Assembly (NCBI GenBank): GCA_021292105.1 | Contig: CM037860.1 | Coordinates: 15,828,698-15,892,697, forward strand | Direction: 5' to 3' | Length of the DNA: 64,000 nucleotides | Origin: Anadara kagoshimensis | Lineage: Eukaryota > Mollusca > Bivalvia > Arcoida > Arcidae | In this document: piece after piece, positions 1 to 64,000 of the stretch | How the letters are laid out: each line of letters begins with the position of its first letter | How positions within the stretch are numbered: the first letter of the stretch is position 1 | Program-made: the position numbers and the translations under genes | The notes under the pieces: generated by a model | The model's database searches: none | Told to the model about the DNA's origin: nothing | What the model saw: the letters and a program-made list of their open reading frames with translations, nothing else

Positions 1-120
1 AACAAAAAGCTGGAATAATCTTCAGCTTACACACTAAATCTGAAAGGGAATATTTTTGCTGTTTTCGTCATTCCTCTTACGATATTATCATAAGATAAAT
101 TAAACAAAGTTAAAAATACT

Positions 121-206
121 ATTACCTGATTATCCTGTTGAATTACCTGATTATCCCGTTGAATTACCTGATTATCCCGTTGAATTACCTGATTATCCCG
201 TTGAAT
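121..206 (+). repeat. 21-bp tandem repeat, four copies
   Basis: The unit ATTACCTGATTATCCCGTTGA is repeated head to tail, with one CCTG/CCCG difference in the first copy. It is not related to the 51-bp array. The stretch 400-705 holds no gene or repeat that I can recognise. Confidence 0.85.
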
Positions 207-221
207 GTCTTAATTTTGATT

Positions 222-390
222 ACACACGTGGTGGGTCTATCTAACTAAACAAGAGGTGCTTACCCTTCCAGAGCACTTGGCCTCACTTCCCTAATGGAAC
301 ATCATGTGTTTAACCTAATTCGTCAGTTTCAAAGTTTTAAATTTGCTTTTGAATTGTGATTTGGACATGGATTAGAATGTTAGTTATTGA
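222..390 (+). repeat. Dispersed repeat family R, copy 1
   Basis: A segment with GAGGTGCTTACCCTTCC, CCTCACTTCCCT and GATTTGGACATGGAT. The same order of blocks recurs at 51085-51255 in the same orientation and, inverted and shortened, near 12765-12850. Coding potential is not apparent. Probably a short non-autonomous element. Confidence 0.65.
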
Positions 391-705
391 TTGTAGTTTT
401 GAATACTGTAAAACAATAAATTTTCATGTGCATGTTGTGTTTCTGCAATTCGTCAGTTAATGATAAAAAAAAGCAAAAATAATGTGTGTGAAAATGAAAT
501 TAATCAAATAAAAAGCACAGTTCACAGGTAGGAACACATGAATTTGTACATGATGAAGAACAAACCGCTGATTTTATTTACATAGTACATACCTATGACT
601 TTAAATGCGGAGATGCTCATAATGGGAAACAGCAAAAATTTCATGCTGCAAAGTGACAGACAGAAATCTCACGAAAATATCATGCTGTAAAATAAGATGT
701 TTTAC

Positions 706-3700
706 AGTACTTACCATCTTCTAATGTTCTAGTGGTAACCCTTTTGTACTTCACTTCAGTACTTACCATCTTCTAATGTTCTAGTGGTAACACTTTGTAC
801 TTTACTCCAGTACTTACCATCTTCTAATGTTCTAGTGGTAACCCTTTGTACTTCACTCTAGTACTTACCATCTTCTAATGTTCTAGTGGTAACCCTTTGT
901 ACTTCACTCTAGTACTTACCATCTTCTAATGTTCTAGTGGTAACCCTTTGTACTTCACTCCAGTACTTACCATCTTGTAATGTTCTAGTGGTAACCCTTT
1001 GTACTTTACTCCAGTACTTACCATCTTGTAATGTTCTAGTGGTAACCCTTTGTACTTCACTCCAGTACTTACCATCTTCTAATGTTCTAGTGGTAACCCT
1101 TTGTACTTCACTCTAGTACTTACCATCTTCTAATGTTCTAGTGGTAACCCTTTGTACTTCACTCCAGTACTTACCATCTTCTAATGTTCTAGTGGTAACC
1201 CTTTGTACTTCACTCTAGTACTTACCATCTTCTAATGTTCTAGTGGTAACCCTTTGTACTTCACTCTAGTACTTACCATCTTCTAATGTTCTAGTGGTAA
1301 CACTTTGTACTTCACTCTAGTACTTACCATCTTCTAATGTTCTAGTGGTAACCCTTTGTACTTCACTCCAGTACTTACCATCTTCTAATGTTCTAGTGGT
1401 AACCCTTTGTACTTCACTCTAGTACTTACCATCTTCTAATGTTCTAGTGGTAACACTTTGTACTTCACTCTAGTACTTACCATCTTCTAATGTTCCAGTG
1501 GTAACCCTTTGTACTTCACTCTAGTACTTACCATCTTCTAATGTTCTAGTGGTAACCCTTTGTACTTCACTCCAGTACTTACCATCTTCTAATGTTCTAG
1601 TGGTAACCCTTTGTACTTCACTTCAGTACTTACCATCTTCTAATGTTCTAGTGGTAACCCTTTGTACTTCACTCTAGTACTTACCATCTTCTAATGTTCT
1701 AGTGGTAACCCTTTGTACTTCACTCTAGTACTTACCATCTTCTAATGTTCTAGTGGTAACCCTTTGTACTTCACTCCAGTACTTACCATCTTCTAATGTT
1801 CTAGTGGTAACCCTTTGTACTTCACTCTAGTACTTACCATCTTCTAATGTTCTAGTGGTAACCCTTTGTACTTCACTCTAGTACTTACCATCTTCTAATG
1901 TTCTAGTGGTAACCCTTTGTACTTCACTCCAGTACTTACCATCTTCTAATGTTCTAGTGGTAACCCTTTGTACTTTACTCCAGTACTTACCATCTTCTAA
2001 TGTTCTAGTGGTAACCCTTTGTACTTCACTCTAGTACTTACCATCTTCTAATGTTCTAGTGGTAACCCTTTGTACTTCACTCTAGTACTTACCATCTTCT
2101 AATGTTCTAGTGGTAACCCTTTGTACTTCACTCTAGTACTTACCATCTTCTAATGTTCTAGTGGTAACCCTTTGTACTTCACTCTAGTACTTACCATCTT
2201 CTAATGTTCTAGTGGTAACCCTTTGTACTTCACTCCAGTACTTACCATCTTCTAATGTTCTAGTGGTAACCCTTTGTACTTTACTCCAGTACTTACCATC
2301 TTCTAATGTTCTAGTGGTAACCCTTTGTACTTCACTCTAGTACTTACCATCTTCTAATGTTCTAGTGGTAACCCTTTGTACTTCATTCCAGTGCTTACCA
2401 TCTTCTAATGTTCTAGTGGTAACCCTTTGTACTTCACTCCAGTACTTACCATCTTCTAATGTTCTAGTGGCAACCCTTTGTACTTCACTCCAATACTTAA
2501 CATCTTCTAATGTTCTAGTGGTAACCCTTTGTACTTCACTCCAGTACTTACCATCTTCTAATGTTCTAGTGGTAACCCTTTGTACTTCACTCTAGTACTT
2601 ACCATCTTCTAATGTTCTAGTGGTAACCCTTTGTACTTCACTCCAGTACTTACCATCTTCTAATGTTCTAGTGGTAACCCTTTGTACTTCACTCCAGTAC
2701 TTACCATCTTCTAATGTTCTAGTGGTAACCCTTTGTACTTCACTCCAGTACTTACCATCTTCTAATGTTCTAGTGGTAACCCTTTGTACTTCACTCTAGT
2801 ACTTACCATCTTCTAATGTTCTAGTGGTAACCCTTTGTACTTCATTCCAGTGCTTACCATCTTCTAATGTTCTAGTGGTAACCCTTTGTACTTCACTCCA
2901 GTACTTACCATCTTCTAATGTTCTAGTGGCAACCCTTTGTACTTCACTCCAATACTTAACATCTTCTAATGTTCTAGTGGTAACCCTTTGTACTTCACTC
3001 CAGTACTTACCATCTTCTAATGTTCTAGTGGTAACCCTTTGTACTTCACTCTAGTACTTACCATCTTCTAATGTTCTAGTGGTAACCCTTTGTACTTCAC
3101 TCCAGTACTTACCATCTTCTAATGTTCTAGTGGTAACCCTTTGTACTTCACTCCAGTACTTACCATCTTCTAATGTTCTAGTGGTAACCCTTTGTACTTC
3201 ACTCTAGTACTTACCATCTTCTAATGTTCTAGTGGTAACCCTTTGTACTTCACTCTAGTACTTACCATCTTCTAATGTTCTAGTGGTAACCCTTTGTACT
3301 TCACTCTAGTACTTACCATCTTCTAATGTTCTAGTGGTAACCCTTTGTACTTCATTCCAGTACTTACCATCTTCTATTGTTCTAGTGGTAACCCTTTGTA
3401 CTTCACTCCAGTACTTAACATCTTCTAATGTTCTAGTGGTAACCCTTTGTACTTCACTCTAGTACTTACCATCTTCTAATGTTCTAGTGGTAACCCTTTG
3501 TACTTCACTCCAGTACTTACCATCTTCTAATGTTCTAGTGGTAACCTTTGTACTTCACTCTAGTACTTACCATCTTCTAATGTTCTAGTGGTAACCCTTT
3601 GTACTTCACTCCAGTACTTACCATCTTCTAATGTTCTAGTGGTAACCCTTTGTACTTCACTCTAGTACTTACCATCTTCTAATGTTCTAGTGGTAACCCT

Positions 3701-4888
3701 TTGTACTTCACTCTAGTACTTACCATCTTCTAATGTTCTAGTGGTAACCCTTTGTACTTCACTCTAGTACTTACCATCTTCTATGTTCTAGTGGTAACCC
3801 TTTGTACTTCACTCCAGTACTTACCATCTTCTAATGTTCTAGTGGTAACCCTTTGTACTTCACTCTAGTACTTACCATCTTCTAATGTTCTAGTGGTAAC
3901 CCTTTGTACTTCACTCCAGTACTTACCATCTTCTAATGTTCTAGTGGTAACCCTTTGTACTTCACTCTAGTACTTACCATCTTCTATGTTCTAGTGGTAA
4001 CCCTTTGTACTTCACTCCAATACTTAACATCTTCTAATGTTCTAGTGGTAACCCTTTGTACTTCACTCCAGTACTTACCATCTTCTAATGTTCTAGTGGT
4101 AACCCTTTGTACTTCACTCCAGTACTTACCATCTTCTAATGTTCTAGTGGTAACCCTTTGTACTTCACTCCAATACTTAACATCTTCTAATGTTCTAGTG
4201 GTAACCCTTTGTACTTCACTCTAGTACTTACCATCTTCTATTGTTCTAGTGGTAACCCTTTGTACTTTACTCCAGTACTTACCATCTTCTAATGTTCTAG
4301 TGGTAACCCTTTGTACTTCACTCCAGTACTTACCATCTTCTAATGTTCTAGTGGTAACCCTTTGTACTTCACTCTAGTACTTACCATCTTCTAATGTTCT
4401 AGTGGTAACCCTTTGTACTTCACTCTAGTACTTACCATCTTCTAATGTTCTAGTGGTAACCCTTTGTACTTCACTCTAGTACTTACCATCTTCTAATGTT
4501 CTAGTGGTAACCCTTTGTACTTCACTCTAGTACTTACCATCTTCTAATGTTCTAGTGGTAACCCTTTGTACTTCACTCTAGTACTTACCATCTTCTAATG
4601 TTCTAGTGGTAACCCTTTGTACTTCACTCTAGTACTTACCATCTTCTAATGTTCTAGTGGTAACCCTTTGTACTTCACTCTAGTACTTACCATCTTCTAA
4701 TGTTCTAGTGGTAACCCTTTGTACTTCACTTCAGTACTTACCATCTTCTAATGTTCTAGTGGTAACCCTTTGTACTTTACTCCAGTACTTACCATCTTCT
4801 AATGTTCTAGTGGTAACCCTTTGTACTTCACTCTAGTACTTACCATCTTCTAATGTTCTAGTGGTAACCCTTTGTACTTTACTCCAGT
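706..4888 (-). repeat. 51-bp minisatellite of about 82 copies derived from an exon end plus its 5' splice site
   Basis: The plus-strand unit begins AGTACTTACCATCTTCTAAT. Unit starts run from 706 to 4835, a span of 4129 nt. Correcting for the indels I see (one +1, three -1) gives exactly 81 periods of 51, hence 82 copies. On the minus strand each unit is 40 nt of receptor exon 6, then GTAAGTACT and two more bases. The right-most copy is the real exon end; the left-most runs into unique intron DNA (GTAAGTACTGTAAAAC). Copies differ mainly at CTCTAG versus CTCCAG, at TTCACT versus TTTACT, and in five copies with CTTAAC instead of CTTACC, which destroys the GT of the donor. Confidence 0.95.
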
Positions 4889-5006
4889 ATCCAATCACTG
4901 ATCTATTTATAAGGGGTATTACATCAACATTTATTTTGTATGTTGTATACGGAGTTAGATTCTTTATAATATGCTGCTCTATCTTGTTACCATCCAGATT
5001 TATCTC
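4844..5006 (-). CDS. Cytokine receptor exon 6: second half of FNIII domain 2 with WSxWS-like box
   Basis: The acceptor is GTACTACAG|GAG and the donor GATG|GTAAGTAC. The exon is 163 nt, phase 0 in and phase 1 out, residues 292-346. The run L-T-P-Y-T-T-Y-K-I-N-V (E-F strands) leads to G-Y-W-S-K-V-Q-R-V-T-T-R-T-L-E-D. Y-W-S-K-V stands where vertebrate gp130 has Y-W-S-D-W-S, so the second half of the motif is changed (Val instead of Trp). A phase-1 end after the domain is usual for FNIII boundaries. The last 45 nt are simultaneously the first copy of the 51-bp array that fills the next intron; this exon end and donor are the array's apparent source. Confidence 0.8.
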
Positions 5007-8000
5007 CTGTAGTACAATAATTCAAGGATATTACTTAGGCATTCATATGTTATTAAAATTAAAATCTGTTAGATAGTATGCCCTAATCATATAGGCTGGG
5101 CCATCAGGCTTTAAGTGACGAGAAGTGACTAGACCTGAAATTCATGTCTCTCAACAGCTTCTTATTTTACTGATCTTACTATTCTGAAATATGTGTTACA
5201 TTACACAGACAAAAATAGGCAGTCTCTCTCACGATCTCCGTGTTTATGTAGATAAATTAATGATTATGAGATCATCTTGATTTACCATTTTTCATCAATA
5301 TTGGAACATTTTTACCATTAATTGGTTACCATAACCACTAACATTCCTTAAAATAATTTGTACATCAAAAGATTTATTGATGTTTGCTATTTATAGTAAT
5401 GATGGTCATTTTGGATTCCATAGGGGCATGTGGAATACAATTTTTAATTTCCATCAGCAAAGGACCATCTGCACCAAATTTGGTTTGAATTGACCCATAG
5501 GAGGAGATATCAAAATTTCCATACAGAGGGATGCAAAGACACACGGTCATGCCATAACCTCAGTTTTCTATAGCCAGGTGAGCTACAAATGATCACTAAA
5601 ATAATCACAATATAGATGGAAAATACACCTGATATTGCTAAACACTAATACAAAGAATTTAATTTTAAAAAACTGTAAAAAGTATGCATTGAGTAGACTC
5701 TAAACCTTTGTATTTGAAAAAATGTAAATAACCATTAATTTTTTTTTAAAAAGTGGAATGGCTTGGCTAATTGTTTGTCACTGATCATTACATAAAAAGG
5801 AATAAGTATCAGGAATAAATCTTCTTTGAGAATTATCAGAATTTATTAGAATATTAATAGTGAAGAGAGAATTTCTGACACCAGTTAAAAAGTTTTTGGC
5901 TTGTTACTGTGTTAATTTTGAATTTTCCAGAAATACACACATGTATATATACATGTATTACAAAAGTAACACAAAACACAGTCACTAATTATAGGCAACA
6001 ACCACTATGTACTATACCCACTTCTGTCATGGTCTTGCAAACATCTGCTCAATAAATTTACTATTTTCCCTCTGAAGATATTCTGAGAGATCAATTTAAA
6101 GGTCATTCAAGATCTGATGGCCGATTGCATAAAAACACAGACAAGTTTAAATAACATATATAAGAACCATATCACCATATGTTTATAATCACGCTGGCTT
6201 ACGCTTTATTCCATACAACTTCCCTAATATTAAAATACTGTAAACGTATTTAATTTCGCGTGTATTAAATTTCCGGGTAAAACAAATTTAGATATTTCCA
6301 CGTAGTTAAATTTTCGCGATTTTGAAATGTGCACTATTACACAATAAGCATAATATAATTTTCCCGAAGTTTTGATTTTTGCGCGAAACAATCGACCGCG
6401 AAATAAGTGAAAATTAGTACTACGCGAAAATAAATACGTTTACAGTAGACTCCGTAAATACTTTGCCATCAGATCATGAATGACCTAGATTTATTTTCGC
6501 AGTCAGTATTTCGTTCTGTTGTTTTATACAAATTCGTTGGCTAGTTTTGGCCAATGGGGTTTGCCATTGTACCATGTGATACCCAATAACATTTCTGTGG
6601 AACAATTTTTTCCATTGGAGATGGCATGGCTTCAGTTGATGTTTTCCCATAAAAATAACATTACTCTGGGAAATTTCCACTATACATTTTCCAAAATGTT
6701 GTGCACAAATGTTAAGGGGCACTGATCATGTGGTATGCTGGTAAACTCCATTAGTTAATTGATTGGCTACCAGGAATCAATCTGTTTATGTTTGGTAATC
6801 ATCTGTCTCTGAGTAATTTTATGGAGTTTTCATTGAATGAGTAGTGCTCCATACTCTACATATTGTATAATGCATATATTTCGCTGTGGTTTTATTTACA
6901 CTATATTCACGGTCCAGTGTATTCCCATGAAAATAAAACCATCGCAAAATTACAGAATTTTGAGGCATTGAGCGATGTTGCTGGAGAAGATCGCAAATAC
7001 ACTAGTCATCATCAAACAACGAAAATTTGACACTTTGAAAATAAAACAATATAGGGTAGCATTATTTAGCCCTTATAGATACCACAAAAATTAGAACAGA
7101 GAAATATAGATTTAAGAAAATGAAAAATCAGAAATTTCTGCAAGTGTTAATGGTTAAACATTATTTCATAACTGACTGACATCAAAAGAAATAACAGTTC
7201 TTAAAAATGTCAAAGAAAAAACTTCAAACAGATATATAAATTAAAGGTCACATTAACATTTTTGATTTAAGATCTAAAGAATATTCATTTAGAAAGCAAT
7301 CTATTAACTAACACCTCACCATAAAAAAACTCACAAGGGGTGCAGAAAAAGTAATATATATTGTGTATGTTGGACTAAGTAATATACCTCAAGTAGACAT
7401 ATACGTCCACAAATGAAATCTACATAATGTATCTGAAATTAATAACCTATATATTTATACACAGAACAAAACTATATAAACAACAAATAGAGAAATACTG
7501 AAAAATTCAGTTTAAAAAACAGCTGCGAGATTTACATATAGGTGCACAGTTTCACAATCATTCCTTAACTAAGATTTTCATTAACTTAAATTTGGTGACA
7601 TTTTATGGTACTATGGTTACAAATAAAAAGTTTGGACAAAATTATAGTCTTGTAATAAGCTTTGACTGACCTTAAAAATTACGCTTTAAATTCCCAAATA
7701 TTTTAAAAATTAACAAAATTATTACAGTTTCAAATCTGCCAGATTTAAGTTAAGGAAAATCTTAGCTAAAAAAAAATTGTGAAACCCAGAGCCAAATAGG
7801 TTCAACAAGGATGGATATTAAACATCATCAAAGGGAGACAACTCTGAATGGGTTGAGTACTGGAGTAATTTTACAACCTGGTCTGAAAAAGTCAGAAACT
7901 AAATGAGCATATCTTAATCTGTTTTAAATACAGACTTTATTATCTTTGTTGTTTTTCTGAAATATATATATATATATAATCCAACCCAAGTCCAGAATGA

Positions 8001-11000
8001 AGCTTGCAGAATTATGGAACAAATATATTAGAATAAGAGTGGAGATTTCCATATCTGGCACCACAATTAGTGATAAATTCTATTTCTTGCACCACAAAAT
8101 ACATTTATTAATTTAAAAATCTATTTCAATATATTCTCAACAATGATAAACCTCTAATGTTATAAATCTTGAGAGGAAAAAAGGCCTTATTTTTTATGGA
8201 TTTGTTCAATCTTTGGTTTAAGAAATATACATTTTCTTAGTGTTGAAACAACTTGGATAAAATGCTGATTGTAACTGATAATTGCTTGGTGACACTGAGG
8301 CAATAACCTATGATAAAACAGCATCTATTTAGACACTAGACTCAAAATTCTGAGACACATCACTCAAAATCCTGAGACACTACACTCAAAATCCTGAGAC
8401 ACTACACTCAACATCCTGAGACACTACACACATAATTCTGAGACACTAGACTCAAAATCCTGAGACACTAGACTCAAAATCCCGAGACACAAGACTCAAA
8501 ATCCGGAGACACTACAGTAAAACCTCGTTATAATGCCCCTCGATAACTTTGCCACCTCGCTTATCGCCACACTATTTTGAAGTCCAAAAATCCATTTTGT
8601 TTATGTATTTCTTTATGAGCCTCCCTCGATTTATTGCCAACCCCCTTTATAACGCCAAAATTTGACTGAACAAATGGTGGCGATGAATCGAGGTTTTACT
8701 GTACACTAAAAATGCTGAGACACTAGACTCAAAATGCTGAGACACTAGACTCAAAATGCTGAGACACTGGACTCAAAATTCTGAGACACTAGACTCAAAA
8801 TCCTGAGACACTACACTTAATATTCTTAGATACTACACTCAAAATTCTGAGACACTACACTCAAAATGCTGAGACACTAGACTCAAAATTAAGAAAAAAA
8901 CTCAGAAGGCACAATCTGAGATTGAACCCAAATCCCTTATGTCATCTTGTATTTATAACTGAAGGAACATGTTTTTGATTAAACACAAACCTCAAACTCA
9001 TCAAAATCACTCCATTGTGATGAATATCGTATCCTGTATCGCTTATCCTCGATGTGATTTGAATGTGTCCATGTCAGTTTTATAAATGTTTTATTGGGTG
9101 AAGCCGCTAAACTTTGAACTTCTTTGGGTTCCACTGAAAATATGTATAAAAGTGATCAATTTTTACCAGTAACTATATTTATATTGTGTATGTGATTCAT
9201 CATCTAAAAGTGCTAATGTCTATTTTTAAAACAGGGAAGCTTCAGAGGTTGAAGAAATAAAGCTTGATTTTGTGTGGATATATGGTCAAACCTGCCTTAA
9301 AGGTCACCTCTATATATTGGCCACCTGGCTTTAAAGGCCAGTAAAAGTATCCCAATTGCTCTTTATTCATGTTATTTGAACCTGTCTATAATGGCCACCT
9401 GGCTTCAAAGGCCAACAAAAGTATATATCCCAATTGCTATCTATTCATGTTATTTGAACCTGTATATAAAGGCCACCTGCTCACAAAAGCCACTTTTACT
9501 GGTTCCCTTGGGTGACTTTTATAGACAGATTTGACACTGTAAAAATACACCACTCTGTGGCATTTTTGTTTTATATAACAACCTTTAAAAATGGCACAAC
9601 AGTGATATCATATACAAATTCTATACATTGTATATATTGACTATTTAACACACTTAATGGGAAAATTTTTACCAACTGTGTTTCATTTAAAATTAGTTAT
9701 TTTCACAACTTTTTTTAACAGTGTTTTCTCTAAAACATTAGACAAGTCATTAAGACATTACTAGTATTTGGTTCCAATGGTTTGTATTTGTTTTTGGTCT
9801 ATTTGAAATTAACAATCTGAACATATAAGGAAGTCACAATTGAAGTCCTAGCCGTACAAGTTTTATTGTCAGAAACTCTCATCTGATATTCACTCAGTAA
9901 ACTTCAATCATCAAATAATATAAGTCAAGTTTGCAAACTGATGATAAGTGAAATTTATAGAGTGAATATTAACCATGGGTTTCCGACGATGTTCAAGTTT
10001 TTATTAAATGTTTTACTGACTCTGTAAACCTGTTGGTGCAATGTTAAACAGCATTTTCATACAACAATCAACTTTTGGAGTTTTGAACCGATATGAAGAC
10101 TTACCAAACTGTCTTGTGTTAATCTTCTCACTTATAGTTTGTGAGACATTTCGAGATGCACTCTCAACAGTTATCCGGAACAGATAGGTCTCCCTTCTGT
10201 AAGCATCTTGTCCATGTCCTGCCTTCCAGGTACAAACCAAACAAGTATCATTTAGAGACTGGTTAGGACATGCTGACCATGCATCATGCCTGTTTAAAAG
10301 AAAAATATCTTGATACTTTAATATGAATATAAAAGTCTTGAGTTTTTATGGACTGATTATAAATAAATTAACAGCAAAAAATGTCTGAGGAAATTATCAA
10401 CATGTAAAAGTGAAGAAAGATTTAATAACGACGGACATGTCGAAGAGTTCAACTCCTTTTGCCTTTTATAGGTCTCGGTGACAAGGTTAGAATCCCACTT
10501 TAGCAGATCCTAGTGTCAGAAAGTTTTTTCCTTGCTGAATGCTTGGGGCTTTTCTCTGGGTACTCAAGTTTATCTCCATCCCAGAACTCACCATATAGAG
10601 ATAAAAGTTTAAGCATTTTGTTTCGGACAAACACCATTACTCCATTCACTGAAATTATTTCCAATTTCTTTTTTTACTTAATATTGACCTCTGATAGAAT
10701 TCACCCCTCAGTTTCTTTGGCTTTGAAAGATTTCTTTCATAGCATTCATTTCTGTTGACCTTTAATCTTTTGACCTTTGATACAATTATTCTATTTTGCC
10801 TTGAACCTTGACCTTAAACAGCGTTCATTTTCTTCAACATTTGATAGTTGATATTAAAATTTGATACAATTATATTCCTTTTGACTTTTGATACTGAATT
10901 AATTTATTAGAAGAACACATACGTGTATTAAGTTTTATGGTATTGAAAAGGATAGAGATGACTGTGTTGCTAATCTCAAACTATGAACACATTACCATAT

Positions 11001-14000
11001 CTCCTGGCAATAAGTATGTAAGGAAAACAGTTTTTGTTATCCATTATTTTACTTTTTATTTGATTTTTATTTTTATCTCAGTATTATGACTGTGATTAAG
11101 TTACTTTTACTATTTTTTTAAAGTCATTATTTCTCTATGTATGTAACCTCTGAGAAGACAAACAGTCATGAAAAATTAAGTGAAAGATTACCCAAGAGCT
11201 AAAAAACAAAAATCATGACATGGTAATACAGTTAGGTCAGATCAAGTCATAGTATGCTTCATGAAATGCTGGAACAGTTTTATATCAGTATGATTCTAGG
11301 TGTTTCTCCATACTGTGATGCTATGTCAAGTTGACACTTTGCCACTAATAATGAGAGTGTCATGCCATGTCACTTTGCCAAGTTTAGAGCTGAAAATAAT
11401 AACATGCAACAGGAAAAGGAACACATCCAGTGACAAAACTAGCATTCAACCCGGGGACTTTCCCAATACTAGCCGGATGCTGTTCTAACTAAGCTACTGG
11501 CCTCCCTATTGAGCACTTTCTGCTACATTTTTTCTTTCTTAATTTTTAATCAAAGCCAACTTATTGGTAGGCTACTTTTCAGTTCCGGACAAGCACCTAA
11601 CTGTTAAGTTAGAGGAAAGGAAAAATGTACAGCCACACTGGGACTCAAATTCATCCGAATAATTTTAACTTCAATTTCAAAATCTGTTTAAACATACATA
11701 TATTTTTTTAATTTTAAAGTGTAATATTACTCAATCCACTTAGCGCTCAGGGTCTGATAGCAATATAAGGAACATATGTCAGACATTTTGTTTCAATGTA
11801 CATGACTGTTTTTAATTTTTTTCATCACTATAGAAATGAAGTTAATTTTTCTTTTTGTTATGGAAGTATGAAAGAATTGGACATTTTGCACACTGAATAA
11901 TTCAAATTATGTTACATGTGCAATGTCCAATTCCTTCATAGTCCCATAACAAAAAGAAAAATTAACTTCATTTCTATTAATTCATGGACATTTTGCACAC
12001 TGAATAATTCAAATTATGTTACATGTGCAATGTCCAATTCCTTCATAGTCCCATAACAAAAAGAAAAATTAACTTCATTTCTATTAATTCAAATTATAGA
12101 ATTTTTTTCAACAACAATTTAACAATTTGAATAACAATATTGCCGTAGCAAGTAAAAAATAGGATCGCAATGGTGTAGGAATTCTAATGCCTCTGTGTGT
12201 CATCCATAACAAGATGACATCACTGAGAGCCAATCCATTCATGCAAACATAACAGAAAAAATGACCAATTAAAATGCTTGAAACAAAGGAGAATTGAATT
12301 TTACCTTACACAAAAAGTGTCTAAACAAATTCAGCATTGAGAGTGATACAAGTCACTGTGTCAACTTACAGAGCATTGGTCTACTAAATATACAAAGCAT
12401 TAAATGAATGTATGGTACCAAGCATCCTATATGGTAGAAGATCCCCTGTAAATTTCTAAAATGGTTTAACTTACACTGTCCAGTCAATTGACCAATCAGC
12501 TGATAGAACAGCATGTCGATAGAGGACTCCGAGATCCCACATACAGGTCATGGTTTGCCAGTTATAGACTTTACAATGACCATTCTCTGGTTTCTGTGGC
12601 CTATCTGTAAATACAAAATAATATTCATACATCAAAACATACTAATCAATGTGCAAATCACAATCCTAAAGCGGAGTAAAAACAAATATACTAGTTCATG
12701 TCAAAACCACAACCCTAAAGCATAGTAAAAACATTGAAACTGACAAATAAAGTTAAATATGTGAACTTCCACCAGGGAAATGAGACCGGGTTCTCCGGAA
12801 GGGTAAGTGCATCCTGTTTAGCTAGTTACACACACCATGTGTAATCAATATTGAGAATGAAAGGAACATGGAACTATGGGAAGTTAGAAATTAGAACCAC
12901 TGCCCACAAGAGAAAAAAAGTGAATAACAAACTCTTGCATACCTAAACTAATAACAGATTGACTGTCTCTTTTGAGTTTTGGACCATCATATATGTCTTG
13001 AGGGGTGTAAAGGTTATTGGCTCAAATCCCACTTGCACAGTTCAAAGTGTAAGGGAGTTTGTTAATTTGCTTGCCAAAGGTAGTTTGTTTTTTATTTGGT
13101 CACTCCAATTTTTGCCTTCCAAGACCTGACTGTCTCAATATAAATGAGAATCTTGTCTAGGGTGTAAAATACCATTACAATAACCCCACACCATCTGTTT
13201 GAGTAATAAGCTTTTAATGCGCTCCAAATCATCTCAGAGATTTTACTTAGAACTGAATCTAGGCAATAAAACTTCAGGGATTAAGCTAAAAATTTTGAGT
13301 AAGGGGCCCAGTTCACTTTTCAAGAGAAGTTGCAATAGCAAAACATGACAAAAATCTTTAGAACTTTGGGGGCACAGACTTTCTTGGTACTACTGGGCGC
13401 CTGTTAATCGCAATCCCTACAACTTGTCCAGTGCTGCCTGATTGTGTATTATCTTTATAACAGCCTTGATAATCACTCTAATGTACATGATTTGTAGGAC
13501 AAATGAGTTAAAATAATTTCAAAATAATAATTAAGTTAGTCATATCAAAAATATCTGTATGGATGTTTTAAAGTGATTTAATCACCTCTTTATCAGTAAA
13601 ACATGCATGGTGACTCAATCAGTCAATCATCTAAATGTAGATAGGGTCATTATTTGAACAATTTAGGTGTAAATCAAGTGTTTTATCAAACACATGCACT
13701 GTTCAGGAGTTAAGTAAAAATTTAAGTTTTTTGGGTTTTTTTATTGTTTTTTTTTGCATAAACCCTCCTTCAAACCTTGGCTTTATATTTGGAGTCTCAT
13801 ATTATTTCAATTAAATTTTGGAACATAGCAAGGGAGAGAGAGAGAGAGAGGAGAAAAAAGATTTTATCAAACATGAACAATTAAGGAGCTGTGTAAAAAC
13901 CTCCTCGCGTTATTTGGAATGATGGAGTAAAAAATCACCTAAATAAGTTAAGTGGCTCTAAAATTAACTTTATACATATATTTGATATTAAAAGTTCAAG

Positions 14001-17000
14001 AAGATGTATAGATGTAAAAAAAATTCTACTCTTGTTGGGTAGTCAAGAGCAGGTGCCCCCATTGTAAAAATTCCAAAGTTCTGTTAGTGTCACCAATTAC
14101 TTCTGATAAATGCATTTGTTGCTTTTTAAAACTAGACATGTGGATTTATATGGCCAAATAGAATTATTTTGAAAAGGGTTTAAAATAACACAGAGATAAA
14201 TTTAGAAATGCATTCCATGCCAAAATATATCTTAAGAATGCTGATTTTTAAATAATTTATTCATTTGAAAAAATAATAATCACTCAATCGATCTTTACAT
14301 CTTTGCCAAAATATTTCAATAGATTGCACAACGTCTGTATTTATGTCATGATTTAAGTAGTTAATGTCACGCGATGACATTATCTTGTTTGATTAGTGAA
14401 CAGACAATAACAATAGTTAACTGGGTGTTTATTAAGTACCGGTAATATAGGTACACATGTAGGCACAGGCAAAGTGGTTGGGGGTATAACAATTGAAAAA
14501 AAAAACAACTGAACTAAGGAACCATATTATGCAATAATAATTGGTACACAAAGATAAAATAAAAAATAAAAATATAATGGAGGGGCAGGCAAGGGGGTTA
14601 CAAAATGTAACAAAACAAAAAAAAATAAAATAAAATAAATTATAATCGAGGGACAGGCAAGGGGGGATGTACAATGTAACAAAAAAGTTATAATGGGTTC
14701 ACATGGAGGGGCAGACAAGGGGGATATACAATGTAACAAAAAAATTATAATGGGTCCACATGGAGGGGCAGACAAGGGGGATATACAATGTAACAAAAAA
14801 GTTATATAGGGGTCCGCATGAGGGGCAGGCAAGTGGGGTTATACAATGTAACAAAAAAGTTATAATGGGTCCACATGGAGGAGCAGCCAAGGGGGATATA
14901 CAATGTAACAAAAAAGTTATAATGGGTCCACATGGCAGGCAAGGGGAAATACAATGTAACAAAAAGTTATAATGGGTCCACATGGAGGGACAGGAAAGGA
15001 GGATATACAATGTAACAAAAAAATTATAATGGGTCCACGTGGAGGGGCAGGCAAGGGGGATATACAATGTAACAAAAACGTTATAATGGGTCCACATGGA
15101 GGGGCAGACAAGGGAGATATACAATGTAACAAAAAATTATAATGGGTCCACATGGAGGGGCAGACAAGGGGGATATACAATGTAACAAAAAAGTTATAAT
15201 GGGTCCACATGAGGGGCAGGCAAGTGGGGTTATACAATGTAACAAAAAAGTTATAATGGGTCCACATGGAGGGAGGGACAGACAAGGGGGTATACAATGT
15301 AACAAATAAGTTATAATGGGTCCAAATGGAGGGACAGGCAAGTGGGGTTATACAATGTAACAAAAAAGTTATAATGGGTCCACATGGAGGGAGGGACAGG
15401 CAAGGGGGTATACAATGTAACAAAAAAGTTATGATGGGTCCACATGGAGGGGCAGGCAAGGGGGATATACAATATAACAAAAAAGTTATAATGGGTCCAC
15501 ATGGAGGGGCAGACAAGGGGGATATACAATGTAACAAAAAAGTTACAATGGGTCCACACGGAGAGGCAGGCAAGAGGGATATACAATGTAACAAAAAAGT
15601 TATAATGGGTCCACATGGAGAGGCCGGCAAGGGGGATATAAAATAAATTGACAAAACAATTAAACAAGGGAACCAAACACAGCAATCTGATTACAATTTT
15701 GTAGCAGTTGGGTGGCTAGTACATGGTTAAATATCTGAAATTTTAATTGTCCACCGAGTGCCAATAGCAATCCTTATTAATTAAATTGCTTGCCCATGGA
15801 GTAAGGGGTCCATTGTCAACATTCTAATTTAACCCAGGATATTTTCCCTTTCCCATCTGATTCTTCTTTGCTCCCCAGACTAAAAAATTATGTTATATGT
15901 CCTTATAAACAGTGCTAATAATTATACCCTCGCAAACTAGTTTGAGGGGTATGTCTTTCTGCCGTCCATGTTAAATCATGTCCAGGCCATATCTAATAGT
16001 TGCTTTGGAAACTGTCATAAAACTTCGCACGAATAATCTTCATGGTCCAAAGGTGTGTCATGACCTTGAACCAAGGTCATATCTGAAAGGTCAAGGTCGC
16101 GGGAATCATTACATCCTTGTAGAATGGAGTATTTGGCTCTCAAGAGACAATCTAGTTTTATTTTAGACCAGGATTCCTCCAACAGGAGACCCAATAGGGC
16201 CTGTAACGTTCATCTGGCACTTAGTTGATGTATATCAGTACTAACTAACAAATGTTATGTTAAATGACATTATGCAAACAAGAAAGCAAAGCTGAATATG
16301 GGTATCAGAGGAAAAGAATTTAAAAGGATTAAGTAAAAAGTACACCTCATTTTCAAATTTTTCGAAAACTGGATCATTCTGGTAAAAATGTTAAATGTCC
16401 CACTATTTACTAAATTTAAAATTTAAACAAATTGGTTGAAAACTGAATCCACAGTTGATATTTTACCATTTGAACGGCAATTGTCTTGGATGTCGGGTGG
16501 GTCACTAGACATAAACTTTAGTCTTGTTCACTTGGGGACCCAATATACCAAACTTAGTTCCTAATTGCCAAGTGGTTTCAGAGGAGAAGATCAAAGTTTA
16601 AACATGGACATATACACAGTTCTCCAGATGGCTTAAGCCAGTTCATTGATTTAATTGAATGGAGTTTTTTTTTTGCTTCAGGAAAAATTATTTAACTTAT
16701 ATTGAGGTGCTACCAGCTATAGACGAATGACAGAAATTTTGCAGGGCAATCAGGGGAATGTGCATTGATGGTTCTAAAGCATGCCACGCCTACAATGACA
16801 CAGGGCATCGTTTTAAGGCTTTTTCTGATGGATCCTGTGGAGTGCTGAGTGCTTGGCAAAAGAACTTATTTTCAAGTCTTGGTCAGACCCGGCCATGCTT
16901 CAAACCCCCAATCCCTACAAACACATAGAGCAAGGATTCTATCTACTAAGCCAGCAGTTTTTTTAGCCAGTTGTGCTAAATATAAACAAAAGAAAGTACA

Positions 17001-20000
17001 GAATGTTTTGTTAACTTCAAACACAAAAATATATATCATGGGCATATCAACATCTACGTCCCATATTGCAGCTCAGAATGATAAACAGATAGAAGGACGG
17101 AGAAGCATAACCAATGATATGGTAATAGATTCTGGAAATATATGATATTGAAAAATTAAATCTCTTGTCCATATTATACATGCTTGGTGGAATAAAGTGT
17201 GTTCCGTGACATGGCACAGTAAGAATATGTCTAACTTTGGCCATTTGCCATTTTGATTATACTGAACAACTATATGTTAAATGTTAAAAAAATTGTTCAT
17301 TTATATTCTATGATAAATTTTAATATTATTTATTCATTTCATTCCCATGTTGAAAAAGGAATAAAATTGAATATAAAAATATCGATTATTTTTTACAACA
17401 AACATTTTATGTAAATACTAGTCTGATAAAAGTTATTAGAATTTTAAATAAATTCAAATAAATTCAAAATTTTATTTTTGAAAGAAAAATCTTGTAATGG
17501 TTGGTTAAATAAACATGCTGATATATGACACGAAATTAAAAACACAAATAACACAGCAAGACGTATAAGTTCCATAACCCCAGAAGTAACAATTAGTATA
17601 ACACAAAGAAATATAACACACACTATAACTAAATAACATTCAATACCATTCTATGTACAAAAAAATACTACATCAGTACTTGTAAAACATGCAATTTGTA
17701 GTTAAAATCAGCGAATTTTGGGCACATAGTTTACAACAAATTGTAATTCCCGAAATAAATTAAGCCTTTACCCCATTACCCTCTTAACTTTCTTTTCTTA
17801 AAAATGAAATAAAAATGTAAAGATATGGAATCGAAATCAGATAAATCACAGACTTTAGCACTGGTTAAGTACAGTCAGTTCACGATAAATCAGACTCTAG
17901 CACCGGTTAAGGACAGTATGGTCACAATTAAGCAGACTTTAGTACTGGTTAAGGACAGTAGGTACTTTAGCACTGATTAAGGGCAGTGGGTACATGGTAA
18001 ATCAGACTTTAGCACTGGTGAAAGACAGTCTGTACACGACAAATCAGACTTCAGCACTGGTTAAGGACAGCCGGCACACGACAAATCAGACTCTAGCACT
18101 AGTTAAGGACTGTATGTTCACAATTAATCAGACTTTAGCACTGGTTAAGGACGGTCGGTACACGATAAATCAGACTCTAGCACTGGTTAAGGACAATCGG
18201 TACACAATAAATCAGACTTTAGCACTGATTAAGGGAAGTGGGCACATGATACATCAGACTTTAGCACTGGTAAAGGACAGTCAGTTCACGATTAATCGGA
18301 CTTTAGCACTGGTTAAGGGCAGTCGGTACATGACAAATCAGACTGAAGCACTGATAAAGACAGTCAGTACACGATAAATCAGACTTTAGCACTGTTTAAG
18401 GACAGTTGGTACACGATAAATCAGACTCTAGCACTGATTAAGGACAGTTGGTACTATACACGAAACATCAGTTTTTAGCCGCTGGTTAAGGACACGACAA
18501 ATCAGGCTTTAGCACTGGTGAAAGACAGTCGGTACACGATAAATTAGACTTTAGCACTGTTTAAGGACAGTCGGTACACGATAAATCAGACTTTAGCACT
18601 GGTTAAGGACAGTCAGTACACGATAAATCAGACTTTAGCACTGGTTAAGGACAGTGGGCACACGATAAATCAGACTTTAGCACTGGTTAAGGACAGTGGG
18701 CACACGATAAATCATACTCTAGCACTGGTTAAGGACAGTCGGTACACGATAAATCAGACTTTAGCACCGGCGAAAGACAGTCGGTACACGACAAATCAGG
18801 CTTTAGCACTGTTTAAGGACAGTTGGTACACGATAAATCAGACTCTAGCACTGATTAAGGACAGTTGGTACTATACACGAAACATCAGTTTTTAGCCGCT
18901 GGTTAAGGACAGTCGGTACACGATAAATCAGACTTTAGCACCGGCGAAAGACAGTCGGTACACGATAAATCATACTTTAGCACTGTTTAAGGACAGTGGG
19001 CACACGATAAATCATACTCTAGCACTGGTTAAGGACAGTCGGTACACGATAAATCAGACTTTAGCACCGGCGAAAGACAGTCGGTACACGACAAATCAGG
19101 CTTTAGCACTGTTTAAGGACAGTTGGTACACGATAAATCAGACTCTAGCACTGATTAAGGACAGTTGGTACTATACACGAAACATCAGTTTTTAGCCGCT
19201 GGTTAAGGACAGTCGGTACACGATAAATCAGACTTTAGCACCGGCGAAAGACAGTCGGTACACGATAAATCATACTTTAGCACTGGTTAAGGACAGTTGG
19301 TACACGATAAATCAGACTTTAGCACTGTTTAAGGACAGTTGGTACACGATAAATCAGACTCTAGCACTGATTAAGGACAGTTGGTACTATACACGAAACA
19401 TCAGTTTTTAGCACTGGTTAAGGACAGTCGGTACACGATAAATTAGAATTTAGCACTGGTTAAGGACAGTCGGTACACGATAAATCAGACTTTAGCACTG
19501 GTTAAGGACAGTGGGCACACGATAAATCATACTCTAGCACTGGTTAAGGACAGTCGGTACACGATAAATCATACTTTAGCACTGGTTAAGGACAGTCAGT
19601 TCTCATTAAGCGATAAAACCTATTACGGTAATTGCAATAATATTATATGTCTCAAAAAAGTCGACTTTCTTTTAGCGAGATATTGTATTTCAAAGTACAT
19701 TGTAATTAGAACAAGAAATCTGATAATGACAATGTTCTCATGTATAGTTACTGGTAATTTAGAATACCTTGTGTACATAAAATAAATGTCAAAAATAATA
19801 CTAGTCTTCTTCTATCTGAATGTATCGGTACCATGAAATAAATGATAATAACAATAAAAAATGTGGCGATTATTTATGATTTTCTTTGAACAAGAACATG
19901 ATGATGGTCAGATATAGGGTGCAAAGTATACTGGTCAACAATATCACATGCAGGTTGTCATAACAAACCAATCCCAGTTTCCCAAGGCTGTTATATAAGC

Positions 20001-23000
20001 AGAATTTACATATACTTTTTTTTAATTTAATCATAAAATACATTCAACAAAATGGTATACGAGACAATACCATTTTTAAAATGTATTTTATGATTAAATT
20101 TAAAAAAGCATATGACAGAACGACGAAAATTAAATCGCTTTTTTCGCATGCGGACAAGTGCAGTGAAAGGTCTTAGGCTTGAAGGCGAAAAAAACATGAA
20201 CAGCTCTGTCGCTTTAACAATCGTGTCATACCAAACATGCCAGCAAAAGTCTATGATTACTGAAACTAGTATAATGATTTTCTGATGACGGTTGAGTTGA
20301 GGACATAAATTATGTCTAACAGTTACTGTGAATTAAAAAATTAGGATTAGTTATCAAAACACACAAAAAACTGTCAATAAAGTTAAGAATTTCAAAAAAA
20401 AAATCAAAAGTAAAAAAAATCTTACAATCAATTTTGATGTATTTGTAATTAATTGGACAAAATGTACTATTGTCGCTGTATCTACAACTATAACTCTGAT
20501 ATTGACGCTGTGGATAAGAACGTAAAATGTCTTCCTTTATCAGATCAGTCATCGTAAAACTCATCATGCCTTGTTTCGATTCAACGGGGACAGTTTTGAT
20601 TTTTCTGGCAGTTTTACTATCTTTTGTTGTAAAAAATACTTCCGCCACCTCAAAACGGTTACTAAGTGATGAAATATTAACCATGCAGCGTAACGTGAGG
20701 ATTTCACCAGCAAATAATGTCATATCAGCTTCTGGATATATCTCTACAACAAAGCAGAAAGGCAATGATTTAAACCACGATCTCTCATATAATCATGCAC
20801 CATCTACATAATGACTAAACTAAACAAAAAACACTTCCTGATACAATGGCTATAATGAAAAGCACAACTAAATTAAAAAAAAACACAAACGGAAAAACAA
20901 GTTCAGATATATAAACGAATGCAATTTCAGTTACGTGAACCTGCGAAAGTAGTTATAAGAGATAATTTTTTTTGGAATAACTCATTATTTTGAAAATTAA
21001 TTGAATAAGAAATCAATTTGTAAATATAAACCTTAACTGAAAAGTTTAAAAAAATTATAATCTAGGGGTCAAATGATGCTGTAAAAGGCTATTGTATATT
21101 CATGACTAGAAGGCCATAAACATGTCTTAAATAGAAGTCAAATGATGCTGTAGAAGGCCATGGGCATTTCTTAACTAGATGTCAAATGATGTTGTAGAAG
21201 GTCATGGACTTCTCGTGACTAGAGGTCAAATGATGCTTTTGAAGGTCATGGACATTTCTTGACTAGAGGTCAAATGATGTTGTAGAAGGTCATTGACATT
21301 TCTTGACTAAAGGTCAAATGATGCTGCAAAAGGTCATGGACATGTCTTGACTAGAGGTCAAATGATGCTGTATAAGGTCATGGTCATTTCATGACTAGAG
21401 TTCAAGTGGTGCTGTAGAAGGCCATTGGATATTCATGACTATAGGTCAAATGATGCTGTAGAAGGTCATGGACATTTCTTGACTAGAGGGCAAATGATGC
21501 TGTAGAAGGTCATGGACATTTCTTGACTAGAGGGCAAATGATGCTGTAGAAGGTCATGGGATTTTCATGACCTGAGTTCAAGTGATGCTATAAAAAATAT
21601 GTACTATTCATGACTAGAGGTCAAGTGATGCTGTAAAAGTCATGGACTCAAGGAAAGCTGCAGAAGATGATGGACTATTCACGACTAGAGGTCAGGTGAT
21701 GCTGTACTAGGCCATAGCAATATGATTTTAGGTCGTGCGATGCTGTATCAGGTCGTGGCATGTGTGTAGAGGTCAAGTGATGCTGTACTAGGTAATGACG
21801 TATGACTTTAGGTCAGATGTTGCTGTACTAGGTCATGGCATATGACTTTAGGTCGTGCGAGGCTGTATCAGGTCGTGACATGTGTGTAGAGGTCAAGTGA
21901 TGCTGTACTAGGTCATGGCGTCTGACATTAGGTCAGGTAATGCTGTAAGAGGTCACGGTGTATGACTTTAGGTCAGTTAATGCTGTAATAGGTCATGGCG
22001 TATGACTTTAGGTCAGATGTTGCTGTACTAGGTCATGGCGTATGACTTTAGGTCAGTTGATGCTATACTAGGTCATGGCATATGACTCAAGGTCAGATGT
22101 TGCTGTATTAGGTCATGGCGTATGACTTTAGGTCGGCGTATGACTTTAGGTCAGATGTTGCTGTACTAGGTCATGGCGTATGACTTTAGGTCTGTTGATG
22201 CTGTACTAGGTCATGACATATGACTAGAGATCAGGTTATGCTGTAGTAGGCCAAAGCGTACGACTTTATATTAGGTCAGGTGATGTGGGAAATGACTAGA
22301 CACCAGGTGATACTGCACTAGGTCATGGCGCATGACGCCGGGTGATTAACTTTTTAAATCAACCTTTTCTACAATGGAGTCATTGGAAACAATTTAAACA
22401 ACAAATTGTTTGTGTATGAAGGGGTTATTCAAAAGAATGCATTGTAAATTTTGCAAATAAAAGTATCTATATTTAAACAGAATATAATCAGCATATGATA
22501 TGACGACCTTTGTTAATTACACCATAATGATTACATGTATAACCATGTGTCATGCAGAAAATGCGCCGTAAAATAATATCTATAGATAAGCCATGCAGTC
22601 CATGCAATAACTGACAGTACATTCAAACTAAATTTACATAAATATAATTACTGCACTGATGACTTCCTTATCAGGTTTATATACAGTAAATATCCTCAAA
22701 GTTCAACCTCTAAAAATTAATACATATATTTTCTTTAAAAAAAAGTCATTTCTATCAAGTTGTAAGTGACTGTCTCTAGATAAGACCTATATATATGACA
22801 TTTATGTAAAGTTCAACGCCTAATGATACCCAGACTTTAAAAGACCTGACGAAATCCAAAGATTGAAGCTCCAGGCGAGATTTTTTGTATTCACAAAATA
22901 AAGTTATTCTAAAGACGAAGCCAAAATAAGAAGAAAGAAAATAAAAAAAAATATTTTATTTTAATGTTTGAAATATTAGGATATTTACTGTACCATGTTG

Positions 23001-23267
23001 ACAACCACATTTATTTCATATATATATATATATACAGTATACATAACACCAGTAACGAGTATTATATGTGTATGTAAAAAAATAACATTCTTAAAATTTA
23101 ATTTTCAACAATGTAGTTAATAACGCATGTACAAGTACTAATAATAAAAACCAGGTATAACTCTAAACAGAAATTTACCTTGTATCACTTACGTGATAAA
23201 TATAAAACACTTTACTTACAAATATACATTAGGAGAATAAGTATTAAATGTATCTTAAGGAAATAAA

Positions 23268-23309
<42 letters not shown>

Positions 23310-23995
23310 GTGTGTGTGTGTGTGTGTTGGTAGCATTATACAGGTCAAATCCTTCGGATGGTCCAAATCCAATTGAGAAATGATAACCATTTTATATATT
23401 ATAGAGTCAATTTAATATACCAGTTCAATGAACATTGTCAAATGGTTAATGCACTCACTACTTGTAAAATTTTCAGTGAAATTAAATTAAAACAATGTGA
23501 TATGATAAATAGAAATCATGGAATTGGACAAGCCTGAGTAGCTTTTTTGATAAACATCAACTTGTTGTTTAGATGTCTAAAGTTGTAGTTAGTCTGAATA
23601 ACATTCAAGTTCTTTTAAAGTGAAAACAATAAAACAGAAACATCAACAAAATCCACTAGTTCTACCATTAAAGAGTGCTTATACCTTTTTATTCAATATT
23701 TGTGTTATGTCACTATATCGATGTTGTGGATTAATTAATTAAACTTGTGAGTGTGTGAGGAAATGTCATCAGGAATTATTTCCCAATGTATTCTCCCAAA
23801 AATAAAAATAACTTTTCCCATTTCATTTACTGGACACCAATTTTAACGTGGGAGAGGAAACTTTATCCTGACAATTTTCATTAAACACGTAAAATATTTG
23901 TACGTGTACAACCCACCAACCACACACATTGAGGAAACAAGCATACCACTTGAACCACACAAACACAAAAACAAGGTCCAGAATAATAACATCAT

Positions 23996-24064
<69 letters not shown>

Positions 24065-27000
24065 CTTAGTTTAATTTTAAGTACAAGTACAATAGGAAAT
24101 GAGATTATTTTTTCATGAGATATAACCCGTTATCAGGGTATATCAGTCCTGGCGCGACCTATCTGTGAGTGACACATGATAAGTACAATGCAAATAAACT
24201 GTTCCTGTTTTACTTTGGAGTCCAATGTATTTTGGCATAAATTGAAAATTTTATTAACTTAAGTTTGAAGTATGTTTGAACTTATCATGGCTACATGTAC
24301 ACTCTCATGAAGGCCAAAACTGATCTGTGATCGTGATAGACTCTAATGTGCGAACAAAATTGCATCAAAATAGTCAGAAAGAAACGGTGTTAATCAAGGG
24401 GATGACTTGTACTTTATATCTTTACGGTTAACCATTCTTTGGTTCAGGACCCATTTCCACAATCATTCTAAAATTAGACGTGGCAAATAAATTTAACATC
24501 GTCATAATGTTGTTAATGTTATAACATTTCTATTTAGTTTTGTCAAAAATGTTTATTCTTAGTTCCATAACAAGGTCAACTAAAATTTGCTTAAGTTAAA
24601 GAAAATCTACATTAGGAAATAATTGTAAAACTGGGTGAGGACAGACTTGAGCTTTACTAACTTTATATTTGACAAAATGCATTGTTTTATTTATCTATAC
24701 ATATTAAATATTTTGAGGGGGTATTAATATATTTGTTCTGTATACATGGATTGAGTTGTGTTTTGACTTCTTTGCTATTAGTATTTTCCCTATTTCCCTA
24801 TTTACTCTTCTCGTGGATTGAAGTTGGCTTGTGGATTATCTCCATTACGTACATCATCTGCAATAACTGCTGCATATATATATATATACCTTCCTTAAAA
24901 TAAAATCAACTTGAAAGTTATTCCCCCTGCATATGACCTCTCCTTTATTCCCAACATATACAGCTAAGCGACTTCAACAAAATCAGCTTGTGAGTTATCT
25001 CCCTTAAATACATCTACAACAACCACTGCATTTATGGTTCTTCCTTTATTCCCTACAAACCTTAACAAACTCAGCTTGCGAGTTATCTCCCTTAAATACA
25101 TCTACAACAACCACTGCATTTATGGTTCTTCCTTTATTCCCTACAAACCTTAAAAAAATCAACTCGTGAGTTATCTCCCTTGCGTACATCTGCAACAACA
25201 ACTCGTTTGACCACTCTTATACAGCTAAGCGACTTTAACTAAATCCACCTGTGGGTTTACTCCCTTGCGTACATATATCTGCAACAACTGCTACACAATT
25301 ATGGTCTCTCATTTAATTATCCCCTACATATACAGCTAAGTCTGCAACAACAACTGCATTTGGCCACTCCTATATAGCTAAGCGACTTTAACAAAATCAA
25401 CTTGTGAGTTATCTCCCTTGATTACATCTACAACAACCACTGCATATGGTTCCTTCTTTATTACCTACATATACAGCTAGGCCACGTTAACAAAATCAAC
25501 TTGTGAGTTATCTCCCTTGAGTACATCCATATGGTCCCTTCTTTATTCCCTTAATATACAGCTAGGCCGCTTTCACAAAATCAACTTGTGAGTTATCTCC
25601 CTTGAGTACATCCATATGGTCCCTTCTTTATTCCCTTAATATACAGCTAGGCCACTTTAACAAAATCAACTTGTGAGTTATCTCCCTTGAGTACATCATA
25701 TGGTCCCTTCTTTATTCACTACATACACAGCTAGGCCACTTTAACAAAATCAACTTGTGAGTTATCTCCCTTGAGTACATCCATATGGTCCCTTCTTTAT
25801 TTCCTTCATATACAGCTAGGCCACTTTAACATCATCAACTGGTGAGTTATCTCCCTTGAGTACATCTATATGGTCCCTTCTTTATTTCCTTCATATACAG
25901 CTAGGCCACTTTAACAAAATTAACTTCTGAGTTATCTCCCTTGAGTACATCCATATGGTCCCTTCTTTATTCCCTTCATAAATCAACTTGTGAGTTATCT
26001 CCCTTGAGTACACTATGGACTTATCTGTCGAGTTAAAAATCAGTATTCCAAGCTTTTAAATTGCATTGGCTGGTCTTAATTCGACACAATATGCCCATTT
26101 CAACCCCTTTTGTCTCATTACTTGATGTATGGCAAAAGTTGTGGGTTAAATAAATTAGTATCTATTTTTTAAATCTAAAAAAATAAACAAATAAATAAGT
26201 GGGTATGAAAGTGTAGAACACATTTAAACCACAGTAGAATGGCATTAACCTTAAAAAATCAATAAAATTGATTAATAAAAAATACAGAATGTAGTTCATG
26301 ATGCATAGATAATGCCGTTCTTTGTTTGTGTTTAGTAAATCTGAAATTTGTACCAACACGTTTTTATATTAATAAAATAAACTATTTAAGTTTTTGGCAG
26401 ATTTTAACAAGTCTTTACGTCAATATAAAAATGACAGTGTTTATCTTTGTACTGATATATAGTGATAATGTAACATGTTTCAATCGTGATAAATTGGAAA
26501 ACGACGTCATTAAAATTGAAAACAAAAATGAAATAAATAAATAAATAATTATGCAAAAGATTACAGATATGAAAATAAATTCTTGCCCTATTTACAATAC
26601 ACTATATATAAAAAAATTACAGACTAGCTTGAATTTGTAAATTACTGGATTCCATGAGAATCCATGCGGGTCGGACAGGATGGATGATGTAGTTGGAGCT
26701 CGGCGGTCGATTTGGAGGTTGTAAAAACACAGTTAATTGTGCTCAAAATTACAGACGAAAATACTTGATAACAATTCATGACGTATCCGATCCAAGAACC
26801 TGCCAGGAGAGAGGAAGTAAAAAAACTGTCTAACCCAGGAGAGAGGAAGTAAAAAAAAACTGTCTAACCCAGAAGAGAGTAAAAAAGCTGTCTAACCCAT
26901 CATCACAGTACATGTATTGATTATAGGAGAGAAAACGAAATCAAACAGTCGTTGCTACCCAACCGCCTCATTGATTGGCCATCAGATTTTTATTTTTAAA

Positions 27001-30000
27001 ACCAAAATATCAAAACGTATTTTTGGCCACAAATTTGCCATATATCTTTTTTAAATGTATTTAATTTAGAAAAGTCTGCTTTATGACAAATTTAATAACT
27101 GGGTGATACACAAGAACCTGAACTCATCTAACACTGAAAATTGAAATGGTAGGTATAAGCTATAATAAGACTATTTGGTGTCATATGAAAAGTAATGCAG
27201 TCATTATTGTCTGTTAATTGCAGAAAAAGACACGATATTGCAATATTATCTTCTAAAACGGAAGGAAATTGAAGATAAACGGCGTCTTTTCCCTTTTAAT
27301 ATAAATTTTATTATGATTTCACTTGAACATTTAAATCTTTTATTCTAATATTAAAATTTTTGATTCTATGAATCAAACGAAAATATAAGAGGGATTTAAT
27401 TACAAACGCATCAAACGCGTTCTTAAAAGTCAAAGTTACTGAAAAAGTTTACAGGCCTGCTAAATATATAATGTAATTTATGTTTAATGCCTAGCCAGTT
27501 ATGGAAACGGTCGGTAGAAATCAGAATACAGAATCCAGAGTACCTGGATTGATTGATCGATTGATTGATTGTTTGAATGGGATTTTACGCCGAGTCAAGA
27601 ATATTTCACTTATATCGAGACGTCACGAGTTTAGTGAAGTTCCGGAAACTGATCTTTGCAGCGCACTCAGGGCAATGTGTAGGTGGGGGTCATTTTATGT
27701 ATCACGCCTGTCGTAATAGGGGACATTGGTTTTTAAGGTCCCCACCGAAGGACCCCGTGGCTTCCATTTCTAAATGCTGAGTGCTTAGTGTTCAAGTCTT
27801 GGCCAGACCCAGTCGGTCTAGCTACCGCAGTAGTCAGAATGCCTGAAGAAAACTACCCGACTGACAAACTCTCAAACTAGGATTATCCTGGATGGGATTT
27901 GAGTGAGTTGTGACAAAAATGAGATGACAAAGTACTTATTATCTGAAAATTAAGATAATACTTTGATGTTATAGTTTTAATTATTATTTTTGTATTTTTT
28001 TTACATAAATTGTAAAAACAATTCATGTTATTATTTAACTCTCTACAAACGTTGAACTTAAATTAGTAGTTTACATGTTGGCGCCATATAAAAAAAAATG
28101 ATGATCCAAACTATTCAGACTTGCATAGTGATATCAGTTATGGTTATGAAACTATTCCAGAATCAGCTTAATGACATAAGCGGCATGTCGCATCTTGAAA
28201 TTTATCATAAAATACATTCAAAAAGTGGTATATGTCATAGGTAGGAACTCCGTTATTAATAACTTATAGTTAGTTAACTTTAGCTATTCGCGACATAGTG
28301 ACCAACGAGTACAGCATCACACATAACGCTATCTGGACATGGGCAACAATGAAATAATTACTGAAGAAGTTTGACAATTGTAAAAAAAAATAACCCATAG
28401 TTACTCTTACATATGTATTATATGTTTTAAACTTGTTAGATATTTTGAAGACAGAATCCATAATTACTATTTAACCCATGGACCTAATGGCATAGTGACC
28501 GACGGTACTAAGTATGCCATGGCACATATGACAATCTAGAAAGGGGTGGACAATATTGGGTTATTGTATTAAATCCGTTATTATTAATATTAGTTATCTC
28601 CTTCAGGCAGATGAATCATGAATCTGAAAGAACACCCTTGGTGTGTAGAGATTTAGGTGAATGTAGCAGGTACATTAAGTATAACAACCAAATATTGTTT
28701 AAAATTGAGGTTGGAGAGGACTTCCCCTAGGGTAACGTGTACTTCTATCAGTCAGTGGATATCATTGTTGTTATAAATGTGTTAATAATATACCCCTTAA
28801 ATACGAACAGAGAATATATTGTACCTAATGTGCAAAATTAAAGGTGGGTAGGGTATGTTTAAAAAGATTTAATTACAAGAGGATTTACAGTTAAGTTGAG
28901 AACTAACAGAGTCGTACCACAACCGTAAAAACTGAAGTGAGCTTAGCACCACCAGGATACCAGAGAAAGATGGGTATTGACGTCATGATATTATATAATA
29001 CATAGTTTTGAGTCATTATAGAGGGTGGATCCAAAGACACTCCCCAAATCCAAGTTATAATTAATGTGATTTGTTTTGTGTCACATTGCTGTCTGTATTT
29101 TAATTGTTTTATCGGTAATTTGAACTTTATGTCACTAAAATGTTTATATAACGCTTGGAAATAACATTGTATTTTAAAAACCCACAGCCTTTCAGGCCTG
29201 ATGACCTTATCATCACCTGAAACAAATAACAATAATTTATATTGTATAGGCAATCAACAATGACACAAACGCAACAGTGTTATCAAATAAAAAAAATGAC
29301 ATTATCAAATCATCTGGTATTGTCACTGAAAATGATATCGCATCAACTGACAATGTTATCACCTCAAATGATAATGTAATCACATCAACTGATAATGCTA
29401 TTACATCAACTGGAAATGGTATCACCTCAACAGATAATGCTATCACGCCAAATGACAATGCTATCACATACACTGACAATGCTATCACATCAATTGATAA
29501 TGCTATCACATAAACTGACAATGTTATCACATCAACTGCTGTCACATCAAATGATAATGCTATCACATCAACTGATAATGATATCACATCAAATGGCAAT
29601 GCTATCACATCAACTGATAATGCTATCACGTCAAATGACAATGCTATCACATACACTGACAATGCTATCACATCAATTGATAATGCTATCACATAAACTG
29701 ACAATGTTATCACATCAACTGCTGCCACATCAAATGTAAATGCTATCACATCAACTGATAATGATATCACATCAAATGACAATGCTATCACATACACTGA
29801 CAATGCTACCATATCAACTGACAATGCTATAACATCAACTGACAATGTTATCACATCAATTGACAATGCTATCACATCAACTGACAATATTCTCACACCA
29901 AATGACAATGCTCTCACATTAACTGGTAATGCTATCACATCAATTGACAATCACATCAACTGACAATGCTCTCACATCAAATGACAATGCTCTCACGTCA

Positions 30001-31333
30001 ACTGACAATGCTATCACATCAAGTGATAATGCTATCACTTAAACTAACAATGTTATCACATCAACTGACAATGCTTTCACATTAAATGATAATGCTATCA
30101 CATCAACTAATAATGCTATCACATCAACTAATAATGCTATCACGTCAACTGGCAATGCTATCACGTCAACTGATAATGCAATTACATCATCACTTAACTG
30201 ACAATGCTTTTGATACATTCGCAATGCCATCATAACAATGATGCTTCAAATTATTAAATGTGTAGACTGACAGCTGTCTTTTTGAAAATGTTACAGTGGA
30301 TCCCCTGGACAAACCGAAAATTTGTCTTAAAACTATAAAATAGTACCACTACAACAAATGACACCAGTAATTACTATATACCAATCAATTTGTCTGTCGT
30401 GCTTTATTGGTAATATCAGACTCATCAAACATTCTCCTAAAGACTTGTATCAAAATAGCAAACAATTAAGTCTCTTGACAACAAATTTTCTAGTTTTTGT
30501 TCAATTTCGTTTCAAAATAGTGGGAATCATTCCTTATTACATGGCAACTCTAGTAGTTTTATTACTTTAAATATATATAATAATAATAACATTCAAAAGT
30601 AGAACATGGCATTCTTTATTTTTCTATTTCTGTTCCACCAGCAGAAAGGATGAGTTCTTTCACTCTAACTCCATTTTGTAGATAATCCATGTATCAACCC
30701 CTCATATTTATTTTATGATTCAATTTTGTTAAGAAATTAAAATGTTTGTATGTTTGTTCAATGTAGATAAAACAGGTATCTAAAATCAATGATTAGTGAA
30801 AGTTGCATTAAAATTGACAGTCATAAAGTTTAAGTAAAAATAAGTGACATATCAAAAACAGATGTGATGTCCAAGAGTGGCTAAAAGTGAAAAAAGTGAC
30901 AGACATTGAAATAAAGCAAAGCATAAAAACAAGAATTCCTCTATTTTAGATGTCTCGTCTTACTCCTGTATTAACCTCAGTCTCAATATTCTAAACCGAC
31001 TTTGATACTTTTGACATGCTGATACCAGGAAACAACGGAAAAGTAAAACCTAAGTTTTGTATTATGGCAAATAGGTACTCGGAGAATGAATTTAAAGCAT
31101 TCAGTTGCTCGGGAAATGGAATTTAAGCATATTAAAAAATATAGCGTATCACATATGATAAAAAGGGTACTTTCCCCGAGCACCTATATGTTATGGCAGT
31201 CTAGAAACTAGAATATATCTACTACGGTATACATACTTCCTGTGGGTATTAAGTCCTTTGTCGTGTTACATCTGGGGACGTATCCATGGCAACCGGTCAC
31301 TAATAAAAGTGACAAAACTATAAATCCAAGCAT
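4844..31333 (-). CDS. Class I cytokine receptor, gp130/Domeless-like, N-terminal part (six exons; gene continues past position 1)
   Basis: Gene-level entry. Six exons join without phase conflict: 31333-31237, 20743-20426, 12604-12475, 10289-10105, 9133-8991 and 5006-4844, giving 345 codons plus one base. Order of parts: signal peptide (1 to about 17), Ig-like domain (about 33-139), cytokine-receptor domain 1 with the class I signature C149-x9-C159-x-W161, then a fibronectin III domain (about 244-346) ending in Y-W-S-K-V (331-335), a degenerate WSxWS. There are many N-glycosylation sequons (NTT, NIS, NST, NQS, NDT, NVS, NKT, NLT, NRS), as expected of a secreted or surface ectodomain. Known of the family: such receptors bind helical cytokines and signal through JAK/STAT. 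Membrane-proximal FNIII domains, the membrane segment and box motifs are not in the window. Whether the nearest relative is gp130, LIFR or Domeless cannot be decided here. Introns 1, 2, 5 and 6 contain seven minisatellites. Confidence 0.85.
5440..5596 (+). mobile_element. 3' end fragment of the bivalve-type GGTGAGCT element
   Basis: Contains CACCAAATTTGGTTTGAATT, GAGGAGATATCAAA, a 'gacacacggtcatgccataa' stretch and the end CCAGGTGAGCT, the same block order as the end of the fuller copy at 59584-61395. Only the terminal part is present. The rest of receptor intron 5 from 5600 to 8330 holds one inverted-repeat element (6236-6447) and otherwise AT-rich sequence in which I see no gene. Confidence 0.55.
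6236..6447. mobile_element. Short inverted-repeat element (MITE) with TACTGTAAACGTATTTA termini
   Basis: The left end TACTGTAAACGTATTTAATT is matched by the inverted right end, which reads AAATAAATACGTTTACAGTA on the plus strand. The 212-bp element has CG-rich internal motifs (TTTCGCG, GCGCGAAA), unlike its AT-rich surroundings, and no coding capacity. A TA at each tip is consistent with a Tc1/mariner-type target site. Confidence 0.75.
8340..8890 (+). repeat. 22-bp minisatellite interrupted by a transposon
   Basis: The unit is approximately GAGACACTACACTCAAAATC plus two variable bases, about 17 copies, with variants ending in CCT, GCT or TCT. It lies in receptor intron 5. A 187-bp inverted-repeat element (8515-8701) is inserted in it. 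Confidence 0.85.
8515..8701. mobile_element. Pogo/Tc1-type MITE inside the 22-bp array
   Basis: The left terminus CAGTAAAACCTCG and right terminus CGAGGTTTTACTG are perfect 13-bp inverted repeats, flanked on both sides by TA (8513-8514 and 8702-8703). Removing the element and one TA restores the array unit (gagacacTAcact). The interior is 187 bp minus termini, with no ORF; it is a non-autonomous copy. Confidence 0.85.
8991..9133 (-). CDS. Cytokine receptor exon 5: first half of fibronectin III domain 2
   Basis: The acceptor is CATATTTTCAG|TG and the donor TTTGAG|GTTTGT (GTTTGT is an acceptable, weaker donor). The exon is 143 nt, phase 1 in and phase 0 out, residues 244-291. It opens V-E-P-K-E-V, then F-I-K-L-T-W-T (B strand) and K-R-Y-R-I-R-Y (C strand). 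The segment S-S-Q-W-S-D-F resembles WSxWS by chance: it lies in the C-C' region, too early in the domain to be the structural WSxWS box. Confidence 0.85.
9281..9543. mobile_element. Inverted-repeat element, GGTCAAACC family, copy 1
   Basis: Begins tatGGTCAAACCTGCCTTAAAGG and ends with its inverse (ATAGACAGATTTGACACTGTA). Inside are two internal near-repeats (GGCCACCTGGCTT...AAAGGCCA). A related element is at 31960-32143. It lies in receptor intron 4. Confidence 0.6.
10105..10289 (-). CDS. Cytokine receptor exon 4: rest of cytokine-binding domain 1
   Basis: The acceptor is TTTTAAACAG|G and the donor AGTTTG|GTAAGT. The exon is 185 nt, phase 2 in and phase 1 out, residues 183-243. It holds a cysteine cluster (A-C-P, D-T-C-L-V-C-T-W) corresponding to the second disulphide of the domain, then Y-L-F-R-I-T-V-E-S-A-S-R-N, the usual F-G strand pattern before the inter-domain linker. 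Two sequons (NQS, NDT) lie next to the cysteines and one (NVS) near the end. Confidence 0.85.
10440..10640 (+). repeat. SINE-like fragment
   Basis: Has GGTTAGAATCCCACTT (tRNA B-box-like), then GTGTCAGAAAGTTTT and CTCTGGGTACTCAAG...TCTCCATCCC, the layout seen in tRNA-derived SINE tails. Same general type as 13000-13180 and 58240-58400. The remainder of receptor intron 3 up to 11830 shows no gene. Confidence 0.45.
11832..12092. repeat. Foldback element with a duplicated right arm
   Basis: The left arm 11832-11890 (agaaatgaagttaattttt...) pairs with 11917-11975, giving a hairpin of nearly 60-bp arms around a short AT-rich loop. A 107-bp segment from about 11879 to 11985 (loop plus right arm) is then repeated almost exactly at about 11986-12092. 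Confidence 0.8.
12475..12604 (-). CDS. Cytokine receptor exon 3: class I signature C-x9-C-x-W
   Basis: The acceptor is TATTTACAG|AT and the donor ACAGT|GTAAGT. The exon is 130 nt, phase 1 in and phase 2 out, residues 140-181. It starts R-P-Q-K-P-E-N and contains C-K-V-Y-N-W-Q-T-M-T-C-M-W-D, which is C-x9-C-x-W, the hallmark of the first cytokine-binding fibronectin domain. The Pro-x-Lys-Pro lead-in and the following W-D closely resemble gp130. This short exon is the strongest single piece of evidence for the family. Confidence 0.85.
12765..12850 (-). repeat. Dispersed repeat family R, copy 3 (partial, inverted)
   Basis: Contains the inverse of the family's core: CACCAGGGAAATGAG, then GGAAGGGTAAGTGCATCC, then GCTAGTTACACAC. 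It lies in receptor intron 2, just upstream of exon 3 in the gene's direction. Confidence 0.55.
13000..13180 (+). repeat. SINE-like fragment
   Basis: CTCAAATCCCACTTGCACAG, then GTGTAAGGGAGTTTG, TTTGCTTGCCAAAGG, CCTGACTGTCTCAATATAAATG and GTGTAAAATACCATTAC. The blocks TTGCTTGCCAAA, GACT(C)TCTCAATAT and AGTAAAACACTA recur at 58240-58400, so both belong to one SINE-type family. Confidence 0.5.
13274..13428. mobile_element. Small hAT-like MITE with CAGGGATT termini
   Basis: Left end CAGGGATTAAGCTAAAAATT; right end GGGCGCCTGTTAATCGCAATCCCT. The ends resemble the CAGGGATTGAG termini and the GGGCGCCCGTTAATC sub-terminal block of the larger element at 49133-49960, so the two are probably related. 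Confidence 0.55.
14690..15645. repeat. 57-bp minisatellite
   Basis: The unit contains GTTATAATGGGTCCACATGG, AGGGGCAGGCAAGGGGGATA and TACAATGTAACAAAAAA, about 17 copies (successive GTTATAATGG starts at 15485 and 15542). Degenerate copies extend left to about 14580. Because 57 is divisible by 3, long artefactual open frames appear on both strands (for example the minus frames over 14699-15654). It lies in receptor intron 2. Confidence 0.9.
15929..16160 (+). repeat. Dispersed repeat fragment with CCCTCGCAAACTAGTTTGAGGGG end
   Basis: Starts with a short terminal hairpin (CCCTCGCAAAC / GTTTGAGGGG), followed by TGTCTTTCTGCCGTCC, then CATAAAACTTCGCACGAATA and TGACCTTGAACCAAGGTCAT. It has the style of molluscan non-autonomous elements. 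No credible coding frame. Confidence 0.5.
16179..16640 (+). mobile_element. Short copy of the bivalve-type AACAAGAGGCCC element
   Basis: Begins AACAGGAGACCCAATAGGGC, matching the start of the copy at 59584, and near its right part has the familiar 'gtttcagaggagaagatcaaagtttaaac' block. The middle Tga-ccttgacc units are missing, so it is internally deleted. Confidence 0.5.
16690..16940 (+). repeat. SINE-like element
   Basis: Contains the blocks ACCAGCTATAG, GCAGGGCAATCAGG, GTGCTGAGTGCTTGGCAAAAG, TTTCAAGTCTTGGTCAGACC and a degenerate tRNA-like end. The same block order occurs at 27548-27840, 41385-41600 and 62725-63035. Confidence 0.6.
17850..19610 (+). repeat. 42-bp minisatellite with a recent 300-bp internal duplication
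   Basis: The unit is CAGACTTTAGCACTGGTTAA, GGACAGTCGGTACACGATAA, AT, about 42 copies with variants. The segment around 18685-18985 is repeated with almost no differences at 18985-19285. A variant unit with an extra ACTATACACGAAACATCAG insert occurs four times. 42 is divisible by 3, which explains the open frame at 17994-18377. It lies in receptor intron 2. Confidence 0.9.
20016..20107. repeat. Foldback (hairpin) sequence
   Basis: The arm 20016-20058 (ATTTAATCATAAAATACATT...AATGGTAT) is the inverse of 20068-20107 with a loop of about 9 nt. Part of the same arm sequence (ATCATAAAATACATTCAA) recurs alone at 28203-28221, suggesting a mobile hairpin. Confidence 0.75.
20426..20743 (-). CDS. Cytokine receptor exon 2: Ig-like N-terminal domain
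   Basis: The acceptor is TTTGTTGTAG|AG and the donor GATT|GTAAGA. The exon is 318 nt, phase 1 in and phase 1 out, encoding residues 33-139. It opens with I-Y-P-E-A-D and has an Ig-type first cysteine (T-L-R-C) and a late S-Y-S-C-R-Y, with charged and Thr-rich strands between, as in the N-terminal Ig-like domain of gp130-family receptors. Joining to exon 1 creates a Lys codon across the junction. The frame stays open a little beyond the donor into intron 2, but that tail is Phe/Ile-rich and not domain-like. Confidence 0.8.
21060..22340 (+). repeat. 40-44-bp minisatellite built of AGGTCA half-sites
   Basis: Left half unit: AGGTCAAATGATGCTGTAGA, AGGTCATGGACATTTCTTGA, CTAG (44 bp). Right half unit: AGGTCAGATGTTGCTGTACT, AGGTCATGGCGTATGACTTT (40 bp). 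Each unit carries two direct AGGTCA hexamers separated by 14 nt in typical copies. It lies in receptor intron 1. No coding frame. Confidence 0.9.
23269..23327. repeat. (TG)n microsatellite
   Basis: About 29 TG units with one CG interruption. Confidence 0.95.
23998..24061. repeat. (GA)n microsatellite
   Basis: An uninterrupted run of about 31 GA units. Read on the minus strand it gives the Leu-Ser run of an artefactual frame. Confidence 0.95.
24950..26015 (+). repeat. 85-bp minisatellite
   Basis: The unit contains AACTTGTGAGTTATCTCCCT, TGAGTACATCCATATGGTCC, CTTCTTTATTCCCTTAATAT, ACAGCTAGGCCACTTTAACA; successive TTGTGAG starts at 25501 and 25586 give 85 bp. The left copies are more diverged (TGCAACAACTGCAT variants), the right copies nearly identical. 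It lies in receptor intron 1. Confidence 0.9.
26800..26900 (+). repeat. Short tandem repeat, three copies
   Basis: GGAGAGAGGAAGTAAAAAAA followed by CTGTCTAACCCA is repeated three times with length differences in the A run and loss of part of the third copy. Confidence 0.8.
27548..27840 (+). repeat. SINE-like element
   Basis: Blocks in order: TTTTACGCCGAGTCAAGAAT, ATTTCACTTATATCGAGACG, GCGCACTCAGGGCAATGTG, ATGCTGAGTGCTTAGTGTTC, AAGTCTTGGCCAGACCCAGTC. The same order is seen at 41385-41600 and 62725-63035. The open frames at 27501-27780 are frames within this repeat. Confidence 0.65.
29320..30212 (+). repeat. 21-bp minisatellite
   Basis: The unit ATGCTATCACATCAACTGACA recurs about 42 times with few differences. 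Two blocks of roughly 200 bp (from about 29400 and about 29590) share the same variant order. As 21 is divisible by 3, frames stay open on both strands (minus frame 29237-29950). It lies in receptor intron 1. Confidence 0.9.
31237..31333 (-). CDS. Cytokine receptor exon 1: start codon and signal peptide
   Basis: The ATG is at 31333. The first 32 codons begin M-L-G-F-I-V-L-S-L-L-L-V-T-G-C-H-G, a typical signal peptide (hydrophobic core, small residues at the likely cleavage site around 14-17), followed by a short Cys- and NTT-containing stretch. The exon ends after one base of codon 33 at a consensus donor, GGAA|GTATGT (donor at 31236-31235). Phase 1 matches the acceptor of the Ig-like exon. 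No TATA box or transcription start could be assigned upstream, and a further 5' non-coding exon is possible. Confidence 0.8.
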
Positions 31334-31840
31334 CTTCTAAAACTCCCTTCCTAAAGTTTGACACTATTTTTTCCTTGTTTTTCACATGTTAAAGAATTCG
31401 ACACTGTTTTTCTGGTCATTTTAAAAGTTTAAATCACATATTTAAAAAGTTGGTGTTATATTACTATAATTTGAATCACAAAATTGATATTTTACTTATA
31501 TTTATAAACCCATTATTCCATTCAGCTAACTGTGACAATATGAAATACATATGTAATTCAACTACACAATATATGACTAGGTCACACATATATAACACTT
31601 GATGTAATAATGAAAGGTTTTCTGTATATATACATATATATATAATATTGCCGGATATAAATATGTGAAAAACTATAACACGTCTAACCGTTTACTGGAA
31701 TGTTTAAACATTTATACAGATCCTTTTTTCACTTAAATTTATATTTCTTCTTTCTCATACATCCAAGTTTGTTTTTATGATCTGTAAAATAAAAATATAA
31801 CACTTAAATAAAATTAATGCAGAATACTAGCTTTAAACGG

Positions 31841-31886
31841 TGTGTGTGTGTGTGTGTGTGTGCATGTGCGTGTGTGTGTGTGTGTG
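31841..31886. repeat. (TG)n microsatellite
   Basis: TG repeat with CA and CG interruptions, just upstream of the receptor start codon in gene direction. Confidence 0.95.
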
Positions 31887-31959
31887 AGGGTCAGTCCTTC
31901 AAGTTAGTTATTTCTTTGTAACATCTATGTCATGTCTATGTTATAATTTGTATTTGTAA

Positions 31960-32143
31960 GTACAGTCAAACCAGTCTATATAAGCCAACCAAGGGAACGT
32001 GTAAAAGTGGTCTTTATGGGCAAGTGGTCCTTATATACAGGTTCAAATAATATAATATAGAGCAATTGAGATAAACTTTTACTAGACTTTAAAAGCAGGT
32101 GGCCCTTATATAGAGGTACCCTTAAAGACAGGGTCGACTGTAT
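31960..32143. mobile_element. Inverted-repeat element, GGTCAAACC family, copy 2
   Basis: Begins TACAGTCAAACCAGTCTATA and ends AAAGACAGGGTCGACTGTA, imperfect inverted repeats tipped by TA. Interior blocks (GTGGTCCTTATATACAGGTT, GGTGGCCCTTATATAGAGG) resemble those at 9281-9543. Confidence 0.65.
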
Positions 32144-32216
32144 CCGATATTTTAACTACATTGTATTCGCAATTATGGGAACTATACTATATACCAGTAT
32201 GTGTGTGCGTGTGTGA

Positions 32217-32218
<2 letters not shown>

Positions 32219-32260
<42 letters not shown>
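32219..32260. repeat. (CA)n microsatellite facing a short TG run
   Basis: About 20 CA units, preceded at 32198-32215 by TGTGTGTGCGTGTGTG, so the two could pair as a short hairpin. Confidence 0.95.
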
Positions 32261-32262
<2 letters not shown>

Positions 32263-32604
32263 TACTTTGGAACTAATGGAGTTGTAGGTTGTTTGAATTT
32301 GCCTATGCATAAAAAATATAACAAAAGTACCTTAGTCTAACATATTTCAATAATCATTGACAGATTTCCATACACAGCTTGACAATAAATATGGATTTAT
32401 TGATATTGGGGTCAATGTCTTATTAAGGAAATAGTTCATTTTCCATTTTAATTTCAGTTCCGGACCATTTAATTAAACTGTGTAAGTGTCCTATGGGCTT
32501 ATTGGTCAGGTAGGTTATCTAAATAACGATATTTAATAAATAATAAATTGCCCAGCTATCAAGATGGATATTCTAACATTTTGTATATATCTATTAGACC
32601 TGAA

Positions 32605-32790
32605 ATAACTATGGCTGAAGTAATGCTGTTTTACGCCCCAGTCAAGATCCATTCACTTATATCTAGGCGGCAAGTTTTTTGGGATGACGGAGGAAACCGT
32701 AGTGCCTGCAGAAAACGATCTACCTTCTAAGCAAACTGACAAACTATTTCACACTATAGTATCTATCCTGGGATTCGAACCTAGGCTGTG
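32605..32790 (+). repeat. SINE-like element
   Basis: Blocks TGCTGTTTTACGCCCCAGTC, AAGATCCATTCACTTATATC, GGAGGAAACCGTAGTGCC, AAACTGACAAACT and a B-box-like GGGATTCGAACC. The open frame at 32548-32730 lies inside it. Confidence 0.6.
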
Positions 32791-32997
32791 AAAGGCAATG
32801 TGTGCTTCCAAAATCCATTTTATAATTTGACATACCCTTGATTTTATCTCCCTATTTATTGATCATATTCACTACAACTCATAGACAGAATGTATCGAAG
32901 AAGTATTTAAAAAATATGTATAATTTCTCATGTGAACAACTCTGATCTGAGGTTTGATAAACATCATAAAAAATATCAAAAGTGTTTATCTTACCAT

Positions 32998-32999
<2 letters not shown>

Positions 33000-33036
<37 letters not shown>
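33000..33036. repeat. Poly-T run
   Basis: About 36 consecutive T. Could be the A-tail of a retroposed element on the minus strand, but no element body was recognised beside it. From here to 33960 I see no gene or repeat; the slightly less AT-rich part at 33230-33480 could be promoter or 5' exon DNA, with no specific signal. Confidence 0.9.
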
Positions 33037-33037
<1 letters not shown>

Positions 33038-33967
33038 AAAATTAAAATATTGTCCTCTACCAATTTTTAAAAGATTTCTTTAAATATTTCTTTTCATAAT
33101 TGGATTGTGAGGCTTTAAAATTGATTTAAAGCAGTGTAAATCAAAATTTTAGGGTCATATAATGACTACATTTAAAATTAAAAACCAATAATTTTAAATA
33201 AAATCGCTGAAGTAAGTTGTGTCACTCTATCACTTAGTCACCGAGGCGGTCTCGGCAAAGAGGAGTAGAAAATGGTGACACGATCCATCTGGCAATTATT
33301 TGCGCAGTTTGTTTTTCTATATAGAAAGTTGCAAACTTAACAATAACGGTAGCAACCAACAACAAGTAACAACAAACACACCGAACAGGACAACAACAAC
33401 TTCAGCAGTCACTTAAGAGACAAATACACCCCTGTCAACAAGATTGCCGAGTCGTAAGATTTGGCCTTGTGGCCTTGGCCTATACATCTTTTGGTATGCC
33501 ACGCATCGTTTCATGTCGGTTTAGATGTGTGCTTAGTTTGATCTAAATCCACCCATGGACATGTAAAACATGGAGCGGACACAATATTAGGACGGGTGGC
33601 TAAACGGACAGTGTAATCCCTATATAAATATAATCCGCTAAACGTAGGGGTATATGTTTTGAGGTTACCGATTATATTAGATGCATGCATGTTTTATCAT
33701 AATTTGTCCAGTCGGTCACGGCTATATGCTGTCATGCAAATATATTTAGATGTCAGATTTTGGACGGACATTTGGGCATAAATAAAAATAGAGGATCGAG
33801 GTTATCCAAACCAAAATCTTTGTTTTATAGTGATTTTGTTCTATACTGCAAAGTTCTGACCGACACCTATTTGTAAAAAGCCAGCAGTAAACAAGACAAC
33901 CGTGACTTTGCATTTAATACATATGTACATTTACTACCCAATTATTTCTGTAGTATCTTTTTTATAG

Positions 33968-34080
33968 GCCGAACTATCTGCCTCAACGATGGTAAGTTAC
34001 TTTTTGATATTGATTATGCATTTATGATTATGGTAGCAATATCGAAAAGTAGCTTACCATTGAAAGGCAGATACTTCGGC
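33968..34080. repeat. Foldback sequence
   Basis: The left arm 33968-34012 (gccgaactatctgcctca...) is the inverse of 34037-34080 with a few mismatches and a 24-nt loop. Confidence 0.8.
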
Positions 34081-34388
34081 ATAGTCTTTGTATTGCAGTA
34101 CATTGTACATTATTATGACTAAGTAGCCAAGCGCACAGCAGATTTTTGCAACTCCTGAATAGTGCAAGGCATGTTGGTATAATTTAATGCGGCCGTTGTC
34201 CACATTCAGTGGCGACTGGACATCTAGATACATACAGACATTGTAATAGAATTATGCCAATGTAAAGTACAGACTTGTCGAAAGTTAACTGATCAGTGTC
34301 GAATGCGCGCTCATTTCGACCGCTTGTTAGCTCGGCTGCTTTTCGACTGCTACTACCTTCTCAGCCTCTGTCTCTGTCCGTTATCAGT

Positions 34389-34413
34389 GTGATAGATAGA
34401 TAGATAGATAGAT
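34389..34413. repeat. (GATA)n microsatellite
   Basis: Six tandem GATA units. Confidence 0.95.
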
Positions 34414-34481
34414 GTCTTATGGATGTTTTTTTCTTCAGAGCGACACTTCCAATCCGCGGATATTTCTTTTAAAAATTTGTG

Positions 34482-34571
34482 TTGGAATTTTACACGTGGT
34501 TTGCCTGGAATTTTACACGTGATTTGCCTGGAATTTTACACGTGATTTGCCTGGAATTTTACACGTGATTT
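34482..34571 (+). repeat. 23-bp tandem repeat, four copies
   Basis: Unit TGGAATTTTACACGTGATTT plus GCC. The copies are identical except for one GTGG/GTGA difference in the first. Confidence 0.9.
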
Positions 34572-34710
34572 GCTTTTTCTGTATGTTTAGACAACTTCGT
34601 CCACCAGGAAATAACCTATAAAAATATTATTATTTCACAAATAAATGTTTTTCCTCATAGCATCGAGTGACATCATTGCAATATAAATATTTCCTTGTTG
34701 TCTTTGTACA

Positions 34711-34906
34711 GTACAAACCTGTCAAAAGTTTAACAATGAGCAAAACGAAAAGGACACGAAAGTTGCCGATATATAGTTGCCGAAAAGATAGATAACAGCT
34801 GCCGAAAAGCTGTCGGGATATATATGTAGCTAACGACGGGCCGAGATGACCTTCTGATCGGCCGTTATAACCTATAGAAGTGTTAAACTTTTGCCAGGTC
34901 TGTCCC
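34711..34906. mobile_element. Inverted-repeat element with CAAACCTGTCAAAAGTTTAAC ends
   Basis: The left end CAAACCTGTCAAAAGTTTAA is matched by the inverse of the right end GTTAAACTTTTGCCAGGTCT. The interior has several TGCCGAAAAG/GATAG motifs and no coding frame. It lies directly beside the next element. Confidence 0.7.
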
Positions 34907-34908
34907 AG

Positions 34909-35129
34909 GGGCGGATCCAGGATTTTTTTAAAGGGAGGGTGAGAATTTTATCAATGCTAGGTGCGAGCGCCGAAGGCGCGAGCTCCAGAGACGAGGGGTA
35001 CAGGGCAGAGCCCCGATGGGGGCCAAGATAATAATTTTTAATTAGTCAATATCTCTCTATCTCTTTTTTAAAATTTTTCAAAGGGGGGGGGTTGCAACCC
35101 CCGCAACCCCCCCTTAAATCCGCCACTGT
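34909..35129. mobile_element. MITE with CAGGGGCGGATCCAGG / TAAATCCGCCACTG ends
   Basis: Starts CAGGGGCGGATCCAGGATTT and ends CCTTAAATCCGCCACTG, imperfect inverted repeats. Inside are a GC-rich hairpin (GCGAGCGCCGAAGGCGCGAGC) and complementary G- and C-runs near the right end. Elements with these ends are common in invertebrate and fish genomes (family knowledge, not checked here). Confidence 0.75.
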
Positions 35130-35793
35130 GTTCTGTGTCTAGACTGTAGACTACGAAGGCCTTTTTATGCCCAGCAAAAACTTTGGGGACATATTAATTC
35201 AGTCCTGTTTGTTTTTCAGTCTTGTTAAGAATATATGACTTGTCTGGTTATCCTGTCACGACCTTCAGTTTAAGAAGTAGACTTTATACTTAGTAGAATG
35301 TTGAGCACAAAATCATGGTGTGCATGAGCAATATATTTTGTTTTGATTTATTTTGTGTGAAATATTGTTTAAAAAGATAGTTGGACTAGTGGATATCAGA
35401 ACTTTTCACCGGATACGTTTCATTTCCACTTGAGTTACATGCTGAATTCGGTGGTTTTCCGGTGGCACATCGGTTTGTTCCACAATCTCAGAAATAATTG
35501 AAATAACATTGACTGTGGCGTAAAATAACATAATACCGTCACTTTTCTATCAAATATATTACCAAGGCAACAATTACACTTTAACCATTATTTACTTGGA
35601 CTCACAAACCAAACGGTCTCATGAAACAAAAATCATAACCACAGTTCAATGACGATCTATATATTTTTTTCAAATTCAAATAAATATTATATGCAAAAGA
35701 AAAAGGAGGTAATAAAAAGATTAATTTGATTTTTTCTTGAAATTACAGTCTACATTATTTGCGAATGATTAGTAAATTGAACCTAACTGTATT

Positions 35794-35850
35794 GTCATGT
35801 GCTACTTTTGAATTTTTATGAAATAATATTATTCAAAAGTAGCACATGAC
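35794..35850. repeat. Mini-foldback, copy 1
   Basis: Perfect 20-bp arms GTCATGTGCTACTTTTGAAT / ATTCAAAAGTAGCACATGAC around a 17-nt loop. A second copy is at 37695-37750. Confidence 0.9.
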
Positions 35851-36434
35851 AGTAATATAAACTTTATATTAATACGTATAAAAATGTATGTCTATAACAT
35901 GTAGAACATTTATATTTTTATCATTATGATCATGTTTATAGAAAATTTATGTTTAAAACAGGGTATTCTATTGAAGGCTTAGATTTCAAAATGTTATGCA
36001 CTTGCGTGATCAACGAGAGATCAAGAGAGCATGTCATGTTCAAATGTTATAATGACAATAATTGGTCCAGATGAAAGATACAATGCATTATTTCGTCAAT
36101 TGAATGTGTATCTAGTATTTTTCAGTTGTTACCATTAATAGTAACGATCATTTTGTACGCCCTACAGAATACACACACCAAATTTTGTTTACTGGTCCAG
36201 TGTGGATGCATGCAATCAATTGTGGTCGATTTTTCTGTACATTATGACACCTTAAAGCTTCCATACTTTATACGTATTAATACTGTAACCTAATACGCTT
36301 AAAGGAAATTATATGTACCCGACTAGCTGTTTTATTTACTTTCGTATTTAAATATACACATAAAATCAGATGTAAATATTTATAATTTATGGTTATCTAG
36401 TAAAGTATAGAGGTTACAATTATATTAGACAACT

Positions 36435-36770
36435 GTCACAATTAAGGTTGGTTGGTTGGTTGAATGTTGCTTAACGTCGCATCAGCAATTTTTCAGCTAT
36501 TCGCGACGAGAACTATTTAATTAATCTCTATGGATTAATCTATGAACAATTTTGTGTATGCATGTGAAGTGCGAGGGTGTTGTATGGTCTGCCTTGTACT
36601 AGCGCGCACTCAGGGCGACTTTACCGTGCTAGCTCACAGAGTCAGTACGCCGCAGACAAGCGTACCACTCCCCAAGTCCATTATACTGATACCAGGTGAA
36701 TCAGTGAAGGCCAACGGCAAGGAAAATTCACTTTCCCACATGTGGTCCGAGCGGGTGTCACAATTAAGGA
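36435..36770 (+). repeat. Dispersed repeat family Q, copy 1
   Basis: Blocks GGTTGGTTGAATGTTGCTTA, ACGTCGCATCAGCAATTTTT, TCAGTACGCCGCAGACAAGC, GGAAAATTCACTTTCCCACA, TGTGGTCCGAGCGGGTGTCA. The same series runs inverted at 43640-44000. The open frames at 36542-36855 are inside it and are mirrored by a frame in the other copy, so they are repeat-borne. Confidence 0.75.
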
Positions 36771-36850
36771 CATTTAGATAGCTCAGCTGGTAGAACATTT
36801 GCTCCATAAAAAGCAGGGCAAGGGTTCGAACTCTGGTCTGGTTTGACATA
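36771..36850 (+). repeat. tRNA-like sequence (SINE head or tRNA pseudogene)
   Basis: TTAGATAGCTCAGCTGGTAG is A-box-like and AAGGGTTCGAACTCTGGTC is B-box-like, about 33 nt apart as in a tRNA. The anticodon loop would read CCATAAA, with C instead of the invariant T33, and acceptor-stem pairing is poor, so a working tRNA is unlikely. It is directly attached to repeat Q. Confidence 0.55.
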
Positions 36851-37578
36851 CACATTAAATCCTGCTGTCTGATTTCTGCAAAATATCAATTTAAAAATTG
36901 GCTGCTTGAATTAATCTTTATTTCCCAAATAAAAACATTGTGACACCGGGGTGGAGACGCCACCAGCTTTAAACGTTTGTAGGAATTTACACTTAGCACT
37001 GCCTAATGGATAATGAAGTCTCTTTTTCATGAAACGACTACTATGTCTGGGGTCATAGTTTTTAAAGTCTCTCTTTCATACACATTTCCAAGTCGAAACC
37101 CTTCGGGATCGAACTTGAGACCGTTCACACAGGGAACCAAGCACCCTACCATAACTGTCATTACAAACGGCGAACCTGCAGCTTTATTTTACTTGTATTT
37201 ATTTATTTACTCATTCATCAAGTAGCAATTACCTTTGTTTGGGAATCGAACCCATGACCCGTTGGTAGTAAAATCAATATCACCAATATAGAAAATAGTT
37301 TTATCTTCTTACCAGTCAGTTTACCGTTTGTGAAGAGTGGATATGAGAATATGACGTACGTATTACGTAAACAAGCTTTTCGTTAGGATTTTTTTGGACA
37401 AAATTCAATTAATACATATAAATTACTTATGAACTATTCCAAACATGTGGTTATCTCCGTAAATACAATAACTGGCTTACTGTGATTTACTATCATGATG
37501 ATAAGGTTGCGAGTTGTAAATAAACTGTCATAACTTACGATCTATGAGATCTAACATACACACATGATATAGCAGTAC

Positions 37579-37581
37579 AGA

Positions 37582-37660
<79 letters not shown>
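37579..37660. repeat. Compound (GA)n(GT)n(GA)n microsatellite
   Basis: A GA run with one interruption, then about 19 GT units, then GA again. Confidence 0.95.
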
Positions 37661-37694
37661 CTAAATATGACATGCAACCGATGTATATCATTGT

Positions 37695-37750
37695 GTCAAG
37701 TGCTACTTTTGAATTTTTATGAAATAATACATTCAAAAGTAGCACATGAC
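37695..37750. repeat. Mini-foldback, copy 2
   Basis: Same arms as 35794-35850 with one mismatch in the left arm (AAG for ATG) and a nearly identical loop (TTTTATGAAATAATAC). Confidence 0.9.
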
Positions 37751-39068
37751 AATTGTTTGCTCTTGTGAGGTCCATGACCACACCGATAGCCTAGCTGATA
37801 GAGTGGTCGTTTTGCATGTGGTAGATCGTGATACGTTAAAGAGCCCTCCCTGCACATTGTCCTGGGCGCAACTGCAAAGGTAACTTGAAATTTCTGTCAC
37901 TTCGTCTACAGCTGTGTATGTCTCGATATAAGTGAGAAAAAATTGGCTGTGATAAAAAAAAACATTCAATCAATCTTGTAAATCATGTGTTTGAACATTA
38001 TCGTATGTGATTTAGCTATGATATTCATTTCAGTCAGATTAGGGTGCGTCTGTGTCCAACTTTTCGTAGTTTCCATTATTACCTTTGTGTACTTTTTTAG
38101 GATTTAGTGTTTTCATTCCTGGTGTGCAGTATATAAAGATAATTTAAATTATTTAAAAATATATACAATAATCATTTGCTTAGCATCGGACACGATTGCT
38201 GCAATACACGAAATGAAATGCAATATAAAATGTATATGCACATATAATATGTCACATATAATATTGTATATCATTCGAGTTCCAAACTAATTTATTTATT
38301 TACTTAATATTTCATCGATAGCCACTTTGCATAATTTGTTTGTCGCCAGGAAAAATTGATAAATTACTTGTTATAAGAAAACTAATCCCCTCTCTGTCTG
38401 CCACTTAAGCCATTAAATAGCCTTGTTATCGACACATGTACTTGTGTATTCAGTGACATGTGCAGGATGTGCACCTAACCATGCAACTAATACACGTCTT
38501 TTAATTCACATTTCATGCAGCTTTAACGCACATTTTCTTCTTTTTTTAACTCTACATTAAAATTAAAAAAATACAAGAATAAAAGTTGGTTTAAAATCTT
38601 TTCTTATTCACACTGAAATAAGATGACACGATTAGGTGACTTTGGTGCATGTTACAATATTTGTACAAACATCTTTTAAACTACTTACCTGGGGAATTTT
38701 TACCTGTGTAAAATATCGGTCAGGCATACTCCACAAAGAAACGAGTTAAAAACAATAAAATAATTCCTCTCCAGTTATCAAAATTATTTTCACGTAAAAT
38801 ATGATAATTGAACTAACATGTTCCAATATAACTTGGTTCAGAAGTATTTTTAAATTTCAATATATTCAGTGATTTAGTGAGTTAATTATCCTATGTATGT
38901 GTGGTTCATCTAAGCGTCGTCATGCCTGTTGTGTTGCGTAGGACGATACGTATTTAAACTTCAGGCTTATCGATTTTGGGTTTTCCGATTTGTCATAATG
39001 CCTTCACATCATGAAACGCGTTAGGGTTATTTATAATGTATATTAAGGTTTTAGGTAGTATTTATATT

Positions 39069-39069
<1 letters not shown>

Positions 39070-39105
<36 letters not shown>
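39070..39105. repeat. (CA)n microsatellite
   Basis: About 17 CA units. From 37980 to 40470 I otherwise see no gene or repeat structure. Confidence 0.95.
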
Positions 39106-39109
<4 letters not shown>

Positions 39110-40478
39110 AATATTTATGATATATGGGGCTCCGTAAATAGTTCACATTATTTTTATGTTTAGAGAGCATAAAGAATTGATGTTGTTTTCAGTGTTAACA
39201 TACCAAACTGACACCTAGGAATCTGTACTGGTAAATAACAGAATACAGTAACCTGGACTAGCTGCCTTGGTTTCTAATAACGAATAAGCCCAAATTATTA
39301 TTATTATTTGCAATACGCCTTGATTAACTTTTTGTTTTATAAAAGTGTAAGTCGGAAAATGCATTGTCAAAAGAGCACAGGACCTTTGATTTTTAAAACG
39401 GGATATTAAGGGTTGATCGGTAATTTGACATAACGAATTAATCATTTCATATATATATATATATATTATACGAATTAGTAATTCGAAGTAATAAATAAAG
39501 TACACTGGATTTCGCAAATACAAATTAAAGTAAACTTAAGATAAGCATTACATTCCAAATGAAACTCGTCGGCCTTCGTTAAAAAGTAGATTCTAAGTGC
39601 TTGAGGATAAGGGTCTGTTTGCTAGGTACAACAGTTTCGAGCTGATCAACGCTTGAGTAGGCGACTGGTGATGAAACTTCTAAAAATTCAACAAAATAAT
39701 CCAAACACCAAATGCAAAACAATGAATGGAAGGACAACGCGAGTATTATTATTTCTCTTTGAATCCACGTTTTTATTGAATTCGTATTAGTTGTGCAGTG
39801 GAGCTAATGCTTAAACAAAAATACCTCTACCACTACTCTGAGCATGGTTACGCATTAACCATAACCACAATCTAGGTTAGGTTCGGCCCCGGTTGGTCGC
39901 GAGACATTTTTGGTCGAGTACGGTACCAGTAAAACGAAGGTCAAGATCAATCAGCTTCACAAACTAAAATGGGTTTCGTTTTTTGTATGCTTTATATTAA
40001 AGAGGTATGGCGGGTTTGATAGGCGCTTTTCACATTGCCCCCTGCTTGAATGGATGAATGACGTAACGGTGTATTTTTAAACACCTGAGGATTTCGAGTT
40101 CTATTATTAGACCAGGTCTATGAAAAACAAGCGCTTCGTTTGTGTAAACTTGTTTTTCCTTGAAGAGACGAAGATGTTGAACAAACCTTAACATCCATAA
40201 TCTTCATTCTTCATCTTTATACAATAAACAGAAAAACTTGAACAATAAAGTATTAACTTACATCACGCTTCACTAAGAATTCACGGGTGATGTGTGTAGA
40301 TTAATCACGGTTAAGTGTATAAAAATGTAACCTGGATTGATCTGCTAGAAGTGTTTTGAAAGAAGATAACGCTCATTTTTAAAAACTTAATATTTGTAAA
40401 GGAAAATTTTTACAATAGTATTTTATAAAGATAAAAATTTAAAAAAAATAAGAAGAAGAAGAATAAATAAAAAGATAT

Positions 40479-40555
40479 CCCAGATGAGATTCGAACCCAT
40501 ACCGTACAGGTTGCAAAGCGTCCTCTCTACCCACTGAGCTAACCACAGCAGTTAG
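40479..40555 (-). repeat. tRNA-like sequence on the minus strand
   Basis: The minus strand reads GGTTAGCTCAGTGGGTAGAG (A box), TTTGCAA as a loop with TGC, then GGTATGGGTTCGAATCTCAT (B box). It looks like a tRNA-Ala(TGC) relative, but the anticodon stem does not pair well, so it is more likely a SINE head or pseudogene than a functional gene. Confidence 0.5.
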
Positions 40556-41384
40556 TTCCAGCCGTGTTAAAATACAACATCACTTATATGTGCAGTGGTC
40601 AGTTTTAATTTTCCCTAATTTTCAAAAATTGACCATTTTCTCCTAAGAGGACCAATTTTTTGAAAACTCGTAATGATTGCATTTTGAAAATATTTTCAGA
40701 AACACGTAAAAAAATGGTCTTCCGAGGAGAACACTTTGATAATAATTATCAAAGACGGGGAAACCCCTTCATTTTTCATATTTTAGCATAAATGAGCACA
40801 AAGATGAGCTTATTAAGAAAACTACCAGTAAAATATACCTTTGTATGAGCCAAAATCTGAAAGTCCACATAAAATACTGCTGCTTTATTATTTAAGTGCG
40901 AGAATATTTAGACTTTTATTTTTCAAAAACCAAAACGGTCCATTTAGGACAAAATCTCATCAAACCCGCCATACCTCTTTCAAGCTTCTATGCCTTTCTT
41001 TCTGTTCATGTTAAGAAAATGTATAAATACTGTTTTAAGTTATTGTGACCTCGAATGAAGTTAAAGGAAGATCAGCTTCTTAAACTTGGTAGAGCGCCAC
41101 GTTTCAAATTATGTGTTTCCAGCATATATATACTATTTCATGTGATTGGTCAACGTCAACAAGGTTTCAGCTTAATTTCTATAAATGGAGTTCCAATACT
41201 TGTAAGACTTATGGTTCAACACAAGGTCAACCAGTTTCAACAACTTAGTGGCAGACATCTTTAGCTGTAAAGTTCCCTCAACATTGGTTGATTCTGGAAA
41301 ATAAGCCGTTTAAGTGAAATTTTGCAGAAAGACCACAAACGACCAAACGACGCTAAAAAGTTAGCTCACCCTAAGCAGCAGCTC

Positions 41385-41600
41385 AGACGATTGGTTGATT
41401 GAATAGGCCTTTGTTCCAAGTCAAGAATATTTCACTTATAATGAAACGTCACCAGCTATAGGTGAAGTAACATTTTTTTACCTTTGCAGTGCGCTCAGGG
41501 CAATGTGCCGGGGAGGGTTCTGTAATGCACCACACGTCGTGAAATGAGACACCAGTTTTCAAGGTATCTTTCGAAGTACCCTGCTCGAATGAACTAATGA
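41385..41600 (+). repeat. SINE-like element
   Basis: AAGTCAAGAATATTTCACTT, AACGTCACCAGCTATAGGTG, GCAGTGCGCTCAGGGCAATG, GACACCAGTTTTCAAGGTAT: same family as 27548-27840. Confidence 0.65.
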
Positions 41601-41999
41601 TAACTTGCTATACGGCTGTGCTATGCAGCTCTAGGAGAAAGTATTAAAATGTGATTTAAATGTGTTATCTTTGGCAACAGATGGTTGCAATTAATTACAA
41701 AGAAACTACATTATATGCCATACACATACAGCTGCGGTTTAACTATTGTACAAAAGACAACTTCATAGCCGTGTCCTTACCTGTATTTGCTGTAAGTCAG
41801 CATAAATTGATAACGTTGCTGAAATTTGTTTACAATGCACTGCTAGACCAGCTCTTAACTAGTCGCATCAATTTAATCACTCATTAACAGTTTGAAAACA
41901 TTTGTGCATAAAGGATCGCATATTATCTGAACTTTTCAAATGTTCATGTTAAAACAAGTCAACAGAACGCCAAAATCAAGGTTGAGTGGTCAATAAATG

Positions 42000-42965
42000 A
42001 AATTCAATATATTATATTAAAATGTTCATTAGGCCAATACCTACAATATTCTAATACATGTAATATACATGCCTATACAAAAAGTTTACAGTTTTTGAGA
42101 TAATTAACCATTTAAGTATTTGTTCGTGTCTATGACCTTGACCTATGACCTTCATTCATATATCAAAATGATTGTTAGGCCAATACCTACAATATTCCAA
42201 TATATATGCCTATACAAAAAGTTTATGAGATAATTAACCATTTCAGTAATTGTTTGCATCTATGACCTTGACCTTTGAACCTATGACCTTCATTCATATA
42301 TCAAAATGATCGTTGTGCAAATGCCTACAATATTTTCAGATAAATGCCGATACAAAAGTTTATAGTTTTTGAGATAATTAACAATTTAAGTATAAGTTCG
42401 CATCTATGACCTTGACCTTTGAACCTATGACCTTCATTCATATATCAATATGATCGTTGTGCAAAGCCTACAATATTCTAATATACATGCCTATACATAA
42501 ATTTATAGTTTATGAGATAATTACCCATTCCAGTGTTCGTTTGCATATATAACCTTGAACTTATATGACCTTCATTCATATATCAAAACAATCGTTGTGC
42601 AAATGCCTACAATATTCTAATATAATGCTATACAAAAAGTTATAGTTTTTGAAATAATTAACCATATAAGTATTTGTTCACCTCTATGACTTGACCTTTG
42701 AACCTATGACCTTCATTCATATATCAAAATGACCATTGTGCAAATGCCTACAATATTCTAATATACATGCCTATTCAAACGTTTTTGAGAAATTAACCGT
42801 TTAAGTATTCATTTGCGTCTATGACCTTGACCATTGAACCTATGACCTTTATTCATATATCAAAATGATCGTTAGGCTACAATATTCCAATATACATGCT
42901 TATACAAAAAGTTATAGTTTTGAGATAATTAATAATTTCAGTATTCGTTTGCATCTATGACCTTT
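42000..42965 (+). repeat. Tandem array of an about 150-bp unit containing TGACCTTGACCTTTGAACC
   Basis: The unit contains CTATGACCTTGACCTTTGAA, CCTATGACCTTCATTCATAT, ATCAAAATGATCGTTGTGCA, GCCTACAATATTCTAATATA, CATGCCTATACAAAAAGTTT and GAGATAATTAACCATTT. About six copies. The same unit occurs inside the bivalve-type elements at 47292-48680, 51884-52860 (inverted) and 59584-61395, so this is probably an element remnant. Confidence 0.85.
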
Positions 42966-43639
42966 TTGGCAGCAAGCATCCACTAGTCATTTCGATGTTC
43001 CCATTGGGGATTTGCAGAACCCCTACAAGTCCCACTGGTAAAAGAAATCAGACAAAATATAGTTAGTACATGTATACTCTGCTCGTTAGTCTTGTAATAT
43101 CTCTTGGTTTTTTTTCTAGGTAAACAACTACATTGCCTTTATTATTTTTTTTACAGACAATGAGCCCATTTCCATAATCATGAGATCAAGTCATTTGCTC
43201 AAGTTTGACATTTTCTAGTGAAAAATAGAAGTCTTGGCCTTTTTAGTTGAGACAGTAAAAGGACACTTAACACAACCTTTTAGCAATTGGACATAGTGGC
43301 CCAGTGAGAATGGAAACTGCCACCATTCAAAGCTGTCATATTATGGATATGCATATGGTTGTATCTCTGTTCAAATGTCACCAGTTGGAGTTCAAGGCTG
43401 GCTGTACTTGGTGAATGTATTGTTTCCATTAAAAATATTCTGAGGTTACATAGCGGCTGCATCCTATAGTACAGTGCAGATTATAACTATCATTCTATTA
43501 GGGGTTACTTTTGCACTATAATTTCCCCAAAAATTCACCATGTACACTCAAAGGGGGATAATCTAATTAGGAAAAGTGTAAAGTGTACACCTTGCTGTGT
43601 ATTATGCCAGAATATAGGGTAGATGGATATTATAAAGTC

Positions 43640-44000
43640 GAGGCCGCGGTAGCCAAATGAATAAGATGTCAGTCTACAAATCCAGGGTCTCTCACCACTG
43701 TGAGTTTAGAGTGCCACTCGGACCACATATGGGAAAGTGAATTTTCCTTGCTGTTGGCCTTTACTGGTTCACCGGGTGTCAGTATAATGTAGCTTGGGGA
43801 GTAGTACGCTTGTCTGCAGCATACTGACTTGGTGAGCAAGCACCTTAGCACCTGAGTGTGTGCGGTACAAAGAAGACCATATAACGCACTCACCTTCAAA
43901 TGCATACATGAACTTGTTCATAGATTAATAAAATAGTTTTCGTCGCAAATACCTGAAAAAATTGCTGATGCGACTTTAAGCAACATTCAACCAACCATTA
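43640..44000 (-). repeat. Dispersed repeat family Q, copy 2 (inverted)
   Basis: Inverse of the blocks at 36435-36770: CGGACCACATATGGGAAAGT, GAATTTTCCTTGCTGTTGGC, GTACGCTTGTCTGCAGCATA, AAATTGCTGATGCGACTTTA, AGCAACATTCAACCAACC. Confidence 0.75.
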
Positions 44001-44416
44001 TAAAGTCAATCTTAAGTTACCATTCCAAAGCTGTTATTATAATATACTAACACTAATGTGTATGAAGACACAAGTCGGTTGCAAATACAATGTAGTTATT
44101 TTATGTTGAATCTAAAGACAAAATGTTGTATGAATTATGTTCTTGTAGAATATGGTGTGGAGTAATGGTATTTTACAACCTCATCAAGATCATTTCACTA
44201 GCAATAATTTGGCAATCAGGTTGCCAAACTTTCACAAAGCATTTCTTTGATCTCTTACCCCTCAAGTTGAGATTTTTCTCTTCACTTAAAGCAGATACAG
44301 CTTCTATCTACAAATATTCGATATTAGTAAGCAAAATGCATTATGCTCTAGAACATGGCATAGGCTTCCAAAGCAAAAATTTAAACTAAAACATTTAAAT
44401 AATTTATGATGAATGT

Positions 44417-44422
44417 TTTATT
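44417..44422 (-). terminator. Possible PPM1G polyadenylation signal
   Basis: AATAAA on the minus strand (TTTATT on plus), about 250 nt beyond the stop codon at 44674-44676. Other A/T-rich hexamers lie nearby, so the true site is uncertain. Confidence 0.35.
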
Positions 44423-44673
44423 TCTGATGGATGTGTATGTTACCAATATGACAACAATTTCTGTACCTAGTTTGTATGAATAATGAACAAATAAGTATGA
44501 CAACAAAAATATTCATCATGCTCTGTGTATAATGAAGGTGTCAATAATGCTTTAAAAATCCACTTTTTATAAAATAATCTACAAAGTTCTGTCTCTTCAT
44601 CTTTTTATAGTAACTGTAATTCATAACAATATATCCCAAAACAAAAGAACAACTAAAACTTTAAAGCATGGTC

Positions 44674-44967
44674 TTAAGTTCCGACTTCTTCTTTAGATTT
44701 TAAGTCATTCTGCACAGCGTTTTCCATCAAGGACTCAGATGTCGACTCTAACTTAGCCCGTTTTTCTGGTGGCTGATCAGTCTCACATGAAGGTTCTCTT
44801 TTTGTAGCTGTCTTGTCCATCTCACATTCTTTAGTGTCTTGTGTAGAGTCTGTGTTACTTAATATGTTATTATTCCAAAGCTGTTCAAATGTTACAACAA
44901 TACAGGTCATATTATCACATCCTGTACCGTCTCCCATTGTGTTTGGAGCTAAACAATAGTCAAAGAT
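44674..44967 (-). CDS. PPM1G: PPM1G last coding exon
   Basis: The acceptor is TTATTTGTAG|ATC; it runs 98 codons to the stop at 44674-44676. It starts [10 protein letters not shown], then [14 protein letters not shown] (final metal-binding motif and strand), followed by a polar tail with P-P-E-K-R-A-K-L-E, a possible nuclear signal. It is separated from the previous exon by a 12.2-kb intron filled with repeats. Confidence 0.93.
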
Positions 44968-47900
44968 CTACAAATAAACAAAATATGTTGATAGACAGAG
45001 GATAAAAATCAAGATCATCAGGTCAAAAGATCAAATTCGTAGCTTAAATAGGAGACAGTATGTCCAAAGTTAAGTTGTGGACAGACAGACAAGTCTCCTT
45101 CAATGGTATAAACAGATTGGGATTATAACCCCTAATGGGAGATTTTAACAAGAGTTTGAACATTTATATTTTTATGCATAAGTAAACACTTCAAACTCAA
45201 CATTTTAAACAAAACTGGAATTTTGTCAAACCAAATATTGTTGGGATTTTGCAATAAAAATGCTGAAATACAAAATTCATTAAAATTACAATTAGAAAAT
45301 CTAGACCCCATTTGGGAGTTTCACCTAGTTGGGGTAAAATCCCCCGTTTGGGGTAACAAGTCTTAACCTGATAAAGTTGAAAAGAAAGCAGAAAAAAAAT
45401 ATATGGAATCCAAGTTATCCCAAATATAGACAAATGAAATGTGATGATATATATACAAATAAGATGAATGGAAAGCCTGTTTTTTTTAAATATTTATACA
45501 TTTCCACATACAGAAAGTACCAGACACATAGTTATTAATAAACATCCATTTCCAATAATAAGATTAATGGTAAATATCATCTGGAACTTATTGCAAGCTG
45601 GAATTTACTATCATTCTGCAGTAATCAGGGTTTTCCCAGATGCAATTTCCCTGCATATCTGACACAAGTTTTTCTTAATGGACCCCCAGAAATATTTCTT
45701 TGCCTCATATGGGACACAAAAATTAAATCCATGCTGGGCTATAAATATTTTTCAGTCTGAACAGATCTTTATCTGTAGTAATGTTTAATGTTATTTATAG
45801 TTGACAAACACTTGTTTGACTCAGATTGTTCTACTTTCATTTTAGTAAAGCGCAAGTATGAAGCGTATTTGTGACCTTGTTTGTTGTTATTAACCTGTTA
45901 TTAATAATTCCAGCGATCATGATAGTAGTATGAAACTGAAAAGCCAATTTCCTGCAAGTCTTTCAGATGAGAATAAAAACCAAGGTTCCGGTTTCACACA
46001 AACAATTTGATCTAACACACAAAACTGTAATGTCGGAAAATGACAGATATAAATAGGACTCCCAAATCTTGGCTAAGGACCCCTGCAAAATTGCCCTGGG
46101 AGTCCTAAGGACTCCCAAATAAAGGATTCAAGGGAAACCCTGAATAATACAAGATATTTTTTGGAGCTAAAGACAAACCACCTTTACCCCTAATTATTGA
46201 CTTATGTCTTGAGAAGGTTTGGTGGTTTTTTGTTAACATTCTAGCATATTTATGCCTTTGTGCCTGTATACATGCATAGTCAAAACAACATTTGCTTGAA
46301 AACAAGTTATTTAACAGCAAAGCTCATGTTACAACGCATTTGGTAACAAAAACGCATTTGGTAACAAAAATTTAAACAACTTCTAGAAATAAAATACACG
46401 GCATCTGAGTGTCATTCGGAGTTGTAGATATGAAAAATAGTAGATATCTGGTGAGATATCACCAAAAACAAAGAGATATCCAACTTTTCCCGAAAACGCA
46501 TTTGGTAACAAAAGTATGTTCGACCTGAAACGCATTTGGTAACAAAAATTTAAACAACTTCTAGAAATAAAATACACGGCATCTGAGTGTCAGTCGGAGT
46601 TGTAGATATGAAAAATAGTAGATATCTGATGAGATATCACCAAAATTTAACAGATATCCAACTTTTCCCGAAAACGCATTTGGTAACAAAAGTATGTTCA
46701 ACGTGAAACGCATTTGGTAACAAAAATTTAAACAACTTCTAGAAATAAAATACACGGCATCCAAGTGTCATTCGGAGTTGTAGATATGACAAATAGTAGA
46801 TATCTGATGAGATATCACCAAAAACAAAGAGATATCCAACTTTTCCCGAAAACGCATTTGGTAACAAAAGTATGTTCGACCTGAAACGCATTTGGTAACA
46901 AAAATTTAAACAACTTCTAGAAATAAAATACACAGTATCTGAGTGTCAGTCAGAGTTGTAGATATAAATCAAAGTACTGAAAGTACTAAAATTCGCGAAA
47001 GATTAGAAAGACAGGGAGTTCAGTGTCTCCATCAATGTAGTGTCAGGTATATGAAGTTGTCAGGTAACTGAAAGGAGGTTGTTATGTTCACCTTGCATTG
47101 CTCCCAACACAACATAGCGGGTTCATGTAGTGTGCAATGTGCAGACTATGAGCATGGGGCTGTTTTAATATTCACACATTGGACCAATATTAAGGATTCA
47201 TGTAGGAAATAGTTCAATCCGAATAAATGCATGTATGGAACCATCAAGGATGGTCAAAGTTACTTCCATCGTCATGGAGACCCTAATATTAAACAAGAGG
47301 TCCATGAGCCTTAATGCTCACATGCAGCTGAGTACATATCTCATGCAGAGGTTCAATGGTCATTGACATTAATTAAAGAGAATGTCCAAATAAATTTTCA
47401 GCAGTAAGGGCCAATTATATGTAAGGATTTTTTGCAAATGTATTATAACATAACTAGTCATAAGAGTGCTACATATAATATATCTGAAATCTAGCTACAA
47501 TATATTGTTTATAAACAACTAAAAAGGTAAAGAAAAATTTGAACCCATGACCTTAATCTAAATATCGCAATGAATATTAGGTCAATACCTACAATTTAGA
47601 AGCCTATACAAAAAGTTTATAGTTTTTGAGATATTTAACCATGTCAGTATTTGTTTGCATCAGTGACCTTGACTTTTAAACTCATGTCCTTCATTCATAT
47701 ATCAAAATGATCGTTAGGCCAATACCTACAATATTTTAACATATATGCCTATACAAAAAGTTTATAGTTTTTAAGACAATTAATCATTTCAGTATTCATT
47801 TGCATCTATAACCTTGACCATTAGACCTATGACCTACATTCATATATCAAAATGAACATTGTGTAAATGCCTATAACATTCTGATATACATGCCTATAGA

Positions 47901-50900
47901 GAAAGTTTATCATTTTTGAGATAATTCACCATTTCAGTATTTGTTTGCATCTATGACCTTGACCTTTGAACCTATGACCTTCATTCATATATGGAAATGA
48001 CCGTAAGGCAAATGCCTACAATATTCTAATATACATGCCTACACAAAGAGTTAAAAGTTTTTGAGATAATTAACCATTGCAGTATTCGTTTACATCTATG
48101 ACTTTGACCTTTGAACTTATGACCTCTATTCATATATCAAAATGACCGTTGTGCAAATGCCTACAGTATTCCAATACACATGATGATGATGCCCATACAA
48201 AAAGCTTATAGTTTTCAAATATATTGACAAATACATTAATTTTGCAATTTCCCCCTCAAGTACCTTGCCATTATCTCATTTTGGCCCCTAAAGCTACAAT
48301 ATGTGCAAATCTAAAACTAGGTGCCCATAGTGTTTTACATGAAATATCTAAGTTATATCTCTTGTAGGTTCAGAGCAGATGATTTTTAAAGATTTTCACA
48401 AATTTCCCCTTTATGGGGCCCCAAGGGGACATAATCCTTCCATTTGTGCAAATCTGAAAACCCCTTACTTGACCATTACTGTCAAATATCATCCAATTTG
48501 GCTCTGTAGTTTTGGAGGAATTGATAAAAAATGTGAAAAGTTTATACATGACGCACATCGGACGAAGATAGATGGCAATTGCACATCTGAGCCTTTGGCT
48601 CAGGTGAGCTAAAAAGTTTATACAAGACGGATGAAGATAGATGACAATTGTTCATCTGAGCCTTTGGCTCAGGTGAGCTTATAAGCTTCTGATATCTTTC
48701 ATGTCATAATTGAGGATATTTTTTAAATAAATTAATAACTTGAAAAAATTAACTATTATTTTATTATTATTTATATCACCAGAGTTGTGTTTTAAGAATT
48801 CGATAATTTTTGGAAGACTTTTTATTCCCGAGACCAGCATAATTTTAGTAAATCTTGTAAACAACAATTTTTTCAATTGGGTGGCCGTTAGGATCCCCGC
48901 TGACTGGGTTTGACAGGTGACCCCTCTACAAAGGTTCTGTACATGATAAAAATGTAGTTGACAGATGACCACTCTACAAAGTGATCGCTATCCCAGATTT
49001 CACTCTAATCAATTTATAATTTTTTAAGGATGACTTCACGGAATGCTTTGAAAAACGGGAAAAGCAGTATGATAGCACAAAATTCCAAATTTTTGTCTTA
49101 ATATGGGGAGACTCCTCACATCAGCAGGGATTGAGCTTAACTTTTCGATGAGCCATACAATGAACTGTCAAGAGTGATGGTTGATCTGAATATATCAGGC
49201 ATATACATTTGGATTATTCTATCCCTTGCTTTACTTTTCGATATTCAACATCTGCAATTACATTGACGAATGGTTTTGCAGAAAATGTTGATCTATAGGT
49301 ACTGCCAATGTCAATGACTGTATAATTTTGGCAGATTTTGATTTATTAGCAGGAACTTGTTTTGCATTACTAAAGGCTTGGGCCTGTTTGTGAGATTCAG
49401 AAATGTCATGTTTATTTACACTGTCAAGTTTATAACTAGTGCAACCCTCGGTAAATACAGATTTTTTTCCTGTCGAACTCTACACAATCGGCACACTTCA
49501 TTCCGTCCTGCGTATCATACAACCAAGGCCTGCCATCTTCCCATGGCTTTTTTATATGCTCCGATGCGTTTGGACTTATCATACTCTTGATAGTACTTTC
49601 GTTTTTCCGCAGGTCCTTGTTTAGCCTTTGGAGTCGATGCTCCTAAAAATTTCCACATGGCAGAAAGCCGGAAGTATCATTTTATACATAAATATCAGAA
49701 AAGGAAACGAAATGGCACCGTATTTGAATTCCGGTCGGAACACCGGTCCATTTACACTTGTTAACTATATGATACCCATTTTCAATTTTACTATTATTGT
49801 CGCCAGTCAGAAATATAAACAGGAAATCGGTAAACGGATCGGAATGTCAAATACACCGAACTGAAAATTCTAATCGCCACCTGGCAGCCCTGGGCGACCT
49901 GTGTATGATACATTTATCGCCCAGAGCGAAAAACTGGGCGCCCGTTAATCTCAATCCCTGATCGGGAGGGTTGGCAGATATGATAAAGCGGAGAATATAG
50001 TTGGGGCGGAAAATATTAATATTGGGGCGAAACGTCCATAACCCGCATTCAAAATTTGAGTTATCTACCTTTATTTCAACTTTGAACCTACATACGAGAG
50101 AGAGTTGATTATCTGTAACGGAAGAATATTCGGGTTGAGAAATCTGCATGTAACAGCTAAATTCGAGAATGATCAAGATCATTCGCGAATAAAAATAGTA
50201 GATATCTGATAAGATATCACCAAAATTTAACAGATATCCAACTTTTCCCGAAAACGCATTTGGTAACAAAAGTATGTTCAACGTGAAACGCATTTGGTAA
50301 CAAAAATTTAAACAACTTCTAGAAATAAAATACACGGCATCTGAGTGTCATTCGGAGTTGTAGATATGAAAAATAGTAGATATCTGATGAGATATCACCA
50401 AAAACAAAGAGATATCCAACTTTTCCCGAAAACGCATTTGGTAACAAAAGTATGTTCGACCTGAAACGCATTTGGTAACAAAAATTTAAACAACTTCTAG
50501 AAATAAAATACACGGCATCTGAGTGTCAGTCAGTCGGAGTTGTAGATATGAAAAATAGTAGATATCTGATGAGATATCACCAAAATTTAACAGATATCCA
50601 ACTTTTCCCGAAAACGTATTTGGTAACAAAAGTATGTTGAACGTGAAACGCATTTGGTAACAAAAATTTAAACAACTTCTAGAAATAAAATACACAGTAT
50701 CTGAGTGTCAGTCGGAGTTAAAGATATGACATATAGTAGATATCTGATGAGATATCATCAAAAACAAAGAGATATCAAACTTTTCCCGACTTTAACCTTT
50801 AATCCTGACTCCATTATAGGAAACATCAAAATTGAAATAAAAGAAATCATGTCAAAATTTTTACATATAGACAAGACAGAGCAATTAAAGGCTTAAATGG

Positions 50901-53266
50901 CAAAGTATGTCATGACATTGACCTTTGATCTTAGGTATATCTTCTTGCAAGCCTAAGCTTATGAAGGCCCTCAAAAAGTCTTATGACGTCATGACAGTAT
51001 TGTCGATAAGTTTGATGTCTCTGTGATCAGGATTGCCCTGGATATTTTTGACGTCTCATAGTTCCATTTTCACACACAATTTTGATTACAAGTGGCGGGT
51101 GTAGCTAGCTAAACAGAAGGTGCTTACCCTTCCGAAGCACCCGACCTCACTTCCCTGGTGGAAGTTCACGTGTCTAACCTGACTTGTCAGTTCCAAAGTT
51201 TTTACTTTGCTTCTGGATTGTGATTTGGACATGGATGAGTATGTTTGTTTTTGATTCTTTGAAATGTTCCCAATTATAAGCTAAAATGGAAACAAAAGCA
51301 CACATACCAAGCAAAGCCATTACCTTGACCCAGTTTTGAAGACATAGCAATTTTCAGCTATTCACATCTTACTTCGACCCATTTTGAAGGTCATTTCAAA
51401 AGAAAGTAAAAATTGAAACCTGATGTAAACTGTCATAATTAGAAGCCATTTTACGAAATTCACACAAAGACGTGGTACCCATTTTTCTACCGAATATTTC
51501 CAAAGGGTAAAACCTTCAGAGGTTAATGCAACATCATATTTTTCCATTATCGGTTACTGAGAGAAAATGATATTGCTTCTTAGATCACCTTGTCTTAGTT
51601 ATGGTAACCGTAGCAACACCACGAATAAATCTGAACTACACCAGCCTATATATACTTCAGAACAAATATCATTGATATCTGTTCAGTTGTTTCAGAAGAG
51701 AAGTCAAAATTGGGTGTCAAAGATGTTATTCCGATTAAATGATTAACGAAAACTTATTGAAGTCATTTGTACATTTCATTTGTATGTTGCAAAAGAACGC
51801 GCTTTTGTGTTATTTCCTTGTTGTACTGCCAAAACATTCTCTGAATCGGAAGTTTGGAAACCTTTTTAACATAATCTACATTTTTAGCTCACCTGAGCTA
51901 TTGCAATGGTTCACCGTCCGTCGTCTGTCGTGCGTTAACTTTGTACATTTTAATCATCTCCTCTAAAACTACTAAGCCAAATTTGATGAAACTTAGTGAT
52001 TATGATGCCTAGGTTAAGGTCTTTCAGATTTGCACAAATAAAAGGATTATGTCCCCTTGGGGCCCTATAAAGTGGGAAATTGTGAAAATCTTTAAAAATC
52101 ATCTCCTCTGAACTTACAAGAGATATAGCATAGATATTTCATGTGAAACATACTTAGGGCACCTAGTTTCAGATTTGCACAAATCATAACTGTTGAGGCC
52201 AAAATGGGGAAATGGCAAGGTACTTAAGGGAAAATCACTAAAATTAATGTATTGGTCAATATATCTTATCTATAAACTTTTTGTATAGGCATGTATTGGA
52301 ATATTGTAGGTAGTGGCCTAACGGTCATTTTGATATATGAATAAAGGTCATAGGTTCAAAGGTCAATGTCATAGATGCAAACGAATATTTAAATGGTCAA
52401 TTATCTCAAAAACTATAAACTTTTTGTATAGGCATGTATATTGGAATATTGTAGGTATTGGCCTAACGATCATTTGATATATGAATGAAGGTCATAGGTT
52501 CAAAGGTCAAGGTCAGAGACACGAACAAATACTTAAATGGTTAATTATCTAAAAAATTATAAACTTTTTGTATAGGCATGTATCTTAGAATATTGTAGGT
52601 ATTGGCCTAATGCATATTTTAATATATAGATGTTTTAGCTGTTTATAAATAACATATTGTAGCTAGACTTTAGATATGTTATATATAGCATACTTATATA
52701 ATAATTATTATAATTAATTTGCAAAAATACTTGCATATTATTTGCCCTTACTGCTGAAAATTTTGATATTCTCTTTTATTAATGTCATTGACCATTGAAC
52801 CTCTGCATAAGATATGTACTCTGCATCAGGTGATCGTTAAGGCCCATGGGTCTCTTGTTGGTTTCTTTTAATGCTGTTCTGTGTCCAGTTCTTTTTCTAT
52901 GTATATCGAGTAGGCAGTTATTTACGAGCTGGAATTAGTTGCCATATACATTGTATTTTCCCAATATTATTGGAAAAGCTAACTAACAGCTTTAGAAAAT
53001 GATTCCAGAAAATGTTTTTTTTTCTGTAAGACTACAAAAAAAGGTCGCAGTGATATTTTGCAGATCAAGTTTAAGAAAAAGTGATGTCAATTTTGTTTAA
53101 GTACGGTCCTGGTTGACGGGCTATTGACATCACAGTCATTTTTTAAGCTTATATTCAGATAAAGCTGAATAAAATGTTTAATCATTGTCCGTTAAACCTT
53201 TTGTTCAATCATACCTAATGCAGACTGGAATTAAACAATTTAACCAGTTTCCTGTTTCCTGTCTGG

Positions 53267-53311
<45 letters not shown>

Positions 53312-54274
53312 ACATATATACAAAATATACACGATACACCCACCTACCACCTACCAGATAAGCAGGACGTTACTAGTGTTATAATCACATTTGTTAGGGG
53401 TTATAATATAAATTTTCTGAATTTATCGACAGGCACATAGCCTGTTGTAATTTTGAACAAATCATAAGTGGTATGGAAACATTGGAATGACTGTAACTTG
53501 TATATCAGTATTATTTTTATGAACTTTTCTTGTATATGTAATTACCCCCGAAAAGAGTAAAAGTGTGTACAACTTAATGCTTAAGTACTTTCGACAGCTT
53601 ACAAGAGTAAAATTATTTACTAATAACAAAATTATTTTCTAATTTTTGCTTATTTTTTAAATAAAGTCTGAAGGTTATCAATCTTCAGTAACATTAGTTA
53701 GTATAACTGATATAGAAAATATATAATTACTATATGTAACTATGATGATGGTATCATTTCATTGTAGTACAACAAAATATTGCCTACTTTCTATTTTAGC
53801 AAGAACTTAAAGTTTCAGTAAGCAGTGAGTGGTGGTTTATTACACAATTTGATGCACCAGACACTAACCGCAACTCATACTGCAGAAACAACAAGAGGCA
53901 AAGTGTTCAAACATAATCATTTAGCAGTTTGGAGGTGTATTTACTCTAACGATTTGACTCTTGTGGCTAACCACTTTGGGATTGATGAAAAATGAGAAAC
54001 ATCCCCAAAATCAATACACGGATTCGTGTGACAAACTTTCTTAACATTGCAAATAAAATTGAAAACATGTTATGGGTTGGTTAAGAATTGGAATGGTGTT
54101 TATAATATATCATTATTGTGATGAGAAAAGATGTTTCAGCCCTTACTAGTTCAAGATAATGTATACACGTTATGATTATGTTATCTAACCGGTTACAACA
54201 AAAATAATCTTATAAAATTATAATTTGTACATTATGTACACGTAATAGTCATGTCTTGAAAGAATGTTAAAAAC

Positions 54275-54332
<58 letters not shown>

Positions 54333-57300
54333 AAAGCCAATACGTAACATTTTGGGGCAGATCGATCGAATATACATTCAAATTCTTGTTTCATTTTATA
54401 TGAAACAAAAAATTGAATATATTAACCAGATCTTGGAAACATTTTTCTTTTCATGTAATTAAAGAATTCACAAACCTTTCGACATGTATACATAGAATGA
54501 TACAACAAATATTGCAGTAGAGTCCAAACACTGTTTCAGAACCTTTTTTATTATTATATATATATTGCCATTTATATTTTCTGCATCAGTCGAATGTCGA
54601 TGATTTTTAGCCAGATTTGGTAGGTCCTGTGGAGACAGGGAAACATTACCATCAAATACAAACTTTATTATATAAAATATCCATTAGATAATGGCTTCAT
54701 GTCTTAAAACAACCATCAGGGGTATTTACAGCAAATATAATGAAAACAATATTAGTGACTGCTAAGGTTGCATTTTCCTATATCTTCCTTCATAGATACG
54801 TTTGGCTCTCCAGAAAACTTCGTTTGCTAGATGAGCACGAATAGCAGGTAAAACGCTACTAAACATAGCTAGGGACATTGAAAAGACATTGATTGCAAGA
54901 GCAAAAAGTAACATATTAGAAATGTGGAGAGGTACATGCAAAGGAGAAGTGCGGATATAAGGAGTGCTTTCAAAATTTAGATAAACACAGTAGGAAATTA
55001 TTTCTTTTCATCTTTTTTAAGCTAGATATAGGCCGTAAATAGTTTAGTTGAATTAAAAAAGTGGAATAGCGAACAAGAACGATAAAGGTCGATTGAGCTG
55101 TGGATATAATAAGAATTTCAAAAAATGTTTACTGACAAATAGAAAGAAATTAATTTAGTAAATAAAAAGGAATAACTAAAGCAAAGAAAAAATCAAAATG
55201 AGGGAGAAGATAAATGCTCTGTGAAAAAGTTAGGATAAGTAGTCTTTCTTTTTGGTGAGTTTGAAATTAGGTTGAACCAGTTGAGATCTAAATAATAGCT
55301 AATCTGAATGTCTAATGAAATTTTAATTTATATTAATGAAATAAACCGAAATCCAGATTACATTAACCAGTTTCTGAGTTTGTCTAAACACAATGTCAAA
55401 ACACAAGGTACAAAAAGTACAACGGCAATCCTTGATATTAGAAAAAGCGACCGAAACAGAAAACATCAAATTCGTTTCGACAACCAAAGCTCAGTCATCT
55501 TAACCTTAAAAGAATTAAGAAAGAATGTTGTGTGTGTTACATGTTTAAAAATGCCTATACATCCAAATGGCTTCTAAATAGCTGACTTTTAGTCTTGTTT
55601 GTCTCAGGTTCCAGAAATTGATCTACGGGTGCATTTTGCTTTATCCTAACATGGTTATCAATTTTAAGGACAAAATTAACAGAAACTAATTGCCATCCAA
55701 CATTTTTGTTACAATGTCTTACAGGAAACAATCTGATATAATATCAACACCTCCCTGGTATTCCTGGGCAGTGTATTCCATTTATAGAAGATAATTATAT
55801 TGTACAGTGTATCTGACACTCAGATACTGTGTATTTTATTTCTAGAAGTTGTTCAAATTTTTGTTACCAAATGCGTTTCACGTTGAACATACTTTTGTTA
55901 CCAAATGCGTTTCACGTTGAACATACATTTGTTACCAAATGCGTTTTCGGGAAAAGTTGGATATCTGTTAAATTTTGATGATATCTCATCAGATATCTAC
56001 TATTTTTCATATCTACAACTCCGACTGACACTCAGATATTGTGTATTTTATTTCTAGAAGTTGTTCAAATTTTTGTTACAAAATGCGTTTCACGTTGAAC
56101 ATACTTTTGTTACCAAATGCGTTTCACGTTGAACATACTTTTGTTACCAAATGCGTTTTAGGGAAAAGTAGGATATCTGTTAAATTTTGATGATATCTCA
56201 TCAGATATCTACTATTTTTCATATCTACAACTCCGACTGACACTCAGATACTGTGTATTTTATTTCTAGAAAATGTTTAAATTTTTGTTACCAAATGCGT
56301 TTCACGTTGAACATACTTTTGTTACCAAATGCGTTTTAGGGAAAAGTTGGATATCTGTTAAATTTTGGTGATATCTCATCAGATATCTACTATTTGTCAT
56401 ATCTACAACTCCGACTGATACTCAGATACTGTGTATTTTATTTCTAGAAGTTGTTCAAATTTTTTGTTACCAAATGCGTTTCAGGTCGAACATACTTTTG
56501 TTACCAAATGCGTTTTCGGGAAAAGTTGGATATCTGTTAAATTTTGGTGATATCTCATCAGATATCTACTATTTTTCATATCTACAACTCCGACTGACAC
56601 TCAGATGCCATGTTTTTTATTTCTAGAAGTTGTTTTAATTTTTGTTACCAAATGCGTTTCAGGTCGAACATACTTTTGTTACCAAATGCGTTTTAGGGAA
56701 AAGTAGGATATCTGTTAAATTTTGGTGATATCTCATCAGATATCTACTATTTTTCATATCTACAACTCCGACTGACACTCAGATGCCATGTTTTTTATTT
56801 CTAGAAGTTGTTTTAATTTTTGTTACCAAATGCGTTTTTGTTACCAAATGCGTTGTAACAAAGCTTGGTTACACATCTAATCCATCAAGAAACTTTCCCC
56901 AAGAAACATGCACAGATACAGATACTAGCACAATGTTTAGTCTTGAAGGAGCCTTTTCTCCACTGGTTCAAATTGTGGTCCTTCTTTTCAACAGATTTTG
57001 AGGCTATCAAAACAAATAACAATGTAGGTAATTGAAGTAATTAAAAGTAAGCATTCTCAAAATATGTTGAGACATACATGGAAGATGGCTGGACATTTGT
57101 ATACTAAAATACAAGATGGTTGTATGAAAAGATTAAAGAATATTGTACTTTCAGAGGTGTGTGGACACAAATTACATACCTGTTCACATACAAGGGATGG
57201 TCTCTTTCTTTTTTCTGGATCTTTCAATTTTTCTCTAATGAAATCAACAACTTCTTGACTGGACATATAATTCCTGTAAAAACATTTAAACAATTAAATT

Positions 57301-60300
57301 TCAAAGTGTGTATCAAATCAAATTATTGACCAACCAACCTCCCTGATATTTTGATTTGTTTTGCATATATGTTAAAAAATAAATATCTATTGGTGGAGGG
57401 TACTAATTTGCTATAATGCAGTATGTAATACTTATCAATATCACAGCACTGTACTCACCATTGGTCTGTTTTTAACTGTGAAATCTCTTTATAAACTTTA
57501 CTCCTTCTGATTGAAGTCAATAGCCAGATAAAATTTTTCATCCTCAGAAGTGTTTTGAGCAATTGGAAATAGAGAACCATGTACATGTATTATATCAATG
57601 GGACTTTTTCAAACAAATTCATTCTTGAAGCGCTTTTTAAGCGGATTTATAATTTTCCATCCAATAAGTGAACAAGTAAGTCAGCTCCATTTTATAAGAC
57701 CCAAAAATGAATCTTAACTATTTGGAGTTGGTGGGCCTAGCTCAGCTTTGTAAAGAAGTTTTAACTAAGAAATAATAAATAGACAGCAGTCTAGACCAGG
57801 TTGGGGTTTGAACCCACAACCTCCCACATATGAAGTGAGCACTCTACCAACTGAGCTACCACAGTAGTTTTAAAGATCAGAGAGTGGGAAGGAGGTAGTA
57901 ATCATCTCAATAGATGAAGACCTATATCTTAACAGAAATTTGTAATCAAGTATCATACTAACCATATACCATCACAAGCTAGGACCAGGAATTCATCCCC
58001 TTCCTCCAGTGTTGTAGTCTGTATATCAGGCAATGCTGTTATCATCTGTTCTCTTGCCGATAGTGTATTATTCTGTTTGTATAAATGGTCCCCTAAAATG
58101 TTAAATAAAACTGTCCCAATACATGTTTGTCTACAACTTAAACCATAGCAATGTGAACACAGTAAATGTTTGGTCCATCATCACATGAATAAGGATTAAC
58201 TTATGGTCTTTCTTTTTAATTCTCATCTCTAGGTACAAATTGCACTCTTACAGATCAGTGTGAGAAAGTTCTCAGTTTGCTTGCCAAAAATTGTAGGTTT
58301 TCTTCAGAACTCCAGTTTCCTCCACTATACAAGAACTGACTCTCTCAATATATGTTGAAGGATCTTGACTGAAGAGTAAAACACTACTATTACAAATAGG
58401 TCTCTAATTTTCAGGTGATCAACAACAAAATTAACAGAGTTCCTACAGACATTTGGACTCAAAATTTAAGGACTTTTTAGGGTCTTTTCAGGGCCTTATT
58501 TGCAAATTTAAGGCCTAATCAGAGGGACAATTCTAGCAAAAAAATATTTGTGCAAAGGCAATTAAATCAATAAAACAATTATTTATGTGTCCAAAGTAAC
58601 GACACTTGAAGTGGAGGTTGAAGTTGGGCATTCGCTTGGGTCAGGTACTTTTAAAAAGGTACATTTCAACGAACTTATCAATTAATTATATATTTATATC
58701 AGTCTATTTGCAACTACTTAAAATTGAAATACAGACACCAAACTGGCCAAATTCAAGGGGTTTTTAGGGCCTTCGGGATAAATTCAAGGGCTTTTTAGGG
58801 TCAGACTTGTTTTTAGGGTCTTTTTAGGGCAAACTTCAAAATTTAAGGACTTTATCAGGCCTGTAGGAACCCAATTTACTTAATCACTATTAAACCTTCA
58901 TTTGTGTTCTCACATGAAATGGTAAAAAAAGTCTTTAACAAATTGCTGACAAAACAAAGATAAAAAAGAACAAACTTCTTTCCCTTTTGAAAAGTTAACC
59001 ACTGTCTTGAAAAACTCCACAATTGACAGGCCAAAAAATAGTTTACTTACCAATCGCCCTGGATAAATTAAGTCCCCCATTGACACGTCCATCAGCGGTC
59101 ACTTTCCCTCCAGCTGCTTCGATGCGTTTTCTCTCAGGTTCATCCTCGGGTTTATGATCAAATGATAAGTCTATAGCATTCCCTTTTCTACATAAGACAC
59201 AGCGTGAATCACCAGCATTGGCTACATAAACTTCTTTATCTTGTATTAATACTAATACTGCAGTACAGCCACTATCTGAACCAGGCTACAAATATACAGT
59301 AGAACTTCAATACATTACCACCATTTATTTAGTCAAATTTTGAATTTATATGGGAGGATAAGGAAGAAAACCATACAAGAAATGGATTCTGGGACTTAAA
59401 AAAAAAGAGGCAATAATCAAGGTACCAAAGTTATAAAAGGGAATTAAAATGGGGGTTTTACAACTTATAAGGATTTTTTTCCTCAAATGAACAAGGATTT
59501 CCATTAAAATTTTCACTCCTTTCCATTGTTAAATTGTCTGCTTTATATCAAAGTCTAATTCCTTGCTGCTAAGGAAAACTTATAACAAGAGGCCCAATAG
59601 GGCCTGTACCGCTCACCTGGGCCGTTTACAGCACAAAAACACAATAAATACTACATTTAAGGAGCAATAACTCTGATGTGGATATTTAGATATTTATGAA
59701 ACTTGCTACTCACATCTGTGACCTTGACCTTTTAACCAATGACAGAGATTTATCAGGGTCTTTTGGGAAAAGGCCCTAAACTAAAAATTGGGAAAACTAA
59801 CAACTTTGTGCTCATTTTGGGAAAACTTTGACATCATTTTTTATGCCATTAATAATTAAATCTAATGCTTTTAGTTTGAGTTTGTCATCATCACATTTTG
59901 CCGGTTTACTTCCAATCTCAATGCCAGAAGTCAGTTTACTCATGCTCTTGGAAGCCTTTGATGTAGAAGCGGTATTTTCATCTTGCTTTGGAGATGTTGT
60001 TTAAAAATAATCTAGGATCTTTTTACTTAATTTTGCTTTCACAAAATTTACTTCTGTTTTCCTTTAAAAACAACACAATTTTCTAATTGGGAATTTTCTC
60101 AGCTGAATTTGGGAAAAAATCAACATTTTTTCCTTTGGGAATGGGGCCTTATTTCGGCCCTAAATAGGCCCTTGATAAATCCCTGAATGACAATAATCTA
60201 TATGTTAAAATGATCATTGCATCAATACCAACAATATTCCAATATACATGCCTATACAAAAAGTTCATAGTTTTCGAGTTAATAAACCTTTCTGGTATTG

Positions 60301-63300
60301 TTTTGCAACCGTGACCATGACCTTTTGATCCATGACCTTTTTCTATACATCAAAGTGATCGTTGTATCAATACCTACAACATTCTAATATACATGCCTAT
60401 ACAAAAAGTTCATAGTTTTCAAGATAATGAATCGTTTAAGTTTACTTTCGCATCTGTGACCTTGACCTTTGAACCAATGACCTAAATCTATATATCAAAA
60501 TGATCTTTACATCAATACTAACAATATTCCAATATACATGCATATACAAAAAGTTTATAGTTTTAAGATAATGAACCATTTTGGTATTGATTTGCTACTG
60601 TGACCTTGACCTTTGGACCCATGACCTTTTTCTATACATCAAAATGATCGTTGTATCAATACCTACAACATTCTCATAAATATTCTTATACAAAAAGTTC
60701 ATAGTTTTCAAGATAATGAACCATTTAAGTTTTCTTTCATATCTGTGACCTTGACCTTTAAACCAATGACCTTAATCTATATATCAAAATAATCGTTACT
60801 TCAAAACCAACAATATTCCAATATACATGCCTATACAAAAAGTTTATAGTTTTCGAGATAATAAATAATATTAGAAAAGTAAAAAATTAGGTCATGACCT
60901 TCATAATTGACCTTGACACCATTTTGAAGGTAATTACAAGAATATGTCAAAACTGAAAACCCCATGTCATTATCTCGTCATATAGTCAAGTTATAACAAT
61001 TTAAAAATATTTTACGATTTTTTCAAAATTAAATGCAAAAACGCGTAACCTATTTTTAAACCAAATTTCATGAAATGAACAAACTTAAAGGTTAAGACTA
61101 TGTAGAATCCAAATATCACATCAGTTTTTGCCTCCAATGAGTGGTTCAACAGAAGAAGATTTTTTTAGGTTTTGTCTATTTTTAGTAACAGCGGCCATCT
61201 TGGATATTCGATTGCCATGATTTGAACAAACTATAGTTAGACTCTGTCAAGGACCTTCCATGGCAAATTTGGTTTCAGTTGGCCCAGTAGTTTCGGAGGA
61301 GAAGATTAAAGTTTACTGACGCACGCACGGACGCATGCACGCACGCACGCCTCGCCATGCCATAAGCTCACATGGCCTTTGGCCAGGTGAGCTAACAAGC
61401 GTCTTTTATCTACAGCTGCACTGGTCAAGAAGTGTTTTACTCAGACATAAGTACACTTAATTTGAATCTTAAATCAAGTTTGTGAAGAATCTATATATAT
61501 TATGCATAGACTTGCTTCAGGATTTTTTTAATTAACCTTTGTGAAGTTTTTGAATTTTTTGTCAAGGTTTTTGGTCTCATTCATGTTCCAGGGTTGTGGG
61601 TTCAAGCTCCTAACAAGTTTCTTGGGGTTTTGGAAGAAGAAATTTAATTTCACATAACATCAGTCTTCCCTGCTAAAAAGCTAGGTGTTAATTTACAATG
61701 GACAGGTGTCCCATTCTTGGAAAGTCTCAAACTATCGTTCCCTTTGCACCATAGTGTAAGCTAAGCAAAAGCATGATGAGTCTATTTATATAGGCTTTTT
61801 AACAGACTAATGAGAAAAATGTCAGAGTAGAATAAGCATTGTTTGCAATAGAAATTATCACTTTTGCATTAAAACTACCGTAATATTACAATGCAACCAC
61901 TATTGAGTTGTAAAAAGACTGAAATCAAATCAAAATGAAAAATTCACAAAAATGAAAAAAAAAAAAAAAAACCCAAATGTTTTACTATATTGTGGACTTA
62001 GTTTAAAGATTAAGTGTTGAAATTTACCTCTTCACTATTGTTATAGCTGCTAGAATCTTCTTCTTTTTCCTCCTCCTCTTCTTCACTTTCTTCTTCCTCA
62101 TCATCATCTTCATCATCGTCTTCATCACTGTCAACAAATTTTTTTAAGAGTTAGCCATCATTTTTCAAATTTCAATTCTTACTCAATCATGAATAAATAC
62201 GGCAATTAAAATGTTCCTTTATTAATACAAGAATTTAAAAGCTAAAAGCAAAAGTTGTTGTAAAAAGATCACATTGTTAGTAAAACAAGTGCAAGTTCCC
62301 TTCTCTCAAATATTCATCCTCCCTCCAGGTGAGATTTCCCCATGTGACATAAATAATAATAATAACGGAATTTTATTATCCTTCCTCTTAAAGACAGGGT
62401 TATATTAAGATGAAAACTTGATATTCATTAAAGTTACAAAAATATTTTACCTTCCATACTCTACATCTTCATCTTCACTGGAATCGTCATCTTCATCAGC
62501 GATTGCGTCGATTGTTACACCTACAATGCCATCCTTCTCTTCATCCTCATCGACATCTTCTTCATCATCTTCTGCATTTGATTGTCTACTGGATGAACCG
62601 ACCTAGAAAATATACAAGAGATAAAATATGTGCAAACTAACATACACTCCACATTACACTCATGACCTTGAACTTTAATCTACGTTACTAAACATCCGTA
62701 CAGAGTTGAGCTGAGTAATGGTGTTTAATGTAACAGTCAAGAATATTTCACTTTTATTGAGACCTCATCAGCTATAGGCCAAGTTGCAGAAATTTTGCCT
62801 GTGTTGAGCTTATGGCATTATACAGTAGGGTTCTTTATTGTGCTAATCCTACCTTGAACCTCGTTTATTTTATGTTCCCATCCAAAAGAACCATGAATTT
62901 CATTTCCTAATGCAGAGTGCTTTGCGAAAGAACTGTCACTAACTACTTTCAAGTCTTGGGTCAGACCCGGTCTGAACCCACGACCTCCCACTTCCAGAGA
63001 AAGCACTCTACCAACTGAGCTACTGCAGTGGTCAAATGTAGGAGATAAGGAATGTATACAATACTGCAAAAATCTAAGATTTGACATGTAATCTTTGACC
63101 TTTAACCTACAAACTTAATAACTTTGGTTAGATTTTAATTATTTCAAATGGATTGCATAATTAAATAACAAATGAATCGGTAATAATTAAAAACAAGAGG
63201 GCTAGGAAGGCCCTGGGCACTCACCTGAAAATTGTTTACATTTTCATTCCATACCTTTTGACTTTTCATCCATGAATGTGCCTGTTGGACATGAAGTTAA

Positions 63301-64000
63301 ATGGTATATAGACAAATGTCAACAATCCATACAACATGTCTGAATAAAAGAATTAATCATAAAATCTGTATCTTACCTGGGAGGAGCTGCTACATGCTGA
63401 TTCCTGATACGATGAACTACTACCAGAACTAGATCCACCACTAGAACCTGATGAACACTGATCCATGCTAGAACTTCCAGCTGAACTAGAAATGCCTACT
63501 GAGCTAGAAGAACTGGCTTCTTCACTAGTTATATTGCCACTTTTACTACCAGAACTTGTTGCTGACTGTGCGGACTCGGTACAGACGTCCACAGAAGAAC
63601 TTGATATACAAGAAGACTGTACAGAACTGTTATTTTTGTCACAAACGTCTTTAGATGAACTAGCTTCAGAAAAAGCTTGAACGTCCTCGCTACTACTAGT
63701 TATAGAGTCACATTCTCCTGTTTCTTTGTTACTACTTTGCATCTTATCTGACTGACTTTCACTCAATTCTTTTTCCATGTTTAAATTATTTTCATTTTCT
63801 GCATGTCCATTGGCTAGTTTGTCTTCTAATTGTGGCAATGGAGCACCTGCATCATTGTTTTCATCATTATCAGTTCCATTGCTACTACAATTGTTACTGG
63901 CATCACCTTCCCCATCATCTCCTGATGCGGCAGAAAATCTTGGTTTTGAGTGTCTTATCATAGGAGATCTAACTTCTTTCTTTTTCTTTTTCAAACTTCG
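44674..64000 (-). CDS. PPM1G: PPM1G, protein phosphatase 1G (PP2C gamma), C-terminal seven exons; gene enters from the right edge
   Basis: Gene-level entry. Exons 64000-63377 (open at the edge), 62602-62451, 62127-62028, 59285-59051, 58092-57963, 57273-57180 and 44967-44674 join without phase conflict: 543 codons including the stop. Order: Lys-rich then Ser-rich low-complexity region, a strongly acidic Asp/Glu region, then the C-terminal half of the PP2C catalytic domain. PP2C signatures seen: A-N-A-G-D-S-R, D-H-K-P, R-I-E-A-A-G-G, L-S-R-A-I-G-D, L-A-C-D-G-I-W and G-T-G-C-D-N-M-T; the Asp residues of the last two are metal ligands in the family. The acidic insert inside the catalytic domain is specific to PPM1G, a nuclear metal-dependent Ser/Thr phosphatase linked in other animals to pre-mRNA splicing and histone handling. 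A C-terminal K-R-A-K may be a nuclear signal. The N-terminal catalytic half is outside the window. Confidence 0.93.
45627..46142. mobile_element. Inverted-repeat element with CAGGGTTTTCCC termini
   Basis: Left end CAGGGTTTTCCCAG; right end AAGGGAAACCCTG, its inverse. Sub-terminal blocks also pair (AATGGACCCCCAGAAATA... and ...GGGAGTCCTAAGGACTCCC). Tips beginning CAGGG fit hAT-type MITEs. No coding capacity seen. Confidence 0.6.
46331..46966 (+). repeat. 178-bp satellite, array 1
   Basis: CTAGAAATAAAATACACGGC recurs at 46383, 46561, 46739 and 46917 (exactly 178 bp apart). The unit contains a near-palindrome GATATCTGATGAGATATC and two direct copies of CGCATTTGGTAACAAAA. The array opens GTTACAACGCATTTGGTAAC. 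The short minus frames starting M-Y-F-I-S-R-S-C here and in array 2 are frames of the unit. Confidence 0.9.
47292..48680 (+). mobile_element. Bivalve-type dispersed element, copy A
   Basis: Starts AACAAGAGGTCCATGAGCCT, carries about four of the TGACCTTGACC tandem units (47570-48200), then TGCAAATCTGAAA/GGGGCCCCAAGGGGACATAA blocks and ends CTTTGGCTCAGGTGAGCT. The last 70 nt are duplicated (ends at 48611 and 48680). Non-coding. Confidence 0.7.
49090..49658 (-). pseudogene. Decayed zinc-finger/hAT-type transposase-like gene (ZNF862-like N-terminal part)
   Basis: From the ATG at 49658 the frame reads [10 protein letters not shown], then [13 protein letters not shown]; a frameshift leads to [12 protein letters not shown], then [13 protein letters not shown]; a second shift leads to [22 protein letters not shown]. 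Spacing C-x2-C ... H-x4-H is that of a TTF/BED-type zinc finger as in ZNF862-like proteins, a group derived from hAT transposases. Further on, V-H-C-M-A-H-R resembles a transposase-domain motif, but large parts are missing and stops occur. Not a working gene. It lies between CAGGGATTGAG inverted repeats, on the strand opposite to none of the PPM1G exons (same strand, inside the last intron). Confidence 0.7.
49133..49960. mobile_element. hAT-like DNA transposon remnant
   Basis: Left end CAGGGATTGAGCTTAAC and right end GTTAATCTCAATCCCTG form 17-bp inverted repeats with one mismatch, about 830 bp apart. They bracket nearly all of the ZNF862-like remnant. Flanks ATCAG and ATCGG next to the ends could be a worn target duplication, though not a clear 8-bp one. 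Far shorter than an autonomous hAT element, so internally deleted. Confidence 0.65.
50187..50790 (+). repeat. 178-bp satellite, array 2
   Basis: Same unit and orientation as 46331-46966, about 3.4 copies. One copy has a 4-bp CAGT insertion (GTCAGTCAGTCGG). Confidence 0.9.
51085..51255 (+). repeat. Dispersed repeat family R, copy 2
   Basis: Shares GGTGCTTACCCTTCC, CCTCACTTCCCT, TGTCAGTTCCAAAGTTTT and GATTTGGACATGGAT with 222-390, in the same orientation. It sits in the last PPM1G intron. Confidence 0.65.
51884..52860 (-). mobile_element. Bivalve-type dispersed element, copy B (inverted)
   Basis: On the minus strand it starts AACAAGAGACCCATGGGCCT, has about three of the TGACCTTGACC tandem units, then the GGGGCCCCAAGGGGACATAA block, and ends with the Ctcaggtgagct motif (TTAGCTCACCTGAGC on plus at 51884). 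Head-to-head counterpart of copy A. Confidence 0.75.
53271..53307. repeat. Poly-T run
   Basis: 37 consecutive T. From here to 55800, apart from the CA microsatellite, I see no gene or repeat structure. Confidence 0.9.
54278..54330. repeat. (CA)n microsatellite
   Basis: About 26 uninterrupted CA units. Confidence 0.95.
55809..56862 (-). repeat. 178-bp satellite, array 3 (inverted)
   Basis: Same unit in the opposite orientation, about five copies, some with an extra CGCATTTGGTAACAAAAGTA module. It ends at GCGTTGTAAC (56849-56858), the exact inverse of the GTTACAACGC that opens array 1, so the array has one defined end. Confidence 0.9.
57180..57273 (-). CDS. PPM1G: PPM1G exon: catalytic segment after DGIW
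   Basis: The acceptor is TTTTTACAG|G and the donor GAACAG|GTATGT; 94 nt, phase 2 in, phase 0 out. It encodes [12 protein letters not shown] then a basic stretch and S-L-V-C-E-Q, the helix preceding the last catalytic strand. Confidence 0.93.
57795..57872 (-). repeat. tRNA-derived SINE head
   Basis: The minus strand reads GTGGTAGCTCAGTTGGTAGA (A box) and GGTTGTGGGTTCAAACCCCA (B box) at tRNA spacing. Nearly the same head is on the minus strand at 62980-63035. It lies in the PPM1G intron between the exons at 57963 and 57273. Confidence 0.65.
57963..58092 (-). CDS. PPM1G: PPM1G exon: catalytic segment with ACDGIW motif
   Basis: The acceptor is ACATTTTAG|GG and the donor ATATG|GTTAGT; 130 nt, phase 1 in, phase 2 out. 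It encodes G-D-H-L-Y-K, then [11 protein letters not shown] and [11 protein letters not shown]; the Asp of CDG is a conserved metal ligand in PP2C enzymes. Confidence 0.93.
58240..58400 (+). repeat. SINE-like fragment
   Basis: Blocks GTGAGAAAGTTCTCAGTTTG, CTTGCCAAAAATTGTAGGTT, GACTCTCTCAATATATG, GAGTAAAACACTACTATTAC; same tail family as 13000-13180. Confidence 0.5.
58438..58872. mobile_element. Foldback element with GTTCCTACAG termini
   Basis: Left end AGTTCCTACAGAC, right end GGCCTGTAGGAACCC (inverse). Both sides carry repeated AAATTTAAGGACTTTTTAGG / TTTTTAGGGTC blocks. No coding frame. Confidence 0.65.
59051..59285 (-). CDS. PPM1G: PPM1G exon: PP2C catalytic core
   Basis: The acceptor is TATTTGTAG|CCT and the donor GCGATTG|GTAAGT; 235 nt, phase 0 in, phase 1 out. 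Contains [38 protein letters not shown] and N-L-S-R-A-I-G, all PP2C family motifs in the expected order. Confidence 0.95.
59584..61395 (+). mobile_element. Bivalve-type dispersed element, copy C (longest), with a nested MITE
   Basis: Starts AACAAGAGGCCCAATAGGGC, has about five TGACCTTGACC tandem units (60190-60890), then TTGGTTTCAGTTGGCCCAGT, GGAGGAGAAGATTAAAGTTT, an ACGCACG-rich stretch and the end GGCCTTTGGCCAGGTGAGCT, then AA. No coding frame. An unrelated inverted-repeat element is inserted at 59744-60185. Confidence 0.75.
59744..60185. mobile_element. hAT-like MITE nested in copy C
   Basis: Left end CAGAGATTTATCAGGGTC; right end GCCCTTGATAAATCCCTG (inverse with small differences). AATGA is present directly before the left end and directly after the right end, and the surrounding unit (ACCAATGAC...ATCTATAT) is restored if the element is removed. 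Confidence 0.7.
62028..62127 (-). CDS. PPM1G: PPM1G exon: acidic region, part 2
   Basis: The acceptor is TTTGTTGACAG|T and the donor GAAGAG|GTAAAT; 100 nt, phase 2 in, phase 0 out. Almost wholly Asp and Glu, ending S-S-S-Y-N-N-S-E-E, which joins P-G-S-D-S-G of the next exon; E-E-P-G-S-D-S-G is also found in vertebrate PPM1G. Confidence 0.88.
62451..62602 (-). CDS. PPM1G: PPM1G exon: acidic region, part 1
   Basis: The acceptor is TATTTTCTAG|GTC and the donor GGAAG|GTAAAA; 152 nt, phase 0 in, phase 2 out. It encodes V-G-S-S-S-R-Q-S then a D/E-rich stretch with one hydrophobic break, [11 protein letters not shown], before [10 protein letters not shown]. The frame on the other strand (62418-62606, Ser-rich) is its antisense shadow. 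Confidence 0.85.
62725..63035 (-). repeat. tRNA-derived SINE, near complete
   Basis: On the minus strand: head CAGTAGCTCAGTTGGTAGAG (A box), GGTCGTGGGTTCAGACC (B box), then GTCTGACCCAAGACTTGAAA, CTTTCGCAAAGCACTCTGCA, and a tail with CTATAGCTGATGAGGTCTC and GAAATATTCTTGACTG. The other SINE-like copies in the window carry subsets of these blocks. The open frame at 62818-63087 lies across it. Confidence 0.7.
63190..63240 (+). mobile_element. 5' end fragment of the bivalve-type element
   Basis: AACAAGAGGGCTAGGAAGGC, CCTGGGCACTCACCTG: only the start of the element, in a PPM1G intron. Confidence 0.45.
63377..64000 (-). CDS. PPM1G: PPM1G exon: Lys- and Ser-rich region (partial at window edge)
   Basis: Open from the window edge (R-S-L-K-K-K-K-K) to the donor TCCCAG|GTAAGA, 208 codons, phase 0 out. 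After the basic start come R-H-S-K-P-R-F-S, acidic and Asn-rich stretches, then a long Ser-dominated tail with many S-S-S and G-S-S runs. This Ser-rich segment is long and low-complexity; codon-level repeats (AGT/AGC/TCT/TCA) suggest slippage growth. The first base of this exon is not in the window. Confidence 0.88.

Follow-up and report, generated by a model that had tools for sequence, protein, structure and literature searches.

A large minisatellite across a predicted exon–intron boundary in a cytokine-receptor-like gene of the bivalve Anadara kagoshimensis

Introduction

Minisatellites that lie across an exon–intron boundary are a described class. In amphioxus they are called mirages, found in Adh3, the globin genes BflGb6 and BflGb9, TnC and PGBD5 and reported to leave normal splicing undisturbed (PMC3087553, PMC3902484). 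In humans, IFI6 (6-16, G1P3) carries a minisatellite supplying multiple splice donors, as the title of Turri, Cuin and Porter (1995) has it (PMC2572611, PMC4526556). A paper citing that work gives two downstream repeat donors as being used and three mRNA species as the result (PMC4526556), and the same minisatellite is cited as interfering with splicing (PMC3618361). Minisatellite expansion at exon–intron boundaries can also alter splicing in human genes within segmental duplications (PMC2812944), and a tandem duplication across an intron–exon boundary has been described as copying the splice signals and making a new intron (PMC4974935).

Here we describe a 51-bp array in a window of 64,000 nucleotides (C4:15828698-15892697), with copy number taken from one assembly (1.115 Gb, 36 contigs). 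The array is a large further instance of this published class. A preliminary description had held such a structure to be absent from the literature, which the amphioxus mirages and the human IFI6 donor minisatellite contradict. Searches for a bivalve case and for repeat-borne splice sites brought up no example of such size among the matches listed from open-licence titles and abstract openings.

The array is like a mirage in that its tandem units span a (predicted) exon–intron boundary of the host gene, in that many of the units carry splice signals, and in that turnover with homogenisation is accompanied by a divergent unit at the intron edge. It differs in scale, since the excerpts on amphioxus give six and three units for the two haplotypes of BflGb6 and three units of 108 bp for PGBD5, whereas 82 units with 77 donors are present here; it also differs in that splicing from any of the distal GT donors would run into a stop codon. 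The human boundary repeats affecting genes average four copies of a 30-bp unit and are discussed as a route to intron gain (PMC2812944), whereas the copy number of the present array is about 20-fold higher and its position is beside an existing intron. Its copy number exceeds those of all boundary minisatellites for which the accessible parts of PMC2812944, PMC3087553 and PMC3902484 state one, a comparison that does not include Adh3 and TnC.

Results

TRF delimited a minus-strand array of 51-bp units (82.1 copies, 97% matches, score 7822; Table 1), and segmentation divided it into 82 units, namely 78 of 51 nt, three of 50 nt and a left-most unit with a 1-nt insertion. On the minus strand the unit consists of 40 nt matching the end of exon 6, followed by GTAAGTACTRG, the first 11 nt of the intron, which is the composition that the preliminary description had given. 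The same description spoke of an 82-copy amplification, and 82 units are indeed found, but this number includes the exon's own copy, hence 81 are extra. It also credited each unit with an intact splice site. The donor GT is kept in 77 of the 82, as ATG|GTAAGT in 75 and as ATG|GTAAGC in two, but the remaining five have TT instead. Both edges are as had been reported, with the right-most copy running on into exon 6 and the left-most, which is exon-like as far as base 715, into unique sequence.

The units fall into 21 distinct types, with the last unit taken at 51 nt, and have a mean pairwise identity of 97.3%. Searching the window with a 27-nt core of the unit gives 80 matches, against an average of 0.00 over 100 shuffles. 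The units end in TAG (40), TGG (38) or TGA (3), the left-most one being cut at another point. A private insertion marks the unit at the intron edge, and the variants of the unit at the exon edge are all common to a few other units. Within the array a 463-nt stretch is repeated exactly at an offset of nine units (459 bp), which shows a later block duplication.

Table 1. Features of the locus in window coordinates; negative positions lie to the left of the window
Feature	Position	Strand	Remarks
Exon 2 (predicted)	20426..20743	-	phase 2 to 1; looks Ig-like by eye only, no Pfam Ig match
Exon 3 (predicted), cytokine-receptor D1 part	12475..12604	-	phase 2 to 2
Exon 4 (predicted), cytokine-receptor D1 part	10105..10289	-	phase 1 to 1
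Exon 5 (predicted), N-terminal half of exon 6's FN3 domain	8991..9133	-	phase 2 to 0; top candidate of 9 listed
Exon 6 (predicted), C-terminal half of FN3 domain (D2 of cytokine-receptor-like module)	5006-4844	-	163 nt, phase 0 to 1, ends ...TLED G|GT
Donor 1, GT of ATG|GTAAGT, the ancestral 5′ splice site, predicted to be functional	4842..4843	-	in-phase join to exon 7
In-frame TAG just beyond donor 1	4833..4835	-	distal GT donors give ...TLEDGKY* (76/76)
82-unit 51-bp array	705..4889	-	TRF bounds; first unit is exon 6's own last 40 nt; 77 GT, 5 TT
Block duplication inside array	2283..2745	.	463-nt exact repeat, offset 459 bp (9 units)
Exon 7 (predicted)	-1236 to -1318	-	in phase with exon 6
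Exon 8 (predicted)	-1543 to -1780	-	in phase
Next two predicted exons	-2446 to -2582; -3557 to -3752	-	in phase

Exons were picked among listed candidates by matching phase, the downstream ones from the 30 kb to the left of the window. Nine predicted exons, five in the window and four downstream, have matching phases and contain no stop across 530 codons. Exon 1 was not found among the candidate exons of the gene, so that "exon 6" is the numbering of the preliminary description. For exon 7 the sole in-phase candidate inside the window (240-189, 52 nt) was unsupported and was rejected for the better one that lies at -1236, left of the window.

Exon 6 is bordered by the acceptor ...TACTACAG|GAG, with an only moderate score of 2.3 by a splice-site matrix, and by the donor ATG|GTAAGT. 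Joined in phase from donor 1 to exon 7 it reads ...RTLEDVPGKNP..., with ...RTLEDVPGKNPKLLPYF and ...TRTLEDVPGKNPKLLPYF at the same join, and continues without a stop. On its own, exon 6 gives a weak Pfam fn3 match below the cut-off (E = 0.012). When exons 5 and 6 are joined the match reaches 32.5 bits, and 30.9 bits with five exons joined, the cut-off being 25. The preliminary description had put forward the acceptor, phase and fibronectin III sequence of exon 6. Its prediction as a coding exon is well supported by the phase-matched joins and by the domain score with exon 5.

Compared with solved chains, the five-exon product matches six gp130 chains over the cytokine-receptor module of two domains (E 0.00088-0.0023, residues 107-301), with the other matches weaker; IL-10 receptor beta gives E 0.014, and a Pfam match to LIFR_D4 falls below the cut-off. 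The predicted receptor has a GYWSKVQ box, which we take to be a degenerate WSxWS motif. Among solved chains the nine-exon product is closest to 6tpw, a tandem-FN3 chain of RPTP-F (E = 5.9e-7), with gp130 at 0.0022; the 6tpw match covers residues 186-405 and so includes residue 312, where exons 6 and 7 join. Exons 7-10 gave no separate Pfam match, and the sole fn3 stretch of the nine-exon product is that of exons 5-6. The predicted gene is FN3-containing and cytokine-receptor-like, in agreement with the preliminary description. The evidence that it encodes a gp130-like receptor is moderate, the receptor class being less sure than the FN3 domain because the best match is RPTP-F rather than gp130 and no separate Pfam domain is found in exons 7-10. 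Further left lie a membrane-spanning-like exon and tyrosine-bearing open exons, receptor-like by eye only. An Rfam scan of the window gave one match, a tRNA.

A genome search with the FN3 domain returned four matches at E up to 0.01, namely the gene's own exons 5 and 6 and two others (9.0e-4 and 0.00713). At L038, a relative of exon 6 with 38% identity ends ...KTLED G|GTAATA and is followed by a GT/AC microsatellite and no array; a TAG within the match fits the TAG of the acceptor, and the exon itself translates without a stop. L037 holds the exon 5 relative of a second homologue, whose exon 6 relative (35% identity) lies in the adjoining stretch L039; its end reads ...TKKD G|GTATGT, and there too no array is present. 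As these two diverged homologues have the boundary and phase in common and lack the array, the array is particular to the present gene copy. A 103-nt unit probe against the 1.115-Gb genome gave 38 rows, all 38 inside the array, in a search that skipped very common words and scored the best candidates only. Homologous arrays at unrelated loci, which the preliminary description had named as evidence that the unit came from elsewhere, were not found in this search, and as it gave no match to the unit at any other place, exon 6 is the likely source of the unit, as had been proposed.

Reading beyond donor 1 yields G-K-Y and a stop, and the same first stop codon is met from all 76 distal GT donors. 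Each distal donor would therefore lead to an identical shortened protein, or to a transcript exposed to decay, and longer in-frame isoforms of the IFI6 type are excluded on the present sequence. The near-uniform donor context of the units would leave the spliceosome with little but position to choose by. In experiments with duplicated donors the intron-proximal site is often favoured, which counts against the use of donor 1. RNA folding gave no preference for donor 1 in two 150-nt stretches compared with shuffles (z 0.07 around donor 1 and -0.76 in the middle of the array), and with no excess over shuffles in these stretches the idea that RNA structure hides donors was dropped. We also considered the unit as a small exon of its own and rejected this, as by the splice-site matrix its acceptor-like sites score at most -1.8 among the 12 commonest AG contexts listed, against 2.3 for exon 6. 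Unlike in the boundary duplication of PMC4974935, no new intron is evident here.

Discussion

We favor an explanation, to which we give a probability of about 0.68, in which the array arose by duplication and expansion of an exon end, is a by-product of turnover and is bypassed by splicing from donor 1. A 51-bp stretch that takes in the last part of exon 6 and the adjoining 5′ splice site would have been tandemly duplicated between an exonic and an intronic TACTG, and slippage or unequal exchange, together with later block duplications, would have brought it to 82 units. When the array is collapsed in silico, the exon ...GGATACTGGAGTAAAG...GAAGATG|GTAAGTACTGTAAAAC is left, with a normal exon and donor, and in this sequence TACTG occurs once at each flank, exactly 51 bp apart (about 1% by chance, by a hand estimate), which fits a microhomology-mediated tandem duplication followed by expansion. 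The exon-proximal donor 1 would preserve the receptor frame into exon 7, and the remaining 81 units would be removed as intron in productive transcripts, whereas occasional use of a distal donor would add G-K-Y and a stop and lead to a degraded message or a truncated ectodomain. That donor 1 is used and the array spliced out we put at about two in three. In IFI6, splicing from downstream repeats takes place according to a citing paper (PMC4526556), and by analogy donor 2, donor 3 and later ones may be active here as well. The IFI6 units are reportedly of 12 bp. Several mRNAs are reported to arise from the IFI6 repeat donors, whereas here the unit is 51 bp long and distal use is predicted to lead to a stop.

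Alternatively, the array could be functional, with distal splicing producing a soluble receptor ending in GKY* or destroying the transcript, and with array length setting the output. In favour of this, 75 of the 82 units have the nine-base site of donor 1 in near-identical context, the 76 distal GT donors all predict an identical truncated ectodomain, and IFI6, according to a citing paper, does use several of its repeat donors (PMC4526556). We nevertheless consider it unlikely. Variable columns, grouped by hand, make up 2 of 6 in the donor, 9 of 41 in the exon-derived part and 3 of 5 in the remaining intron, so that the donor columns vary as often as the others, which fits neutral turnover. 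Variants are no scarcer in the donor columns than elsewhere, so there is no sign that the copies have been retained as donors, and selection for their retention was rejected on this ground. The stop moreover comes from a widespread variant, with TAG present in 40 of the 82 units, and need not reflect selection, and amphioxus mirages are reported not to disturb splicing. A more specific version, in which the array is a length-tunable splice rheostat with dozens of near-identical donors competing, seems to us quite unlikely. If it were true, array length would set, in each individual, how much membrane receptor is made relative to product that is truncated or degraded.

The gene could also be dead, or could bypass exon 6, with the array sitting in a decaying locus. 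Skipping of the 163-nt exon would shift the reading frame, so that a gene no longer intact would be free to carry such an array, but the nine predicted exons are phase-matched and stop-free over 530 codons, although chosen among listed candidates, and the FN3 domain split across exons 5 and 6 exceeds the Pfam cut-off; we regard decay as very unlikely. Still less probable is a copy number produced by false expansion or collapse in the assembly. A 463-nt exact block within a 4-kb array of 97% identical units is hard to assemble, but private variants are scattered through the units, unique sequence lies at both edges and the contigs are tens of megabases long; such doubt touches the exact copy number only and not the array itself. 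Tandem arrays are plentiful enough in this genome (a 200-kb sample holds 21 of 150 bp or more) that a satellite or transposon unit from elsewhere might be thought to have invaded the exon end. This has next to nothing to recommend it, being largely refuted by the genome search, in which no unit match lay outside the array in 1.115 Gb (very common words skipped, best candidates only scored). The exon-derived part also encodes the end of an FN3 domain, one that a homologue has as well, and once the array is collapsed both exon and donor are normal.

Duplication and expansion from exon 6, our preferred reading, suggests from the sequence at hand that an exon edge can be amplified in an array-rich genome while the gene still reads in frame. 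The locus also offers a natural competition assay, with 75 donors that have an identical nine-base site and near-identical flanks and lie about 51 bp apart, so that any preference among them should stem from position, exon length or kinetics.

Arrays with a period of at least 20 and a length of at least 150 bp number 19 in the window and cover 22.9% of it. A genome sample of 200 kb (10 kb from each of two fixed places on contigs C1-C10, making 20 stretches, with shorter arrays and overlapping TRF rows dropped) held 21 arrays covering 13.8% of bases, one 10-kb stretch being wholly satellite. Because arrays are so common in this genome, one on an exon end is unsurprising in itself; it is the size and uniformity that are surprising. 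A survey for other exon-edge arrays by way of kinase exons gave 141 matches, which were counted without loci. By the splice-site matrix the unit donor of the present array scores 10.7, whereas in the genome sample none of 21 arrays reaches 10.6 and two of 21 reach 9; among the other 18 arrays of the window the strongest unit donor scores 9.9 by the same matrix.

Minor features of the receptor locus

Two further stretches with splice-like signals, one of them in the intron just beyond the donor array, are listed below together with a tRNA-like match. The 53-nt stretch has splice sites that rate as good (acceptor 5.0, donor 8.4) under a scoring matrix and, read by eye, would lead to an immediate stop if joined in phase to exon 6, in the manner of a poison exon. 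The short repeat carries CAG|GTAAT in all four of its copies, and no exon was recognised at this repeat.

Further features within the window
Feature	Position	Strand	Remark
53-nt stretch between acceptor and donor	593-645	minus	intron just beyond donor array
21-bp unit, 4 copies	121-206		donor-like site on minus strand
tRNA-like match	57799-57860	minus	exceeds Rfam cut-off

Left of the window (negative coordinates), the intron of the donor array contains a second array, of 25 bp in 31.6 copies (-1131 to -346, stretch L012), located between the donor array and predicted exon 7. Further downstream in the receptor gene, another intron (-8030 to -13017, L012-L013) contains open stretches that by eye resemble reverse-transcriptase remnants. 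One homologue has an array of its own, of 55 bp in 17.6 copies, in the intron preceding its exon 6 relative (L039, 810-1776).

Repeats elsewhere in the genome

One 10-kb stretch of the tandem-array background sample (L028, 1-10000) consists entirely of a 75-bp satellite in 134.5 copies. Numerous protein-kinase open frames lie outside the window on contig C2 of G000 (37.37-37.48 Mb); 19 of them tie at the top score and several are spaced at ~1.84 kb, and they are a candidate tandem kinase gene array or macrosatellite.
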